This document shows, one piece after another, positions 1 to 64,000 of a DNA stretch of 64,000 nt; position 1 is the stretch's first letter, and every line of letters starts with the position of its first letter. The notes beneath the pieces were generated by a model, which was given only the letters and a program-made list of their open reading frames with translations, made no database searches and had not been told where the DNA came from. The translations under genes and the position numbers were made by a program. Source of the stretch: Pseudanabaena sp. FACHB-2040 (lineage in GTDB: Bacteria > Cyanobacteriota > Cyanobacteriia > Phormidesmidales > Phormidesmidaceae); assembly GCF_014696715.1 (NCBI RefSeq), contig NZ_JACJQO010000022.1:248001-312000 (forward strand), in the 5' to 3' direction.

Positions 1-94
1 ACTTACCTTTAAAACCAGCATACCGAAGAAGGGAACGCAGTGGAGTGGAGTCGATCCCCTCATTCACCCCTCCCCTCATTTACCCCTCCACCCC

Positions 95-835
95 TCACCC
101 CTCACCCGGTTTTTCAAAAAACAGTAAATGCTGCTGAGGCAACCTTTCGTCAGTTTTAATCCAGCGCAGGCCTACGGCGGCCATCTCCTTTTGCGCCTGG
201 CGCTGGCTCATCTTGTGCAGGCGCTTGATTAGAATCAGCGGGTTTTCGGCCCGGTATTCGGCTAAGACAACTCGCCCACCAGGTTTAAGAGCGGCAACAA
301 TACCCTGCATCATTTCTCGGGGGTAAGCAAACTCGTGGTAAGCATCGACCATCAGGGCCAAATCTACACTGTTGAGCGGCAGGTTCGGCTGATCGAGGCT
401 GCCCTGGATAGGGTCTATGTTGGTTAGGCCTGTTTCTTCTTTTTTCTGATCAATCAGAGCCAGCATCTCCGGCTGCAGATCAACCGCCAGTACTTTGCCA
501 TCAGGCACTTTAGCTGCCAGACGAAAGCTGAAGTAGCCGGTGCCCGCCCCAATATCGGCTACCACATCGTCTCGGCGCAGTTCTAGAGCTTCTAGCGCAG
601 TTTGAGGCCGTTCCTCTAGCTCCCGGCTGGGGCGCTCTAGCCAGTAGGCTCCCTCATGGCCCATAACCTGAGCAATTTCGCGGCCCAGGTAGATTTTGCC
701 GATGCCGTCACTGCTAGGTGAGCTATAGGTGTAGTCGGTCCCCGCCTCTAGCTGCTGGGTAGCACAGCCGCTCAGGCCAAACAGGGATGCTGTCGCCAGC
801 AGGCAGACAAGGAAAAGGGATAGAAAGCGGGCCAT
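95..835 (-). CDS. SAM-dependent methyltransferase, predicted lipoprotein
   Basis: Class I methyltransferase of 246 residues. The SAM-binding glycine motif is visible as VADIGAGTGYF near residue 95, followed by an acidic turn (AVDLQPEML) and a later post-motif region around LALMVDAYHEF. The N-terminus is a hydrophobic signal ending in a lipobox LSGC with Cys24, so the enzyme should be a lipid-anchored exported protein, which is unusual for a SAM-using enzyme. The ATG at 835 is supported because it begins the signal sequence. The substrate cannot be told from sequence. The downstream flank (60-112) is pyrimidine-rich with short CCCCTC repeats. Confidence 0.85.
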   Translation of the reverse strand: MARFLSLFLVCLLATASLFGLSGCATQQLEAGTDYTYSSPSSDGIGKIYLGREIAQVMGHEGAYWLERPSRELEERPQTALEALELRRDDVVADIGAGTGYFSFRLAAKVPDGKVLAVDLQPEMLALIDQKKEETGLTNIDPIQGSLDQPNLPLNSVDLALMVDAYHEFAYPREMMQGIVAALKPGGRVVLAEYRAENPLILIKRLHKMSQRQAQKEMAAVGLRWIKTDERLPQQHLLFFEKPGEG

Positions 836-927
836 AGATTCAATCGGTTGCGAGGTTAGCTTTATTAAAACACTGACGTCTGGGGCTTAACCTTGCGCTA
901 AGGACTTTTGGGCTAGCAGCTTCAGAC

Positions 928-1803
928 TCAAACCTGAGCCGGGCTGGGTAGCTGGCTGACGTAGGTAGCGGCAAGGATTAGCGCGGCCCCAATCAGCTGT
1001 AGGCTGGTCAGCGATTCCCCCAGCAGAAAAAATGCCAGAATCACGGCGACCACGGGTTCTAGGGTAAATAAAATCACGGCTTCTGGCGGACTGACTCGCA
1101 TCTGACCAAAAGTCTGTAGGCAGGTTGGCAGCGCCGTTGTAAACAGCCCCAGATAGACCAGCCAACCCCAGGGAACAGCGGCAGGATCGACCACAGTAGG
1201 TTGCCCCATCACCCGATCAAAAGCCACCCAGCTAAGAGACAAAGCAGTCATGCTCCAGACTTGAATGGCGGTGAGAGGCAGAGTGGGGTAGCGCTTGGCA
1301 AAGCGTTCCAGGCGAATGATGTGGCCAGCCCAGCAAAAGGCGGTGCCCAGGCTCCACAGGTCGCCAATGTTGAGACGACCGCCCTGGTAAGACAGCAGAG
1401 CAATCCCCAGCAGCGCCAGCGCTGCCGCAACCCAGGTTGCCGGGACGATACGTCGGCCAGCCAACCCCAGCAGCAGCGGCACCAAAATAACGCAGAGCGA
1501 GGCGATGAAGGCGCTGCGGCCAGCGGTGGTGTATTGGAGTCCCAGGGTTTGGGTGCCGTAGCCACCTATTAGCCAGCAGCCCAACTCTGCCCCAGCCCGC
1601 AGTAGGCCCGGTTTGGGCCTAAGCCAAGGCAAAAAACAGAGCGCTGCGATCGCAAAGCGACCCAGCACCACAAAGCTAGGCTGCAGGGTGCCAACAATAT
1701 CTTTGACAACAATATAGGCAGTTCCCCAGAGCAGCGTGCCCAGGAGCAAAGCGCTTACCCCGCCCGCATGAGACTCTAGCCTGAACTGCGTTTGACGGGG
1801 CAT
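928..1803 (-). CDS. EamA/DMT-family transporter
   Basis: Integral membrane protein of 291 residues with about ten hydrophobic segments arranged as two EamA halves, typical of drug/metabolite transporters. The first half contains LLLGTLLWGTAYIVVKD, the family's usual first helix. The second half ends in EPVVAVILAFFLLGESL, the characteristic penultimate EamA helix with its conserved Glu-Pro and Gly-Glu. The family exports amino acids and other small metabolites; no substrate can be assigned. It lies between the methyltransferase and the aminotransferase on the same strand, with gaps of 92 and 65 bases. Confidence 0.88.
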   Translation of the reverse strand: MPRQTQFRLESHAGGVSALLLGTLLWGTAYIVVKDIVGTLQPSFVVLGRFAIAALCFLPWLRPKPGLLRAGAELGCWLIGGYGTQTLGLQYTTAGRSAFIASLCVILVPLLLGLAGRRIVPATWVAAALALLGIALLSYQGGRLNIGDLWSLGTAFCWAGHIIRLERFAKRYPTLPLTAIQVWSMTALSLSWVAFDRVMGQPTVVDPAAVPWGWLVYLGLFTTALPTCLQTFGQMRVSPPEAVILFTLEPVVAVILAFFLLGESLTSLQLIGAALILAATYVSQLPSPAQV

Positions 1804-1868
1804 AGTGGGGGTATCAGTCGGGGCTAGGCAGGGTTAAGCGAAGTTAAACAGAAGGAAGCTGCGGCACC

Positions 1869-3044
1869 TCAGCTGTAAGCCTTAACAAAAGCCTCTAGCC
1901 GATCCATTCCCTTAAGAATAGTCTCCATGCCAGTAGCGTAGGAGATCCGCGCGGTGCCCTCGGTGCCAAAGGAAATACCGGGGACAGTGGCGACGTATTT
2001 CTCGTCTAGCAGCCGATTGCAGAAGTCCAGCGAGGGCATACCGAGCTGGCTAATATCGACATATAGGTAAAAGGCCCCTTGAGGCTCACCGCAGGTGAGA
2101 CCAGGAATGGCTTTAATCCGGTCGATAATTACCTGACGGCGTTCAGCAAAGGCTAGGCGCATGGTTTCTACACAGTCTTGGGGGCCGCGTAGAGCTGCGA
2201 TCGCACCATACTGGGCAAAGGTACACACGTTTGAAGTGGCGTGGCTCTGAATTGTCGTCAGCGCCTTGATTACCGGAATAGGGCCAGCCAGATAGCCCAC
2301 CCGCCAGCCCGTCATAGAGTAGGCCTTGGCAAAACCATTACTGACTAGAGTGCGATCGTAAGCTTCGGGGCTGACCGCGCCAATACTGAGGTGAGTGCTC
2401 CCGTCGTAGAGGATTTTTTCATAGATCTCGTCCGACACCACCCAAATGTCGGCCTCAACGACCACCTCGGCCAGTGCCCGGATCTCCTCAGGGCTGTAAA
2501 TCATGCCGGTGGGGTTAGAAGGCGAGTTGAGCACAAACAGCTTCGTCTTAGGCGTGATTGCCTGCCGCAGCTGCTCTGGAGTGATCTTGTAGCCAGTTTC
2601 TTTAGTGGTCGGCACAATCACAGGCGTGCCGTCAGCTAGCTGCACCATCTCTGGGTAGCTGACCCAGTAGGGCGCAGGGATAATCACTTCATCTCCCGGC
2701 TCAATCAGCGCCATCATCAGTCCGTAGAGAGAGTGCTTGCCACCATTGGTGACAATGACATTGTCGGCCCCGTAGCAAAGCCCGTTTTCTGCCTGCAGCT
2801 TTTCAGCAATGGCCTGTCGCAGTGCCGGTTCTCCCGCAGCAGGGCCGTAGCGGGTCTTGCCCTCATCGAGCGCCTGTTTAGCGGCAGCTTTGATATGGTC
2901 AGGCGTATCAAAATCTGGCTCACCGGCACTAAAGCTGCACACGTCCAGCCCTTCTGTCTTCATTGCCTTAGCCTTGGCTGAAATCGCCAGGGTCATAGAA
3001 GGCGTTACCCGATTTACCCGATTCGCCAGTTTCAACGTAGGCAT
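1869..3044 (-). CDS. aspC: Aspartate aminotransferase (class I, PLP-dependent)
   Basis: Fold-type I aminotransferase of 391 residues, transferring the amino group between aspartate/glutamate and their 2-oxoacids. It shows the N-terminal [15 protein letters not shown], the substrate/PLP region [12 protein letters not shown], the PLP-phosphate segment [12 protein letters not shown], the Schiff-base lysine in [15 protein letters not shown], and the C-terminal arginine region ARISYATG. Length is normal for the Ib-type cyanobacterial enzyme, which may also accept prephenate. Its promoter must lie in the divergent intergenic region shared with the patX-like gene. Confidence 0.93.
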
Positions 3045-3276
3045 CCCAAACCTCTCTCAAAACCGATCCGACGTTGCCGCAGGTTCACCTGGAGATCAAC
3101 TCAGTCTTTTCAGCTGCCGAGAGCAGCCTCTTCGCTACCCTATCTAGCTGCTGAAAGCCCAGTTGACTCACCCGTAATCCTGCTTCACGCACAATTCCAC
3201 TTAGCTTAGATCGTTCTTACGGGTAAAAAAGGGATTTTTATGAAACGTTCAGGACATTTCGAGACTAGCCGTCCCA

Positions 3277-3290
3277 GGGGGCTGCTCCCC
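3277..3290. promoter_or_regulatory. GC-rich palindrome resembling a HetR operator core
   Basis: The sequence GGGGG-CTGCT-CCCC has the same skeleton (four G, five spacer bases, four C) as the known HetR site upstream of Anabaena hetP, whose core is GGGG-TCTAA-CCCC. The flanks do not fully match (AG on the left and TA on the right rather than GA and TC), so this is only a candidate. It lies about 320 bases before the patX-like start codon and upstream of aspC on the other strand. Confidence 0.3.
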
Positions 3291-3406
3291 TAGGTAAAGG
3301 CTGACCAGAAAAAAGGCAGAAAAAATCCCGCCAGATGGGCCCACCCAGCGTTAATGGCTTTGGATCACCCTACCTTCTCAGCTAAACCACTGACCAGAAA
3401 AAAACC

Positions 3407-3430
3407 TCAACACTTTTGTGTTGATCCGGA
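3407..3430 (+). promoter_or_regulatory. DIF1-like TCCGGA next to a perfect dyad, candidate patX promoter element
   Basis: TCAACAC and GTGTTGA (3407-3413 and 3418-3424) form a perfect 7-bp dyad around TTTT. TCCGGA follows immediately at 3425-3430. TCCGGA is the published DIF1 core found near -35 in HetR-dependent promoters and reported upstream of patX genes. Weak -10 candidates are TTACCT (3451-3456) and TAATAC (3456-3461). The motif lies 179 bases before the start codon, farther than the 69 bases reported for other patX genes, so a leader of about 145 bases is implied. Confidence 0.4.
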
Positions 3431-3608
3431 AAAGGTCGAAGTAACCCCGATTACCTAATACAGAGCTTTAAAAAAAAACGGCGTGGAGAAGGAAGGTTCC
3501 ACAGAAATTCACCTAGATGAAATTCAGGGATTTCACCCAGCTAGTTTTTCCTGACCCCACCTCAGAGGCACCGTAACAGGGAATAGAAACGCAGAGATAC
3601 CGAGTTCC

Positions 3609-3977
3609 ATGTACACTATCTCCCTTTCTCCATCCATGCAGCTAGCCACCTTGGCAGCGGCTCTTGCGGTCGGCATTGTGACAGCCGTCCACGGGCAAGC
3701 TGAGCTGCAGAATCCCGTTCGGCTTTATACAGGGTTCTTCAGTAATATTGACGACCGTGGCAGTGGTCGGGTAGTCCCCAATCAATTTCAGTCCAACTTG
3801 TTCCTACCCAATTACCTGCTAGGATTTCGAGGTAGCGGGCGAATTTCTGGTGACCCAAAGGAATCGATTCCCAGTTCTCTCCAAAAAAGCCCCTCAACCT
3901 CATCAGGTCAGGCATCTACCCCGTTAGCCTATCGAGGCAGCGGCAGAATCAATCTCAAACGGCAGATAGCGGTATAA
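3609..3977 (+). CDS. patX: PatX-like secreted protein with three RGSGR pentapeptides
   Basis: 122 residues. The N-terminus has an uncharged hydrophobic stretch (residues 10-27, LATLAAALAVGIVTAVHG) that looks like a signal peptide, with possible cleavage near VHG or GQA. The rest is polar and low-complexity, with RGSGR at residues 50-54, 74-78 and 109-113 (bases 3756-3770, 3828-3842, 3933-3947). Each is preceded by D, F or Y and followed by V or I. RGSGR is the HetR-binding pentapeptide of PatS, HetN and PatX. PatX is defined by a hydrophobic N-terminus plus RGSGR and co-occurs with hetR, which starts about 200 bases downstream. Three copies are atypical: PatS, HetN and the PatX proteins I know of carry one. 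An in-frame stop at 3552 fixes the start to 3609 or Met10 (3636). No strong ribosome binding site is seen. Confidence 0.85.
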   Translation: MYTISLSPSMQLATLAAALAVGIVTAVHGQAELQNPVRLYTGFFSNIDDRGSGRVVPNQFQSNLFLPNYLLGFRGSGRISGDPKESIPSSLQKSPSTSSGQASTPLAYRGSGRINLKRQIAV

Positions 3978-4040
3978 AAACTCAGCCAGGAAAGTTCCTT
4001 GTGACTTTGACTGTTGAGATGACTTTATATAACGCGAAGA

Positions 4041-4080
4041 TTTCGCTAACACCGGCCTCAGTTACCGTACGTCAGCGAAA
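4041..4080. promoter_or_regulatory. Dyad in the hetR upstream region
   Basis: TTTCGCTAAC (4041-4050) and GTCAGCGAAA (4071-4080) are inverted copies differing at one position, separated by 20 bases. The dyad lies about 100 bases before the hetR start. It could be an operator, or a stem-loop in a leader or between the patX-like and hetR cistrons. No T-run follows, so it does not look like a terminator. A possible -10 TATATC follows at 4093-4098. Confidence 0.3.
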
Positions 4081-4143
4081 ATTGGTTTAAGCTATATCAG
4101 CCAATTAGACTTTAATTGCCGTTATTTGACTGATTGAGTTTAG

Positions 4144-5136
<993 letters not shown>

Positions 5137-5177
5137 GCTGGTTTCACTTCTGTAGGAAATACAGCCGTTAAACATCT

Positions 5178-5210
5178 ATGCCGGGGCGCTGTAGTGTAGC
5201 GCCCCGGCAT
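5178..5210. terminator. Perfect 13-bp hairpin after hetR
   Basis: ATGCCGGGGCGCT and its exact complement flank a 7-base loop (5191-5197), 42 bases after the hetR stop. There is no long T-run. It sits between convergent genes and could end transcripts from either side. Confidence 0.7.
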
Positions 5211-5308
5211 GAGTTGTAAGCAGAGCTAAGCTCGCAGCAGCTGGTGAAGGTCATCGCTGAGCTTGTTGGCCGTGCTTACCTATCTATTGGCCCAGGTGTG
5301 ACCAGGTG

Positions 5309-5545
5309 TCATCCAATCCGATTCCAGGCTTCGACTACGATATCGGTGAGCAATTTACGAACGGGCAGTTCGAGCAGGGCATCGTCGGCCAGCAGAGCGG
5401 CCTGCACCTCTTCGAGCGACTGCCCCTGTTGGCGGGCAGCCTGAATAACGCCAACGATCGCCGCTAGCACGTGATCCTCGGTGACAGGGGCAGCAGATCG
5501 GGGGGAAACGATTTGATCAGAAGGAGCGGTGAGAGAAGACAACAT
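5309..5545 (-). CDS. Small conserved cyanobacterial protein, unknown function
   Basis: 78 residues, soluble, with no signal or membrane segment. The N-terminal 20 residues are Ser/Pro-rich and probably disordered. The rest is predicted helical: VTEDHVLAAIVGVIQAARQQGQSLEEV, then a second amphipathic part ending LLTDIVVEAWNRIG. It resembles small hypothetical proteins of filamentous cyanobacteria. It faces hetR convergently. The ATG at 5545 has no obvious Shine-Dalgarno sequence. Confidence 0.65.
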   Translation of the reverse strand: MLSSLTAPSDQIVSPRSAAPVTEDHVLAAIVGVIQAARQQGQSLEEVQAALLADDALLELPVRKLLTDIVVEAWNRIG

Positions 5546-5690
5546 TGCAAAGATATGTATGAAAAGTTGGATTTTATGAGAGGGCAGTAACGTTTTGTAA
5601 CTTTAGAACTGGAGTGTAGCGCATTTTAGCGCCCTCGCACCCTTTCGGAAGAAATAACTGAGAATTTCTTTAAACACCTAAATAAAAGCT

Positions 5691-5718
5691 ATGGGGGCGC
5701 AGCGTGCTGCGCCCCCAT
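5691..5718 (-). terminator. GC-rich hairpin downstream of the coiled-coil gene
   Basis: ATGGGGGCGCAGC pairs perfectly over 13 bp with GCTGCGCCCCCAT across a 2-base loop. On the minus strand it follows the stop codon at 5751 by about 30 bases and leads into AGCTTTTATTT, so it fits as that gene's terminator. Confidence 0.7.
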
Positions 5719-5750
5719 GGCAAGGTATTGCTAATCAGTAGGCTAGCGGC

Positions 5751-7235
5751 CTAGCTCATGGGCGATTGCGATCGCTGTGGGCGCGGAAAAGACGGCAGCT
5801 CTACAGCCGCAACCGACTTGAGCTTCCGTTGGGGCCGCAGCGGATAGACTACGGGCGAGGGCGAGGTACTAGCCGCAGGCGCACTGGCCGCGCTGTTTAA
5901 CAGCGGCGGCAGAGCAGCGGGGCGGCCAGCCGAAGCAGCTACAGGCTCTGGGGTAGAGGTGGGCGGCTGCACTGTTGGGGTCGTTTCCAGCAGCGGAGGC
6001 CTTGGCTCAAGCTCAAAAGCGAGCTCGGGCTCGACAGCAGGCTCTATGGCAGCAGTGGGAGGCGCTAGAGGGGCTCCCCAGGGAGAGGGTTCGGTAAAGA
6101 CAGGTACAGTTGGGGCTGGCTGGGCAGCAGGCAGCGGGTCCGCTGCTTTGGCTGCAGGCGGCTCCACCGTAGGCGCAGAGTCGATTACGCGCTCTAGATC
6201 CTGCCACAGCAGCCGCTCAGCCTCTGGATCGGGGGCGGGCACGGGGGGAGTTGGCACGGCAGCAGATCGGGTGGGGACTGCAGACGGAGCCGGTGTGCGA
6301 GGGCCTTGCCCAACCGACTTAAGGTTGCGCAGCAGCGTATCGAGGCTGGGATCAGGTCGGATGGGGGCCTCATCGTGGGAGGCCCAAGGCTTAATTTGTT
6401 CGGCTTTGGGCATTGCTAGCGGGTGGGGCCGTAGGGTTGGTTCTGTCACCACCGCTGGAAATTCAATGGCGGGTGGGGCGGGACTGCGTTGAACCGACAT
6501 GTCTAGACACTTCTCTAGGGCGGCTTTGAACTGAAGTGTGTAGTGCTGCTGTCGCTGCAGACGCGATCGCAAATCCCGACAGGTCGCTTCTGCCTGCTGC
6601 AGAGCAGTATTTTTTTCGCCGAAGCGCTGCTGCAATAGAGTGCATTCTCGCTCTAGCTGAGCCACACGCTGTCTAGCGTTGTCTAGCTCTGCCTGAAAAG
6701 TTTCGTTGTGAATCGTGGTGCGCCGGACTGCATCGTTGGCCACATCTAGCTCACTGAGCAGTTGAGCGACCTGTTGCTGCTGCTGGGCGATAGCTGCTTG
6801 TGCTTCGGCGGAGGACATAGACTGGCTTTGCTGAGCCCGTTCCACCTCGATCTGAAGGGCCGCTTCGGCTCGCTCAAGGGCATCTTCTAAGTGTCCCACC
6901 CGACCTAGCAAAGCATCATTACACTGGTTCAGATCCTGGATTAGCTGGAGTAGCTCGGCTTCGCGCTGAGTAAAGTCAGCCACCTTAGGAACAGGCCCCT
7001 TTGGCGGTGGCAAAACCGTGTTGGCAATTTCATTGAGGGGCAGTGTGCCCGGAAAGCTAACAGTCTCCCACCTGTCATCGGGCCGAGCAGCCCCAGGTCC
7101 GCCAGATCCGTTCGGAGCAGCGGCCTCGGGTTCATTTGAGGCGGCAGCCCGGAGGTCAAGCAGAGAGGCTTGAGGCGGGCTGGCTTGAGAATCGGAAGAC
7201 GGAAGATCTTGGGGAGGCAAATTTTGCTCAGTCAT
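5751..7235 (-). CDS. Coiled-coil protein with long Pro/Ala-rich tail, unknown function
   Basis: 494 residues if started at ATG 7235 (MTEQNLPPQ); an upstream frame to 7289 is open but its sequence looks non-coding. Residues about 20-75 are disordered. Residues about 85-245 form a long heptad-type coiled coil rich in Glu, Gln, Ala and Leu (for example LQLIQDLNQCNDALLGRVGHLEDA). The C-terminal half is low complexity, dominated by Pro, Ala and Thr. No enzyme motif, signal or membrane segment is seen. This layout fits a cytoplasmic scaffold or filament-forming protein, but that is only a shape argument. It is adjacent to the hetR locus on the opposite strand. Confidence 0.75.
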   Translation of the reverse strand: MTEQNLPPQDLPSSDSQASPPQASLLDLRAAASNEPEAAAPNGSGGPGAARPDDRWETVSFPGTLPLNEIANTVLPPPKGPVPKVADFTQREAELLQLIQDLNQCNDALLGRVGHLEDALERAEAALQIEVERAQQSQSMSSAEAQAAIAQQQQQVAQLLSELDVANDAVRRTTIHNETFQAELDNARQRVAQLERECTLLQQRFGEKNTALQQAEATCRDLRSRLQRQQHYTLQFKAALEKCLDMSVQRSPAPPAIEFPAVVTEPTLRPHPLAMPKAEQIKPWASHDEAPIRPDPSLDTLLRNLKSVGQGPRTPAPSAVPTRSAAVPTPPVPAPDPEAERLLWQDLERVIDSAPTVEPPAAKAADPLPAAQPAPTVPVFTEPSPWGAPLAPPTAAIEPAVEPELAFELEPRPPLLETTPTVQPPTSTPEPVAASAGRPAALPPLLNSAASAPAASTSPSPVVYPLRPQRKLKSVAAVELPSFPRPQRSQSPMS

Positions 7236-7444
7236 AGTCCCGAAGTGCTCGCTACAAAGCCTGATGACCAGGTGAAGATTAATTGCCACTAAGAGTAGCT
7301 AACTTCAACAATTATTTCACCCTTCTGTAGTAATACAGAACCTACCCATGGAATCGGGCTTAAAATTTTCAACCTTCCTCCAGAAATATCGGGCAACTTT
7401 TGTAAGCAGAATTGTCCGGTTTTGAAATTGCGTCGGTGTAGTGG

Positions 7445-8524
7445 TTAGGGATAAGTTCTAGCTGCAAATAGCCGCTCTTGCAGCAGTTGTTGGTGCATAA
7501 ATGCACGGTCAACTCGCGACTGAATCTGATCGGGTGAAAGCGGTTCACCATTGGCATAGTGCTCTAGCCATTGCTGCATCATTTCATTGGTCTCTGTAGG
7601 CCAGCCACTAGCGCTCGAAGCCGCAGCAGGATTGAGATCCCACCCTGGTAGATCTAAATCGGCCATAATCTGGCTCACTTTCGGGTCGTAGCTTAGGGCA
7701 AAACAACGGCACCCTTCTGCTGCCGCCATAATCAAAGCGTGCAGCCTCATCCCTATTGTCATTTCCACCCCTCGAAAAAGCCCCTTTAGCTGCCGGGGAT
7801 CGCTCAAGCAAAAGAGGTGATTTGGCCCTGGAAGACGCGCCTGAATTTGTTCAGCAATCGCTAAATCTTTGGCCGGTTGAAAGGGTGTAAGTAGTACGCA
7901 AGTTTTAGTCGCCTTTTGAAATCCAACTAGGGCTTCAGTAAACTGATCTAAGCGTTCTGGGGTGAGCCAGGGGTGCGATCGCAACGCCACCGCCACTCTC
8001 GGAGCAGGCAAATCCCACAGTCCCTCCACCGGCCTCGAATCGAGCGCCCACACCGGATCAGGCCCCTGCCAGGCTGGAATATTCCAGCTTTCCATCAGCT
8101 GGGCCGAAGCCCCATCTCGCACACTCACGCCCGCACAGCGCCGCAGTACATAGCGAGCCAGCCGCTGGCTAAAAGGCCGCTGCAGCGGCCCAATCCCCTG
8201 CCCCCAAGCAATAGTCTTCAGGCCCATGGCCTGCGCCATCGCCATCAGCCCCCCGTAGTAAAGCGGGTTCTGCAGACTAGTGGCATCCTGCATCAGGCTG
8301 CCACCGCCCCAAACAAAGGCATCCGCCGACCGCAACGCCCGCAGCACCGCCACCGGAGCCTTGCGCGGTACCGCCTCTATCCCATAGCGCTGAGCCGTCT
8401 CCCCCGGATTGCCTGAAAGCACCACCGGCGTGACCCCAACAGGCAACATCTGCAGCAGCGCCGCCAGCAGCGCCTCATCCCCGCCATTGCCCATGCCGTA
8501 GTAGCCACACAAGACCGCTCGCAT
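7445..8524 (-). CDS. csaB: CsaB-type polysaccharide pyruvyl transferase
   Basis: 359 residues from ATG 8524 (MRAVLCGYYGMGNGGDEALL); the frame stays open to 8818 but that part is low-complexity and non-coding. The N-terminal glycine-rich GYYGMGNGGDEA and the later WGGGSLMQD and KTIAWGQGIGPL are typical of the polysaccharide pyruvyl transferase/CsaB family, which transfers pyruvate from PEP to cell-wall or exopolysaccharide sugars. In other bacteria this ketal anchors SLH-domain proteins, and an SLH protein lies at the far end of this window. Length matches CsaB. Confidence 0.85.
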   Translation of the reverse strand: MRAVLCGYYGMGNGGDEALLAALLQMLPVGVTPVVLSGNPGETAQRYGIEAVPRKAPVAVLRALRSADAFVWGGGSLMQDATSLQNPLYYGGLMAMAQAMGLKTIAWGQGIGPLQRPFSQRLARYVLRRCAGVSVRDGASAQLMESWNIPAWQGPDPVWALDSRPVEGLWDLPAPRVAVALRSHPWLTPERLDQFTEALVGFQKATKTCVLLTPFQPAKDLAIAEQIQARLPGPNHLFCLSDPRQLKGLFRGVEMTIGMRLHALIMAAAEGCRCFALSYDPKVSQIMADLDLPGWDLNPAAASSASGWPTETNEMMQQWLEHYANGEPLSPDQIQSRVDRAFMHQQLLQERLFAARTYP

Positions 8525-8720
8525 TCCGTTTGATTCCGCCTGAGTCTCTGCACTCTCTACAATAGAGGCTGCCGGTAATGTGTAATAGGTGGGGAAAGCA
8601 GAAGGCAGAGAGCGGAAAGCAGAAACCCTATCAGGGACAGGCTCCCTACCTTCTCCATCTCCCCTACCTCTCTGCATCCCCGCGTCCCCCATCCACCCCC
8701 TACCCACCCACCCTTTTCCC

Positions 8721-9032
8721 ATGAACGCCCTTTCCATCCCCACCTGGATCATCCACATCTCCAGTGTCCTTGAGTGGGTTGCTGCTATCTGGTTTATCTG
8801 GCAGTTTGCTGTAGCCAAAAATCAGCCTGCTTGGCGCTGGCTATCGGCCGGTATGCTGCCAGCGCTGATTAGCGCTATGTCGGCCTGCACCTGGCACTTT
8901 TTCGACAATGCCGAATCTCTGAGCTGGCTGGTGACGCTGCAGGCAGCGACGACGGTGATTGGCAACTGTACCCTCTGTCTGGCGGCCTGGTGGATCTGGC
9001 GCACTGCTCAGGTGCCTAAGTCAGACGGTTAA
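8721..9032 (+). CDS. DUF2499 membrane protein
   Basis: 103 residues from ATG 8721, preceded by a C-rich, T-rich leader without a clear ribosome binding site. It has three hydrophobic segments and Trp/His-rich conserved positions (IPTWIIHISSVLEW, ACTWHFFDNA, NCTLCLAAWWIW), which are diagnostic of DUF2499. The family occurs in cyanobacteria and, as I recall, plant plastids, suggesting a photosynthesis-linked thylakoid or envelope role; function is unknown. The DUF3593 gene follows 66 bases downstream. Confidence 0.85.
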   Translation: MNALSIPTWIIHISSVLEWVAAIWFIWQFAVAKNQPAWRWLSAGMLPALISAMSACTWHFFDNAESLSWLVTLQAATTVIGNCTLCLAAWWIWRTAQVPKSDG

Positions 9033-9098
9033 AATTCGAGGAGCAATCTTGCTCTGTCTTTTGCCTTGCGCTGCCCTAAAATCTGCCTGACTTGACTA

Positions 9099-9395
9099 AT
9101 GCTCGATAAAAACGCACTTTTTGCCCTGTCTCTATTTCCTTACCTGGGCTTTCTCTGGTTCATCACCCGCTCTGGGCAAGCTCCCAGGCTGGCGCTGATT
9201 GGCTTTTATGCCCTGCTGGTTTTTGTCGCCGTCACTATTCCAGCGGGCATCTATGCCCGAGTCACCTATGGTGTGGAGCTGGCCGACGTGGACTGGCTCC
9301 ACGGTAGCGCTGAAGCTTTTCTTACCTTCTCGAACATTCTGGTGGTGCTGGGCTTTCGGCAGGCTGTGGTCGAAGCCCGTAAGGCCAACCCATAG
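9099..9395 (+). CDS. DUF3593 membrane protein
   Basis: 98 residues with three predicted membrane segments (LFALSLFPYLGFLWFI, ALIGFYALLVFVAVTIPAG, and a C-terminal TFSNILVVLGF). The Phe-Pro-Tyr and the ADVDWLHGSAE loop are typical of DUF3593. It is paired with DUF2499 here and, from memory, in other cyanobacteria, so the two probably work together in a membrane. Function is unknown. Confidence 0.85.
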   Translation: MLDKNALFALSLFPYLGFLWFITRSGQAPRLALIGFYALLVFVAVTIPAGIYARVTYGVELADVDWLHGSAEAFLTFSNILVVLGFRQAVVEARKANP

Positions 9396-9415
9396 AGACA
9401 CAGCTAATCGCGTCT

Positions 9416-9811
9416 CTACAGACTAGGAGGATGGGATTGGTGCAGGATGAGACGATTGCCATCGGGGTCATAGGCGTAGATTTCGCGTCCGTGGGAGGCG
9501 ATCATCACAGGGCCGGGGGGCGGATAGCCCAGGGTGGTTAGATGTGCGATCGCACCCTCTAGATCCACCACTTCCAGGCACAAACTCAGACCTCCCTGAG
9601 CAGGCTGATCAAACTCCGCCTGCTGCCCAACCTGGGGCCGAAACAGCGCCAGTTTCATTCCCGGCAGCGCAAACTCAGCATAGCGATCGGGCCAGTAAGG
9701 CTGAGCCACCTGCTGTAAGAGCCCCTGATAAAACCCCACCAGCCGCTCAAACTGATCACTGCCCAGTGTCAAAAACGCCTCCCGACAGACCCAACCTATT
9801 TTCTCCGTCAC
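9416..9811 (-). CDS. Glyoxalase/VOC-fold protein
   Basis: 131 residues with the beta-alpha-beta-beta-beta module of the vicinal oxygen chelate superfamily: LTLGSDQFERLVGFYQGLL at the start, LSLCLEVVDLEGAIAHL in the middle and GREIYAYDPDGNRLILHQ at the end. The single-domain form usually dimerises to make a metal site; substrates range from glyoxal adducts to antibiotics, so the role is open. It lies 12 bases upstream of the nuclease gene's stop-codon side, on the same strand. Confidence 0.8.
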   Translation of the reverse strand: MTEKIGWVCREAFLTLGSDQFERLVGFYQGLLQQVAQPYWPDRYAEFALPGMKLALFRPQVGQQAEFDQPAQGGLSLCLEVVDLEGAIAHLTTLGYPPPGPVMIASHGREIYAYDPDGNRLILHQSHPPSL

Positions 9812-9823
9812 ACGCCTCTCTCC

Positions 9824-10279
9824 TCACCCTACCCGGCGCGGGTTGCGACGACGATACTCCCACGGCGACTCTAGCTCGGTCTGGCTCCAGAAGTTCAGTC
9901 GAGCCTTGCGGGCCACTGTCTCTGCAGCTAAATACCGCTGCCGGTAAGGCTCCCTCAGATGCCGGACGTAGGCAACAGCGTAGCCTTCCGCCAGCAGTTG
10001 GGTGTTGATGCAGCCGTCGGTCACCCACAGTTCGGCCACCAGGCGGTCGTGATTGTCGCGATCGACAAAGACCACTTCAAAAGATCGGTAGGGGGCCAGC
10101 AGCGCTTGAATTCGCTGGCGGGCCAGTTTGCCATAGGGGTGTTGGGCGAGTTCTGGGCAGTCAATGCCGTAGAGCCGAATGGCTTCGATTGGGCCATTGC
10201 TCTGGCCCAGAGGGCTGGCAATTAGCGTATCGCCATCCTTAATAGAGTTCAGCTGAAACCGCAGCCGAGAAATTGGCAT
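9824..10279 (-). CDS. Staphylococcal nuclease-like (SNase) protein
   Basis: 151 residues with the thermonuclease fold: KDGDTL for the first Ca-binding strand, IRLYGIDCPELAQ (catalytic Arg and the Asp of the RLxGIDxPE motif), then LVAELWVTDGCINTQLLAEGYA. Arg/Glu catalytic positions appear present. Unlike many family members there is no convincing signal peptide from the ATG at 10279. It would be a Ca-dependent DNA/RNA nuclease. Confidence 0.85.
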   Translation of the reverse strand: MPISRLRFQLNSIKDGDTLIASPLGQSNGPIEAIRLYGIDCPELAQHPYGKLARQRIQALLAPYRSFEVVFVDRDNHDRLVAELWVTDGCINTQLLAEGYAVAYVRHLREPYRQRYLAAETVARKARLNFWSQTELESPWEYRRRNPRRVG

Positions 10280-10553
10280 GGCAAGCCCCGTAATATTTCG
10301 TAACTTGTTTGGGCACGACGCCTTGAGGCTGCGATCGCAGCTGCTTCATACCCTGTGTTCTCACCCCAGAGGTCAGGAAGCAGGCCTGTGGCTATCCCAC
10401 AACCCTCCCTAGAGGCAAAGCCCAGTTTTAACCAATTCAAGTATCGCCTGTCCGACCCAGACGTCGCCACTAGAAGCCGCTATGTCAGGCCCATCAAGCT
10501 GTTAAATCCCCAAAGTCATTGCACTTTTTTTGTGATGAATTCTTGACAATAAC

Positions 10554-10577
10554 AGCCCCTGATTTAGGGGCTTTTTC
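10554..10577 (+). terminator. Orphan intrinsic terminator upstream of amt
   Basis: AGCCCCT (10554-10560) pairs with AGGGGCT (10566-10572) and is followed by TTTTT. It points in the amt direction but lies before the NtcA box, so it cannot end amt mRNA. It must close an upstream plus-strand transcript, perhaps a small RNA. Confidence 0.75.
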
Positions 10578-10601
10578 TATTTAGGAATAAGTGAATGATT
10601 C

Positions 10602-10615
10602 GTAGTAGTGGCTAC
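10602..10615 (+). promoter_or_regulatory. NtcA binding site of amt
   Basis: GTAGTAGTGGCTAC matches the NtcA consensus GTA-N8-TAC exactly. It lies about 105 bases before the amt start codon. The -10 element expected about 22 bases downstream is imperfect (ACTAAT at 10641-10646 is the best candidate). NtcA activates ammonium transporters under nitrogen limitation, which agrees with the gene behind it. Confidence 0.8.
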
Positions 10616-10720
10616 AAACTTGTCATAACAAACACCGCACACTAATCCTCAAGTTTGCGACATCTGGCTGAGGAGGTATCCTCCAACCTCGCCTGCTGAT
10701 CTCTAAGGAATAGGGTTCTC

Positions 10721-12145
10721 ATGGTCTTTGAACTATCCCTGCTGGCGCAGATCACCGTGGATGATTTGCCCGCATCAACACAGTTTTTGGAAAAGTTTGT
10801 AGCGGAGTCTTATTACTACTGGGCCTCCGTTTTTATGCTCATCATCCACGTAGGGTTTTTGGCCTACGAGGGCGGTGCCTCTCGGGCTAAAAACGTGCTG
10901 GCAACGATGTTAAAGAACCTGCTGACGCTGTCTACAGTTGGCCTCACATTTTTCTTCTTTGGTTGGTGGGTGTATTGGGCATTCCCCCTCTTTCCTTTCA
11001 CAGGCAGCATTTTGGGCCCGTGGACTACGCCTCCCGCAGAGGGGGTAGTGGCTGACCTGCTGCCACTGGTGCAGGCTGCCTATCCCTGGTCAGAGGCCAT
11101 GGGGCCCAATATGTCAGACAACCTGACAGGGGTCTTTTGGTTTGCCTTTTCCCTATTTGCTATGACTGCCGCCTCGATTTTGTCGGGGGCTGTCATTGAG
11201 CGAATTCGGGTGGGCGCTTATCTAGTGCTGGCGACAGTGCTGGGCAGCTTTTGCTGGGTAGTGGCTGCGGCCTGGGGCTGGAATTACTGGGGCTGGTTTA
11301 CCACCACGTTGGGCTACCACGACTTCGGCTGCTCGGCAGTGCTGCATGGTGTTTCTGGGTTCTTTGCCCTAGGTGTGCTATTAAATCTTGGGCCTCGTAT
11401 CGGCAAGTACGATAGCACCGGCAAGCCCCGTGCTATCTTGCCCCACAACCTGCCGCTAACGATGGTCGGGCTCATGCTAATTTTCGTTGGCTTCTATGCT
11501 TTCTTAGCAGCCTGTGTGATTTACAGCCCTGGCTTTGAGCGGGAAACCACGATTTACGATACGCCTATGACTCTATCCTCCATTGCGGTCAGCACCACGC
11601 TGGCGCTGTGTGCAGGCATTATGGGAGCGTACATCGGCTCTAAGGCTGACCCGTTCTACACAATCTCTGGTGGACTGGCAGGCATTATTTCGGTTGGGGC
11701 AGGCTTAGATATCTATGCGCCGCAGCTGGTGATTCCTATCGCCTTTATTGGCGGTCTGACAATGCCTTGGGTGGGTCAGTGGATTGAAAAGCTTGGCATT
11801 GACGATGCAGTTGGAGCCTTTGCGGTACACGGTTATTGCGGTGTGCTGGGAGCTATGGCGGTGGGCGTCATGGGGAGTGGCTATATCCAGGGCGATGGCT
11901 ACCCGCCGATTGGGTTCTTTGGTCAGCTCATTCCGACCTTTATTTGCACAATTATTTTGGGCTTTATCCCAGGCTATGGCGTGAGCTGGGTGCTCAAGAA
12001 GATGAACCTGCTACGCGTACCGGCTGCCGAGGAGCTAGAAGGGCTCGATCTGGGCGATTTTGGCATTACCGGATATCCCGAATACTCGATCGTGCCGGGT
12101 GAGGAGATCCACCTGAGTACGCCTATGGAGCAGCACCGGGGATAG
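10721..12145 (+). CDS. amt: Ammonium transporter (Amt family)
   Basis: 474 residues and about eleven membrane helices. The pore histidines are present in VLHGVSGFFALG and AFAVHGYCGVLG, with the conserved Asp in YHDFGCS before the first. The C-terminal tail (EELEGLDLGDFGITGYPE) matches the PII/GlnK-responsive tail of Amt proteins. The first helices are divergent from the common Amt1 type (LIIHVGFLAYEGGASRAKN instead of a longer GLxRxKN pattern), so it may belong to a separate cyanobacterial subgroup. It imports ammonium across the cytoplasmic membrane. A perfect NtcA box precedes it. It is probably co-transcribed with the small membrane gene 53 bases downstream. Confidence 0.93.
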   Translation: MVFELSLLAQITVDDLPASTQFLEKFVAESYYYWASVFMLIIHVGFLAYEGGASRAKNVLATMLKNLLTLSTVGLTFFFFGWWVYWAFPLFPFTGSILGPWTTPPAEGVVADLLPLVQAAYPWSEAMGPNMSDNLTGVFWFAFSLFAMTAASILSGAVIERIRVGAYLVLATVLGSFCWVVAAAWGWNYWGWFTTTLGYHDFGCSAVLHGVSGFFALGVLLNLGPRIGKYDSTGKPRAILPHNLPLTMVGLMLIFVGFYAFLAACVIYSPGFERETTIYDTPMTLSSIAVSTTLALCAGIMGAYIGSKADPFYTISGGLAGIISVGAGLDIYAPQLVIPIAFIGGLTMPWVGQWIEKLGIDDAVGAFAVHGYCGVLGAMAVGVMGSGYIQGDGYPPIGFFGQLIPTFICTIILGFIPGYGVSWVLKKMNLLRVPAAEELEGLDLGDFGITGYPEYSIVPGEEIHLSTPMEQHRG

Positions 12146-12198
12146 GCATTGACTAGCAAGCTTGTTCTTCTATTGCTTTTTTAAGGAGATCCGCCATT

Positions 12199-12594
12199 AT
12201 GGCCAGCCCCTTTCGGGACTATCAATCGTTTAATGAAGCGACAGGGCCGATCTATACTTTTTCCGACCGTCCTGTGGTGATTGCGCTGCTGCTTGTTGCC
12301 AGCGTCCTAATTTTCCTGTATTTCATCTATAGCTCGTTTAATATTCGCAAGGGTGAATCGCAGGCTAAGAACCCGATTATCTTGAGCATTTTGCTGGCGA
12401 CAACGGCCTTTGCTGCTGCTGAGGCTATTTATCAGCAGGTCTCGGGTAAGCAGTCTACGACCCAAGCTCAAGTGTCTCAACCGGCTGAAGAGCGCACTCC
12501 CCAGCCGTTAGCGCTGCTAGGCATGGTAGGGCTAGGGGGAGCGGCTTCCCGTCGCCCGCGTACGGGTCGTCGCCTAAAGCGGCTGTCTCGTTAG
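12199..12594 (+). CDS. Small membrane protein downstream of amt
   Basis: 131 residues with a strong ribosome binding site (AAGGAG 9 bases before ATG). Two predicted membrane segments: VVIALLLVASVLIFLYFIYSSF and IILSILLATTAFAAAEAIY. The C-terminal tail is very basic (RRPRTGRRLKRLSR). I do not recognise a family. It shares a transcript with amt (53-base gap, no terminator between them, a terminator after it), so it may accompany or modulate the transporter; that is inference from context. Confidence 0.75.
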   Translation: MASPFRDYQSFNEATGPIYTFSDRPVVIALLLVASVLIFLYFIYSSFNIRKGESQAKNPIILSILLATTAFAAAEAIYQQVSGKQSTTQAQVSQPAEERTPQPLALLGMVGLGGAASRRPRTGRRLKRLSR

Positions 12595-12656
12595 GATTGG
12601 CGCTAGGCAGCCAGCATTGTTTGTCGGTTGCTATCTAGACTTCTGTGACGTGCGGT

Positions 12657-12686
12657 GGGCAGCCTTTTGAAGAGGCTGCCCTTTTT
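12657..12686 (+). terminator. Intrinsic terminator of the amt operon
   Basis: GGGCAGCCT (12657-12665) pairs over 9 bp with AGGCTGCCC (12673-12681), followed by TTTTT. It separates the amt pair from the GntR-type regulator gene. Confidence 0.85.
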
Positions 12687-12710
12687 GTCACAAAGTTTTA
12701 CACTACGAGA

Positions 12711-13451
12711 ATGATCACCACCGAAAACTCCCTGCCCCTGCATCTGGTTATTTCTGAGCGGCTGCGAGACGACATTTTTAGTGGCCAGTATGCTGCCGGA
12801 GAACAGTTGCCCAGTGAGCACCAGCTGATGGAACAGTTTGGGGTGAGCCGAATTACGGTGCGGCGTGCGATCGCAAATCTAGTCCAGCAAGGGCTAGTCG
12901 AGGCCCAGCGAGGCCGTGGCGTGTTTGTAAAGGCCCAGCACAAGGTCACCCGCTCCCTCTCCAACCCTCTAATTTTCTTTGACGAAGACATGGAGCGCCA
13001 GGGCACTACCGCCTCTATCCGCAGCCTTTCCTTTGAGCTGGTGTTGTCGCCCCCCTCCGTCAGCGACCGACTCAAGCTCAAAGCCGCCGATCAGGTTTAC
13101 TGCCAGAAAAAAGTTATCTTGACCGACGGTATCCCCGTTGCCATCGACATTACCTATATCCGAGTAGACATCGGCCAGACCTTCTCCCAAGAACTTCAGT
13201 CCAGCCTGATCTACCCCACTCTCGACAAAAACGGCGTCTCCATTGAGCGGGTCGAAGCCACCCTAGAGTGCACCCACGCCACCGTAGAGCTAAGCGAAGC
13301 TCTAGAAATTCCCCTAGGAGCACCGCTGCTGGTCAATGGCTATACTGCCTTTACTCAGCACAACCAGCCCATCATCTGCGGTGAAACCCTGTCGCGAGGT
13401 GATCGGTTGACCTATTCAGTAGTGCTGACTAAGGAAAATTCGGTTTTGTGA
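12711..13451 (+). CDS. GntR/HutC-type transcriptional regulator with UTRA domain
   Basis: 246 residues from ATG 12711, which follows the amt terminator by 25 bases. Residues about 5-75 form the winged helix of GntR proteins (SGQYAAGEQLPSEHQLMEQFG, then VSRITVRRAIANLVQQGL and RGRGVFV). The rest is a UTRA ligand-binding domain (YCQKKVILTDGIPVAIDITYI, and the C-terminal GETLSRGDRLTYSVVL). HutC-type regulators bind small metabolites such as sugar phosphates or histidine intermediates; the ligand here is unknown. Its place behind amt makes a nitrogen-related role possible but not shown. Confidence 0.88.
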   Translation: MITTENSLPLHLVISERLRDDIFSGQYAAGEQLPSEHQLMEQFGVSRITVRRAIANLVQQGLVEAQRGRGVFVKAQHKVTRSLSNPLIFFDEDMERQGTTASIRSLSFELVLSPPSVSDRLKLKAADQVYCQKKVILTDGIPVAIDITYIRVDIGQTFSQELQSSLIYPTLDKNGVSIERVEATLECTHATVELSEALEIPLGAPLLVNGYTAFTQHNQPIICGETLSRGDRLTYSVVLTKENSVL

Positions 13452-13557
13452 AGAGAAAGAGCAGAGGAGATGAGTGTAGGGGAGAGGGGGGTTAAGGAAG
13501 CCGGGGAGTGAGGAAAAGATAGGTAGGGTATCTTCTACGCTCTGCACTCCTACCTCC

Positions 13558-14451
13558 CTATGACCCGCGAAAAATCCGCTCAGCCTGCCGTTGAGAAAGG
13601 CGAGAACCCCCTGGCAAGTGGGTTGGCACTTTTTCAGGGGCCTTGGCGGCTGTTTTAGCACCACTGTAAGATTCCTCTGGCGGGACTGTCATGGTAGGAA
13701 TCTCGGGGGATGGCCAGACGGGATATTTGGACTCATCATAAGCCCGACTGCCGGAGATATCGGCGGGCGGGTTGGGCAGTGGTGGAATGTTGTAAGAGGG
13801 CCGAACTTTGTCTCCTGGTTCGGGGTAGATACGGCTGTAGGGGGGCACAAAAGCATGATCCTCAGAGTCATAAGCCAGCACCTCACCCGCTTCGATGTTG
13901 TACAGCCAGGCGTGTATAGAGAGATCGCCTCGGTGAAGCCGGGAGTGAATCACTGGGTAAGTCCGCAGGTTCCCGATCTGGGTCAGCACGTTCTCTGCTT
14001 CTAGCGCGCCCAGCATGTCGGTCTCATCTAAGTGCCCGTAGTTGTCTTGCACCAGTTTGCGAGTAGCGGCAGTATGGCGCAGCCAGTCATAGACTAGAGG
14101 CATTTTCTCCTCTAATTCGCCTATTTGCAGCAGCCCCTTCATAGCGCCACAGTGGGTATGGCCACAGACAATAATTTGCTTAATGTCTAGCGCTTCAATG
14201 GCGTATTCAATGGTAGCTCCCTCGCCGCCGTTGCTGGCTTCGTAGGGCGGCACAATATTGCCAGCATTACGGATAACAAAGAGATCGCCAATGTCAGCCT
14301 GGGTGATTAGGGCTGGATCTACCCGAGAGTCGGAGCAGGCAATGAAGAGAACGCGCGGATGTTGCCCCCGGGCCAATTCGGCCAGCAGCGACTTGTGGTT
14401 AGGAATGTACGTTTCTTGAAACTGCCGCAGACCACTGAGTAGCTTTTTCAT
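13558..14451 (-). CDS. ccaA: Beta-carbonic anhydrase, carboxysomal CcaA type
   Basis: 297 residues. Zinc ligands are visible in CSDSRVDPALI (Cys, Asp/Arg pair) and GHTHCGAMKGLL (His, Cys). The sequence follows cyanobacterial CcaA/IcfA through RNAGNIVPPYEASNGGEGA, VIHSRLHRGDLSIHAW and beyond. The C-terminal extension (about residues 215-297) ends in LSQRQAERIFRGS, nearly the same as the Synechocystis CcaA tail that is thought to bind the carboxysome scaffold CcmM. It converts bicarbonate to CO2 for Rubisco inside the carboxysome. No ccm genes are nearby. Confidence 0.92.
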   Translation of the reverse strand: MKKLLSGLRQFQETYIPNHKSLLAELARGQHPRVLFIACSDSRVDPALITQADIGDLFVIRNAGNIVPPYEASNGGEGATIEYAIEALDIKQIIVCGHTHCGAMKGLLQIGELEEKMPLVYDWLRHTAATRKLVQDNYGHLDETDMLGALEAENVLTQIGNLRTYPVIHSRLHRGDLSIHAWLYNIEAGEVLAYDSEDHAFVPPYSRIYPEPGDKVRPSYNIPPLPNPPADISGSRAYDESKYPVWPSPEIPTMTVPPEESYSGAKTAAKAPEKVPTHLPGGSRLSQRQAERIFRGS

Positions 14452-14704
14452 GGCAATGCCCTAACGATCAACTGGTCGGCGGCTGCGAGGGTCAAAGATC
14501 CGTCCTTGGGGCCATCGCAACACAGTCCGCTCTTATTGTTATCCCATATCTGAGGGGCACATAGCAGTCAGGTTTGCTTATTGAAGCAAAAGGTCGCATT
14601 TATCCCCGACTGACCACACTAGAAATCTGTATTGAATGTGAGGTGGAACACTGCCCCAATGCGGCAAAAGCTGCATGATCATTGCACATTAAGGAGAGCA
14701 AAAG

Positions 14705-14977
14705 ATGCCATCTACACAGACCTGTCTTTGGTGTCGTAATACTTTGTTACGTCATGTGCGGCGGTCGGGGGTTTACTGGTTCTGCAACTCGTGCAGGCAG
14801 GAGATCCATCCCTTGCTAATTGACTTGGGCGAAACTCAGCGGGTCAAGGAAGCATCGCACAGCAGCTCTGACCTTGTTGATGTGCAAATTCCGTTAACCG
14901 TCCGGGCAGAAGGAGATCTGCCGGCATTGCCCATACGCAAGCTCAAACCCGATTCAGAACCTAAAGTCGTCGTTTGA
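14705..14977 (+). CDS. Small zinc-ribbon protein
   Basis: 90 residues with a good ribosome binding site (TAAGGAG). Two CxxC pairs, CLWC at residues 7-10 and CNSC at 27-30, separated by 16 residues, make a treble-clef or zinc-ribbon type metal site. The C-terminal part is polar and probably disordered. Such short zinc ribbons are common in cyanobacteria and have no assigned role; RNA or protein binding is possible. Confidence 0.75.
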   Translation: MPSTQTCLWCRNTLLRHVRRSGVYWFCNSCRQEIHPLLIDLGETQRVKEASHSSSDLVDVQIPLTVRAEGDLPALPIRKLKPDSEPKVVV

Positions 14978-15009
14978 TCTGCTAACGCTCAATTTCAGAT
15001 TTGCTGTGA

Positions 15010-15030
15010 AGCCGTAGCCATGCTGCGGCT
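15010..15030. terminator. Weak hairpin between convergent genes
   Basis: AGCCGTAG pairs with CTGCGGCT (8 bp with one G.T) around a 5-base loop, between the zinc-ribbon gene and cobD, with only scattered T after it. Low-strength candidate. Confidence 0.4.
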
Positions 15031-15040
15031 TTGCTATGTT

Positions 15041-16165
15041 TCAGGGGTTAGAAAACTGCGACAGCACCTCAGTCAGCCCGTGCAACAGGCGCTGGTTTTC
15101 CTCTAAAGTGCGCACGGCGACTCGGAAATAGCGATTTCCCAGTTCAGCAAAGCTAAGGCAGTCTCGAATTAAGATGCGGTGCCTTTTTAGCAATGCCGTC
15201 TGTAGCGGCAGCACTGGATAGTCTGAGCGAACCAAGAGATAGTTGACTGCTCCCGGCAGAGGGTGCAGACCCGCAATGGCTTGGAGACCGCTGTAGAGAT
15301 GGGGACGTGCGATCGCAAGCCACTCCCAACTCTGCTGCTGAAAGGCGTGGTCTTGCACTGCCGCCTGGGCAGCAGCGGCCGCTAGCGCGTTGACTGGCCA
15401 GGGGTCGCGCCACTGCTGCCAGCGCCGCAGGCGATCTGGGTGTGCGATCGCATAGCCTAGTCGCAAACCGGGCAGGCTGTAGAACTTGGTGAGCGATCGC
15501 AAAATTACCAAATTAGGATGGCTCGCCACCTGATCAATCAAGCTCTCCTGCTGGTGCAGCGGCAAAAAGTCCATAAACGCCTCATCCACCACCACCAACT
15601 CAAATCGGTCTAGCAGAGACCCTAATTCCTGCCCAGAAAATAGGTAGCCAGAGGGATTGTGGGGGTTGTTAAAAAGTAGCCCTGCAGCCGCCGAAGCAGT
15701 CCCTTGAAGCGCCAACGGAGCAGCCAAAATATCCTTCAGCCTTGAGGCAGATCGGCGCTCCTCATCCAGCTCCAAGGGACATTCAAGAACAGCCGCATTA
15801 AATGCTTTAAGGCCCCGAAAATAGTCCCCAAATGCAGGCGTTGGCAGACAGGTAATGAGGCAGTCAGAAAAATCTCGGCAGGCCCAAGTCAGCAGTTCTG
15901 CTGACCCATTGCCGGGCAAAATCCAGTCTGGTGAAAGGCCGTGCACTGCTCCCAGCGTCTGCCGCAGATTGTCATACTCTGGACTGGGATAATGTTTAAG
16001 GTCAGAAATGCCAGCTTCAATCGCCTCAAGGACAGATTTCGGGGGCCCTAAAGGACTAATACTGGCAGAAAAATCTAGCAATAAATTGGGGGAACATCCT
16101 GCAACTTCAGCAGCCCAAGTGAGGTTCCCCCCGTGAACAGGTCGATTTGTGCGCTCTGTCGCCAA
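15041..16165 (-). CDS. cobD: CobD-like threonine-phosphate decarboxylase
   Basis: 374 residues, fold-type I PLP enzyme. The start HGGNLTWAAEVAG and LLDFSASISPLGPP are characteristic of CobD, which makes (R)-1-amino-2-propanol phosphate for the cobalamin nucleotide loop. FNNPHNPSGYLF, VVDEAFMDFLP and the lysine segment ILRSLTKFYSLPGLRLGYAI follow in the normal order. Histidinol-phosphate aminotransferase is the close alternative, but the N-terminal HGG motif favours CobD. It lies 11 bases downstream of hup on the same strand. No other cobalamin gene is nearby. Confidence 0.85.
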   Translation of the reverse strand: MATERTNRPVHGGNLTWAAEVAGCSPNLLLDFSASISPLGPPKSVLEAIEAGISDLKHYPSPEYDNLRQTLGAVHGLSPDWILPGNGSAELLTWACRDFSDCLITCLPTPAFGDYFRGLKAFNAAVLECPLELDEERRSASRLKDILAAPLALQGTASAAAGLLFNNPHNPSGYLFSGQELGSLLDRFELVVVDEAFMDFLPLHQQESLIDQVASHPNLVILRSLTKFYSLPGLRLGYAIAHPDRLRRWQQWRDPWPVNALAAAAAQAAVQDHAFQQQSWEWLAIARPHLYSGLQAIAGLHPLPGAVNYLLVRSDYPVLPLQTALLKRHRILIRDCLSFAELGNRYFRVAVRTLEENQRLLHGLTEVLSQFSNP

Positions 16166-16176
16166 TAGAAACTCGG

Positions 16177-16455
16177 TTACTTAGTTGCAACCTTTTCTTT
16201 GAACAGTTTGCCAGCAGAAAAGGCAGGCACTTTGGTGGCAGGAATCACCATCGTATCCCCAGTCTTAGGATTGCGGCCTTCCCGCTCTTTCCGCTCACGG
16301 GGTTCGAAGGAGCCAAAGCCAACCAGCGTAACTTTCTGACCATCAGCAACCGCTTCCATGATGGATTCGATGGTAGCGGTAATCACGGCATCGGCCTCCT
16401 TTTTAGTAACAGATGCCTTCTCTGCGACCTTATCAACGAGTTCGCCCTTATTCAT
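16177..16455 (-). CDS. hup: HU family nucleoid protein
   Basis: 92 residues, the standard HU length. MNKGELVDKVAEKASVTKKEA, then VTLVGFGSFEPRERKEREGRN with the DNA-intercalating arm GRNPKTGDTM and IPATKVPAFSAGKLFKE. It binds and bends DNA as a dimer. A ribosome binding site (AGGAG) precedes ATG 16455. The upstream region to 16700 is AT-rich, fitting a strong promoter. It probably reads into cobD. Confidence 0.95.
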   Translation of the reverse strand: MNKGELVDKVAEKASVTKKEADAVITATIESIMEAVADGQKVTLVGFGSFEPRERKEREGRNPKTGDTMVIPATKVPAFSAGKLFKEKVATK

Positions 16456-16702
16456 ATATGTCTCCTATGGGGAAAGGACAACCTAGGGATTAACAGGTTT
16501 TCAATTAACACAAATAGCAAAAATGAGCTAACTTGCGCCAGAATCGCTGAAACCCCCGCAAACTCAGAATTTTACTGCCCTATTCTAAAATCATCTTATC
16601 CAATATGGATCGGCGAAACCTTTAATTTATGTGGATTTCAGGGATTTTTAAGAAAGTTAACATTTTCAGGCTTTAATCTCAGCTCGATCAAAGCTCAATA
16701 AA

Positions 16703-16741
16703 AATGGCTGAAAGCTCTGTTAAGAGGAACTTTCAGCCATT
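16703..16741 (-). terminator. Terminator of the pilMNOQ operon
   Basis: AATGGCTGAAAG (16703-16714) is the perfect complement of CTTTCAGCCATT (16730-16741). On the minus strand the stem is followed by TTTTATTG, so it ends transcription coming from pilQ. Confidence 0.8.
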
Positions 16742-16802
16742 CTATTTAACAACGTGATGTTAGAGAAATTGAACTTGCTACGTCAAGCCAACGACTTTCA
16801 AA

Positions 16803-19004
16803 TCAGCGATTGCGCTCCAGTAATTCCTGGACTTGCTCACTCGGGGTGTAGGTATATCCGTAAACACTTTGGTCGGAGTCATCAAGAATTTGCGGAGTCA
16901 AGAGAACAATTAGCTCGTTACGCTGATTTTGATTAACAGTGCTGCGGAAGAGGGCTCCTAAAATTGGCAGATCTCCAAGAATAGGAATTTTGTTGACAGT
17001 AGTCCGCTCACTCTCCTGAATGATGCCAGAGAGAAGCAGCGTTTGACCATCGCGCACCCGGATCTGCCCTGAGGAAAGGGATCGCTCCGCTAGTAGAGTA
17101 ATGGCACCAGCCCCAGTCCCTGTGGGAAAAGTATCTGCCGGAGCCGAAATGCTAGGAGCCACAGACAGGGCAACAAAGCCGTTGTCATCAATGCGATCTA
17201 CGTTGATTTGCAAGACCAACCCAGCAGGTTCAGTTTCAAAGGTCACCGTCTCCCGCTGCACACCGCCAACGTCAGTGAAGTTAGAGGTAATGTTTGTCAC
17301 CACTTCTTGAGTCAAGGCCACTGTCGCAACCTGCCCCTCTTGAACGATCAGTGTCGGGTCAGTCAGGACTTTAGCGTTGCCATTCTGCACGGTAGCAAAG
17401 AGCTGCAGAAGGAAATTACCCGGTAACCCAAACGTACCTACCTCTGGGTTTTGTATTGGAATTGGGGTAGTTGTGGGGGCCGCCCCAAAAGCAGGAGGAG
17501 AGTTGCTGCCAAAGTTAACTACGCCCACACCCCCTCCACTAGCAATACCCGTATTGCCAAGGGAAAAGGAGAAGCTGGTACCAAAGGCGTCGAGCGCATT
17601 CAGATTGACATCAATAACCCGCACGTTGATTGCCACCTGACGCCGCCGCAAGTCAATACGGGTAAGCTGCTCGGTAGCAATGGCAACTAGCTGCGGCGTC
17701 CCCACTAGGGTCACCGAGTTAGTGCGCTCATCGGCCACAACCTGTAGTCCTCGCAAGATCGCCTGGCTATCCTCAAACTCGACTCGTTGGGTTTCTACCT
17801 GTTCTATGGTGCTCGTTTGAGTTTCGGTGATCGCAGGTACGCCCTCACCCACAGCCACTGCATTCACGTTGGTCACCAGTCGCTCTCGGCTAACCGCACT
17901 TTCAGCCCCTAGCGCAACCAGGAAGTTAGCGGCCACCGTCACGTCCACCTGGTTCATGCGGAGGGTTCGAACTGAAACATTTTGGGCGCTGACGGGCAAT
18001 AGGGGACCGACATAGATCGAGCGGCCTACCCGGTTAGCCTGCAGACCACTCACCCGCAGTACGTGATTAAATACGTCCTGGACCGACTCATTCTCAATAT
18101 CGAGAGTCACGGTAGGGCCATCAGGGCCACCAGCTCCAGCCTCTGCGGCTTCACCACCACCGCCTTCACTGGTAAATACTAGGTTTAACCCAGCAGCTCT
18201 CGCGACCAATGAGAGCACTTCACGCGCCGGGGCATTGCGGAGCACCAGCCGAGGAATGCGTTCGTTGCTGCCCAAATCAATCTCACCAAAGGCGGGGTTA
18301 CCCTCAGCCACTGCAATATCTCCCACAGGTGGAGCTATCGCACGAGGCAGAAAAGGAGGAGCTTCCAGAGGCTGAGGCCCAGGAACAGGAACCCCGTCAA
18401 TCGTGACATCTGGGTTGGGCACCAGCACATCAGGCGTAGCTTGGGTCTGAGTTGGTCCTGGGGCAGGGGTCGCTTCAGCCGGAGCAGGAGTTGCCTCAGC
18501 TGGGGCAGGGGTCGCTTGGGCAATGGGCCCAGGCTGAGGTGCGCCAGGTACCGTCTGAATCTCTGCCGGAATGACAGGCGCAGCTTGGGCAGCAGCACTA
18601 TCGGTCTGCACTGCAAAGACAAGCCCTTGGCTAGTGGATGAGAGAACATCGCCCACCGGCACCTGCCCTGTTCCCTCGACGGTCAGGCGAACACTGTTGG
18701 CATCTAGCGGCACCACGGTAACTGCCGCAATACCGGGAGCTGGGTTGGCCTGCCGGAACTCACCACCATCGGGCAGTCCCAGCTGAGTGCGGGTAATATC
18801 TGCCCGTAGGACATTGCCCTGCCTGACGGTGAAGACATTACCTGCTTCACCGCCCTGGGTATTGAACACAATCTCCATGCCCGCCGAAGTTTGATTGACC
18901 TGAACTCCGGTAATTCTGGAAGTAGTGGCTAGGCCAGGCTGAGCAGCCAATGCAGCTAGCACCCCTCCCCACAACACAGTCTTAACTCCAAATATGCGTT
19001 TCAC
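16803..19004 (-). CDS. pilQ: PilQ, type IV pilus outer-membrane secretin
   Basis: 733 residues with a signal peptide (VLWGGVLAALAAQPGLA). An AMIN-type domain occupies about residues 28-130, then a Pro/Ala/Thr linker with three near-identical PAEATPAPAEATPAP units (about 165-190). A secretin/TonB short N-terminal domain follows (LRNAPAREVLSLVARAAGLNLVF, about 255), then an N1-type domain with a TIEQVETQRVEF region. The C-terminal secretin pore shows GQVATVALTQEVV, the VLQINVDRID strand and the closing LLLSGIIQESERTTVNKIPILGDLPILG motif. It forms the outer-membrane gate for pili and DNA uptake. It is the last gene of pilMNOQ. Confidence 0.95.
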   Translation of the reverse strand: MKRIFGVKTVLWGGVLAALAAQPGLATTSRITGVQVNQTSAGMEIVFNTQGGEAGNVFTVRQGNVLRADITRTQLGLPDGGEFRQANPAPGIAAVTVVPLDANSVRLTVEGTGQVPVGDVLSSTSQGLVFAVQTDSAAAQAAPVIPAEIQTVPGAPQPGPIAQATPAPAEATPAPAEATPAPGPTQTQATPDVLVPNPDVTIDGVPVPGPQPLEAPPFLPRAIAPPVGDIAVAEGNPAFGEIDLGSNERIPRLVLRNAPAREVLSLVARAAGLNLVFTSEGGGGEAAEAGAGGPDGPTVTLDIENESVQDVFNHVLRVSGLQANRVGRSIYVGPLLPVSAQNVSVRTLRMNQVDVTVAANFLVALGAESAVSRERLVTNVNAVAVGEGVPAITETQTSTIEQVETQRVEFEDSQAILRGLQVVADERTNSVTLVGTPQLVAIATEQLTRIDLRRRQVAINVRVIDVNLNALDAFGTSFSFSLGNTGIASGGGVGVVNFGSNSPPAFGAAPTTTPIPIQNPEVGTFGLPGNFLLQLFATVQNGNAKVLTDPTLIVQEGQVATVALTQEVVTNITSNFTDVGGVQRETVTFETEPAGLVLQINVDRIDDNGFVALSVAPSISAPADTFPTGTGAGAITLLAERSLSSGQIRVRDGQTLLLSGIIQESERTTVNKIPILGDLPILGALFRSTVNQNQRNELIVLLTPQILDDSDQSVYGYTYTPSEQVQELLERNR

Positions 19005-19083
19005 AGTTCACTCCTCACATCACGATTTCGAAAGATCAGGTGCTTAGATTGATAGCTCAGACTCGCGCAGCTAAGCCCCAGCC

Positions 19084-19995
19084 CTACTGAGGTGGTGCCT
19101 CGGCCGGGGGTGCTTCGCCGCCTTCCGGCGTAACCTCTTCTGGCGGGGCCGGCGGCGGCGGCGGCACCGTAGGATCGGCCGTGGGCACCAAAACATCTAG
19201 AGTAAACTGGCTCTGCAGCAGCCTAGAGATACCTTGCAAATCTTCCTCTGAAGCACCCGCCGGGGGCTCGGCTGGCTGTTGCCGGAAATCCCTGATGATT
19301 ACCAGGGGCTCTAGGCGCTCTATATTGCGAAGAATGCTTAAGGTCTGGGGGTAGAGGGCCTGCATGTTGACGTCTACGCTGTAACGTTGCAGCTTGCCGT
19401 CGAGCTCTGTTCCAAACGCCCCATCGTTGACAACAGCAGGCTGCGCCGGGTTGAACCCAAACAGCTCTGAAGTGTACAGCAACCGCTGAACCACTGGATC
19501 GTTGGCATAGAGGTTGCGAACCTGGGTAATCTGCTGCCGGTTAAGCCCCAGAGCAGTCAGTTGAGCCTCACTGGTGTTGGCAAAATCGGCCTGCAACACG
19601 TTTTCAATCGCCGCATTGCTGTTCTCGATTTGCTGGTTGATATCCAGCAGCAAAGTATCCAAGCTTCTCTGGTCGCCCAAAAGCTCATAAACCCCTACTC
19701 GCTGGTCTAGAGCTGTGGCCAGATCGGCCTCAAGTTGAGCTACCTGCTGCAGCTGGGCCTGCTGCTGCTGCACCTGAGCCTGCTTTTGGGTTACCTGGGT
19801 TTCTAACTCTGCCTTTTGCGCTTGGACTGGCCGCACTAGGTAGTTGTATAGCAGGTAAGCCCCCAAGAGACCCAGAAGAGCGATTAAGATGCCCTGTACT
19901 TTCGGGGTTAGCTCAATGCCAAAGGCAGTTGGATTAGGCGGCCCCTGATCTAGACCCTGATCCTCTACGGGAATAAAATCTCCACTTGCCGTCAT
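19084..19995 (-). CDS. pilO: PilO, pilus alignment protein
   Basis: 303 residues. A cytoplasmic N-terminus leads to one membrane helix (ILIALLGLLGAYLLYNYLV, about 35-53), then a coiled coil (QKAELETQVTQKQAQVQQQQ) and a ferredoxin-like periplasmic domain. The C-terminus is Pro/Glu-rich and longer than in proteobacterial PilO. Its ATG overlaps the pilN stop (TAATG), indicating translational coupling. It couples the inner-membrane motor parts to PilQ. Confidence 0.92.
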   Translation of the reverse strand: MTASGDFIPVEDQGLDQGPPNPTAFGIELTPKVQGILIALLGLLGAYLLYNYLVRPVQAQKAELETQVTQKQAQVQQQQAQLQQVAQLEADLATALDQRVGVYELLGDQRSLDTLLLDINQQIENSNAAIENVLQADFANTSEAQLTALGLNRQQITQVRNLYANDPVVQRLLYTSELFGFNPAQPAVVNDGAFGTELDGKLQRYSVDVNMQALYPQTLSILRNIERLEPLVIIRDFRQQPAEPPAGASEEDLQGISRLLQSQFTLDVLVPTADPTVPPPPPAPPEEVTPEGGEAPPAEAPPQ

Positions 19996-20768
19996 TACTC
20001 AATCACTCCTGTCTCTCGAAGGGCACGCAAACGGGCTACTAGGCCCACTGTTCCTTGCCGTTCCAGTTCCTCAATTAGCTGCGAGGCCGGAACATCGGTT
20101 AGGTTAGCCTGAATGGTGTAGTCAACCAGAAATTCCGGTGCGCCTGCAGGGGTGCCGGGACAGGTGCCCTCCACTTGGGGATCTAGCAGCTCACTTTGCT
20201 TTTCGGCCCGACTGAGTCTAACGGTGTTGCCCTGCAGCAGCGGCGACCGCTGGAGCACCAGGGCAAAGTCGTTGATGTCATTGAAGGAGCAGGCTACCCC
20301 CTGAACTTCAATGCCGCCAGCCCGAGGCACAACCGCTTCGGGCTGCCCTTCTGGCGTTGTGCCAGCAGTCTGGTTGATATTGGTTAGCTGTACGCGGGTA
20401 GGGGTGCGATCGCGAATGTCTTGCAGCAGAGCTGACCAAGGCAAGATCTGGTTAAAAACCGAAACAAAAGCCTGATTTTCAGCTCTAATTGCATCGATCT
20501 GCCCTTGAATCACGGTTGCGGCCTGCAGACGACTCTGCAGGCTAGCCAGCTCCTGGTCAAGCTGATTATTTTGCGCCTGGAGCTGACCGACCTGGTTGCG
20601 CAGGACCAGCCAGTAGCCACCCACTAGGCCGAGCGCGCCCACAGCAAACAGCAGCCCCAGCAGCAGCGGGCGGCGATCCACTGGACCACCCGTTCGCGCT
20701 CGCCGAGTCTGCTGGACAGCAGGCAGCTCTTTGCGGTCATTGAGAAAGTTGATATCAAGTCCGTACAT
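19995..20768 (-). CDS. pilN: PilN, pilus assembly protein
   Basis: 257 residues. The N-terminal MYGLDINFLNDRKELP resembles the conserved INLLP-type peptide that binds PilM. One membrane helix follows (LLLGLLFAVGALGLVGGYWLVL), then a coiled coil and a periplasmic ferredoxin-like domain containing LLQDIRDRTPTRVQLTNI. It starts 3 bases after pilM ends. Confidence 0.93.
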   Translation of the reverse strand: MYGLDINFLNDRKELPAVQQTRRARTGGPVDRRPLLLGLLFAVGALGLVGGYWLVLRNQVGQLQAQNNQLDQELASLQSRLQAATVIQGQIDAIRAENQAFVSVFNQILPWSALLQDIRDRTPTRVQLTNINQTAGTTPEGQPEAVVPRAGGIEVQGVACSFNDINDFALVLQRSPLLQGNTVRLSRAEKQSELLDPQVEGTCPGTPAGAPEFLVDYTIQANLTDVPASQLIEELERQGTVGLVARLRALRETGVIE

Positions 20769-20771
20769 ACC

Positions 20772-21872
20772 CTACACCTCCCGTAAGCCAAGGCCGATAA
20801 CGGTCGCCAAACCCGCCCGTTGAGACTCAGGAATGTCCTCAGTCACATCTAGAGACAGGGCTGAAATGGGGTCAATCTGGCTGGCAGGCAGGCTGAGCCG
20901 CTGAGCAAGAAACTCGTCTAACTGGCCAATGGAGCCGCCAGGCCCAGCTAGCAAGAGCTGAGCCACCTCCATGTCTTCTCCCTGGTTGAGGTAAAAGTCA
21001 ATGGAGCGGCGAAGCTCATCTGCTAATTCGCCCAGCACCCGCAGCATAGCAGCCGTACCGGGATTGGTACCGCCCATTTGAGGAGACCCGACTGTATCCA
21101 TCGGTGAAGCCGGAACGGTCATGCCCTGCAGCAGGTCGGTGTTGCGTGAGGGCGGCAGATTCATAGCCCGACTGAGAGCGCTTTGGATTTGGTAAGTGCC
21201 GATAGGCACGGTGCGGGAAAAATGGGGCACCCCGTCCACAACAATCGAAATCTCAGTGCTCTCAAACTCAACATCGACGATGGCAGCAGCTTCTTGGGGC
21301 GTGAACTGGCGCAGCTGCTCGCGAATGGTGCGAATCAGGGCAAAGCTACTGGTTTCTAGAACGTTTAGGCCCAGCCCAGCCTGCCGAAAAGCCTCTATAT
21401 AGCTGTCGGTAATATCTTTGCGTACGGCCACTAGCAGCACCTGGACCTTCTCGATGCCGTCTTCATCAACAAAGAAGCCTAGCTTTTGATAATCTACGTC
21501 TGCCTCATCCCGAGGAAAGGGGAGGTAAAGGCTGGCCTCCTGATTGAGCACCATCTCCCGCAGCTCTTGGTCATCTAGCTCAGCAGGCACCGGAATAACG
21601 CGAGTAATGGCGCGGCCCGGAATCGCTGTAGTGGCCTGCCTGACCTTCAGCTTGCTTTCGGCCAACACTGTCTGGAGGGCCTCAGCGACAGCAGCTGTAT
21701 CGACAATTTGCCCCTCTTCGTAGACGCCTTCTGCAATATCAACAGAAGCGAGCGTTTCTAACTTCAGCTTGCTGCCCTGCTTACGCAGGCGAGCAACATT
21801 GATCTTTTCGGGCGTGAGTTCTACACCAACGCCCCGAGGTTTGGGAGTGAAAAGAGATGTCAGGCTATTCAC
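20772..21872 (-). CDS. pilM: PilM, actin-like pilus protein
   Basis: 366 residues, cytoplasmic, with the actin/FtsA-like ATP-binding fold: VGVELTPEKINVARLRKQG at the start, AAAIVDVEFESTEISIVVDG in the second phosphate region, and LLLAGPGGSIGQLDEFLAQRL near the C-terminus. PilM binds ATP and the PilN N-terminal peptide under the inner membrane. First gene of the operon pilM-pilN-pilO-pilQ. Confidence 0.95.
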   Translation of the reverse strand: MNSLTSLFTPKPRGVGVELTPEKINVARLRKQGSKLKLETLASVDIAEGVYEEGQIVDTAAVAEALQTVLAESKLKVRQATTAIPGRAITRVIPVPAELDDQELREMVLNQEASLYLPFPRDEADVDYQKLGFFVDEDGIEKVQVLLVAVRKDITDSYIEAFRQAGLGLNVLETSSFALIRTIREQLRQFTPQEAAAIVDVEFESTEISIVVDGVPHFSRTVPIGTYQIQSALSRAMNLPPSRNTDLLQGMTVPASPMDTVGSPQMGGTNPGTAAMLRVLGELADELRRSIDFYLNQGEDMEVAQLLLAGPGGSIGQLDEFLAQRLSLPASQIDPISALSLDVTEDIPESQRAGLATVIGLGLREV

Positions 21873-22441
21873 GGTATACGCACTTTAATTTAGAAAGTGG
21901 GGGTTGGATTGGAGGCGGCTATCTCGGGATGGCTATCTCAGGAGGGTGATTCTAGGGCTAACCAGAGCGCTTGAGCACAACTTAAAAATGTGCTAACGCA
22001 TGGTACACAATTTATGTGAGATTTGCCATACTTTTTGGCGGGACACAAAGCTTAAAAAACTAACTGGAACCTCAGCCGGGATCGGCAGACATCATAGTGC
22101 GATCGCAAGTGCTTACCCGTTCACTTCTGATCAGCAAAAACGGGCAGGCTATAAAAGGGTGAGCTGACAAGTCAGTTCGTTAAAAGGGCAAACGGGGTTC
22201 CTGATGGTAAGCGACTATTTTTGAACAGCAAGCGACCTTTCAATCGCTGCCAATTCGAATTAACCCTCCTGGCCATGATGGAGAGTTCTATATATCTGTA
22301 GATGGGTGGCTCTGCGCTGTGAATGCTGGTCTATATGCCAAAGAAATTAGCGCATTCACCAGCGATGTTACACACAATTGAGAAAGTTGAGCACAGTTAT
22401 TTCAAAAAAAAGCCAACTTTTTTTTAGCAAGGGGTAATACG
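21873..22441. other. Divergent intergenic region pilM / purT
   Basis: 569 bases holding the promoters of pilM (minus) and purT (plus). It is AT-rich, with several A or T runs just before purT (22405-22425), one HIP1-like GCGATCGC (about 22099) and a short CTGAC-AA-GTCAG palindrome near 22165. I find no gene, NtcA box or convincing terminator in it. Confidence 0.5.
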
Positions 22442-23653
22442 GTGACCAATTTAAGTGCAACGGGTTGGGGTGCGCCGCTCTCGGCCGATGCCCGAAAGGT
22501 AATGCTGCTGGGCTCCGGAGAGCTGGGGAAGGAAGTCGTTCTGGAGGCTATGCGCCTGGGTCTGGAGGTCATTGCGGTAGACAGCTATGCCAACGCTCCA
22601 GCCATGCAGGTAGCTCACCGAGCCTACGAGATCGACATGCTAGACAGCGCAAAGCTGCGCTACCTGATCGAGCAAGAGCAGCCTCACCTGATCGTGCCGG
22701 AGGTCGAAGCGATCGCAACCGACACCCTGCTGGCCCTAGAAGCCGAGGGCTGGAGCGTCATCCCCACTGCCCGCGCCACTCGCCTAACCATGAATCGCGA
22801 GGGCATTCGGCGGCTGGCGGCAGAAGATCTGGGCCTGAAAACCTCCCCCTACCGCTTTGCTGAAACGGAAGCTGAGTACCAGGATGCCGTGCAGGTGTTG
22901 GGTCTGCCCTGTGTAGTCAAGCCGATTATGAGCTCTTCTGGCAAAGGCCAGAGCCTGGTGCGCCAGGAGTCTGACGTGATAACGGCCTGGCAATATGCCC
23001 GCAGCGCCGGTCGGAGCAAGAGCGAGCGAGTAATCGTTGAGGGCTTTATTAACTTCGATGTCGAAATCACCCTGCTGACGGTTCGGGCTCAAGACGGCAC
23101 CTTCTTCTGCCCGCCAATTGGGCACCGTCAGGCCGATGGAGACTACCGCGAATCCTGGCAGCCTTGCCCGCTGCCCCCCGCCACGCTAGCTGAGTGCCAG
23201 CGCATCGCTCAGGTCATTACCGATGCCCTCGGTGGCTGGGGCATTTTTGGCGTGGAGCTATTTATTGCCGGAGACCCAGCTCAGCCCCAAACCGTCTACT
23301 TCAGTGAGGTTAGCCCCCGCCCCCACGACACCGGTATGGTCACACTGATTAGCCAGAATATGTCTGAGTTTGAGCTGCATGTTCGTGCGATCGCAGGGCT
23401 GCCCATCGGCTCCATCGAGCTATTCCAGCCCGGGGCCTCCGCCGTCATCTTGGCCCCTGGCAGCAGCGAAAACCCCCGCTTTGCGGGTCTAGCCGAAGCC
23501 TTGAGCGTTCCCACTAGCAAGCTCCGTCTCTTCGGCAAACCCCGCAGCCACAAAAACCGCCGTATGGGCGTAGCCCTAGCCCTGGGCGACAGCCCCGAGC
23601 AGGCGCGTGAGCGGGCAATCGCTTGTGCTGATAAGGTGCAGATTTTGCTCTGA
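22442..23653 (+). CDS. purT: Formate-dependent GAR transformylase
   Basis: 403 residues, ATP-grasp enzyme that makes formylglycinamide ribonucleotide from GAR, formate and ATP in purine synthesis without folate. It follows E. coli PurT closely: [82 protein letters not shown] and [18 protein letters not shown]. The start codon is GTG at 22442, with AAGGGG a few bases before. Confidence 0.96.
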
Positions 23654-23805
23654 GAAGGAAGAGGAGGGAAGCGGGAGGAGAAAGGAAGGAGGAACAGTGC
23701 AGTTTTGACCCAACAAATGGCTATGCTGATCAAGATCAAGTCCAGATGCTCATATCCTCAACGCGAACCCGCGTCCCCCCAACTCCTCTCTCCTAACTAA
23801 GAACC

Positions 23806-25101
23806 ATGACACGTCACTTCTGGAAACGCTTTAGCCTCTTAACCCTGCTGGGCCTGCTGATGAGCTGGCTGATTAGCTGCGGGGGTGCGCCCACGGCTTC
23901 TAATTCTGGACAGGCGGGTGGGGGCACCCAAGACGTTGAGTTTTGGACGATGCAGCTGCAGCCGCAGTTCACGGACTACTTCAATACGCTGATTGCTCAG
24001 TTTGAGGCCGAGCACCCCGATGTGAAGGTGCGGTGGGTGGACGTGCCCTGGTCTGACATGCAGAGCAAGATTTTGACGGCGGTTTCGGCGGGAACCGCGC
24101 CTGACGTGGTGAATTTGAACCCTGATTTCGCCTCTCAGCTGGCCAGCAAAAATGCTTGGCTACCGCTGGATGACAAGCTGCCGACCACGGCCAAGCAGAC
24201 CTACCTGCCCAAAATTTGGGAGGCTAATGCCCTCAATGGCGAGAGCTTCGGCATTCCCTGGTACCTAACGACCAACATCACCCTCTACAACCAGGAGCTG
24301 CTGACTCAGGCTGGGGTGTCGGCTCCGCCCACGACCTACCAAGAACTGGCTCAGGCGGCGCAACAGATCAAGGAACGAACCGGGAAATACGCGTTCTTCA
24401 CCACCTTTGTCCCAGAAGATTCGGCCGATGTGCTGCAGTCTCTGGTGCAGATGGGGGTAACGCTGGTGGATGACCAGGGCAAAGCCGCCTTTAATACGCC
24501 AGCAGGCAAAGCCGCTTTTCAGTATTGGACTGACCTCTACCAGAAAGAGCTGCTGCCCCGCGAAGTGCTGACTCAGGGCCATCGTCGCGGCATTGAACTT
24601 TACCAGGCAGGCGAAACGGCGCTGCTCTCTACCGGGGCAGAGTTTTTGACCACGATTGAAACGAATGCCCCAGCCATTGCCGAAGTGACCGGCAGCTCAA
24701 CTCAGATTACTGGGGACACTGGCAAGCAAAACGTGGCGGTAATGAACCTGGTGATTCCGCGCGCTACGGATGTGCCAGAGGCAGCGCTAGACTTTGCGCT
24801 GTACGTCACCAATGACGCCAACCAGCTTGAGTTTGCCAAAGCAGCCAATGTTCTACCCTCAACGGCCAACGCGCTGAAGGACAGCTATTTTACCCAGCCT
24901 GCTGCCGACGCCGCCCCGCTCACCCTAGCCCGCACAGTCAGCGCTAGCCAAATGGAAAAAGCCGAAGTGCTGATTCCAGCGATGGAAGATGTCAAGACGC
25001 TACAGAAGGTTGTTTACGACAATCTCCAGGCCGCAATGCTGGGTCAGAAGTCGGTGGATCAGGCCGTTGCCGATGCAGCTGCCGATTGGGATGCCCGTTA
25101 G
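23806..25101 (+). CDS. Extracellular sugar-type ABC binding lipoprotein
   Basis: 431 residues. Signal peptide with lipobox LISC and lipidated Cys about 25, then a Gly/Ser-rich linker and a family 1 solute-binding fold: VEFWTMQLQPQFTDYFNTLI, AGTAPDVVNLNPDFASQLA, LPLDDKLP, SFGIPWYLTTNITLYNQELL. This matches carbohydrate ABC binding proteins. No permease or ATPase gene is next to it, so it is an orphan that must serve a transporter encoded elsewhere. It overlaps the folC stop by 4 bases tail to tail. Confidence 0.88.
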   Translation: MTRHFWKRFSLLTLLGLLMSWLISCGGAPTASNSGQAGGGTQDVEFWTMQLQPQFTDYFNTLIAQFEAEHPDVKVRWVDVPWSDMQSKILTAVSAGTAPDVVNLNPDFASQLASKNAWLPLDDKLPTTAKQTYLPKIWEANALNGESFGIPWYLTTNITLYNQELLTQAGVSAPPTTYQELAQAAQQIKERTGKYAFFTTFVPEDSADVLQSLVQMGVTLVDDQGKAAFNTPAGKAAFQYWTDLYQKELLPREVLTQGHRRGIELYQAGETALLSTGAEFLTTIETNAPAIAEVTGSSTQITGDTGKQNVAVMNLVIPRATDVPEAALDFALYVTNDANQLEFAKAANVLPSTANALKDSYFTQPAADAAPLTLARTVSASQMEKAEVLIPAMEDVKTLQKVVYDNLQAAMLGQKSVDQAVADAAADWDAR

Positions 25102-26465
25102 CTCGCCTTGGCAGGCTGCTGCGTAGCGAAGAAGTGGCCAACGAGATAGAGCGAGCCGCACAAAACGGTCAGGGGGCTCTGATTCTGCGCGATCGCAACT
25201 AGCCCCTCGGCCAAATCATCATAAATCTGGCAGCCGGCTAGGTCGGGGCAGATAACGGTTGCGATCGCGCTCAATTCCTCTGGAGCCGCCGTTGAATGTC
25301 CTGGCACCGGCACCAGGTGTAGTCGGTCTCCGGGCCGCAGCAGTTCTCGAAAAATGTCGGCATGATCTTTGGTCGAGAGCATACCCATCAGCCAGGTCAC
25401 GGCCGGAGGCTGGCCCTTGGATTCATCTTTCCTTAGGCTAGACAAAACCTGATCAACATAGGCTCGCAGGGCCCTAGCCGCTGCCGGATTGTGGGCTCCA
25501 TCAATCAGCAGCTTGTGCAAATTTCCTTGGTTGTCGGGCCAGGTTACCCACTGCAGCCGTCCTGGCCAACGAGCTTGGGCCATGCCGCTAACAATGGCTT
25601 CGTCCGAGATATTCCAGCCCTGATCCTGGAGGAGTTGCAGGGTTGCGATCGCGAGCGCCGAGTTGGCCAGCTGATGGGGGCCAGGAAACGGCAGCGGATA
25701 CTGCAGAGATCGGAGTTCTGGGGCGGTCAGCCCAGCTTCTGCCGTCTGAGTGCCGCTAAACTCGGCCCAACCGGACTCTAGTAGCTGGGCTGGTGTCGGC
25801 CATATGGCTGGACAACCTAAGTCAGCAATCTTCTTTTGCACCACCGCTGCCGCTTCTGCAGGCAAAGGCCCAATCACCGCCGGGCAGCCTGGCTTGAGAA
25901 TGCCTGCCTTTTCTCGGGCAATGTCAGCCAGGGTGGGGCCGAGTCGCTGCCAGTGCTCTCGGCTGAGGGAAGTAATCAGAGTGACTAGGGGGCGATCGCA
26001 AACATTGGTCGCATCCAGCCGTCCACCCAAGCCCACTTCAACTACCGCAATATCTACCGCCTGCCGCGCAAAATAGAGCCAAGCAGCAGCAGTAATCACT
26101 TCAAACTGAGTTGGGCAAGGTTGCTCTGGGTCAATTGCGGCCTCTACCTGCTGCAGCACTGCTAGCAAGTCGTCCGCGCTAATCGGCTGCTCATTAATGC
26201 AGATTCGCTCACACCAGCTCACCAGGTGGGGCGACGTGTAACGACCCACCCGATAGCCCGCTTGGGCCAAAATCGACGAAAGATAAGCACAAACCGATCC
26301 CTTACCATTGGTTCCAGCCACGTGGACAATGGGAACCTGCGTGTGAGGGTGGCCTAGGGCCATCAGGAGCCCTTCGATCCGCTCTAGACCTAGGTCTACC
26401 CCAAAGCGTTCATAGCGGGCGAGAAGGGTTGCAAAGGCAGGTTCAACGGTCGAGCCAGCATTCAT
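25098..26465 (-). CDS. folC: Folylpolyglutamate synthase / dihydrofolate synthase
   Basis: 455 residues of the Mur ligase superfamily. IVHVAGTNGKGSVCAYLSSIL is the P-loop, YTSPHLVSWCERICIN the folate loop, VVEVGLGGRLDATNVC the Mg/ATP region and LIDGAHNPAAARAL the C-terminal domain motif. It adds glutamates to folates and may also form dihydrofolate from dihydropteroate. The ATG at 26465 is clear. The gene ends against the binding-lipoprotein gene with a 4-base convergent overlap. Confidence 0.94.
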   Translation of the reverse strand: MNAGSTVEPAFATLLARYERFGVDLGLERIEGLLMALGHPHTQVPIVHVAGTNGKGSVCAYLSSILAQAGYRVGRYTSPHLVSWCERICINEQPISADDLLAVLQQVEAAIDPEQPCPTQFEVITAAAWLYFARQAVDIAVVEVGLGGRLDATNVCDRPLVTLITSLSREHWQRLGPTLADIAREKAGILKPGCPAVIGPLPAEAAAVVQKKIADLGCPAIWPTPAQLLESGWAEFSGTQTAEAGLTAPELRSLQYPLPFPGPHQLANSALAIATLQLLQDQGWNISDEAIVSGMAQARWPGRLQWVTWPDNQGNLHKLLIDGAHNPAAARALRAYVDQVLSSLRKDESKGQPPAVTWLMGMLSTKDHADIFRELLRPGDRLHLVPVPGHSTAAPEELSAIATVICPDLAGCQIYDDLAEGLVAIAQNQSPLTVLCGSLYLVGHFFATQQPAKAS

Positions 26466-26496
26466 GGAAGCGTGTTTACAAGAAACGACAAAAAAG

Positions 26497-26522
26497 TAGA
26501 GGCACGAAGGTTCGTGCCTCTA
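26497..26522 (-). terminator. Intrinsic terminator of glnB
   Basis: TAGAGGCACGAA and TTCGTGCCTCTA form a perfect 12-bp stem with a 2-base loop. On the minus strand it is followed by CTTTTTTG, 30 bases after the glnB stop. Confidence 0.9.
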
Positions 26523-26551
26523 ACGAAAATTTCCGATCAATCGGCGGGAGC

Positions 26552-26908
<357 letters not shown>

Positions 26909-26971
26909 TCAGCGTTCACCGTTGCATAGCTCAGCAGCCCTATGTGTATCGAGGAGAACCCCCTAAGTACT

Positions 26972-26985
26972 GTATTTGTCGATAC
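26972..26985 (-). promoter_or_regulatory. NtcA binding site of glnB
   Basis: GTATTTGTCGATAC on the plus strand (GTATCGACAAATAC on the minus) fits GTA-N8-TAC exactly, 82 bases upstream of the glnB ATG. NtcA control of glnB is established in other cyanobacteria. Confidence 0.8.
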
Positions 26986-27032
26986 ATTTCTCTGCTTGCT
27001 CGCCTGACCCCAGGATATCCCACCGCTTTACC

Positions 27033-27635
27033 CTACCGGTTACCGCCCAACAGAGGCTTCATAATCAGGAAGCCAGCCCCAAAGGCACTGACCACAATGA
27101 GCAGAATGGTGGTTGCTAGCCACAGACCGCTCATGTCTTTGGGACGGCTGCTGCCGCTCTGATGTCGGGGTCGCTCAGATCGCTGTTCGGTGAACAAAGG
27201 CTGAGACTTTGAGCTTCCCTGGGGCCGCTTTTGAGGAGCAGAGGTCTTAACGATGCGAGTGACCTGAGTGGACAGGTTGGAGCCAGGTTCACCCCCGAAC
27301 CTAGAGTAAGCCTCAGCCTCTTCTAGGCGAAACTCGCTTCGCTCCAGAGTTGGCAGCGGAAAGCCAGCGGGTTGGGTTGACTCGATGGCATGGCGCAGCT
27401 GATCGGCAGACTGAGCAAATCGCAGAATTTCTTGCCGCAGAAGCTGGTTTTGCTGGCCCAACTGCTGATTTTGCCCGTTGAGAGCGTCTACCTGAGCTTT
27501 GGTTGCTTTCAGCTCAGCTGCCAACTCCCGATACACCGAAATGGGCACTGAGGGAGCATAGTTACTGGCAGCTGGGGTCTCTTTTTCGAGAGCAGCATAC
27601 TGTAGTGCAGGATCCGGATGAAGTGGCGAATTCAT
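27033..27635 (-). CDS. Coiled-coil protein with C-terminal membrane anchor
   Basis: 200 residues. The N-terminus is disordered; residues about 35-90 form a coiled coil (ELAAELKATKAQVDALNGQN and LLRQEILRFAQSADQL); residues 110-165 are basic and Ser/Gln-rich. One membrane helix lies close to the C-terminus (LWLATTILLIVVSAFGAGFLI) with a short basic end, giving a tail-anchored layout. I do not recognise a function. It lies upstream of glnB, whose NtcA box is about 50 bases from its stop codon. Confidence 0.7.
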   Translation of the reverse strand: MNSPLHPDPALQYAALEKETPAASNYAPSVPISVYRELAAELKATKAQVDALNGQNQQLGQQNQLLRQEILRFAQSADQLRHAIESTQPAGFPLPTLERSEFRLEEAEAYSRFGGEPGSNLSTQVTRIVKTSAPQKRPQGSSKSQPLFTEQRSERPRHQSGSSRPKDMSGLWLATTILLIVVSAFGAGFLIMKPLLGGNR

Positions 27636-27751
27636 AGGGGTTTCAATGGGAGTAAATCAGGCAAGACAGGCTTAGTTTTGAATGTCTGACCAAGGGTAGT
27701 TCAAATTAGAGCAACCGAACCAGTTTTCGTCAAGAAAATTCCCGGTGGGGC

Positions 27752-28522
27752 CTACTTTTTAACAGCCTGCAGGAACGCAGCTGAATCTGTTACAAACCCA
27801 AAGCACTGGTTCACGTTATAGACCGTTGCCTGGAGACAGTAGTCAGGAGAGGTGGTCGCTGTACAGTCTCGCAGCAAAATGCAGTCGTAACCTAAGAAAT
27901 TAGCATCTTGCAGGGTCGCCATGACGCACTGATCTGCATTCACGCCCGCAAAGAGCAGCGTAGTTCTGCCCAGGTTGCGCAAAATACTGTCTAAAGGCGT
28001 GTCCCAAAAGCCGCTCATTCGGTATTTATCAACCCGAATGTCGGCAGCCGTTTGCTCTAGTTCATCCACGACGGCTGCCGACCAGCTGCCCTGAGCCAGC
28101 ACTAGGGCACCGTTTTTAGGTAGGGGGTCGTTTAGCCCAACCCCGGCTCCTGTGGGGTTGTAGACGTGGCGCAGGCTAGCACTGATATTAAGCAGGTCGG
28201 GGCGGTTGCCCCAGTTAACCCAGATGACCGGCACCTCTGCCTGCCGTAGCGTGGGCAGCAACCGCACCAGCGGCGCAATCGGGTCGCGGGCAGGGCTGAC
28301 ATCTACACCAATGGAGGCCAGCCAGCCGTCGGGGTGGCAAAAGTCATTCTGCATGTCCACCACTAGGCAGGCGGTTTTATTGAGATCTACGTGCAGCTTT
28401 TTGGTGTCTGTGGCAAAGCTGACCCGCCGCTGGGGCAGCGGTGAGCGGGTGATGTCCGCTTCTTCAGCGTTGACCAGCCAGGCGTTGGGAGGTGTTCCTA
28501 GAGTGCGACGAAGAGCAGTCAT
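27752..28522 (-). CDS. Isochorismatase-fold cysteine hydrolase
   Basis: 256 residues from ATG 28522 (MTALRRTLG); a longer frame to 28588 is not supported. The catalytic Asp is in CLVVDMQNDFCHPDG, and the nucleophile Cys in LFAGVNADQCVMATLQDANF, with the non-proline cis-peptide region VNADQ before it. The family includes nicotinamidases, isochorismatases and ureidoacrylate/biuret amidohydrolases; the long N-terminus and FCHPDGWLAS fit the amidohydrolase side best. The substrate is not determined. Confidence 0.85.
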   Translation of the reverse strand: MTALRRTLGTPPNAWLVNAEEADITRSPLPQRRVSFATDTKKLHVDLNKTACLVVDMQNDFCHPDGWLASIGVDVSPARDPIAPLVRLLPTLRQAEVPVIWVNWGNRPDLLNISASLRHVYNPTGAGVGLNDPLPKNGALVLAQGSWSAAVVDELEQTAADIRVDKYRMSGFWDTPLDSILRNLGRTTLLFAGVNADQCVMATLQDANFLGYDCILLRDCTATTSPDYCLQATVYNVNQCFGFVTDSAAFLQAVKK

Positions 28523-28616
28523 AGCGGTGTTTTGTGGAAAGAGAAGGACGAAGATAGGCTGCAGGAAAAAGGAGGTACCTGTCAGCACCTCCCTTTCTTA
28601 AACCAAAAGCTCCCCT

Positions 28617-29711
28617 TTATGCAGTTGCGATCGCAACTATCACCAGCACCGCACAGACCGCATAAAAGACGGCCACAACCTGAATCTCAGGCCAGCCAGA
28701 CAGCTCAAAGTGGTGGTGCAGCGGAGCCATTTTGAATAGCCGCTTGCCCACACCATCAGGGCCTTTAGTGGCTTTGTAGTAGCCTACCTGAAGAATCACA
28801 GAGAGGGTTTCGGCAAAAAAGAGCAGGGTGACAATCAGCAGGCCGAAGAGATTGCCGCTGAGAATACCCACTGCTCCCAAGGCTCCACCCAGCGCCAGAG
28901 AGCCAGTATCGCCCATAAAAACCTTGGCCGGGTTGTGGTTGTGCACCAAAAAGCCCAAACAGGCTCCCGACAAGGCCGCACAGAAAACCATCAGGTCGGG
29001 GTGAGTAGGCGCAACCAACACGCCTAAGCCCAGCAGCGCTATGGCCCCAGCACCGCCCATCAAGCCATCAAGGCCATCGGTCAGATTGGTTGCATTGCTC
29101 TCAGCTACCAGCACAAACCCAGCCAGCGGCCAGAAGAGCAGGCCCAGCGGTAGGCTCAACCCCAGCGGCAGCGCCACCTGAGTTAAATCGGTCGGCTGAG
29201 TCATCAGCGCCCAGGCACAAAAGATAGCGGCAAAGCCAATTTGCAGCAGCAGCTTAGTGCGCGGAGCAATGCCTTTATTAGACTTGCGGCGCAGCACTTG
29301 CCAGTCATCTAGCCAGCCGATGCTGGCGTAGGCCAGCGTCAACGCCGAGGTCGCTACCGTCGTTGGGGCAAACCCAGTGGCAACCAGGGCCACTAGCACC
29401 GCTGCCGGAATAAAGAAAATACCGCCCATTGTTGGCGTTCCGGCTTTTTTGAGGTGCGCTTGTGGCCCCTCTTCCCGGATGAACTGACCTGTTTTTAAGG
29501 CCCGCAGCAGGGGCACTGCCCAAAATCCGAGGGTGCTGCTGGCCAAAGCAGAGAGTAAAAACGGCACCGCCAGGGAGGAGCCTAGGGTAAAGACGTGCCC
29601 CATCTCGGTATCAAGCACAATGGCGGTCAGGCTCAGGCTAACAGCTAGCACCCAAAACAGCATTAGGCCCGACACGCCTAGGGGCTTGGTCGAAAAAAAC
29701 TTCGCGTCCAC
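28617..29711 (-). CDS. mraY: Phospho-N-acetylmuramoyl-pentapeptide-transferase MraY
   Basis: 364 residues, about ten membrane helices. It transfers phospho-MurNAc-pentapeptide to undecaprenyl phosphate to form lipid I. Visible motifs: KKAGTPTMGGIFFI, the acidic SIGWLDDWQV, SNATNLTDGLDGL, HNHNPAKVFMGDTGSLALGG and the C-terminal MAPLHHHFELSGW. Start codon is GTG at 29711. Confidence 0.96.
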   Translation of the reverse strand: MDAKFFSTKPLGVSGLMLFWVLAVSLSLTAIVLDTEMGHVFTLGSSLAVPFLLSALASSTLGFWAVPLLRALKTGQFIREEGPQAHLKKAGTPTMGGIFFIPAAVLVALVATGFAPTTVATSALTLAYASIGWLDDWQVLRRKSNKGIAPRTKLLLQIGFAAIFCAWALMTQPTDLTQVALPLGLSLPLGLLFWPLAGFVLVAESNATNLTDGLDGLMGGAGAIALLGLGVLVAPTHPDLMVFCAALSGACLGFLVHNHNPAKVFMGDTGSLALGGALGAVGILSGNLFGLLIVTLLFFAETLSVILQVGYYKATKGPDGVGKRLFKMAPLHHHFELSGWPEIQVVAVFYAVCAVLVIVAIATA

Positions 29712-29869
29712 AGAGGGTTTGCCTCATCTCACACCACACCACACACACTGATGGGAACTTACCGATTGGGTGAAGTCCCCCCGGGGCTGAGTGCAGCTGA
29801 ATTTCAGCCAAATCAGCCCCCATTTCTCACATTCGGACTTGAGTTTAGCAGCCGCGCTCGGCAGCTACC

Positions 29870-30112
29870 TTAGTCATCGTCTTCAATGGGCAAATCATCA
29901 TCGTCTTCATAAGCATCGTCGTTGCCCATCAGATCAGAAATTTCTTCACTGTCGGGCTCGTCAGGAATGACCTCGACGGGCTCTCTCGCACGCAGCCGAC
30001 CAATCTCTTCCAGCCAAGTGAGAATGGAAGAGTCGGTTGACGATTGCAGGATAGGTGCTTTTGCGCTGCGCGGCACCTGTCGAATGGAAGGATTATAGAA
30101 AGGTGAAGTCAT
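29870..30112 (-). CDS. DUF3134 small acidic protein
   Basis: 80 residues. NPSIRQVPRSAKAPI is followed by SILTWLEEIGRLRARE, the core of DUF3134, then a strongly acidic tail with EDDDDLPIEDDD at the end. It is found across cyanobacteria without a known role. The composition suggests a protein-binding peptide. Confidence 0.8.
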   Translation of the reverse strand: MTSPFYNPSIRQVPRSAKAPILQSSTDSSILTWLEEIGRLRAREPVEVIPDEPDSEEISDLMGNDDAYEDDDDLPIEDDD

Positions 30113-30414
30113 GGTTAGCTTTAGAGAAGGTCTGGAAACCTGATAGACGATAAAGGTGTCACAAGACCAGAGAACGGTGACTCAATCAGCAGTAAACTGC
30201 AAAAAAGTTTACACCGGATTGATAGCTCAGAACTATTGATATGTCAACTCGGCGCAATGGAATTTAGCCGAGTCCACAGCGCTCTTTTGCACTCTACACC
30301 GTCTCTAGACCTAAATCAGGCAGTCTTTAATTCTAACGAAGTTAATCGGTCGTCGTTGGCAGACGTGCTGATGACCTATGATGCAGCCAGCTGTTGCACT
30401 TTTCGGGCCAGACT
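30113..30414. other. Intergenic region DUF3134 / fibrillin
   Basis: 302 bases between divergent genes. A small dyad GCAGT-AA-ACTGC occurs near 30189. Short frames are open but carry no recognisable protein. It should hold both promoters; I see no specific site. Confidence 0.4.
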
Positions 30415-31008
30415 ATGTTGGGCAAAGCTGACTTGCTAGATGCGATCGCACCTTTCAACCGGGGCATTTTAGCCAGCCCCACCGACCGCCAAGCGATTCA
30501 GGCCGCCGTTTCTCGCCTGGAAGACCGCAACCCGACGCCGCAGCCGCTGGCCGCCACCGACCTGCTCGAAGGAGACTGGCGCTTGCTCTACACCACGAGC
30601 CAGGAGCTGCTGGGCATCGACCGGGTGCCGCTGGCCAATTTGGGGCAGATTTATCAGTGCATTCGCACCGCCAATCAGCGCATTTACAATCTAGCTGAGG
30701 TCAAAGGGCCGCCCTTGCTCTCTGGTCTAGTCTCGGTTTCAGCCCGCTTTGAGCCTGTCTCAGATCGGCGCGTCAATGTTGCCTTTGAGCGAGGGGTGCT
30801 GGGCCTGCAGAGCGTCTTGGACTACCGCTCCCCCAGCCAGTTCATCCAAAAACTTGAGGCAGCCTCCAAGTTGCCCCTATGGCAGGGCATTGACTTTACC
30901 ATCAACCGGGAGCGGCAGCAGGGCTGGCTAGAAGTGACCTACCTGGATAAAGACATCCGTATTGGCCGGGGCAATGAGGGCAATATTTTTGTTCTCAGAA
31001 AAGTTTAG
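30415..31008 (+). CDS. PAP/fibrillin family protein
   Basis: 197 residues from ATG 30415. The lipocalin-like PAP/fibrillin domain fills the protein: LLDAIAPFNRGILASPTDR, then LLEGDWRLLYTTSQELLGIDR (the family's entry strand), IYNLAEVKGPPLLSG and the closing LEVTYLDKDIRIGRGNEGNIFVL. Fibrillins bind lipids or hydrophobic cofactors at thylakoids and plastoglobule-like bodies. The terminator stem begins within the last codons. Confidence 0.9.
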   Translation: MLGKADLLDAIAPFNRGILASPTDRQAIQAAVSRLEDRNPTPQPLAATDLLEGDWRLLYTTSQELLGIDRVPLANLGQIYQCIRTANQRIYNLAEVKGPPLLSGLVSVSARFEPVSDRRVNVAFERGVLGLQSVLDYRSPSQFIQKLEAASKLPLWQGIDFTINRERQQGWLEVTYLDKDIRIGRGNEGNIFVLRKV

Positions 31009-31039
31009 GGACGTGATCACCGCGTCCCTAAACTTTTTC
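31000..31039 (+). terminator. Terminator overlapping the fibrillin stop codon
   Basis: AAAGTTTAGGGACG (31000-31013) and CGTCCCTAAACTTT (31023-31036) form a perfect 14-bp stem with a 9-base loop, followed by TTCT. The stop codon TAG (31006-31008) lies in the left arm. Confidence 0.85.
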
Positions 31040-31046
31040 TCTTGGT

Positions 31047-31088
31047 TTTTAGAACTGGGTTTTTAGAGCTGGGCTTTTAGAGCTGGGC
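31047..31088. repeat. Three tandem 14-bp units at the end of the TPR gene
   Basis: TTTTAGAACTGGGT is followed by two identical TTTTAGAGCTGGGC units. The last unit covers the stop codon (31077-31079) and final residues of the TPR protein, so changes in copy number need not alter the protein. On the minus strand each unit reads GCCCAGCTCTAAAA, repeating the stop codon. Confidence 0.8.
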
Positions 31089-31925
31089 AATCAGCGCTTT
31101 GACCATAGGAACTTGGAAAAACTGCTCAGTTGAGGTCATTAGCCGATTACCCCAAAGGTTACCGCGCAAAAAGCTTGGATCAGCATGGCGGCTGTCTTGT
31201 TCCAGCGCCTCAATCCCCAAGCGAATAGACTCGGTGCGCTCTCCTTGGGAGTAGAGGGCAATTGCGATCGCAAGTTTGGGCTCTGTCTCTTCAGGGGCAG
31301 CTTCTAAGGCGCTTCTCCAGCGGGCAATCGCTTCGTCGGTTTTGCCCTGCTCAAACAGCACCAGCCCGATATTGTTGATCGAGGGCCAAAATTCAGGGGT
31401 GGCCTGTACAGACGCCTCATATTTGCTAATGGCCTGAGGGTATTGATTGAGCTTGAAGTAGGCATTGCCCAGGTCAAATAGGGCAGCGGCGTTATCGGGC
31501 TGTATCGCCAGACCTCGTTCTAGGAGATCCGCCGCCCGCTGATACTCACCCTTCTGAAAATACGCTGACCCCAGGGAAAACATCACCCCAGCATTGTTGC
31601 CATCCAAAGACTGAGCCCGATCGAGGGCCGGAATAGCTTCATCCACCCGATCCAACTGCAGGTAGAGGCTGCCCAGTAAAGACCAGATCTCAGCCCGACC
31701 GGGGGCCAGTTGAGACGCTAACTGGGCTCGCTCTAAAGCCACCTCATACTGTTGAAACTGAGCTAGCTGCAGCGCTTCTTGAGCTAGCACCAGGCCCTGC
31801 TCCTCTAGGCGATTAAAATCTACGGGCAGCACGTAGGGTACCAAAGCCTGACCCAAAGCCGGGGGCGCGACGCCCCACAGTCCTAGCACTGCTAGCAGTG
31901 AGAGCACAGATGTTCGTTTCAGCAC
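31077..31925 (-). CDS. Exported TPR-repeat protein
   Basis: 282 residues, GTG start. A signal peptide (SVLSLLAVLGLWGVAPPALGQA) indicates export. Residues about 45-250 are consecutive TPR units: ALQLAQFQQYEVALERAQLA, AEIWSLLGSLYLQLDRVDEAI, AGVMFSLGSAYFQKGEYQRAA, AALFDLGNAYFKLNQYPQAI and a fifth starting WPSINNIGLVLFEQG. TPRs mediate protein binding; a partner is not evident. Confidence 0.9.
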   Translation of the reverse strand: MLKRTSVLSLLAVLGLWGVAPPALGQALVPYVLPVDFNRLEEQGLVLAQEALQLAQFQQYEVALERAQLASQLAPGRAEIWSLLGSLYLQLDRVDEAIPALDRAQSLDGNNAGVMFSLGSAYFQKGEYQRAADLLERGLAIQPDNAAALFDLGNAYFKLNQYPQAISKYEASVQATPEFWPSINNIGLVLFEQGKTDEAIARWRSALEAAPEETEPKLAIAIALYSQGERTESIRLGIEALEQDSRHADPSFLRGNLWGNRLMTSTEQFFQVPMVKALIAQL

Positions 31926-31970
31926 GACCGATTACCGCTCCATGAATACGCAGCCTGAAGTCAGATTAGA

Positions 31971-32936
31971 TCATCTTGCAGGCGAATGGGGAAACTGAGC
32001 TGCCTGGGCATTGCGTTGCCACATGAAGGGTTTGATCCGGCGCAGAGCTGAAGCCGGAAACCGTCGGGCCCAATCAGCCTCTGATAAATCAGCCAGTTCA
32101 GCCAGGGTAGGGGTCACATTCCAGGGGTAGGGCTGTAGCTCAGCCACATCGGTAGCCTGAGCAAACCGCAGGTTCCAGGGGCAAACATCCTGGCAGATAT
32201 CGCACCCGGCCACCCAATTATTCAGCTTTTGGGCGATCGCATCCGGCAGCTTTTCGGCCCGGTTTTCAATCGTGTGATAGGCAATGCAGCGGTTGGCATC
32301 GACCACACCGGGCTGGCGAATGGCTTGGGTGGGGCAAGCCTCAAGGCAGCGAGTGCAGGTGCCGCAGTGGGCCGTGTGGGGCTGATCAGGCTCTAGTTCC
32401 AGGCTGGTCAGCACCTCCCCTAAAAAAACCCAAGAGCCATATTCACGGGTAATCAGGTTGCCGTTTTTAGCCACCCAGCCCAGGCCTGCCTGCTGAGCCC
32501 AAAACTTGTCCTGCACCGGCCCAGTATCGGCGTAGTGGCGCACTTGAATAGACGGGTCTTGGTCTTGCAGCCACTGGGCCAGCGCCTTGAGCCGCTTGTG
32601 CAGCACCCGATGGTAGTCTCGGCCCCAACCATAGCGGGCAATCTTGGCATACTGGCTGCCCTCAGGGCGATCCTGAGGCGTGTAGTAGTTGAGAGCCACA
32701 CAGATTAGCGATCGCACCTGCGGCATCACCTGGCGAATGTCTTGCCGCTTGGGGTTGGTCATCCAGTCCATGTCGGCCTGGTATCCCTGCTGCAGCCAAG
32801 ACTGTAGCCTAGCCTTGACCTGAGCTTCGGGAGCAGGTAGAGCAGTTTCTGACAGAGGCGGTACCGAGGCCACGCCTACCTTGTGAAATCCGAGTTGTAG
32901 CGCCTTTTGCTGCACCGCAGCGCGGGTAACTGACAT
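31971..32936 (-). CDS. queG: Epoxyqueuosine reductase QueG
   Basis: 321 residues from ATG 32936 (MSVTRAAVQQ); an upstream frame to 32984 is open but less likely. It performs the last step of queuosine synthesis in tRNA, using cobalamin and two [4Fe-4S] clusters. Cluster motifs CGTCTRCLEACPTQAI (about residues 190-205) and CDICQDVCPWN (about 240-250) are intact. QueG features RYGWGRDYHRVLHKRLKAL and YADTGPVQDKFWAQQAGLGW are present. Confidence 0.95.
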   Translation of the reverse strand: MSVTRAAVQQKALQLGFHKVGVASVPPLSETALPAPEAQVKARLQSWLQQGYQADMDWMTNPKRQDIRQVMPQVRSLICVALNYYTPQDRPEGSQYAKIARYGWGRDYHRVLHKRLKALAQWLQDQDPSIQVRHYADTGPVQDKFWAQQAGLGWVAKNGNLITREYGSWVFLGEVLTSLELEPDQPHTAHCGTCTRCLEACPTQAIRQPGVVDANRCIAYHTIENRAEKLPDAIAQKLNNWVAGCDICQDVCPWNLRFAQATDVAELQPYPWNVTPTLAELADLSEADWARRFPASALRRIKPFMWQRNAQAAQFPHSPAR

Positions 32937-33078
32937 AGTGCTCAAGAGATAGCTGACAAAGAAAAACTCTAAGCTTTCTGACAATTGTCATCTGTCTGTA
33001 GGTTGAGGCTCTAGATTAAAGTCAGGGAGCTGTAGCTCAAACAGACAGATTTTGGTATTCCAACGGAATCGGTAACTG

Positions 33079-36009
33079 GTGAAGCGATTTTTGAAGTTAG
33101 CCTGCCTCTTTAGTTTAATGTTGGGGGCCGTCCTCCTAGGATCTCGGGCCTTGGGCCAGCCGCCACTGACGCTGCCTACTGCTCCACCAACCGCGCTAGA
33201 GGTAGCTCAACCAAGCACGTCTCTATCCAAGGGCCTCAACAAAGACACAGAAATCCAGAGCGCCCCACCCACAGGAACCACTGACGAAAACTCTACTGAG
33301 GCACAGACCAACAGCCTCCGCCCCTTCAGTGAGGCAATAGAAGGGTTTACCCGGCTAGAGGGCTTGCTAACCCTCTATCAAAACCTCGACAGCAATCAAC
33401 TGCTGCTGGCGCTGCGGCCTGAGCAGCTCAACCAAAATTTTCTCTTTCTAGCCACCCTGGAGTCGGGGCTGGGCGAGTGGGGGCTGTTTCGCGGCTGGGA
33501 CATCGACGATTTTTTGCTGCAGTTTCGCCGAGTGCCGGGCAATAAGCTCCAGATAGTGGTGCCCAACCTCAATTTTCGCTCAGGACCGGGGTCAGGCCAG
33601 GAGCGCCGTCTACTGAATGAGTCCTTTAGCGATTCACCGATTGCGACCCTCAATATCGTCAGCATTGAGGACAAAAGCGGACTGCTGCTGGTAGATTTCG
33701 GAGCCTTTCTGCTCAACCGCGACCCGGCCGATCTGGTGGCCCAGTTTCCCTGGGTATTTGGCGGCTACAGCTTTAATACCGAAGCGTCTTACCTGGAGAC
33801 AGCCCAGCCGTTTCCGCAAAATGTGGAGCTGGCTGCAGTCCTGAGCTTTTCTGGCGGCGGCAGCAGCAACCCGCTGTCGTTTTTGTTTTCGCCTAGCCTT
33901 GAGACTCTGGCCGATGCCCGAGGATTTAACCTGAGAATGCGCTACAGCTTCTCCCAACTGCCAGAAAATCCGCGCTATCAGCCCCGACTAGCTGACGAAC
34001 GGGTGGGCTATTTCCTCACGGCCTTTCGCGCCCCAGCCCAGGCCCGTGCTCGCGAGTCCTTCACCCGCTACATCCACCGCTGGCACCTGGAAAAGCAAGA
34101 CCCTACCGCCGCGCTATCACGGCCCCAGTCCCCAATTGTTTTTTGGATTGAAAATACGGTGCCGACGGAGTACCGACAGGCAATTCGAGAGGGTGTGCTG
34201 ATGTGGAATGAGGCGTTTGAGCAGGCAGGCTTTCGAGATGCGATCGCAGTTCGACAAATGCCCAACGATGCCGACTGGGATCCGGCCGATACCCGCTACA
34301 ACGTGATCCGCTGGTCTGACTCCTTTGGCAGCGGCGTCTTGGGCTACGGGCCTTCCCGCGTCAATCCGCTAACCGGAGAAATTTTAGATGCCGATGTCGT
34401 GCTCGACGCCAATGTAGTCTCTTACCTGCAGCGGGAATACCAAGATTTTGTCGGTCCCCTATCGACCCAGGCCGAGACCTACCTGCAGCTCTGTGGCCGC
34501 CCGTTTCGGAGCGTTTATCACCAGTGGCTGCTGAGCCAGGCCCAGGGCAGCCAGCCAGCCACCGCTACCCCTCGAACTGCCCAGGTTTTAGCGGCGGAGT
34601 CAGCCGCTGCCGATCGCTGCGCTGGCTACAGCGCCGCCCAGCAGGTCGCCTTTGGCAGCCTAGCCCTCGATCTGCTGGGGGCCCCCTTTACCCCATCAGA
34701 GGTCTTCAAAACCTACGTCCACGACTATCTCAAGTCTTTAACGGCTCATGAGGTCGGGCATGTATTGGGTTTGCGGCACAACTTCTTGGGCAGTACACTG
34801 AATACCCCCGAAGACCTGAATAATGCCGAATTAACCCATAGCCAGGGCTTGGTTAGCTCAGTGATGGACTACTTTCCGCCCAATTTGGCTCTCGACAGCA
34901 GTGCCCAGGGAGACTTTTTTCCCACCCGTCTAGGCCCTTACGACCTGTGGGCTATCGAGTATGGGTACAAGCCCCTACAGGGACGGCTGTCGCAGTTTGA
35001 CCAGAGCAGTTTGCAGAGCATTGCCCAGCGCAGCGGCACCCCTGAACTGGCTTACGCCACCGATGAAGATATCTACGATTTTTTGAATCCTCAGGCTGCT
35101 GCTTGGGACCTCAGCAGCGATCCGTTGCAGTATGCGCAGTGGCAAATGGAGAATGCTCAAGCGATCTGGAAAAAGCTGAACTGGTATTCGGTCAGACCGG
35201 GGGAGGGCTACGGTCAGCTGCGCCGCCGCTTTGACCTAATCATGGGTTACTACCAGCACCAGATGTTCACCATTTCTAACTATATTGGCGGCCAGCAGTT
35301 TACCCGCACCAATCCCTGGGACTCGCGGGGCCAGCAGCCGTTTGCGCCCATTTCTGCAGAAAAGCAGCGACAGGCTCTGGACTTGCTGGAGAAATATGTG
35401 CTGTCTCCCGACGCCTTTAATTTCTCCCCCGATCTGCTCAACTCCCTCGCCCCCGACCGCTGGAATCACTGGGGCCAGAGCCTGACCGTGTATCCCCTGG
35501 ACTACCCTGCCTACGATCGCATTCTCTTCGTTCAGGGCATGGCCTTAAATGACCTGTTTTTTGCTGACCGACTGCGGCGGCTGCGAGACGGGGAACTCAA
35601 GGCAGGCCCTACGGCAACCCTGAGCCTGCCGGAACTGTTTGAGCGAGTCAACCAGATGGTCTGGAGCGAAGTTCTAACCACAGACGGCCAGCCACCAGCC
35701 CTGACCAGCCTGCGGCGCGGCCTGCAGCGGCATCACTTGACCCTGCTCAGCAGCCTGGTTCTGCGGCATAGCCTGAGCGATCTAGAAGGGGCCCAAGATT
35801 TACTAGAAGCGATTGGCATTGGATCTACCTTGGGAGCCCCCGAAGATGCGCGGGTGATGGCCCGATATCAGCTGCAGCGCTTGGGAGATGCGATCGCAAC
35901 TACCCTGCGCCGCCAGGGCGATCGGCTCGACATCAGCACTCGGGCTCACCTAGAAGACGCGCGCGATCGCATTGGCAAAACGCTCAACGCCCCTTTACAG
36001 AGCGGCTGA
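33079..36009 (+). CDS. Secreted zinc metalloprotease with DUF5117/DUF5118-type domains
   Basis: 976 residues, GTG start, signal peptide (LACLFSLMLGAVLLGSRALG). A Pro/Thr/Ser-rich linker follows, then beta-rich regions (FTRLEGLLTLYQNLDSNQLL; WGLFRGWDIDDFLLQFRRVPG). The metzincin-type active site HEVGHVLGLRHNF (HEVGH at residues 557-561) has three His ligands, and SSVMDYFPPN after it is the Met-turn. The family (DUF5117/DUF4953/DUF5118) contains large secreted proteases of unknown target. Length is typical. It probably shares an envelope role with the DUF3370 gene behind it. Confidence 0.9.
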   Translation: MKRFLKLACLFSLMLGAVLLGSRALGQPPLTLPTAPPTALEVAQPSTSLSKGLNKDTEIQSAPPTGTTDENSTEAQTNSLRPFSEAIEGFTRLEGLLTLYQNLDSNQLLLALRPEQLNQNFLFLATLESGLGEWGLFRGWDIDDFLLQFRRVPGNKLQIVVPNLNFRSGPGSGQERRLLNESFSDSPIATLNIVSIEDKSGLLLVDFGAFLLNRDPADLVAQFPWVFGGYSFNTEASYLETAQPFPQNVELAAVLSFSGGGSSNPLSFLFSPSLETLADARGFNLRMRYSFSQLPENPRYQPRLADERVGYFLTAFRAPAQARARESFTRYIHRWHLEKQDPTAALSRPQSPIVFWIENTVPTEYRQAIREGVLMWNEAFEQAGFRDAIAVRQMPNDADWDPADTRYNVIRWSDSFGSGVLGYGPSRVNPLTGEILDADVVLDANVVSYLQREYQDFVGPLSTQAETYLQLCGRPFRSVYHQWLLSQAQGSQPATATPRTAQVLAAESAAADRCAGYSAAQQVAFGSLALDLLGAPFTPSEVFKTYVHDYLKSLTAHEVGHVLGLRHNFLGSTLNTPEDLNNAELTHSQGLVSSVMDYFPPNLALDSSAQGDFFPTRLGPYDLWAIEYGYKPLQGRLSQFDQSSLQSIAQRSGTPELAYATDEDIYDFLNPQAAAWDLSSDPLQYAQWQMENAQAIWKKLNWYSVRPGEGYGQLRRRFDLIMGYYQHQMFTISNYIGGQQFTRTNPWDSRGQQPFAPISAEKQRQALDLLEKYVLSPDAFNFSPDLLNSLAPDRWNHWGQSLTVYPLDYPAYDRILFVQGMALNDLFFADRLRRLRDGELKAGPTATLSLPELFERVNQMVWSEVLTTDGQPPALTSLRRGLQRHHLTLLSSLVLRHSLSDLEGAQDLLEAIGIGSTLGAPEDARVMARYQLQRLGDAIATTLRRQGDRLDISTRAHLEDARDRIGKTLNAPLQSG

Positions 36010-36276
36010 TTTTAGAGCAATTTGCCACCCCGTGCTTTTCCGGCAGAGCCGGGGCATCTTAACTTCACACCCAGCGAAAACACTTATCAGAATTTTTTTG
36101 AGAACACGACGAGCCTCAATAAATCCTGTGTCTCCTTGGTGTATGGTGTATTGATGATTGCAGTTTGTAACGATCCTGTGGCATTTCAGAGTGTATTACC
36201 TAGCTAAACTGCCGCACCCAATTTGAGGCAGCAGTTTCTAAGCTGAGCAAACTCCGTTGAACTCTTCAGTTAGCCT

Positions 36277-38049
36277 ATGCTAACCGCGCTAGCGGCCTTG
36301 ACCCTGACTCCAGTGCTCTCTCAGACGTTACCTGCGTCAACCTTAGAGCCTGGAGTCTCTGAACCTTCTGCGCTGGTGGCACCCGCCCCACCGCTTGCTA
36401 CTGGCGCAGCCTTCCAACCAGAGGAAGCTCGCCCCTTCGAGCAGCCTAGAACCTTAATTTCCGGCCTAGCCTCCCGGCTGTCTGAGGCGACCCTGGTGGC
36501 CTCAGACCCTCAGCATTATGCCGAGGTTGTCCAGCAGCAGGATGTGCGGCCTCTGCCAGGACAGCTCGACCAGGTGCCTGTCTTTAACAGCAACAGCCCA
36601 GAGGTCATTCAGAGCGAGGGAATCTTGCTCTCCACGTTCCCCGCAGAAGGGATGCGAACCCCCCAGGCGCACCTCAACTTTCCCTTTCAAGGGCGCTTTG
36701 ATATTTTTGCCCACCACATCGCCCGAGGGGTGTCCCACGACGACCGCCGTACTCTCTTTTTGGGCGTTCTAGTACACAATCCCGGCGACCAGCCTGTCAC
36801 CGTGGAAGTTCTCCAGGGCATGACCTACCTGAGCCAGGAGGCCCCCTTTCGAGAGCTGCCCTCAACGGTTCTCAACCCCAACGGCACTATCTATGCTGGC
36901 CCCGGCAGCCGCACGACCACTGACCTCCTAAGGGGGCAAAACCAGTCCCAGTGGCCCCGTGAAGTGGTCATCCCGCCTGGTCATGTGCACCTGCTAATGA
37001 ACGTGCCCATTCCCCTGCGGCAGCTGACGGTGCCAGTCAACGGCACGTATCCCCAGGGCAGCACGATTCCCAAGCCTGCACCCAGCCAAGTCACGGTGGT
37101 AGCCGCCACTGCCGGAGAGGCCGGTATCGGGCTAGGGCCAGGAGACGTTGTAGTCGTGCCTCGGCCCAACAATCAGCCTCTGCCTAGCAACGGGCGGACT
37201 GCCATGATGTACCTCTCTAGCAGTGGCCCAGTGCACGTTGCCAGTTTGGCGATGTACGCACCGCCAGCGGCAGGAGGGGCTGAGCGGGTGCCCGCCCTGC
37301 GAGAATGGATTGACCTACTACGGCGGGGCAGCCTGGCCGGCCCCCGAGACATTCCGCCGACTAACCCCGAAACCTACCGAGCTGGTCGCTTCTACTACGG
37401 TCGCGTAGCCGGAGTCGCTCGCGGTTCTCAGTGGAGCACTCTGGTCACAGATGGCCCCGACACCACAGTCCTGTCTATTCCTCAGCCAGGCGATGCTTTC
37501 TCCTATGTGCTCAGTACCGTAGACCGCAATACTTTTGGCACTGGGCAAATCCAAAGTGCGCCGATGTTGGTGCGCTACCCCGATACGGCCTTCCGAGCCC
37601 ACGGCAACTACGGCATCCGTTACAGCCTGACGATGCCCCTGTACAACCCTACTGGCTCGACTCAAAGCGTCGAACTGAAGCTCCAGACTCCCTTGCCAGA
37701 TGAGGGACTTAAGGGTGGGCTACGCTTCCGGCAGCCACCCGAAAATCGAGTTTTCTTCCGGGGTACGGTGCGCCTACGCTATGCCAATCAGCTTGGCGTT
37801 CGGCAGACCCACTATGTCCATTTGGTGCAGCGGCGCGGTCAGGAGGGCGATCCTCTGGTGAAGCTGAATATTCCTGCCGGGGAACGGCGAGAGGTTGAGA
37901 TTGACCTGATCTATCCTCCCGATGCAACCCCGCCCCAGGTGTTGACAGTGCAGACGGTCAATTCCTTTAACGTGATTGAGGCGGGCAGCCCAAATCCAAC
38001 GGCGCAGCCCCTCAGCCGAGAACCTTCTCTCCCGGCAGCAAACCCCTAA
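36277..38049 (+). CDS. DUF3370 exported protein
   Basis: 590 residues. The N-terminus MLTALAALTLTPVLSQ is a short signal peptide, followed by a Pro/Ala-rich stretch. From about residue 85 the DUF3370 core begins: QQQDVRPLPGQLDQVPVFNS, GILLSTFPAEGMRTP, LNFPFQGRFDIFAHHIARG. The C-terminal half (TLVTDGPDTTVLSI; RYPDTAFRAHGNYGIRYSL) is beta-rich. The domain is essentially cyanobacterial and uncharacterised, probably periplasmic or outer-surface. It lies 268 bases after the metalloprotease. Confidence 0.85.
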   Translation: MLTALAALTLTPVLSQTLPASTLEPGVSEPSALVAPAPPLATGAAFQPEEARPFEQPRTLISGLASRLSEATLVASDPQHYAEVVQQQDVRPLPGQLDQVPVFNSNSPEVIQSEGILLSTFPAEGMRTPQAHLNFPFQGRFDIFAHHIARGVSHDDRRTLFLGVLVHNPGDQPVTVEVLQGMTYLSQEAPFRELPSTVLNPNGTIYAGPGSRTTTDLLRGQNQSQWPREVVIPPGHVHLLMNVPIPLRQLTVPVNGTYPQGSTIPKPAPSQVTVVAATAGEAGIGLGPGDVVVVPRPNNQPLPSNGRTAMMYLSSSGPVHVASLAMYAPPAAGGAERVPALREWIDLLRRGSLAGPRDIPPTNPETYRAGRFYYGRVAGVARGSQWSTLVTDGPDTTVLSIPQPGDAFSYVLSTVDRNTFGTGQIQSAPMLVRYPDTAFRAHGNYGIRYSLTMPLYNPTGSTQSVELKLQTPLPDEGLKGGLRFRQPPENRVFFRGTVRLRYANQLGVRQTHYVHLVQRRGQEGDPLVKLNIPAGERREVEIDLIYPPDATPPQVLTVQTVNSFNVIEAGSPNPTAQPLSREPSLPAANP

Positions 38050-38081
38050 GCTTGCGCTTGAGGGTAGGCTCTGTAGGGGCT

Positions 38082-38705
38082 CTATTCCTGAGCAGTCGCT
38101 TCGGCACGAACCCACAGGGCCAGCCCACCGCTGCGGCCCCGAGCTGCAAGATAGTCAGCCTGGGCCAGAAAAAAGGAGAAAAACGGCAGTTGGGCCACCG
38201 GAACGGCATCAAAAGAGGCTGCTTTAGCCGTCTTTGAGCCGGTCGCACCGCTGTAGAGCGTGGCCCCTAGGGCCTTAATTTCGAGCCGAGTAAAGTCAAA
38301 GGCCAGCAGGTTTTTCTTGCCGGGGGAGCGGGCTGGCCCTGAAAAGGTAATTTGTAGAGGCCCCAAGCGCAGCTGATTGCGAATCGTGATTTTTCCGGGC
38401 TGATCGGCGTCTGGGAGGAAACTGATTTGGGCCACGGCCAGGGTAGGGACGTAGAACCCGTTTCCCACGGGTTGCCCTGAGCGGTAGTGGGGCTTTTTGG
38501 GGGCCGTAAAGCAGAGCCGCCAAGTGCCATAGAGCTCGTTGGGGGTGTAGGTTTGCCGCTGCTGCTTAGCGGTTTTCTCGGCCTCCAGCAGGGCAGCCGT
38601 TACGGCCTTGCCGTCTGGGCGCGGCTTGGCTCCCCGCAGGGCCATTGCAGCAGCGGCCAAAACTTCTAGGGGAGCAGACGTAGGGGCAGAGGAAAGAGAG
38701 GACAT
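38082..38705 (-). CDS. PAP/fibrillin-like lipocalin-fold protein
   Basis: 207 residues. After an Ala-rich N-terminus, ELYGTWRLCFTAPKKPHYRSG starts a beta-barrel like that of plastid-lipid-associated proteins, with LPDADQPGKITIRNQLRLGP and NLLAFDFTRLEIKALG. C-terminal PFFSFFLAQADYLAARGRSGGLALWVR is conserved in cyanobacterial and plastid relatives. The fibrillin assignment is by resemblance and weaker than for the gene at 30415. Confidence 0.65.
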   Translation of the reverse strand: MSSLSSAPTSAPLEVLAAAAMALRGAKPRPDGKAVTAALLEAEKTAKQQRQTYTPNELYGTWRLCFTAPKKPHYRSGQPVGNGFYVPTLAVAQISFLPDADQPGKITIRNQLRLGPLQITFSGPARSPGKKNLLAFDFTRLEIKALGATLYSGATGSKTAKAASFDAVPVAQLPFFSFFLAQADYLAARGRSGGLALWVRAEATAQE

Positions 38706-38797
38706 ATCTAAATCTAAAAGGACTCACGTGCCTTCAGTATGGCAGTGGGCTAGGACTCTGCGATAATGAAGCTCGCAATGCCTGAGCTGCTGTGCCC

Positions 38798-39694
38798 ATG
38801 ACTGTCAACCTCCGTAAACGCTTTTTCCGCGCTAGCGATCGCAACCGCCAGGCGGCAAACGTCTCAGTCATTTTGATGTGGGTAGGCATTGCCATCACTC
38901 TGGTGTTTATCCTGGTGGCGCTGCTGGCCCCACTGCTGCAGTCTTGGGGCATTTTGCTCGACCCCACGGCAGCGCTAGACAACCCCATTCATCAGCCCCC
39001 CTCAGCAGAGCATTGGTTTGGCACCACCCGCCAGGGCTACGATGTCTTCTCTCGCACCCTGTTTGGCACTCGGGCTGCTTGGCAGGTGGTGCTGCTGGCT
39101 ACCGTCATGAGCGTTGCCATTGGCGTGCCGCTGGGCATGGTCAGCGGCTACCTGGGCGGGCGGCTAGACCGGGCGCTGCTGTTCTTTATGGACACGATCT
39201 ACACTTTGCCGGGGCTGCTGCTGTCGATCACGCTGGCTTTTGTGGTGGGTCGGGGGGTGATCAACGCTGCGATCGCACTTAGCATTGCCTACATTCCCCA
39301 GTACTATCGGGTGGTTCGCAACCATACAGTCAGCATTAAGACCGAGCTGTTTATTGAAGCGGCCCAGGCCATGGGAGCCTCGACCTGGGCAGTGCTCAAC
39401 CGCTATCTGTTTGTCAACGTGATTCAAAGTGTGCCGGTGCTCTTTACCCTTAATGCTGCCGACGCCATTTTGATTTTGGGGGGACTGGGCTTTTTAGGCT
39501 TAGGTCTGCCGGAGCAAATCCCGGAGTGGGGGGCCGACATCCGGCAGGCGCTCGATGCACTGCCTACCGGCATTTGGTGGACGGCACTCTTTCCCGGTCT
39601 GACCCTGACCCTGATGGTAGCGGGCCTGTCGCTAGTGGGTGAAGGGCTCAACGACTTGGTCAATCCTCTGCTGCGACGTGAAAACTGGAAGTAG
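38798..39694 (+). CDS. ABC transporter permease, DppC/OppC type
   Basis: 298 residues from ATG 38798. An N-terminal helix (VILMWVGIAITLVFILVALLAP) and a short periplasmic loop with HWFGTTRQGYDVFSRTLFG, the hallmark of DppC-like permeases, precede a BPD_transp_1 domain with EAAQAMGASTWAVLNRYLF (EAA loop that contacts the ATPase). It would import peptides or nickel-like substrates together with a DppB partner and ATPases, none of which are adjacent. Confidence 0.9.
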   Translation: MTVNLRKRFFRASDRNRQAANVSVILMWVGIAITLVFILVALLAPLLQSWGILLDPTAALDNPIHQPPSAEHWFGTTRQGYDVFSRTLFGTRAAWQVVLLATVMSVAIGVPLGMVSGYLGGRLDRALLFFMDTIYTLPGLLLSITLAFVVGRGVINAAIALSIAYIPQYYRVVRNHTVSIKTELFIEAAQAMGASTWAVLNRYLFVNVIQSVPVLFTLNAADAILILGGLGFLGLGLPEQIPEWGADIRQALDALPTGIWWTALFPGLTLTLMVAGLSLVGEGLNDLVNPLLRRENWK

Positions 39695-39758
39695 GGCCGC
39701 CCCAATCTGAGACAATGCCCAAAAGCAGTCCCAAAAGCAGATATGGAGATGGGCATCT

Positions 39759-40676
39759 ATGGGTACGGATCTGGCGCAGGTAATCGGGGTAGATTTGGGC
39801 GGTACCGCCATTAAGCTGGGGCGCTTTACGCCAGCGGGCACCTGTCTGGCCTCATTAAGCGTGCCGACGCCGCAGCCCGCTACGCCAGAAGCCGTGATCG
39901 AGGCGATGGCGGCTGCGATCGCAGATCTCGATCCCAACGATGAAGCTGCCGCCATCGGTATTGGCACCCCTGGCCCCACCGATGCTGCCGGACGAGTGGC
40001 GCGGGTAGCTATCAACTTAGCAGGCTGGCAGGATGTGCCAGTCGCCGACTGGCTAGAGGCCAAAACCAAGCGCCCCACCGTACTAGCCAACGATGCCAAC
40101 TGTGCTGGGCTAGGAGAAGCCTGGCTGGGGGCTGGTCGCGCCTTCAAAGATCTGATTTTGCTGACCCTAGGCACCGGCGTTGGGGGAGCCTTGATTCTAG
40201 ACGGCAAGCTGTTTGTGGGCCGCCACGGCACCGCCGGAGAATTGGGACTGATTACTCTCAACCCCGAGGGGCCGCCCTGCAACAGCGGCAACCGAGGCTC
40301 TTTAGAGCAGTACTGCTCGGTGCAGGCGGTGCGGCGACAAACCGGATTAGAGCCGGGAGAGGTGGCAGCCAAAGCTGAGGCTGGAGAGGAGGATGCGATC
40401 GCATTCTGGCAGCAGTATGGTCGCCACCTGGGAGCGGGGCTAGCCAGCTTGATCTATATCGTCACGCCCGAAGCTGTGATTTTGGGCGGGGGTATCAGTG
40501 CCGGGGCGCGCTGGTTTCTACCCACAGTCAAAGCGGAGATTGAACAGCGGGTATTGCCCAGTTCCCGCGAAAACCTGCAAATTCTCATTGCCGAGTTGGG
40601 CAACCAGGCCGGAATTGTCGGGGCTGCCCGCCTGGCGCTGCAAACGTTGGGGACTGCCAGCCAGGAACTTAGCTGA
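39759..40676 (+). CDS. ROK-family sugar kinase
   Basis: 305 residues. VIGVDLGGTAIKLGRFTPAG is the ATP phosphate-1 motif, AAIGIGTPGPTDAAGRV and VLANDANCAGLGEAWLGAG the sugar-binding region with the catalytic Asp, LTLGTGVGGALILDGKLF the phosphate-2 loop, and HGTAGELGLITLNPEG the ROK signature. The usual zinc knuckle CGCGRxGC is altered to CNSGNRGSLEQYC, so the metal site is changed. Glucokinase is the likeliest activity. Confidence 0.9.
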   Translation: MGTDLAQVIGVDLGGTAIKLGRFTPAGTCLASLSVPTPQPATPEAVIEAMAAAIADLDPNDEAAAIGIGTPGPTDAAGRVARVAINLAGWQDVPVADWLEAKTKRPTVLANDANCAGLGEAWLGAGRAFKDLILLTLGTGVGGALILDGKLFVGRHGTAGELGLITLNPEGPPCNSGNRGSLEQYCSVQAVRRQTGLEPGEVAAKAEAGEEDAIAFWQQYGRHLGAGLASLIYIVTPEAVILGGGISAGARWFLPTVKAEIEQRVLPSSRENLQILIAELGNQAGIVGAARLALQTLGTASQELS

Positions 40677-40823
40677 GCACCTAGGGTCTAATTTCCTTCA
40701 TGAACTTAATCTTCATGAAGCAGACAAAACTTTGTTCAGATTAAGGGAACTGTGGTCGCTTCCTCACCCAGTCTTCATTTTTGTCGGTAGTCTGAGAAAA
40801 ATTAAAGTTAAAGCCTCGGGCCT

Positions 40824-41468
40824 ATGCGAGAACATTTTATTCAAATTGCCTCTGTCTTTTCTAATCGCTACAGCGGCTGGATTCTTTGGAATTTATTCCT
40901 TGCCTTTATCCCGCTGGCGCTGAGTTTTTGGCTGTTTCGGCAGCGTCGGCCTGTACCTCGCAACGCCCTCTGGTGGCTGGCCCTGATTGTCTACGTCGCA
41001 TTTCTGCCGAATGCACCCTACGTGCTGACAGACATTATTCACTTCATTCGCGCCACCCGCGATGGGCTTTCCATCATTGCGCTGACGGTCGCCTATATCC
41101 CGCTGCACGTGCTGTCAATTTTGGCCGGGTTTGAAGCCTACGTCGTATCTCTGCTGAACCAAGGGCAGTATCTTCGCAATCAAGGGGCCAAACGGTATGT
41201 CCTCTGGGCCGAACTGATGACCCATGCCCTGGCTGCAGTTGGGGTGTTTATTGGCCGCTTTCGCCGTTTCAACAGCTGGGATATTATCTCCGATCCAGAC
41301 GAGGTGCTGCTGCAAACGCTTGACGACCTGACCTCAAGGCGGCCACTGGCGGTCATTCTGGCGATGTTTTTGATTATTGCTGGACTGTACTGGCTATTTA
41401 AGCAGATTACCTTGGGGTTAGTGCTGCGGATGCGCTATGCCCGTTTAGGCAAGGAAATCGAGCTATAA
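40824..41468 (+). CDS. DUF1361 membrane protein
   Basis: 214 residues with six or so membrane segments. FLPNAPYVLTDIIHF and GVFIGRFRRFNSWDIISDP are the characteristic conserved segments of DUF1361. Role unknown. It is followed by a strong terminator shared with convergent glgP. Confidence 0.85.
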   Translation: MREHFIQIASVFSNRYSGWILWNLFLAFIPLALSFWLFRQRRPVPRNALWWLALIVYVAFLPNAPYVLTDIIHFIRATRDGLSIIALTVAYIPLHVLSILAGFEAYVVSLLNQGQYLRNQGAKRYVLWAELMTHALAAVGVFIGRFRRFNSWDIISDPDEVLLQTLDDLTSRRPLAVILAMFLIIAGLYWLFKQITLGLVLRMRYARLGKEIEL

Positions 41469-41486
41469 AGGGGTTTAAAGACGGGT

Positions 41487-41514
41487 CTAGAGACGCTGAG
41501 CCCAGCGTCTCTAG
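41487..41514. terminator. Hairpin between DUF1361 gene and glgP
   Basis: CTAGAGACGCTG and CAGCGTCTCTAG make a perfect 12-bp stem with a 4-base loop, between two convergent stop codons. Few T residues follow on either strand. Confidence 0.7.
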
Positions 41515-41535
41515 GTTGATTCATCAAAAATTTCC

Positions 41536-44079
41536 TTACTCTAGGCTAGGCAGTTCACAGCTACCGGCATCAAAGCTGTAGGCTTGGAGGTCGATGGGCA
41601 CCGGCTTCACCTTCCAGATGTCCTGGCAGTACTCATGAATCGCCCGATCCGAGGAAAACTTGCCGGTTCGGGCCGCATTGAGAATAGACATGCGGCTCCA
41701 GCGCTCAGGGTCTTGATAGGCCCGGCCCACCTCATTTTGACAGTCGATGTAGGGCTGGTAGTCGGCCAGCAGCAGATAGGGATCGCTGAGCATAAGCTGA
41801 TCAACCAGCGGCTTGAACAGGTCGCGATCGCCGTTGGAGAAATGGCCCCCAGCTATCAGTTCAACCACTTCTTTAAGCTCAGAATTGGTATCAAAGTAAT
41901 CCAGAGGGTGATAGCCGTGTTTTTTTAGCTGCATCACTTCTTCAGCGGTCAGGCCAAACAAGAAGAAGTTGTCTTCCCCAACTTCTTTGCGGATCTCGAC
42001 GTTAGCTCCATCGAGGGTGCCAATGGTCAGCGCCCCATTCATGGCAAATTTCATGTTGCCAGTACCTGAGGCTTCGTAGCCTGCCGTCGAAATCTGCTCC
42101 GACAGATCCGAGGCCGGATAGATACGCTGCCCGTTGGAGACATTGAAGTTGGGCAGGAAGATCACCCGCATGCGATCGCGCGTCAGCGGGTCATTGTTCA
42201 CCACCTCACCCACCGCGTTGATGAACTTAATTATCAGCTTGGCCATGAAATAGCCGGGAGCCGCTTTGCCGCCGAAGAGGAAGGTACGCGAGGTAATCTC
42301 TAAATCTGGGTTGTGTCGCAGGCGGTTGTAAAGCGCGATGATGTGCAGCACGTTGAGGTGCTGGCGCTTGTACTCGTGGATTCGCTTTACCTGCACATCA
42401 AACAGCGAGTAGGGATCGACGGTAATGCCCATGTGCTTTTCAATATGCAGCGCCAAGTCGTATTTGACAGCCTGCTTCACCTGCCGCCACTCTGCCCGGA
42501 ATGCGGCATCTTCGGCATAGCCCTCTAGCTGGCGCAGATCTTCTAAGTGCTTAATCCAGCCGTCGCCAATTTTGCTCGAAATCAGCCGAGTCATGCGGGG
42601 ATTGCTCAAGACAATCCAGCGGCGTGGGGTAACGCCGTTGGTCTTGTTGCTAAACTTTTCAGGCGAAAACTCGTAGAAGTCCCGCAGCACTGTCTTTTTC
42701 AGCAGTTCAGTGTGGAGGTCAGCCACCCCATTAATAGCCAAGCTGCCCGCGCAGGCCAGGTTGGCCATCCGCACATAGCGCTCGCCTGACTCATCGATCA
42801 AAGACATCCGGGCAATCCGCTCTTGATCTCCCGGAAACTTAAGCCGCACCTGCTCTAAAAAGCGGGTGTTGATGTCAAAAATAATCTCTAGGTGACGGGG
42901 CAGCAGCCGTCCAAACAGGCTAAGTGTCCAGCGCTCCAGCGCTTCTGGTAGCAGGGTATGGTTGGTGAAGGCAACCGTTTTTTGAGTGATCGCCCAGGCA
43001 CTTTCCCAGTCCAGTCCGTGCTCATCGAGCAATAGCCGCATCAGTTCGGCCACCGCTACAGCAGGATGGGTATCGTTGAGCTGAATCGCAAATTTCTCGT
43101 GAAAGCGCTCGACCGGTAAACCCTGCCCCTTGAGAATGCGGAACATATCCTGCAGCGAGCAGGACACAAAGAAATACTGCTGCTCTAGCCGCAGCTGTTT
43201 GCCCTCTAGCCGCTCATCGTTGGGGTAGAGCACCTTGCTCAGATTTTCTGAGACCATCTTTTTCTGAACGGCCTGGTAGTAGTCACCCCGGTTAAAGGCT
43301 TCGAAGTCGAAGGACTCAGGAGCCTCGGCGCTCCACAGCCGCAGGGTATTGGCCGTATTCACCTGATAGCCCAGAATCGGCGTGTCGTAAGGCATGCCAA
43401 CCACTTCGCGGGCGGGAATCCAGCGCACCCGCTGTCGGCCCTGCTCATCTTGGTAAGTTTCAGTGTGGCCCCCTAGCTTGACGTGAACCGCCCAGTCGGG
43501 TCGAGCAACCTCCCAGGGGTTGCCGTAGCGCAGCCATTTATCGGTCAGCTCCACCTGCCAGCCGTCTCGGATCTCCTGGCTGAAGATGCCAAACTCGTAG
43601 CGAATGCCGTAGCCCACCGAGGGAATGCCCAGCGTCGCCAGAGAATCGAGGTAGCAGGCAGCTAAGCGCCCCAAGCCACCATTGCCTAGGCCTGGCTCTT
43701 CCTCGGTCGTCAACAGATCATCTATGTTGACGCAAACGGAGTCCATCGCCTCTTTCACCTGATCGTAAATGCCCAGGTTAATTAGGTTGTTGCCCAAGTG
43801 AGGCCCCATGAGAAACTCAGCTGACAGATAGCAGACCGTACGCGACTGCAGATCGGTATAGGTAGCGGCACTGCCTAGCCAGCGCTGCAACATGCGATCG
43901 CGCACCGTATAGGCCAAGGCCAAATAATAATCGTGCTTAGTGGCAAGCCGGGGAAACTTACCCTGAATGTAGAAAAGATTATCTAGGAAGGCCCGTCTTA
44001 AAGTTTCTACGCTAAGGCCAGTGCGATCGTCCTCAACGCTCATTCCTGAGAGGGACTGGGGATTCGCTGCTAGAGTCAT
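41536..44079 (-). CDS. glgP: Glycogen phosphorylase
   Basis: 847 residues, normal length. It degrades glycogen to glucose-1-phosphate using PLP. Visible: YYLALAYTVRDRML at the start, GNGGLGRLAACYLDSLATLG, QLNDTHPAVAVAELMRLL, KTNGVTPRRWIVLSNP, RIHEYKRQHLNVLHII, and the PLP-lysine signature EASGTGNMKFAMNGALTIGT. Confidence 0.97.
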   Translation of the reverse strand: MTLAANPQSLSGMSVEDDRTGLSVETLRRAFLDNLFYIQGKFPRLATKHDYYLALAYTVRDRMLQRWLGSAATYTDLQSRTVCYLSAEFLMGPHLGNNLINLGIYDQVKEAMDSVCVNIDDLLTTEEEPGLGNGGLGRLAACYLDSLATLGIPSVGYGIRYEFGIFSQEIRDGWQVELTDKWLRYGNPWEVARPDWAVHVKLGGHTETYQDEQGRQRVRWIPAREVVGMPYDTPILGYQVNTANTLRLWSAEAPESFDFEAFNRGDYYQAVQKKMVSENLSKVLYPNDERLEGKQLRLEQQYFFVSCSLQDMFRILKGQGLPVERFHEKFAIQLNDTHPAVAVAELMRLLLDEHGLDWESAWAITQKTVAFTNHTLLPEALERWTLSLFGRLLPRHLEIIFDINTRFLEQVRLKFPGDQERIARMSLIDESGERYVRMANLACAGSLAINGVADLHTELLKKTVLRDFYEFSPEKFSNKTNGVTPRRWIVLSNPRMTRLISSKIGDGWIKHLEDLRQLEGYAEDAAFRAEWRQVKQAVKYDLALHIEKHMGITVDPYSLFDVQVKRIHEYKRQHLNVLHIIALYNRLRHNPDLEITSRTFLFGGKAAPGYFMAKLIIKFINAVGEVVNNDPLTRDRMRVIFLPNFNVSNGQRIYPASDLSEQISTAGYEASGTGNMKFAMNGALTIGTLDGANVEIRKEVGEDNFFLFGLTAEEVMQLKKHGYHPLDYFDTNSELKEVVELIAGGHFSNGDRDLFKPLVDQLMLSDPYLLLADYQPYIDCQNEVGRAYQDPERWSRMSILNAARTGKFSSDRAIHEYCQDIWKVKPVPIDLQAYSFDAGSCELPSLE

Positions 44080-44289
44080 GGGGGAGTCCTCTGTGGGAAA
44101 AATAGCCGGAGTTGGATATTGGCCTAGAGTACATCTTCTGGTAGAGGGATCTGTAAAATCAAAGAGTTTCTTTGAGCCCCATAGAAAAAGCTGCCAGCCA
44201 GAGTGCCCCGCTCAATCGCCCGAGAAACATCAGCTCGGCCGCCAACAAATTTTCTCCGCGTCCCCGCATCTCCCTGTCTTTAAATCTTC

Positions 44290-45021
44290 CTAACGCAGCG
44301 TAATTTTCCAAAGACAGTCGTATCGGCTGTTAATAGTGAACGAATCGTTGCATGAAGTCCGATGCAGCGAGAGTTCGCCCAGCGGGTAATTTCTGATGAT
44401 GTATTCGTTGCTGCGGATCTGCACGTTCTCCCCAGGGCTAATGTTTGCGCCAGGGATAGGCGGCAGCCCCAAACTAGACAGTACATGGTTCACGTGGGCA
44501 GTGTTGGTAATCGTGTTGTCTGCCTCAATGTCTAGTCGGGGGCCAGGGGAGAGCGCATCATTGCGATCGGGATCGACCAGAACAAAGCTCTTTTGTCCCG
44601 CCAGTTCTGTAATCGTTTCCCAGGAAAACTCGGGCAACGACCTGGTAGCTCGCTCTGAAGCGTACTCTTGAAACACTCGATACTCGGCTAGCTTAGTCTG
44701 CGCTTCTTCGGATCGATCTGAGGGAATAGTTTTAACCTTTTCCAGCAGGGTAATAGCCTCTCCCCAACGAGTAACGACGGTTTCCCAGTCTCGTCGGCCC
44801 TGGGCAGACTGTACCGCCACAGCCGCCTCCCAACCCGTCTCTAACGCTTTTTCGTAGAGAAAATCAGCTTCTACAGCCTTAAATGGATTAGATCTGAACC
44901 ACTGATTGGCATTTGCTCGGTAGATGAACCAGGGCAGAGACAGCACTAAAGCGGCCAAAGCTGCACTGGCAAACAAAACAGATTGATCTTTCAACCCTGA
45001 TCGGGAGTAGTCCTCTGCCAT
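44290..45021 (-). CDS. Membrane-anchored protein of unknown function
   Basis: 243 residues. One N-terminal membrane helix (VLFASAALAALVLSLPWFIY), then a helical part (FLYEKALETGWEAAVAVQSA) with a TPR-like feel, and a beta-rich C-terminus (SFVLVDPDRNDALSPGPRL; NEYIIRNYPLGELSLHRTSC) with two Cys late in the protein that could pair outside the cytoplasm. It resembles cyanobacterial hypothetical proteins; no function is assigned. Confidence 0.65.
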   Translation of the reverse strand: MAEDYSRSGLKDQSVLFASAALAALVLSLPWFIYRANANQWFRSNPFKAVEADFLYEKALETGWEAAVAVQSAQGRRDWETVVTRWGEAITLLEKVKTIPSDRSEEAQTKLAEYRVFQEYASERATRSLPEFSWETITELAGQKSFVLVDPDRNDALSPGPRLDIEADNTITNTAHVNHVLSSLGLPPIPGANISPGENVQIRSNEYIIRNYPLGELSLHRTSCNDSFTINSRYDCLWKITLR

Positions 45022-45267
45022 CGTTTCATGCTCTGTCGTTCAGACACCCAATCAATCTACTAAATGTCTGTGAAGATTTCCTTATTTTTATGATGATGAC
45101 CTTTATGAAATTATGAAGTTTTGAATTAGAAGTCGCGCTCGCTCTCCCCTTTTTCAAAAAATATGGGAAGGGAGAGTAGCAAGCCAAGCCAAAACAGCAC
45201 AAGAGGGGTAAAACCCCATTTAAAGAATTAGTTTAGCCAGTTCGAAACCCCATCTTCAACTTGAACC

Positions 45268-46056
45268 TTAACAGCCAGAATTGTTGATTTGGCCGTTGGG
45301 CATTTGAGTATTACAAAAGATCGCCTCAGATAGATTGGCCCCCTGCACACCGGCATCTTGCAACTTAGCATCGGTCAGATTGGCTCCCTGCAAATCTGCT
45401 CTGGCTAGACGAGCGGCACGCAGGTCGGCTCCGGTCAAATTAGCGCCTCGTAGCGATGCCCTGACTAGATTGACCTGGAATAGATCGGCCTGGGTGAGGT
45501 CAGCTTCATCAAGATTCACCCGGCTCAGGTTGCTCCGCAGCAGGTTAGCTTCCTGAAGGCCGCTGCCCTGCAAATCGGCCTCGAACAGACGCACCTCTGT
45601 CATCTGTGCCCCTTGCAGGTTAGCTCCAGGCAGTCGAGCCTGGGTCAGCGTTGAACGGCTCAGGTTAGTTCCGATCAGGAGAGCATTTTCTAGATTGGCT
45701 TGGGTGAGATCGGCTCCAACCAGCGTGGCTCGGCTTAGGTCTGCCTGGCTCAGGTTAGCGCCCATTAGATTGCCGCTGAGTAGGGAAGACTCTTGGAGTT
45801 GGGCACCTGCTAGGTTAGCTCGGGTCAAGTTAGTTTGATTTAACCGAGCGCTGGCGAGAACAGCTTGGCTTAAGTCACAGCCAGCACACTCATTAGTAAT
45901 CAGGAGCTGCTGTAGGTGGCCAGGATTCCAGGCTTGGGCGCTGCCGTGGGCTAACAAGGTGGCTGCAGCAATGGCTCCGACCCTACTGGCCCAGTGCCCC
46001 CAGGTGAGTCTGGAAAAGCAGCTACTCGAGCGGCACATAAAGTTTGAGAGATTCAT
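45268..46056 (-). CDS. Exported pentapeptide-repeat protein
   Basis: 262 residues from ATG 46056 (the frame opens at TTG 46062). A signal peptide (VGAIAAATLLAHGSAQA) precedes NECAGCDLSQAVL, then about 35 pentapeptide repeats of A(D/N)Lxx type (ANLAGAQLQESSLLSGNLMG; ADLFQVNLVRASLRG), forming a right-handed quadrilateral beta-helix. It ends with a Cys pair in NTQMPNGQINNSGC. The CxxC start is common in cyanobacterial lumenal/periplasmic repeat proteins. Confidence 0.9.
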   Translation of the reverse strand: MNLSNFMCRSSSCFSRLTWGHWASRVGAIAAATLLAHGSAQAWNPGHLQQLLITNECAGCDLSQAVLASARLNQTNLTRANLAGAQLQESSLLSGNLMGANLSQADLSRATLVGADLTQANLENALLIGTNLSRSTLTQARLPGANLQGAQMTEVRLFEADLQGSGLQEANLLRSNLSRVNLDEADLTQADLFQVNLVRASLRGANLTGADLRAARLARADLQGANLTDAKLQDAGVQGANLSEAIFCNTQMPNGQINNSGC

Positions 46057-46190
46057 GATCAAGTCTCAGAAATACATCTAAAATGGCAGCATCTTTCCCG
46101 GTCGTGGTAGGCATTTCAGCCCGATGCGGGGTCGAGGTCGGCAGCAGCAAAAGACCTCGAACGTGGAGTAGGGAGTGCTAGTTCGAGTTC

Positions 46191-48002
46191 ATGGCATCCT
46201 CATCATCAGCGAATTCAAAGCCTAGCTCAAGGGTTTATCAGCCGCGCCTCCACTGGTGGCGGGCGCTCAAGGAATGGCTATGGCCGATTCTGTGGGTAGC
46301 GCTGCTTGCAGGATCGGGAATTTTGGGCACGTGGGCACTGGTTTGGCTGACGCGGATTCCGCCCGTACCCAACTGTGAGGAAATGTCCCGCCTCAGTTCT
46401 AGCAACGATCGCATTTACTGCGCTCGGACCCAGTCTAGATCGGGGAGTCCTCAAGACCTGACAGCGGCCATTTTGCTCACGGCTAACTGGCCCAAGATCC
46501 ATAGTGACTACGAAGAAGCCCAAAAGGTGCTCACAGAGGCTTCTCAGAAACTCATGTTTTTAGCCAGCCGCCGAGTGCAGGCAGGGGATTTGGAGGGTGG
46601 GGTTGAGCTGGCCAGCAGCATTCCCCAGAACACGCCGCTGCGCAAACCTGCCCAGGCTGCCATCTACGAATGGCGGCAGGAGTGGAGCTCAGGCGAAACT
46701 CTCGAAACGACTTTGGCTACAGCCATTGAACGCCGCAATTGGGACACGGCTAACGAAACGCTGCAAAACTTGAAGCTGCTCAAGAGCGACTTTTGGCTGC
46801 GCGATCGCTTCCAGTATTGGCAGCGGCAGCTGCAGCGAGAGCAGCGCTCTTGGACCAGCCTGATCGCAGCTCGGGAACTGGCTGGCAAGGGCAAGCCAGA
46901 AGATTACCTAGAAGCGATTACGGTGGCTCGGCAGGTAGATTTGGGGAGCCGAGTTTGGGCAGAGACTGAAAAGGATATTAACCGTTGGGGCGAAATCCTG
47001 CTGGCTTACGCCATGGTGCAGTGGAAGTCAGGCAATCTAGAGGAGGCCGTAACTGCCGCCCAGAAAGTGCCGCCCAACCCCAACCACGGGCCAGAAGCTC
47101 AGACTCTAGTTAGGTTTGCCCACGCTCAGCAGTTAGCCAGTTCGGCATTGATTCAGAAAGCGGCCTCTACCCCGACCTACGCTGAGCTATTTGCCCTACG
47201 GGAAGCCATTCGGGCAGTTGAGCAAATTCCGGCAGACAGCCCGCTTTATCAGCAGGCGCAAACCTTCCGGCAAGATTGGCAGGCCCAGCTAGCCGATGCC
47301 TCTCGGCTCCAGCTGGCTCAGATGGTTGCCCGCCTAGGTCAGGGGCAAGCCTATCAGCTTGCGATCGCACAGGCCCGCGCCATTGAACCTGACCGCCCCC
47401 GACGCATCCAGGCGCAAACGCTAATCGCCCAGTGGCAAAAAGAGCTGGAGCGAATTGCCGACCGACCCATTCTGGCGCGATCGGATCAGCTGGCGCGACC
47501 GGGCACGATTGCGGCCTTGGAGCAGGCCATTGCTGAGGCTAGCCAGATTGAATTGGGCCGCGCCCTCAGAGCCGATGCCCAAGCTCGCATTGCCGACTGG
47601 CAGCGGGAGATTCAGTTTATTGAGGATCGGCCCCTAATCGATGAAGCGGTGGCGCTAGCCGAGAAAAACCAGCTTAGAGAAGCTATCGAGGCAGCTCAAA
47701 AAGTCCAGCCAGAGCGCGCCCTCTATGCCAGAGCCCAAAGCCTGATTGCAGATTGGACCCGCACCATTGAGATCAAGGAGGATCAGCCGATTCTAGACGA
47801 GGCCAAAGATCTGGCCTATGAGGGCAACTTAAGCGCTGCGATCGCACTGGCTTCGCAGATTGGCCCTGGCCGAGCCCTCTACAGCGAGGCGCGACGAGCC
47901 GTTGCTTTGTGGGAAGATGAGCGCAACTACATCTGGTCTATCTGGGAATCAGACGGTGCAGCTGACTCAGATGAACCTACGAGCGACTCCGAATTTGAAT
48001 GA
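46191..48002 (+). CDS. Membrane protein with C-terminal tandem helical repeats
   Basis: 603 residues. Basic N-terminus, one membrane helix (LWPILWVALLAGSGILGTWALVW, about 30-52), then a long helical domain. The C-terminal third contains at least three related units of about 55 residues with the pattern IADRPIL / LEQAIAEASQIELGRAL / AQARIADWQREI. The gene overlaps the following DUF3685 gene by 4 bases (ATGA), so the two are translationally coupled. Relatives in databases are often loosely labelled chromosome segregation ATPase, but I see no P-loop. Confidence 0.75.
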   Translation: MASSSSANSKPSSRVYQPRLHWWRALKEWLWPILWVALLAGSGILGTWALVWLTRIPPVPNCEEMSRLSSSNDRIYCARTQSRSGSPQDLTAAILLTANWPKIHSDYEEAQKVLTEASQKLMFLASRRVQAGDLEGGVELASSIPQNTPLRKPAQAAIYEWRQEWSSGETLETTLATAIERRNWDTANETLQNLKLLKSDFWLRDRFQYWQRQLQREQRSWTSLIAARELAGKGKPEDYLEAITVARQVDLGSRVWAETEKDINRWGEILLAYAMVQWKSGNLEEAVTAAQKVPPNPNHGPEAQTLVRFAHAQQLASSALIQKAASTPTYAELFALREAIRAVEQIPADSPLYQQAQTFRQDWQAQLADASRLQLAQMVARLGQGQAYQLAIAQARAIEPDRPRRIQAQTLIAQWQKELERIADRPILARSDQLARPGTIAALEQAIAEASQIELGRALRADAQARIADWQREIQFIEDRPLIDEAVALAEKNQLREAIEAAQKVQPERALYARAQSLIADWTRTIEIKEDQPILDEAKDLAYEGNLSAAIALASQIGPGRALYSEARRAVALWEDERNYIWSIWESDGAADSDEPTSDSEFE

Positions 48003-49831
48003 GCCCTGACTCCCTACGTCTGATGCTGGTGGATGAAGACCCGGTCTTTCGCCTGGGTCTAAAGATTTGGCTGGAGCAGTCTGCCGGATTTGAAGTAGCC
48101 GCCGAAGCCAGTCAGGGAGAAGAGGCTCTAGCCCTACTGGCCGCTCGCTGCCGTCCCCCAACTGATAGCGAGGCTGAAGCAGACGAAGTAGAGTCTGAGC
48201 CTGCCGCAGACACTCTGCCCGACCTCGATCTGGTGATCTTAGATCTGGGCTTGGGCGAGGGAATGCCCGACCAGCTGCCAGGGCTGCAGCTCTGTGCCGC
48301 CATCAAGTCTCGGTATCCCACATTGCCGGTGCTGGTGCTCAGCAGCCGCACCGAACCCGTGCTGCAGGCAGCCGCCCGGCAGATGGGAGCCGACGCCTAT
48401 GGCGCGCGAGGCATGCCCGTGCGGGAGCTGGCTCAGCTCATCGAGCAGCTGGCCGGGCCACCCTCTCAGGGGATCGAAATACAGGCCCCTGCAATGGCAG
48501 CAGAAACCTTTACCCGGCTTGTTCCTAGCCCCCTCACCGCCCTGCGGATTAGCCTGCGTCTATCCTCGCTCCAGCAGATTGAAGCCGCCATTGCCGAACT
48601 GAGCAATGCTCAACGATCAGGCACAAGCTCTGCCCTATCAGAGGCACTGCTAGCCGGACGCTACCGGGAGCTGCGAGCCGCCCGCTGGCTGATCAAACGC
48701 ATTTTGGCCACCCCTGGCTTCTCCGATCAATGGTCCCCGGTCACTGCCGCAGAGCCCGCCTCAGCCGCTGCACCGCCGCCTCAACGAATCGAGCCAATGG
48801 CCGAGGCCAACCTGCCAGAGCCAGGCCGAAACCTGGTGCCAACGACCTCCGATCGGCTCAGCCTGCAGCGCGGCGACCTGCAGACCGTCGTTTTTGAAAG
48901 CGTCTTTCGCAAGCTGCAAAGCCCCTTGGAAAACATCAGCGGCCTGCCTCTAGAAATTGATATTTTGCGAGAGGAGAAAAAACGTGAACTGCTCTTCCTC
49001 ACCCTGCGCAAGTTAGAAGATGCCCTAGACGACTTGCGCCAAGCTCGCCTATTACCAGGACAGCTCACTGTAACCTGCCCAGACATTCTGCGAGACGTTT
49101 GGCAGGCCGTGATTACTGACTTTTTTGGCCGCTACTACACCCTGGAGGTAGGCGTGCTAGAGCAGCCAGTTGTGAAAACGCTGCTGCTAGAAGAAACCAC
49201 AGTACAGACTGCCATCCTCAACAAAATTCCCCAAGTGCCTCTGCTGCTGGGCCATCTGCTATTTCAAGAAGCAATGGTTGTAGACGGCAGCGCCTATCTA
49301 GCTACCACCCCAGAAGCCCTCGGGCGCAGCCGCCTGCTGCTAGAGAACCTGCTGATCCAGGTTGCCAATGCCGTTATGCAGCCCCTGCTCAACCGTTTTG
49401 CCGATATCGAAGAAATCAAAAAATATCTCTACCAACGCCGCATCATGTCTACCCGCGACATTGAACGGTTTCGCAACGATCTTTCCTGGCGCTACCGTTG
49501 GGACTCTCTGCTAAACGAACCCAAGGCCGTCTTCGAAAGCCAGCACCGCCTGCTAATGCTGACCGAACGCGGCATCCAAACCCGCTTTGTCTACGCCCCT
49601 CGTCAAGAAGAGCTCGATCGGCTTTCTGGCCTACAGCTCTCAGTCACCCTAGCCATTGAAGCTAGAGATGCGATCGCACCTCGCCTCCGCACCACCATCT
49701 CCTTTCTGGGCAGCGGCCTAGTCTACCTTCTCACCGACGTCGTCGGTCGCGGCATTGGCCTAATTGGCCGAGGCATCCTCAAAGGAGTCGGCAGTGCCTG
49801 GAACGATCCAAAGTATCGGCGCAAGGGGTGA
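47999..49831 (+). CDS. Receiver-like domain fused to DUF3685
   Basis: 610 residues. The N-terminal 160 residues look like a response-regulator receiver: RLMLVDEDPVFRLGLKIWLE (acidic pocket), DLDLVILDLGLGEG (phospho-Asp candidate) and VLVLSSRTEPVLQAA, although the Lys position near GADAYGARG is replaced. An insertion rich in Glu/Ala separates them. DUF3685 fills the rest, with FGRYYTLEVGVLEQPV and a C-terminal hydrophobic strand region. No DNA-binding domain. Coupled to the membrane protein upstream, suggesting a sensor/output pair. Confidence 0.82.
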   Translation: MSPDSLRLMLVDEDPVFRLGLKIWLEQSAGFEVAAEASQGEEALALLAARCRPPTDSEAEADEVESEPAADTLPDLDLVILDLGLGEGMPDQLPGLQLCAAIKSRYPTLPVLVLSSRTEPVLQAAARQMGADAYGARGMPVRELAQLIEQLAGPPSQGIEIQAPAMAAETFTRLVPSPLTALRISLRLSSLQQIEAAIAELSNAQRSGTSSALSEALLAGRYRELRAARWLIKRILATPGFSDQWSPVTAAEPASAAAPPPQRIEPMAEANLPEPGRNLVPTTSDRLSLQRGDLQTVVFESVFRKLQSPLENISGLPLEIDILREEKKRELLFLTLRKLEDALDDLRQARLLPGQLTVTCPDILRDVWQAVITDFFGRYYTLEVGVLEQPVVKTLLLEETTVQTAILNKIPQVPLLLGHLLFQEAMVVDGSAYLATTPEALGRSRLLLENLLIQVANAVMQPLLNRFADIEEIKKYLYQRRIMSTRDIERFRNDLSWRYRWDSLLNEPKAVFESQHRLLMLTERGIQTRFVYAPRQEELDRLSGLQLSVTLAIEARDAIAPRLRTTISFLGSGLVYLLTDVVGRGIGLIGRGILKGVGSAWNDPKYRRKG

Positions 49832-49916
49832 GGAGTTTGGGTAGCAACGCCGCCCTAACCCCTCACCCCCGCTCAATTCGCCTATCCTGTAGAGAGAACC
49901 CCAGTACTGGCAATCC

Positions 49917-51107
49917 ATGACTTCTCGTCAGCAAATCTGCATTCTCGGCGGCGGCTTTGGCGGTCTCTACACGGCTCTGCGCCTGAGCAAGCTGCCCTGG
50001 CCCAAAGCCGAAATTCCCGAAATTGTTTTGGTGGATCAGCAGGATCGCTTTCTCTTTAGCCCGCTGCTCTACGAACTGGTCACAGGAGAGCTGCAAACCT
50101 GGGAGGTTGCGCCGCCCTACGAAGAACTGCTGGCCAATACGGGCATTCGCTTTCACCAGTCCAGCGTCAGCGCGATTGATTTAGAAGGTCGCCAGGTAAC
50201 GCTGGGTGATGGGGCCACGCTGGCCTATGACCGGCTGGTGCTGGCGTTGGGCGGCGAAACGCCGATGGACTGGGTGCCTGGAGTCGCTGAGCACGCTCTG
50301 GCCTTTCGCTCGTTGGATGATGCGAACCGCCTCAGGGAGCGACTGCGGATATTGGAGGCCAGTGAGGCCGAAAAAATTCGGGTAGCGGTCATTGGCGGCG
50401 GCTACAGCGGCGTAGAGCTGGCCTGCAAGTTGGCAGAGCGGCTAGGCTCGCGCGGGCGGCTGCGGCTGGTGGAGCAGGCCACAGAAATTTTGCGCACATC
50501 GCCTGAACACAACCGGCAGGTAGCCCTGCAGGCGCTCTCGGATCAGGGCGTCTGGCTTGATCTAGAAACGACCGTTGAATCGGTGACTGAAAACAGCCTC
50601 AGCCTGAAGTACCGGGACCAGATTGACATCATTCCCGTCGAGCTGGTGCTGTGGACGGTGGGCGTGAAGATGAATCCGGCAGTGGAGGCGCTGTCTCTAA
50701 AGCGGAGCGATCGCAACCGCATTGCCATCACCTCAACGCTGCAGGCCATCGATCATCCCGAAGTGTTTGCCCTGGGCGACGTGGCGGAATGTCTAGATGC
50801 AGAAAGCCAACAGGTGCCCGCCTCGGCCCAGGCCGCTATGCAGCAGGCCGATTATGTGGGCTGGAACATTTGGGCTTCGCTGACAGAGCGACCGCTGCTG
50901 CCTTTCCGCTACCAGCATCTGGGCGAAATGATGACCTTAGGCACCGACAAAGCCACCCTGACCGGGCTGGGCCTGCAGCTTGAAGGCGAAATGGCTCATA
51001 TAGCCCGTCGTCTGGCCTATCTTTACCGGATGCCCACCCTAGATCACCAGATTCGCGTCGGCTTGAACTGGATTAGCAAACCGCTTCGAGATATCCTCTC
51101 GGTGTGA
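49917..51107 (+). CDS. Type II NAD(P)H dehydrogenase (NDH-2)
   Basis: 396 residues with two Rossmann motifs: ICILGGGFGGLYTALRLSKL (FAD, residues about 6-25) and VAVIGGGYSGVELACKLAERLG (NAD(P)H). VFALGDVAECLDAESQQVPASAQAAMQQA is the FAD ribityl-binding segment. The C-terminal amphipathic part (RRLAYLYRMPTLDHQI) may attach to the membrane. It transfers electrons from NAD(P)H to quinone without pumping protons. Confidence 0.9.
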   Translation: MTSRQQICILGGGFGGLYTALRLSKLPWPKAEIPEIVLVDQQDRFLFSPLLYELVTGELQTWEVAPPYEELLANTGIRFHQSSVSAIDLEGRQVTLGDGATLAYDRLVLALGGETPMDWVPGVAEHALAFRSLDDANRLRERLRILEASEAEKIRVAVIGGGYSGVELACKLAERLGSRGRLRLVEQATEILRTSPEHNRQVALQALSDQGVWLDLETTVESVTENSLSLKYRDQIDIIPVELVLWTVGVKMNPAVEALSLKRSDRNRIAITSTLQAIDHPEVFALGDVAECLDAESQQVPASAQAAMQQADYVGWNIWASLTERPLLPFRYQHLGEMMTLGTDKATLTGLGLQLEGEMAHIARRLAYLYRMPTLDHQIRVGLNWISKPLRDILSV

Positions 51108-51125
51108 GCTGTTAGTAAGGCCAAT

Positions 51126-51776
51126 ATGGGTCAGCCAAAAGTCATTTTTCTAGATGCAGTCGGTACGCTGTTTGGGGTGCAGGGCAGCGTTGGTGAGGCG
51201 TATGTTCGCGTCGCTGAGCAGTTTAGTGTAGCCTGCGACGCCTCTGCTGTTGACCAAGCGTTTTTTGCTGCCTTCAAGGCCGCCGCGCCGATGGCGTTTC
51301 CAGACAGCGAACCCACTGATGTGCCCCATCAGGAATATCTCTGGTGGGATGCGATCGCACGACAGACCTTTGATCAGGTCGGCGTTTTGTCTCAGTTTGC
51401 CAACTTCGACGACTTCTTTGCCAAGCTGTACGCCTACTTTGCCAGCGCCGAACCCTGGTTTGTCTACCCCGACACGCTCAACTCTTTGGAACGCTGGCAG
51501 GCCAGGGGCATTGAGCTGGGCGTGCTCTCCAACTTCGATTCACGCATTTACTCAGTGCTAGAAGCTTTGGATCTGGCGGAGTTCTTTCAGTCGGTGACGA
51601 TCTCGACAGAGGTGGGGGCTCCTAAGCCAGACCCGCTGATCTTTGCCACAGCCCTACAAAAGCACCACTGCACGGCAAAAGATGCCTGGCATGTAGGAGA
51701 CAGCTATAAAGAAGACTACGAAGGAGCCACCGCCGCTGGGCTTAAGGGCATCTGGCTCAATCGGCAGCGGCGTTAA
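51126..51776 (+). CDS. HAD-superfamily hydrolase
   Basis: 216 residues. VIFLDAVGTLFGVQ has the DxVGT motif I with nucleophile Asp; the cap domain follows (about 15-100); LGVLSNFDSRI is motif II; APKPDPLIFATAL carries the motif III Lys; HVGDSYKEDYEGA is motif IV. Resembles HDHD3/REG-2-like HAD-IA hydrolases, probably a small phosphatase. It lies 18 bases after NDH-2. Confidence 0.88.
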   Translation: MGQPKVIFLDAVGTLFGVQGSVGEAYVRVAEQFSVACDASAVDQAFFAAFKAAAPMAFPDSEPTDVPHQEYLWWDAIARQTFDQVGVLSQFANFDDFFAKLYAYFASAEPWFVYPDTLNSLERWQARGIELGVLSNFDSRIYSVLEALDLAEFFQSVTISTEVGAPKPDPLIFATALQKHHCTAKDAWHVGDSYKEDYEGATAAGLKGIWLNRQRR

Positions 51777-51835
51777 CCCTGTTCACTCCCTCCCAGACGG
51801 GGGGCTGCAAGGGAGGGGATTGCGGGGCTAGCTAC

Positions 51836-52117
51836 TTAACCCACCGACCGCCAGCGAATCAAGTACTGCAGCACTTCTCCCTGAACCGGGGTAATGGTAA
51901 TGCCCGTTTCAGGCACAATGATGGGCTGGCTCCACTGAAACTGCTCAGCATAGGTGAGCGCATGGAGCTGCTGCACCGCCTGCTCTACACCAGTACGCGA
52001 GCCCACCAGAATATGACGCAACGGTTCGCGACCAGGTACGCGCAGGGGTGAACCAAGCACGATAGGCTGGGCCGCCTCGCTGTCAGCGGGCGACCTGAGA
52101 GAGGGAATGTAAATCAT
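51836..52117 (-). CDS. Small conserved cyanobacterial protein
   Basis: 93 residues, soluble, with GGAGG 9 bases before the ATG at 52117. Conserved-looking segments are REPLRHILVGSRTGVEQAVQQL and AEQFQWSQPIIVPETG, ending LQYLIRWRSVG. It resembles short cyanobacterial hypothetical proteins, with no known function. The structured element at 52154-52310 lies directly upstream, antisense to its leader if plus-oriented. Confidence 0.7.
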   Translation of the reverse strand: MIYIPSLRSPADSEAAQPIVLGSPLRVPGREPLRHILVGSRTGVEQAVQQLHALTYAEQFQWSQPIIVPETGITITPVQGEVLQYLIRWRSVG

Positions 52118-52153
52118 TGGGAGGTTCCTCCAGAGATGAGTAGGTAGGAAGCC

Positions 52154-52310
52154 CCCAAAAATTTGGCCGCCCCAGACATGAGAAATCGGGGCGGCCAGTG
52201 GCGTGATCTATTAAGATCACCTCTAGCCTCCGCGACAGGCTCTATCTGTCTTCGGGGGTTAGGTGTCGGTTGTTGCTGCTAACAACTTCCGGCACCGCCA
52301 AATTTTTGGG
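52154..52310 (+). ncRNA. Candidate structured RNA: closed multi-branch fold
   Basis: A perfect 14-bp closing stem joins 52154-52167 to 52297-52310. Inside are four stem-loops that use most of the sequence: A 52168-52173/52188-52193 (GC-rich), B 52203-52209/52214-52220 (GTGATCT/AGATCAC), C 52227-52232/52253-52258 with an inner GACAG/CTGTC, and D 52262-52269/52289-52296 with an inner TTGTT/AACAA. A and D abut the closing stem exactly. Stems C and D each contain one G.U pair on the plus strand that would be A.C on the minus, so the plus strand is favoured as the RNA. It matches none of tmRNA, SRP RNA, RNase P or 6S RNA as I know them. A MITE is the main alternative. Confidence 0.5.
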
Positions 52311-52519
52311 AGAGACAAGCTGCACGCACACAGCTATAAGTACTGAAACTAGTGGATCTGGCCCAAAGAGTCAAGTCAGAAATATTACAGCTCAAGCTGA
52401 TAGCCCAAGGTTTTCAGAACCGTAAGGTGTGTTGTTACCTTGGCACAATGCACCGCGCTCTTAACAGGGTGTTGGGTCGCGCTGCGCTTGACGCCAACCT
52501 ATGGGGTTATGGGCAGGAT

Positions 52520-53215
52520 TTATAGCAGTAATCCTAAGGTTTCTAGGGCAGAGCGAGCGGCTTGCTTCTCGGCCTCCTGCTTTTTTCGCCCCTTACCCCG
52601 GCCATAGGGTTTACCTTTGACCCACACTTCAGAAACAAACCGCTTAGCGTGGTCTGGGCCTGCTTCTTCTATGATGACGTACTCCGGCACTTCCCCAAAC
52701 TCTGCCAGTGCCCACTCTTGGAACCGGCTCTTGTAGTTGGCAGTATTGCTGGTCGCTCCCCGCTGAGCCAGTGCTCGCTGAAACAATGGCTCTACGAAGT
52801 CTTGAACTAAATCAATCGTGGAGCCTTGATCAAGAAAATAAGCACCAACCAAAGCTTCAAAAGCACTACTGAGCAAACGGGGGTTGGACCGGCCTCCACT
52901 TTTCTCTACGCCTTTTCCCAACCGGAGATGTTGGTTGAGATCGAGTGCGATCGCAAATTCTGCTAGCTGTGTTTTGTCTACCAGCGAAGCCCGAAGCTGA
53001 GTCAACTCTCCTTCCGGCTTTTGAGAAAACTCCCGATACAGCAGCTCACCACAGACAAAGTTGAGAATCGCATCCCCTAAAAACTCAAGTCGCTCATTGT
53101 CTGCTTCCAATTCGCCGTGTTCATTAGCGTAAGACTTATGAGTCATGGCTTTAATCAACAGTTTAGGGTTACTAAATTTCGGCAGTTTGGATTGTTTCAT
53201 AAGCCTCAACATCAT
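52520..53215 (-). CDS. rnc: Ribonuclease III
   Basis: 231 residues. Catalytic domain with the RNase III signature NERLEFLGDAILNFVCGELL (about 40-60) and a second acidic site in FEALVGAYFLDQG. A double-stranded RNA-binding domain follows (NYKSRFQEWALAEFG and GKGRKKQEAEKQAARSALETL). GGAGG precedes the double ATG at 53212-53215; Met6 (53200) is a less likely start. It processes rRNA and structured RNAs. Confidence 0.95.
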   Translation of the reverse strand: MMLRLMKQSKLPKFSNPKLLIKAMTHKSYANEHGELEADNERLEFLGDAILNFVCGELLYREFSQKPEGELTQLRASLVDKTQLAEFAIALDLNQHLRLGKGVEKSGGRSNPRLLSSAFEALVGAYFLDQGSTIDLVQDFVEPLFQRALAQRGATSNTANYKSRFQEWALAEFGEVPEYVIIEEAGPDHAKRFVSEVWVKGKPYGRGKGRKKQEAEKQAARSALETLGLLL

Positions 53216-53273
53216 CGAGCCTCCGTGGATCTACGCAATGCAATAGATCCACAGAAAAGCAATTTCACAAAGG

Positions 53274-53741
53274 TCAAGCCGCTCCTTGCAAATTCAACAA
53301 ATTAGAAATTGCATGAAACTCATTAGCAATCTTTCTTAGACGGAGGCTGCCAAGCTCACTTTGAGCCAAGACGACAACATAAATATTAAGGCGTCTCAGG
53401 CACTCAATCAAAGCTTTGTAGTCTTTGTCACCAGAAACAAGTATTACGACTTCGGGACAAGCGATATGATTTATCGCCTTCACACAATCAAACACCAACT
53501 TCTCGTCCAAAGCGTTCTTTTTAGCAGACTCAATAGAGACATAGCAAGCTTTTGCTTCTAAGCAAGACGCTTGAAAGGCACTCTGATATTTGCCCGTCAA
53601 ACTGCCATAGACATTGAAAGTTTGGACCTTTCCTCTACTCCTAGCGAAATTAAAGATGGAAGCCAGTAAAGCTTGATTACGGCGTAGCCGACGAAGCTTA
53701 ACATTTTCAAGATCCCAGAAAATGGCAATTCTCTTGTTCAT
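53274..53741 (-). CDS. NYN/PIN-like nuclease-domain protein
   Basis: 155 residues covering a single NYN domain: RIAIFWDLENVKLRRLRRN (first catalytic Asp), KNALDEKLVFDCVKAINHIA (conserved Lys/Asp), and VVILVSGDKDYKALIECLRRLN (S/T-G-D-x-D/G-F/Y motif). It looks catalytically complete, as a metal-dependent RNase related to LabA/MARF1-type proteins. The gene and its 341-base upstream flank are clearly more AT-rich than the neighbours, pointing to recent acquisition. Next to RNase III on the same strand. Confidence 0.8.
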   Translation of the reverse strand: MNKRIAIFWDLENVKLRRLRRNQALLASIFNFARSRGKVQTFNVYGSLTGKYQSAFQASCLEAKACYVSIESAKKNALDEKLVFDCVKAINHIACPEVVILVSGDKDYKALIECLRRLNIYVVVLAQSELGSLRLRKIANEFHAISNLLNLQGAA

Positions 53742-54082
53742 AGGGTTTTCCTACAAATTGAATGAATTGCTTGAATGAGGAAACTAAGCAAAAGCCAAAT
53801 TATTCTGTTGTTTTCATAGCGAAAACGAACAGAACGAGCTGCTTTAAACTAAAACAGTCAGACAAAAACTTTTACTCAGCCTTATCCAGATTGAAGAGCT
53901 GCTCCTGACAAGCGACAGTTCGCACGCAGCAATACACTTAGAAAGTGTAAGGATTTAAAGCAGTTCTTCAATTAGGATTTGCTTGCACCATTCAAGCATG
54001 TCTCAATATTTACTCCTATCTATTGCATTGTCAATAGCTAAAAAACACATCCGTAATTCTTTCGTCAAAAATTCAATTTTCT
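53742..54082. other. AT-rich intergenic region with long inverted repeat
   Basis: 341 bases upstream of the NYN gene. GAGCTGCTTTAAA (53836-53848) pairs with TTTAAAGCAGTTC (53954-53966) over 13 bp, including one G.T. Inside, TACACTT/AAGTGTA forms a 7-bp hairpin near 53940. No gene is seen. It could be a structured leader, a small RNA or a remnant of a mobile element. Confidence 0.5.
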
Positions 54083-55849
54083 TCATTGAGTTTTCTGGCT
54101 GACCCACCCTTCAATTCCGTCTGCCAATGCCTTCGTCAGTTCCTCCTGAGAAGCCGGATCAACAATCCACTCAAACTCAAAGGGGTTAATCATAAAGCCC
54201 AACTCCAGCAGCACTGAGGGAGCCACTTGAGGCCGAGTTAGCGCCAAGTTGTTCCAGAAAACTCCGTAGGAAGGGCGATCTAGGGTTTCAACCAGATAGT
54301 CGTGCAAAAACACGGCTAAATCATGGGCTTGAGCATGATACCAAAAGGTGCCGACCCCGGCAGTATTCAGCGCATCCCCATTGTCTGGCAGCGCATTGTA
54401 GTGGATGCTCAGCGCCAGATCTGGCTCGTCTCTTTGAATTTGCTCGGCGCGCTGATTAGGAAGAACGTCGTCATCGCCTTCGCGGGTCATAATCACCCTA
54501 GCTCCCCGCGCCCTCAGCTCATCCCGCAGCAGCAGCGACACGGTCAGCGCCACATCTTTTTCGGGGTAGCCGTTAGGCCCGCGCGCGCCCAAGTCCTCCT
54601 CACTGCCGTGGCCCGGATCAAGCAAGATGGTGGTGCCGCTCAAAGTTCCTGGCCGGCTTACGGTGGGGGGATGCTTCAACGACAGCACCAGGGTTGTGCC
54701 CTCGTAGCGCAGCTTATAGCCCCACTGCTGCTCGCCCCGAAACTGAAAAGTGTATTCGGCTTTATCTGGCAGCAGCGGTCGCCAGTCTAGCCGCTCCACA
54801 GCCGGGTCGTTGCTAAAGAAAATTGTGTCGGTTTGAGGCGTGGTGTTGTGCAGCGTTAGAGCCAAGCTGCCCGCCGTCTGGTTGATGCTCACTGGGACAG
54901 GCACCTGCAGCGGAAACAGCACCTCTGTCCAGCCCTCGACTTGGCGGGAGGTGACGCTGCGAATCAGGCTGCGAGGCGGCACCGCACTAGAAAACACGCG
55001 GGTCTCCGCAGCCCGAATCCAGCCGCCATAATCTAGGCGCAGCCAGTCGCCTTCGCGACCTGTTATGGTGGCGCGGGTGCCTTGGGGCAGGGGGGTGAGC
55101 CGTGAATAGTCGGTGCTGGGGCCAGTGCGGGCGGTGCCTGTCTCAGCCGTCACTTCGGCAATTTCAAACCGGGCGGGAGACAGGATTTCAATGGTGCCGG
55201 GAGCAGTCTGGGTGAGGGTTTGACCGTTGAGCGTTAGCTGGTAGGTGGGTGTGCCCAAATTACCAGCCGCTTCAGCTGTAAAACAGCCCTCGTAGCGGGT
55301 AGGGCCGCTCACTGCCAGCGGCGTGTTCTGATTGGTGAGCACAGCAGAGTTGGGCGGCAACGCCGGAGCTGACTGCGGTTCTAAGGGCAGCGTTTGGCCG
55401 GCGAGAGAGGCGGCAACGCGAGCGTTGGCAGGAGCCGAAGCGCCCAGACAAATTAAGTCTCCCGGCATTCGGGCCAAGTCCACAGCAGGCAGCAGCGACC
55501 CCTCCACAAAGGCTGTGCCCTCGGGCAGTTCGGGCTGGCTAGAGAGTCGGGTAATCCGCAGCGTCAGGCTCTCGTCGCCCTGGGTGAGTGTAAACACGTT
55601 CTCGCCCAGCGCCAGCGGTAGGGTTGGGGCAAAGTGTCCGGCTGGGCTGCGCGACTCAATAACTTGGCCGTTGATCTGGACTGGCTGGTTCGGCTCTCCT
55701 GTGCCAATGAAAAAGATTCGATCTGAAACTGTTTCATGGTTGTCGGGTGGGTACGCCACAAATAGGGCAGTGTTTCCCCAAGCAGGACTGACCATGCCCA
55801 CAGTTCCCACCAAGCTCAACGACAGAGCCCAGGCCAGAGAGTTGCCCAT
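54083..55849 (-). CDS. N-acetylmuramoyl-L-alanine amidase (AmiC type)
   Basis: 588 residues from ATG 55849 (GGAAG 8 bases upstream; GTG 55855 is an alternative). Signal peptide (LAWALSLSLVGTVGMVSPAWG). The N-terminal half is beta-rich, including an SH3-like domain (TARTGPSTDYSRLTPLPQGTR) and a region like AMIN (LALTLHNTTPQTDTIFFSND). The amidase_3 domain occupies about residues 405-585: TILLDPGHGSEEDLGARGPN, LSIHYNALPDN, and PSVLLELGFMINPFEF with the zinc ligands (His, Glu, His, Glu). It cleaves peptide from peptidoglycan during cell separation and septum maturation. Confidence 0.93.
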   Translation of the reverse strand: MGNSLAWALSLSLVGTVGMVSPAWGNTALFVAYPPDNHETVSDRIFFIGTGEPNQPVQINGQVIESRSPAGHFAPTLPLALGENVFTLTQGDESLTLRITRLSSQPELPEGTAFVEGSLLPAVDLARMPGDLICLGASAPANARVAASLAGQTLPLEPQSAPALPPNSAVLTNQNTPLAVSGPTRYEGCFTAEAAGNLGTPTYQLTLNGQTLTQTAPGTIEILSPARFEIAEVTAETGTARTGPSTDYSRLTPLPQGTRATITGREGDWLRLDYGGWIRAAETRVFSSAVPPRSLIRSVTSRQVEGWTEVLFPLQVPVPVSINQTAGSLALTLHNTTPQTDTIFFSNDPAVERLDWRPLLPDKAEYTFQFRGEQQWGYKLRYEGTTLVLSLKHPPTVSRPGTLSGTTILLDPGHGSEEDLGARGPNGYPEKDVALTVSLLLRDELRARGARVIMTREGDDDVLPNQRAEQIQRDEPDLALSIHYNALPDNGDALNTAGVGTFWYHAQAHDLAVFLHDYLVETLDRPSYGVFWNNLALTRPQVAPSVLLELGFMINPFEFEWIVDPASQEELTKALADGIEGWVSQKTQ

Positions 55850-55907
55850 CAACACGACTTCCAGATAACGCCTTTTGTCAGTCTACGGCCTGACGCTACC
55901 GGACAAA

Positions 55908-56969
55908 CTAGGCGGCCTCTGCCATCGCCTTATTAATGTCTCGCACCAGCGCGTCAATGTCTTCATGGTTGGTGCCCCAGTCACACATCAGCCGCACGCC
56001 CCCCACGCCAATAAACGTATAGAAAATCCAGCCTCTGCTTTGCAGTTGAGCTATTGCGGGCTCTGGCATCTGCACAAATAGCGCATTGGCCTGTCGGGGA
56101 AACATTAGGTGAATGCCGGGGATATGGCTCAGCTGCTGCTCTAAATAGGCCGCCATCTCGTTGGCATGCTCGGCATTTCGCAGCCAGGCTCCCGACTCTA
56201 GCAGGCCCAGCCAAGGGGCAGAAATAAAGCGCATTTTAGAGGCTAGCTGTCCAGCTTGCTTGCAGCGGTAGGCAAAGTCTTCGGCCAGGGCTTTGTTGAA
56301 AAAAATAATGGCCTCCCCCACAGCCAGACCGTTTTTGGTGCCGCAGAAGCAGAGCACGTCTACACCGACCTTCCAGCTCAGCTCAGCGGGGGTTTTGTGG
56401 GTAGATGCGATCGCATTAGCAAACCGCGCCCCATCCATGTGAATTCGTAAGCCATAGCGTTGCGCCAGTTCCTTCAACGCCAGCAGTTCATCGGCAGAAT
56501 ACAGCGTGCCGCACTCCGTTGTTTGGGTAACGCTGATCACCTTAGGCTTGGGAAAGTGAATGTCGGTGCGTTGGGTAATCAGCTGCTCTACCGCCATCGG
56601 GTCGAGCTTGCCGTTTTCCCCCTTCACGAGCAGCAGCTTAGAGCCATTGGAAGCAAACTCAGGCGCACCACACTCATCTGTCTCAATGTGGGCCAGCTGA
56701 TGGCAAATCACGCTGTGGTAAGACTGGCACAGCGAGGCCAAAGCTAGCGAATTAGCCGCCGTGCCGTTGAAAACAAAGAAAACTTCGCAGTCTGCCTCAA
56801 ACAGATCCCGCAGCTTGTCGCTAGCCCGCTGAGTCCACTCATCGTTGCCATAGGCCGGAGCATCCCCCGAATTGGCCGACAACATATAGTCCAGCGCTTC
56901 CGGGCAGATCCCTGAATAGTTATCACTGGCAAATTGCTTAAATGCAAGCCTAGGTTTAACAGCTACCAC
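55908..56969 (-). CDS. ltaE: Low-specificity L-threonine aldolase
   Basis: 353 residues, GTG start. FASDNYSGICPEALDYMLSA and PAYGNDEWTQRASDKL, then FVFNGTAANSLALASLCQ, HIETDECGAPEFASNG, RIHMDGARFANAIAST, and the PLP lysine in VLCFCGTKNGLAVGEAIIFF. It splits threonine or allo-threonine to glycine and acetaldehyde, or acts on related beta-hydroxy amino acids. Length is as expected. Confidence 0.93.
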   Translation of the reverse strand: MVAVKPRLAFKQFASDNYSGICPEALDYMLSANSGDAPAYGNDEWTQRASDKLRDLFEADCEVFFVFNGTAANSLALASLCQSYHSVICHQLAHIETDECGAPEFASNGSKLLLVKGENGKLDPMAVEQLITQRTDIHFPKPKVISVTQTTECGTLYSADELLALKELAQRYGLRIHMDGARFANAIASTHKTPAELSWKVGVDVLCFCGTKNGLAVGEAIIFFNKALAEDFAYRCKQAGQLASKMRFISAPWLGLLESGAWLRNAEHANEMAAYLEQQLSHIPGIHLMFPRQANALFVQMPEPAIAQLQSRGWIFYTFIGVGGVRLMCDWGTNHEDIDALVRDINKAMAEAA

Positions 56970-57279
56970 AGCAGAGATTTTCCACGAGATGACATCTTTT
57001 GAAGCTTACCTAGGAATTTGCGAGCGGCAAGTTCGCTGGGATTCAGTTTGGGAGGGGAGTTGGGGGGGAGTAGAGAGGATGGGGGAGGTGGGGGAGGTGG
57101 GGGAGATAGGGACGTCGTAGGGGTGGGACTTTGTAGGGGGTTTTGGCATCGTTACTCCATCTTTAGAGGGCTATTTAGGAGAAAGAGGCTAGTGGCTCCT
57201 GGCCTTCCAGGGAGGCGTCAAGCATTTCCTGAAGACTCTTTTCCTTCTGCCTTTTCCAGTCCTCTGCCTTGGAAAACAG
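56970..57279. other. Intergenic region with purine-rich tract
   Basis: 310 bases between the threonine aldolase and DUF4336 genes. The middle is strongly G-rich on the plus strand (57049-57125). I see no gene. An open frame on the plus strand (57018-57320) consists of low-complexity Gly and is not credible. Confidence 0.5.
57081..57107 (+). repeat. Tandem GGGGGAGGT units with quadruplex potential
   Basis: Two exact copies of GGGGGAGGT and a third with one change (GGGGGAGAT) lie within a longer purine tract beginning at 57049. Four or more runs of at least three G make a G-quadruplex possible on this strand. Confidence 0.75.
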
Positions 57280-58524
57280 CTAGATCTTTCCCTGGGCTGG
57301 GGGGGTTACTTTCCCCTTAACTAGGACTGACTCTAGCTGGCGCAGTAGCTCGAAGTCTTCTTGGGGAAGGGGACGGTGCCCGTTGGTTAGGGCTTCTTCG
57401 GGGGGGTGACGCTCTAAAAAGCTAAATGCTTGCCGAAACTCTTTGGGGCCAGCCGAAATGGGCGCGTCCATGTGGCAGGGAATGATGCGCTCGAACTGCC
57501 AGGCTGCGACCCAATCGGCCCAGGCAATCACTTCTTTTGGCCCTCTGGGAAAAATCAGCGTTTGCAGGACTGGGGCTACCAAAAGGCGGCCTCTGCCGCG
57601 CAGGGTCTCAAAGGCGAGCTGCCAATCGGGCTGCCAGCGAAACGGGTAGAGGCCAAAGAAGTTGCGCCGCGAACGATCTGGTGCGTTGAACGCCTCGCGA
57701 AACAGCTTTCCTGGCTTTTCCACATCTAACGCGCTGGGCCGGAAATAGAACCCAAACAGGCAAATGCGCTGCCAGCCCCTGCGCCGGTTGTCTGGGGTAT
57801 CTTGGGGCACTTCTAAGGCGCTGTCTTTAGCGTGAAACAGCAGCGGGAAGGGATCTTGCAGCAAAACTGGGGGCGGATCTTCGGAAATTGAAACGACCGA
57901 GTCGGTGACCAGGAGCGATCGCGTACTGCGATGAAAAAAAGCAACCTCTACAAATGGCCCTAACCCCAGCCCAAGCGGCCCCAAAATGGCGTAGTCAAAC
58001 TGATCTCCAAATGGGGTCTTGGAACTTTCTGGAGGCAAAATCTGAGTTCGATCAGCAGGCAGCCCCAGCCAGTTCAATGGTAGGTTGACCGGAAAGCTCC
58101 ACTGCTCTGGAGCAACAAACACCTGCGCTTTGGGGAAGCAGCGGGCAAACGGCCCCACAAATACCTTGTGCTCAATGCCCGAAACCGTCGGCAAAATGAT
58201 GTACTTCACCTCGCCATGCCGGGTTTCTAGCTCTCGCATCAGCCGCAGACACTCTGGCGTTGGCGCAACCGGCGCATACACCAGCAAGCCGCCTCGCTCC
58301 AATCGCACCACGGTCATCCGAATCGGCACGATGACGTAGAAAATGCCCTGTACTTGGTCAAAAGTCCAGATCGTATCTTTAACAATTTCGTGGCGCAGAG
58401 TTCGCCGCTGCCCGTAGGGATAGAGTGGCAGCACCGGCCAAAAAGGCCAGGCCCAATCCTTGGAGCGGATGATTGACTGGAACCTTTCTGTCGAACTGGA
58501 CAAACCTGTTACCGAACTTCTCAA
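57280..58524 (-). CDS. DUF4336 protein (metallo-beta-lactamase-like)
   Basis: Up to 414 residues; start uncertain (TTG at 58524 or 58503, no ATG before the conserved core). DWAWPFWPVLPLYPYGQRR and TIWTFDQVQGIFYVIVPIRM open the conserved part, followed by LVYAPVAPTPECLRLMREL and HKVFVGPFARCFPKA, resembling the beta-lactamase-fold sheet. The canonical HxHxDH zinc motif is not seen, so catalysis is doubtful. C-terminal RIIPCHMDAPISAGPKEF. A large DUF4336 group occurs in cyanobacteria and algae. Confidence 0.82.
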   Translation of the reverse strand: MRSSVTGLSSSTERFQSIIRSKDWAWPFWPVLPLYPYGQRRTLRHEIVKDTIWTFDQVQGIFYVIVPIRMTVVRLERGGLLVYAPVAPTPECLRLMRELETRHGEVKYIILPTVSGIEHKVFVGPFARCFPKAQVFVAPEQWSFPVNLPLNWLGLPADRTQILPPESSKTPFGDQFDYAILGPLGLGLGPFVEVAFFHRSTRSLLVTDSVVSISEDPPPVLLQDPFPLLFHAKDSALEVPQDTPDNRRRGWQRICLFGFYFRPSALDVEKPGKLFREAFNAPDRSRRNFFGLYPFRWQPDWQLAFETLRGRGRLLVAPVLQTLIFPRGPKEVIAWADWVAAWQFERIIPCHMDAPISAGPKEFRQAFSFLERHPPEEALTNGHRPLPQEDFELLRQLESVLVKGKVTPPAQGKI

Positions 58525-58661
58525 GATGCCTGTGGTTATAGCCTACTGTAAGCAGGGCAGCTTGGGGTTTGATTCTCTCAAGCCAATTTCCGCTGCAGCT
58601 TTAGGGTTGAGCTTTGGCGATTGGCTGCGGGGCAGGGTTTGCGATCGCACCTCAAGCCTCT

Positions 58662-59411
58662 TCAGGCCTCTTTGGGATAGCCAAAGTAGTCAAAATCCAG
58701 CTCATAAATTCTGTAAATCCGCTCTCGCAGTTCAGGCGTGTAAAAATCAGACGCCTTACCGGCTGAGGACGTGCTGTTTCGCCGCTCATGAAAGAAGTAT
58801 TTGGAGAAATTAGGCGACAGCTTCTCACCAACGGTTTGCAGGTCTTCGCCAAAGTTTTCATACCTGCCAATGAAGTCAAACTTGATGGATTCTTGAAACG
58901 TCTGATAGTACTGCAGCCGCCAGTGCGGGTCCATTGTTGAGATAGGTTGCTCTTCCACTGCGGAAATAAATTCTTCAAACGAAACTGCAGTATGGAGGTC
59001 AGTGTAGTTGCGGCCTAACTGTCTGAGAATTTGAGCTTTGATGGGGTGGGGAGCAGCAATCTTATCGAGGTAGCAGGAGAGGATACGAGTATAGGGATTC
59101 CTCACAAAGCAGAACTTAAAAATATCAGTGCGGCTCAAAAAAGTGTCCAAAGGCCCCACCTGGATCGGCAGCAGCAGCGGGGAGAATTTGCGTAGGTGAA
59201 TGTCTTCAAAATCTTCTCGAGTGAAGTGCTCGTCCCCTAGTTCTAGCCGCTGTAGAGTCAGCTTAATGGTGGAGCAGCCCACTTTGGGAGTATCTACATA
59301 GAGGTACCTATGCTTAAGGGAAATGTGAATCGAGAGATTAAACAGTTCCGCCTCAACGTAGTTAGAGAACTGGCTTGCTTCCCTTAAAAAACGATCCCTG
59401 AGATTTGCCAT
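58662..59411 (-). CDS. Sulfotransferase-family protein
   Basis: 249 residues. YVDTPKVGCSTIKLTLQRLE has the PAPS 5-prime-phosphosulfate loop (PKVGCSTIK), and FKFCFVRNPYTRILSCYLDKI the 3-prime-phosphate segment (RNPYxRxLS), as in sulfotransferase family 2. The C-terminus has YRIYELDFDYFGY. It would sulfate a carbohydrate or surface glycan using PAPS. Single gene, no glycosyltransferase cluster around it. Confidence 0.85.
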   Translation of the reverse strand: MANLRDRFLREASQFSNYVEAELFNLSIHISLKHRYLYVDTPKVGCSTIKLTLQRLELGDEHFTREDFEDIHLRKFSPLLLPIQVGPLDTFLSRTDIFKFCFVRNPYTRILSCYLDKIAAPHPIKAQILRQLGRNYTDLHTAVSFEEFISAVEEQPISTMDPHWRLQYYQTFQESIKFDFIGRYENFGEDLQTVGEKLSPNFSKYFFHERRNSTSSAGKASDFYTPELRERIYRIYELDFDYFGYPKEA

Positions 59412-59810
59412 GAAGCGTTACTCGATTTAGAGCAGTTTTTACTCTTATCGAACTTTAAAGGCTGTTCGAAAACCTTTCCCAGAGCGGATTTAGAGCCTTC
59501 AGAGATAGGTCTACAGGCGGATTTTGCCGATCACAGCAGCAAACCAGCAATACAGGCCGCTATAAAACAGGCCAGGCTGCCACCGATCATGGCACTCAGC
59601 CCCAGTCTGGCCAGATCCCGCTGCAGAGTACCGTGAGCCAACGCACTGCCCACCGATTGGTCAAACCATAGTTTGGCTTAGTTAAATCTGTGCCTCAACT
59701 GCTTCAGACACTGCGATCGCAGCAAAGCAGTCCCCTTCGAGAAACTGCTCTCGGTAGATAACTTCGCTTTGCTCGCATTGACAGCAAGAATCTATGGATT
59801 TCGACCGAGT
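59412..59810. other. Region of decayed coding sequence between copA and sulfotransferase
   Basis: 399 bases. On the minus strand it shows an in-frame 42-codon extension after the copA stop (59682-59810; CCQC motif and a start-less frame) and a fragment resembling the C-terminus of a nucleoside transporter (59531-59671). No intact gene. Confidence 0.5.
59531..59671 (-). pseudogene. C-terminal remnant resembling a NupC-type nucleoside transporter
   Basis: The minus-strand frame reads FDQSVGSALAHG then LQRDLARLGLSAMIGGSLA and ends in CFIAACIAGLLL with a stop at 59531. The final membrane-like helix AMIGG(S/T)LAxFxxAxIAGLLL resembles CNT/NupC C-termini. An in-frame TAA occurs a few codons upstream, so only about 45 codons remain. 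Resemblance is from memory; confirmation needs a protein search. Confidence 0.4.
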
Positions 59811-62213
59811 TTACGTTGATGCCTGTCGCCGCAGGAGCAGAGAGTTTAGAACCACAGTGACGGAGCTAAAGGCCATCAGACCACCAGCAAAGGCCGGATT
59901 GAGGCTAATGCCCAACGTTGGCAGCAGCACGCCCGCAGCCAGAGGAATACCAACCAGATTGTAGGCAAAGGCCCAAGCTAGATTCTGCCGAATTTTATTG
60001 AACGTAGCGCGGCTAAGGTGAATGGCTTCGACCACGCCCATGAGCTGGTCGCGCATGAGGATGACATCGGCAGTTTCCACAGCAATATCGGTGCCGGAGT
60101 TGAGGGTGATACCGACATCGGCCTGGGCTAAAGCAGGCGCATCGTTGATGCCGTCGCCTACTAGGGCAACTTTTTGTCCCTGAGATTGGAGTTGGGTAAT
60201 AGCCTCGACTTTACCTTGGGGAGTGACTTCGGCAATGACTTGTTTTTTGGGCAGACCGAGTTGAGCTGCGATCGCATCTCCCACTACCTTGCGATCGCCG
60301 GTCAGCATAACCACCGACAGCCCCATTGACTGCAGCCGATCAACTGCCTGCTGCGCGTCGGGCCGCAGCACGTCAGATACCCCAATCAGACCCACCAAAG
60401 TCTGGTCAAGCGCCACATACACAACCGTTTTGCCCGCTTGGGCTAGCGCATTAACTTGGTTCTCAACAGCCTGGCTCAGACCAATGCCCTGCTGCTCCAT
60501 CCAGGCTCGGTTCCCCAACCGGCAAACGGGCTCCGCTTCTTGCCAGGTGACACTGGCAGCAATGCCCAATCCCGGCTCGGTCTGGAAATGATTGGCCTTG
60601 AGCAGAGGAAGTTCTCTTTGCTGAGCGGCAGCTTGGATTGCGATCGCAAGCGGGTGCCGGGTGCCGCTCTCGACCGTCGCCGCCAGCCGCAGCAGGTCAT
60701 CTTCACCGATCCCTGCCAGCAATACCGTATCAGTCACCTGGGGCTGGCCCACCGTCAGCGTGCCTGTCTTATCAAACACCACTGTATTGAGGTGATGCAC
60801 CGTTTCGAGAATATCGCCGCCCCGAATCAGCAGCCCCCGCTCCGCGCCCATGCCAGAGCCTACAAGGATAGCGGTCGGAGTCGCTAAACCCAACGCACAG
60901 GGGCAGGCAATCACCAGCACCGCGATGGCTAGCTTCAGGCTTACCAGCAGCGTAGAAGACTGGGCCGTCATGTGGTGGGCAGCGTGCATGTGGCCCAGAG
61001 CATGACCCATCACCTCGGGCCAGAGGGGCAGGCCAACGAAGTACCAAAAGAGAAACGTCAAGGTCGCCAGGGTCATCACGCCGTAGGTGAAGTACCCAGA
61101 GATGACGTCGGCTAGCCGTTGAATTGGGGCCTTACGGCTCTGTGCCGTCTCCACCAGGCGGATCATCTGGGCCAGTACCGTGTCTTTGCCGGTGCCCATC
61201 ACTTTGATAGCGACCGCGCCTGACTGGTTCAGCGTACCCGCTGCCACTGTATCTCCCGGCTGCTTGAGTACGGGCATGGCTTCGCCCGTGAGCATCGACT
61301 CATCTACAGTGGACTGCCCTGCGACAACCTCGCCATCTGCCGGGATCTTCTCACCCGGCAGCACCTGCACCCATTCCCCGGTATGAACGCAGCTCGCCGG
61401 AACTTCTACACCGGTCTGAGCAGCCTCGGCTTTATCAGGGTCGGAGATCAGCCGGGCCACAGTGGGCTGGAGCGCGACTAGCGATCGCAACGCATCTGCT
61501 GCCTGATACCGGGCTCGCTGCTCCAGCGTGCGACCCAGCAAGATAAAGCTAAGCAGCATCACCGGCTCATCAAAAAAGCACTCCCAGCCCAGCTGAGGCA
61601 TGAAAAAGGCTACCACGCTGGCGGTGTAGGCACTCAAGGCCCCCAGTGCCACTAGCGTATTCATATTGGGAGCTAGCCGCCGCAGCCCCTGCCAGCCGTC
61701 TACGACAATGCTGCGAGCAGGGCCAATCAGTGTCACCGTAGCCAGCAAAAAGTGAAACCACAGGTCGCTGAGGATAGGCACCGTCAGCCAGCCAAAGTGG
61801 TTGAGGTGGCCCAACGTGGAGAGGGCTAGGAGGAGCGTTGCGATCGCAAGCCGCCCCAGATAAGACTTTTGCTCCTGCTGTTTGCGCTCTACCCAGTGGG
61901 CTAGCCCCGCAGTGCCATCGCCGCCATCCGAGGTTCTAGGCTGGGTTGGAAAGCCTGCTTCACTCACCCGCTCGGCTAGGGTTTCGGGGGCAACCTTGCC
62001 CTTTTCCATTTCAACCACGGCCACCTCAGTCACTAGGTTCACCGTGGCCGATAGCACCCCCTCGCAGCCGTTGAGCTGTTTTTCCACAGCTCGCACGCAG
62101 CCAGCACACTTCATGCCGCTCACATCGAGCACCACCGTTTCTCGGGTAGGGGCATTGCTCTGACTGGAAGGCTCGGAGGTTAAGGCTTCCGTTTGGTTGG
62201 GCAAAACCTGCAT
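59811..62213 (-). CDS. copA: Copper-type P1B-ATPase
   Basis: 800 residues. One N-terminal heavy-metal domain with [15 protein letters not shown] (CxxC about residues 35-38). Membrane metal site [15 protein letters not shown] (about 435). Phosphorylation motif [12 protein letters not shown] (about 479), [14 protein letters not shown] (HP motif) and [17 protein letters not shown] (hinge). Together these mark a CPx Cu+ (or Ag+) transporter. It could be CtaA or PacS, which import copper to plastocyanin in cyanobacteria; sequence alone does not decide. Confidence 0.94.
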
Positions 62214-62323
62214 AGGGGCAAAATTGGGTAGAACCGTCTACTTCGCATCATAGAAGGAAACCCTGCGATCGCCCGGAATTTGTTTCTTTAGGCTTAATAA
62301 TTTCTCTTGCCAGGAAATAAGCG

Positions 62324-62557
62324 CTAACCCAGCTGCGAAGCGTCTACTGTGGCTTCGCCATGCCCTGGCACCCAAACCACCCAGCGGTTTTGGGGCTCTC
62401 GACAAAGCAGCAAGGCTTCATCATGGCTAAAAGGGCTAATCGGGGCTGACAGCCTCACCCATTTGCCTACCTGCAAAGAACTGGCAGGCTTTGTGGCTGA
62501 GCGAGATGGCTGCCACGAGGAAGAAACTGCGCTGGACTTGGAAACATTAAGCTGCAT
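62324..62557 (-). CDS. Small conserved cyanobacterial protein
   Basis: 77 residues. After a Ser-rich, disordered N-terminus comes VGKWVRLSAPISPFSHDEALLLC and RWVVWVPGHGEATVDASQL, a compact beta-type domain I recognise from short cyanobacterial proteins of unknown function. No signal or membrane segment. Upstream of copA on the same strand, 111 bases from its ATG. Confidence 0.65.
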   Translation of the reverse strand: MQLNVSKSSAVSSSWQPSRSATKPASSLQVGKWVRLSAPISPFSHDEALLLCREPQNRWVVWVPGHGEATVDASQLG

Positions 62558-63001
62558 AGACCTACTCCTGCTCAGCAGTGTAGGAGTTCCGCTGCCCCTA
62601 TCATCGGGACTAGACGCTCACATACCGCTAAGCTTTAAAGACTTCTGTATATATAGATACAAAATTTAGGTACTCTTCGGCAAGCTGTCTTATTAGAACG
62701 TTATATGCGGCAGTTCTAGAAGAGCAGTTTTTGGGGTTAGACCAGTGCTGGTGGAGCAAGGGATGGCGGGCGATGCCCACCTTACTGGGTACCAGTGCGA
62801 TCGCCCTCGCCCCTGATACCATTTCCAGGAAAAGTGCTGCAGATAGGGGGCGCGAGGGTGGATGAGTAGCGGCTACTTAGAGAATTGGTATAGCTGGCTT
62901 CTACAGCAGAAAGGGCGAGGCATTGCGTTTAGAGCCTTGATTAAGCTATCAAGACCGTCTGCAATGCCTCGCCCCTAAGTTACGCAGGGCGCAAAAGTAG
63001 A
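62558..63001. other. Intergenic region with long hairpin
   Basis: 444 bases. Contains the 62-base hairpin at 62913-62974 and one GCGATCGC. A 64-codon minus frame (62628-62822) has no recognisable sequence or ribosome binding site. Nothing else is clear. Confidence 0.5.
62913..62974 (-). terminator. Long hairpin after the SLH gene
   Basis: GGGCGAGGCATTGC (62913-62926) pairs perfectly over 14 bp with GCAATGCCTCGCCC (62961-62974). An inner CTTGAT/ATCAAG stem lies in the 34-base loop. It is 28 bases after the SLH stop; the minus strand then reads CTTTCTG, so a terminator role is possible. Confidence 0.5.
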
Positions 63002-64000
63002 TTAGGGACGGTTGCCGGGGGTGCGTCCGCCTTCATCATTGCTGCCGCCACGGGGGCGAGAGTTGCCGGGGTCACAGCCTTCTGCGCCGTTGCCAATGCC
63101 CTGGTTGCAGTTGCGACGACGGCCCTCGTCATCATCGTCGTCGTCATCGTCATCGTCGTCGTCCACCTCGACTGAGTTTTGGTTGGTCGTGGTGGTGGTC
63201 GTGGTGGTGTTAGTGTTGATGACGTTTGACAGGTTGGTGGAGTTGACGATGTAGGCCGACTGCACCGCTTCTACCCGACCTAGGTAAGCCAGCGACTGAT
63301 ACATAAAGCCGCAAGCTTCAGCACGGCTGACAGTTTGAGTCAGGTTGAGGGTGCGCAGCTGAGGATAGTTGACCAGGATGCCCCGCTCAACCAAAGCCGC
63401 AATGACCACCCGATGTTGAGTTGGAATGCTGCTGGCATCGGTGAAGACGCTGAGCAGCTGGTCTACCGACTGGCCTGACGATACCTGGGTAATGCCCAAG
63501 CCTCTAGCCAGTGATATCAGCATATCCAGACGAGTCAGGCTGGCATTGGGGTTGAAGGTACCGTTTGACAGGTTGATAAAGCCCATTGAGTAGGCAGATT
63601 GAATCGACTGGTAAGCCCAGTAGCTGCTAGACAGGTTGCGAATCATCACAGGCTGCCGCACAGAGGGGCGGTCAAACGCCCGCGCCACCATTGCCGCGAA
63701 CTGGGCCTGGGTCAGATTGTTGGAGGGCAAAAACGCTCCACTGGGGAAGCCTTCAACAACCTCAATAGCAGAAAGACGGTAGATGAAGTCGCTGGCCCAG
63801 TAGTTGGTGACCAGATCGGTGTAGCGTGTCTGGGAAACTGTGGTGGTCGTGGTCGTGGTGGTGCGGTTTTGCTGAATTTGAACGGCACCGCCTTCGCGAT
63901 CATCATCATCATCATCGTCGTCGTCGTCATCGTCGTCTTTTAGCAGGGACTGGTCATAGAGCCAGTCAAAGTCTTGAATGGGGCCAGACGCTTTGTCAGG
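63002..64000 (-). CDS. SLH-domain surface protein, 5-prime end beyond the window
   Basis: 332 residues visible; the frame is open to base 64000. The SLH repeats lie between two unusual linkers: TDLVTNYWASDFIYRLSAIE opens the first, then AYQSIQSAYSMGFINLSNGTF and LTRLDMLISLARGLG. The N-side linker has 13 Asp (63899-63937) then eight Thr; the C-side linker has a Thr run then 12 Asp (63128-63163). The C-terminus has CNQGIGNGAEGCDPGNS, then SNDEGGRTPGN, a motif also seen at the end of other bacterial surface proteins. SLH domains bind pyruvylated cell-wall polymers. The TTG-initiated frame at 63730 is internal. Confidence 0.88.
   Translation of the reverse strand, partial: PDKASGPIQDFDWLYDQSLLKDDDDDDDDDDDDDREGGAVQIQQNRTTTTTTTTVSQTRYTDLVTNYWASDFIYRLSAIEVVEGFPSGAFLPSNNLTQAQFAAMVARAFDRPSVRQPVMIRNLSSSYWAYQSIQSAYSMGFINLSNGTFNPNASLTRLDMLISLARGLGITQVSSGQSVDQLLSVFTDASSIPTQHRVVIAALVERGILVNYPQLRTLNLTQTVSRAEACGFMYQSLAYLGRVEAVQSAYIVNSTNLSNVINTNTTTTTTTTNQNSVEVDDDDDDDDDDDDEGRRRNCNQGIGNGAEGCDPGNSRPRGGSNDEGGRTPGNRP

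Follow-up and report, generated by a model that had tools for sequence, protein, structure and literature searches.

A multi-copy form of patX, with three RGSGR motifs in one predicted precursor, adjoins hetR in Pseudanabaena sp. FACHB-2040 and recurs across its family

In the window (the whole 64,000-nucleotide stretch of Pseudanabaena sp. FACHB-2040 DNA that was analysed), a small gene upstream of hetR encodes a predicted precursor with three copies of the pentapeptide RGSGR. Judged by its sequence, the gene is a multi-copy patX, an identification based on the adjoining hetR, the hydrophobic N terminus, the RGSGR motif and a shared candidate promoter element, TCCTGA. The triple motif, which a sequence-only reading of this DNA had treated as a single curiosity, proved to be a family-wide trait, since 51 of the 55 genomes counted in the window's family (Nodosilinea and kin) encode a PatX with two to nine motifs. 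The features concerned are the following.

3425 to 3430, plus strand: canonical DIF1 hexamer TCCGGA, 184 nt before the patX ATG, not conserved
3549 to 3554, plus strand: TCCTGA, candidate promoter element, 60 nt before the patX ATG and one base off the DIF1 consensus TCCGGA
3609 to 3977, plus strand: patX, precursor of 122 residues plus stop, with three RGSGR in the translation
3642 to 3689, plus strand: hydrophobic core, putative N-terminal export signal, residues 12 to 27, read from the sequence
3756 to 3770, plus strand: RGSGR copy 1, residues 50 to 54, context DD-RGSGR-VV
3828 to 3842, plus strand: RGSGR copy 2, residues 74 to 78, context GF-RGSGR-IS
3933 to 3947, plus strand: RGSGR copy 3, residues 109 to 113, context AY-RGSGR-IN
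4180 to 5136, plus strand: hetR, likely start at ATG 4180 (or 4198), in an open frame from TTG 4147

Upon translation, all three motifs were exact and lay at the residues, and between the flanking residues (D, F and Y before; V or I after), that the sequence-only reading had given, and the codons indeed differed between the copies. From the composition of the protein, 0.0007 copies of RGSGR would be expected; among 200,000 shuffled versions, 108 contained one RGSGR and none contained two or more, which rules out chance or composition as the origin of the repeats. The only other RG(S/T)GR in the six frames of the window was an RGTGR at 40960 on the minus strand. The hydrophobic N terminus and the hetR immediately downstream, both part of the same reading, were borne out as well. 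The highest 13-residue Kyte-Doolittle mean at the N terminus was 2.5 (a measure of hydropathy only), with no K or R ahead of the hydrophobic core. The ATG of hetR follows the patX stop by 202 nt, and its product reached 519.6 bits with the NCBIfam HetR model (cut-off, 489) and matched both HetR domains of Pfam, S48 and HetR_C.

The residues that bind the peptide are retained in this HetR. In the HetR-PatS6 structure, as described in the excerpted text of PMC4649674, two peptides occupy the two clefts of the HetR hood dimer, E253, D270 and D278 hold the arginines and the serine, E254 and D256 hold the free N-terminal amino group, and R223 adjoins the C-terminal carboxyl of the peptide. The window HetR agrees at all six positions (Anabaena numbering, carried from an alignment with an assumed offset of 24). 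In a set of 137 HetR sequences, in which some genomes occur twice, R223, E253, D270 and D278 were present in 136, with one gapped; D256 was E in 3, and E254, the most variable contact, was A, Q, T or V in 14, with one more gapped. Variants at E254 occurred in single- and multi-copy genomes alike, and no clear link was found between changes in HetR and copy number. The window genome also carries, on contig C13, a second hetR-like gene that is 47% identical (loci L003/L036), and similar genes occur in many members of the family; no PatX was found upstream of the second hetR copies of G362 and G389.

Pfam models gave no match to this small protein, and with the NCBIfam equivalog model NF047413 (heterocyst_PatX) it scored 12.3 bits, below the cut-off of 30, while three relatives scored 9.5 to 15.5 bits. 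Across 388 genomes of the class, with at most 15 candidates scored per genome, the model matched 33 genomes, 31 of which reached the cut-off; 23 of the 33 belonged to f32, the family that includes Anabaena and Desmonostoc, and none to the window's family (f1), f15 or f24. Because the PatX proteins of these three families are missed, including the single-copy PatX of f15 and f24, NF047413 covers a narrower group. Of 30 loci located by this model 28 were readable, and all 28 had one exact motif. At the N terminus, a hydropathy of at least 1.6 was reached by 47 of the 51 multi-copy PatX proteins and by 55 of the 65 single-copy ones.

The upstream element is common to PatX genes from many families. 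Of the 116 PatX genes whose 5' end is complete, 115 carried TCCTGA, and in 114 of the 116 it lay 57 to 68 nt before an ATG, the spacing being the best of the first three ATGs, a choice that favours a tight distribution. It was present in all 52 genus representatives (within 140 nt before patX), and in 20 rounds of shuffling of these 52 upstream regions no hexamer occurred in more than 12 of them. Its position at 60 nt in the window also supports the start codon assigned to patX. The DIF1 motif TCCGGA drives patS and patX in Anabaena (PMC7377430, in the part available to us); as a conserved promoter of the present genes the exact hexamer was rejected, because among 114 loci with at least 300 nt of upstream DNA it lay within 400 nt of the ATG in no more than 5. 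The one-base variant TCCTGA may be the −35 element of these genes. About 18 nt beyond TCCTGA, the leaders of many families (3549 to 3608 in the window) share a block near (C/T)GTA(A/T)CAG..TAG, which is possibly a −10 region. Several leaders also carry an inverted repeat; a conserved RNA hairpin was rejected, as RNAalifold gave no consensus pair on 52 leaders.

The spread of repeated motifs was assessed by searching for HetR in the 388 genomes of the class and in 63 genomes of the window's family, after which the DNA preceding hetR, or surrounding a match to PatX, was read at 149 loci of 147 genomes. A PatX-like frame, meaning one with RG(S/T)GR, fewer than 230 residues and a start codon before the first motif (or a 5' end that was cut), was present at 117 of these; two out-of-frame RG(S/T)GR patterns inside hetR (L024 and L037) were excluded. 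The 32 loci without PatX consisted of 20 from f32, in which patX does not adjoin hetR, two second hetR copies, the cut contigs of G071 and G371, and loci of f22 (three), f34 (two), f4, f15 and f24 (one each). The count within the window's family covers 55 of its 63 genomes (G071, G113, G176, G281, G365, G371, G374 and G383 were left out, for a cut contig, a locus that was not retrieved or the absence of a hetR match), and its multi-copy PatX proteins had two (n = 5), three (n = 27), four (n = 12), five (n = 4), six (n = 1) or nine (n = 2) motifs, the PatX of G317, whose 5' end is cut, having at least three. A single copy was found in four of the five genomes of genus g4. Nodosilinea nodulosa PCC 7104, whose genome has presumably long been public, is a member of the family with three RGSGR copies in its PatX.

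Outside this family the picture was reversed. In ten other families, 61 of 62 PatX proteins had exactly one motif, the exception being G183 with eight, and 30 further genomes from little-sampled or unsampled families yielded 15 candidates (G059 and G020 being doubtful), 13 with one motif and two with several (five and three). Altogether 3 of 77 PatX proteins outside the window's family were multi-copy, all three in one second family, that of G183. The assumption that RGSGR is normally present once therefore holds outside the window's family (74 of 77) but fails inside it, and the hetR-linked reading frames with two or more RGSGR that had been proposed as a check do exist, in 51 of 55 genomes of the family.

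On a tree of HetR (76 rows), made by a quick method, with several long branches and with 43 of the 55 counted family genomes, a branch supported at 97% set the 43 rows of the family (39 multi-copy and 4 single-copy) apart from the others. The expansion in the second family stood apart, with 89% support for a group of three multi-copy rows and one single-copy row, and the single/multi label required five changes on the tree, compared with about 25 in shuffles.

Several loci are worth recording individually. The expansion in the second family consists of L161 (G183), L290 (G230) and L297 (G062), with eight, five and three copies, respectively; in the same family, L300 (G177) has one intact motif and one RGSDR, which by its sequence is likely a motif loss. 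The highest count was found at L055 and L069 (G155 and G347), where nine RGSGR, mostly in a 12-residue tandem unit, lie in a PatX of 139 residues. At L155 (G123, f34), two patX-like genes with one RGSGR each precede hetR; here, as we read the locus, the copy number was raised through gene duplication and not through motif duplication.

Within the family, the motifs are kept while their surroundings change. Across 20 sequences, 18 from Nodosilinea-type genomes and two from the window's genus, none of the 15 motif columns varied in its amino acid, although each of the 15 codon positions showed two or more synonymous codons; of the 38 non-motif columns after the first motif only 2 were invariant, namely F directly ahead of the second copy and Y directly ahead of the third. 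The DD that precedes the first copy did not vary either. Conservation of RGSGR in relatives, the check set for the earlier reading, was thus found, and its view of the copies as selected and old is supported, as most of the family keeps them and the motif stays invariant while the codons vary. Relative to the nearest relative, the other genome of its genus, window patX had no amino-acid-changing difference in 15 motif codons and 22 in 74 spacer codons (dN 0.13 and dS 0.32 for the whole gene). Because D, F and Y are fixed per copy at the −1 position, the unit that is kept appears to be the hexapeptide X-RGSGR, and six residues is also the size of PatS6 (PMC4649674) and PatX6 (PMC12756182), as given in the portions of these papers at hand. 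Decayed copies were rare: a scan of 117 proteins gave only RGGGR in G287 and RSTGR and RGSDR in G171, and inspection by eye added the RGSDR of G177 and broken last units in G312 and G359.

The residues that flank the motif differ between the two forms of PatX. At +1, I, V, L or F followed 179 of 191 copies in multi-copy proteins, and this hydrophobic position is a likely cut site, going by the sequence pattern; of 65 single-copy proteins, 23 have one of these four residues there, 22 have R and 15 end with the motif itself. At −1, H preceded the motif in 51 of 65 single-copy proteins, as opposed to D, F and Y in the window. Among 52 multi-copy proteins, D, E, H or N preceded the first copy in 49 and Y, W or F the last copy in 49, counts that are inflated by relatedness since the genomes are not independent; by multi-copy genus of the window's family, the order held in 10 of 11 for the first copy and 9 of 11 for the last. 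The second family breaks this order, with Y before the first copy in G183, G230 and G062 and H before the last in G183. From start to start, the motifs lie 10 to 35 residues apart overall: the distances are 24 and 35 in the window and 18 and 23 in the majority of Nodosilinea-type genomes; g9 mostly has 12 and G183 has 10 to 11.

From the sequence and by analogy with Nostoc, we consider it probable, with a good measure of doubt, that the product is an exported precursor from which several penta- or hexapeptide inhibitors of HetR are cut. PatX would be exported by Sec and then cut in the periplasm after the last R of each motif, a step for which the peptidase in Nostoc is PatP, and a second cut would fall before the first R of the motif or one residue upstream. 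Up to three peptides would be released (RGSGR, or DRGSGR, FRGSGR and YRGSGR), would reach neighbouring cells or the same cell, and would there bind the hood domain of HetR and take it off DNA; owing to the repeat, each transcript and each export event would yield more inhibitor molecules. The single motif in four of the five g4 genomes counts against this reading. Three signals per PatX molecule, as the sequence-only reading had suggested, are plausible on these grounds. In Nostoc, according to the excerpted text of PMC12756182, PatX is exported by a Sec signal, requires export for its action and is a substrate of PatP, a peptidase of the periplasm; the PatX hexapeptide HRGTGR binds HetR at 88 nM and takes it off DNA. 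No nifH above the cut-off was found in the window genome (best match, 219 bits; 394 required), and the controlled process is therefore probably not heterocyst spacing; going by the literature, filament fragmentation or another filament-level decision would be the likeliest target.

Other readings of the repeats fit part of these data. An uncut PatX that binds several HetR clefts together and so gains avidity, the multivalent ligand that had been put forward earlier, would suit a hood dimer that takes two PatS6 in two clefts (PMC4649674) and a family in which 51 of 55 PatX have two or more motifs. We regard it as highly improbable, since a spacing of 10 to 35 residues offers no fixed geometry, Nostoc PatX needs export and without its signal peptide showed no HetR binding in a two-hybrid assay (PMC12756182, in the part seen), and an N-terminal extension that brings a peptide to seven residues or more should hinder it in the cleft (PMC4649674). 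These Nostoc data, together with the cleft structure and the varying spacing, favour the release of short peptides. It is also unlikely that a single copy works, for example the last, with Y before it, and that the others are passive leftovers of duplication. Copy number does change fast in some genera (four to nine in g9), the near-identical units of g9 look like recent tandem duplication, and an aromatic residue precedes the last copy in 49 of 52 multi-copy proteins; against this, the three copies are equally invariant in the 20 sequences while their codons vary, and decayed motifs are rare among the 117 proteins scanned. The copies may also be different signals (D-, F- and Y-RGSGR) that differ in release, transport or lifetime, a reading compatible with the cut precursor and, in our judgement, a tentative one. 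Each copy keeps its own −1 residue in all 20 sequences, the polar-first and aromatic-last order holds in 49 of 52 proteins at either end, and two-pheromone Phr precursors yield peptides of unlike affinity (PMC11343458, in excerpt); however, kinship inflates these counts, which fall to 10 of 11 and 9 of 11 per genus, the order fails in G183, G230 and G062, and the −1 side chain is reported to have no effect on HetR binding (PMC4649674, in the text available). The structure paper, as far as its text was seen, thus lends no support to a −1 residue that tunes affinity for HetR, and the fixation of this residue per copy would have to be explained by cutting, transport or lifetime.

A role of PatX apart from HetR in non-heterocystous filaments, in which the repeats serve another receptor or a process of the envelope, we hold to be improbable too, if slightly less so than a single working copy. 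It draws on Leptolyngbya BL0902, a filament without heterocysts in which deletion of patX altered gene expression largely independently of HetR, and in which, for the gene groups with opposite effects of PatX and HetR, the transcriptomes of the patX-hetR deletion resembled those of the patX deletion and not those of the hetR deletion (PMC11298460, in the portion consulted). G243, which is taken to be BL0902, encodes a PatX with three motifs, so this published result, read as HetR-independent, concerns the window's kind of PatX, and it counts against a simple inhibitor role. It would be accounted for either by a second target of the peptides or by a growth condition that masks the link to HetR. 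Against a role apart from HetR stand the position of patX, which remains adjacent to hetR, the repeated unit, which is the exact HetR ligand, and the contact residues, four of which are kept in 136 of 137 HetR sequences (one gapped), E254 differing in 14 and D256 being E in 3. In the main text of the BL0902 paper, as available, RGSGR occurred only in reference titles, the motif being written RG(S/T)GR otherwise, and no remark on repeats was seen.

The multi-copy form shares with the PatX of heterocyst-forming and other filamentous cyanobacteria its partner hetR, a hydrophobic N terminus, RGSGR and an element about 60 nt before the ATG, and differs from it in having two to nine motifs instead of one (Khudyakov et al. 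2020, PMC7761841; Xu et al. 2025, PMC12756182; both in part). PatS and HetN of Anabaena have RGSGR as an inhibitor of HetR in common with window PatX; PatS is a peptide of 17 residues with one C-terminal motif, and HetN a putative ketoacyl reductase with one internal motif (excerpts of PMC12756182, PMC7761841 and PMC4649674). The closest likeness in working principle is the Rap-Phr system of Bacillus phages, likewise a secreted propeptide with repeated identical or similar signals by which an adjacent regulator is switched off; there, two-pheromone Phr precursors release both peptides, and up to 8 copies have been reported (PMC11343458, in the sections available). The receptor is Rap and not HetR, the phylum is another, and the process is quorum sensing and not filament differentiation; as the receptor gene in the window gives HetR domains, membership in the RRNPPA group (to which Rap-Phr belongs) was not found, and the likeness is one of principle and not of kinship. 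Tandem pheromones in one precursor are thus already known. In the open literature searched, no mention of repeated RGSGR in PatX was found; the founding paper (Elhai and Khudyakov 2018), which lay outside that search, may contain one, because Nodosilinea nodulosa PCC 7104 carries three copies in what we take to be an old public genome.

Filamentous cyanobacteria had HetR, with PatX as its companion, earlier than they had heterocysts (PMC7761841, in the part at hand). Since the NCBIfam PatX model misses these lineages, surveys that are based on such models would undercount PatX; this may be why Leptolyngbya cf. ectocarpi LEGE 11479 was listed without PatX in a survey of 2025 (PMC12756182, as excerpted). 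We suggest, as a speculative extension that is more doubtful than the cut precursor itself, that a non-heterocystous family-level group and, independently, a second group use PatX as a "polyprotein" signal in which the copy number (one to nine) would set the dose, and that in the first group the ordered copies, polar-X first and aromatic-X last, may emit a set of different morphogen hexapeptides, unequal in release or range. The natural series of one to nine ligand copies per precursor offers a ready experiment on inhibitor dose and pattern.
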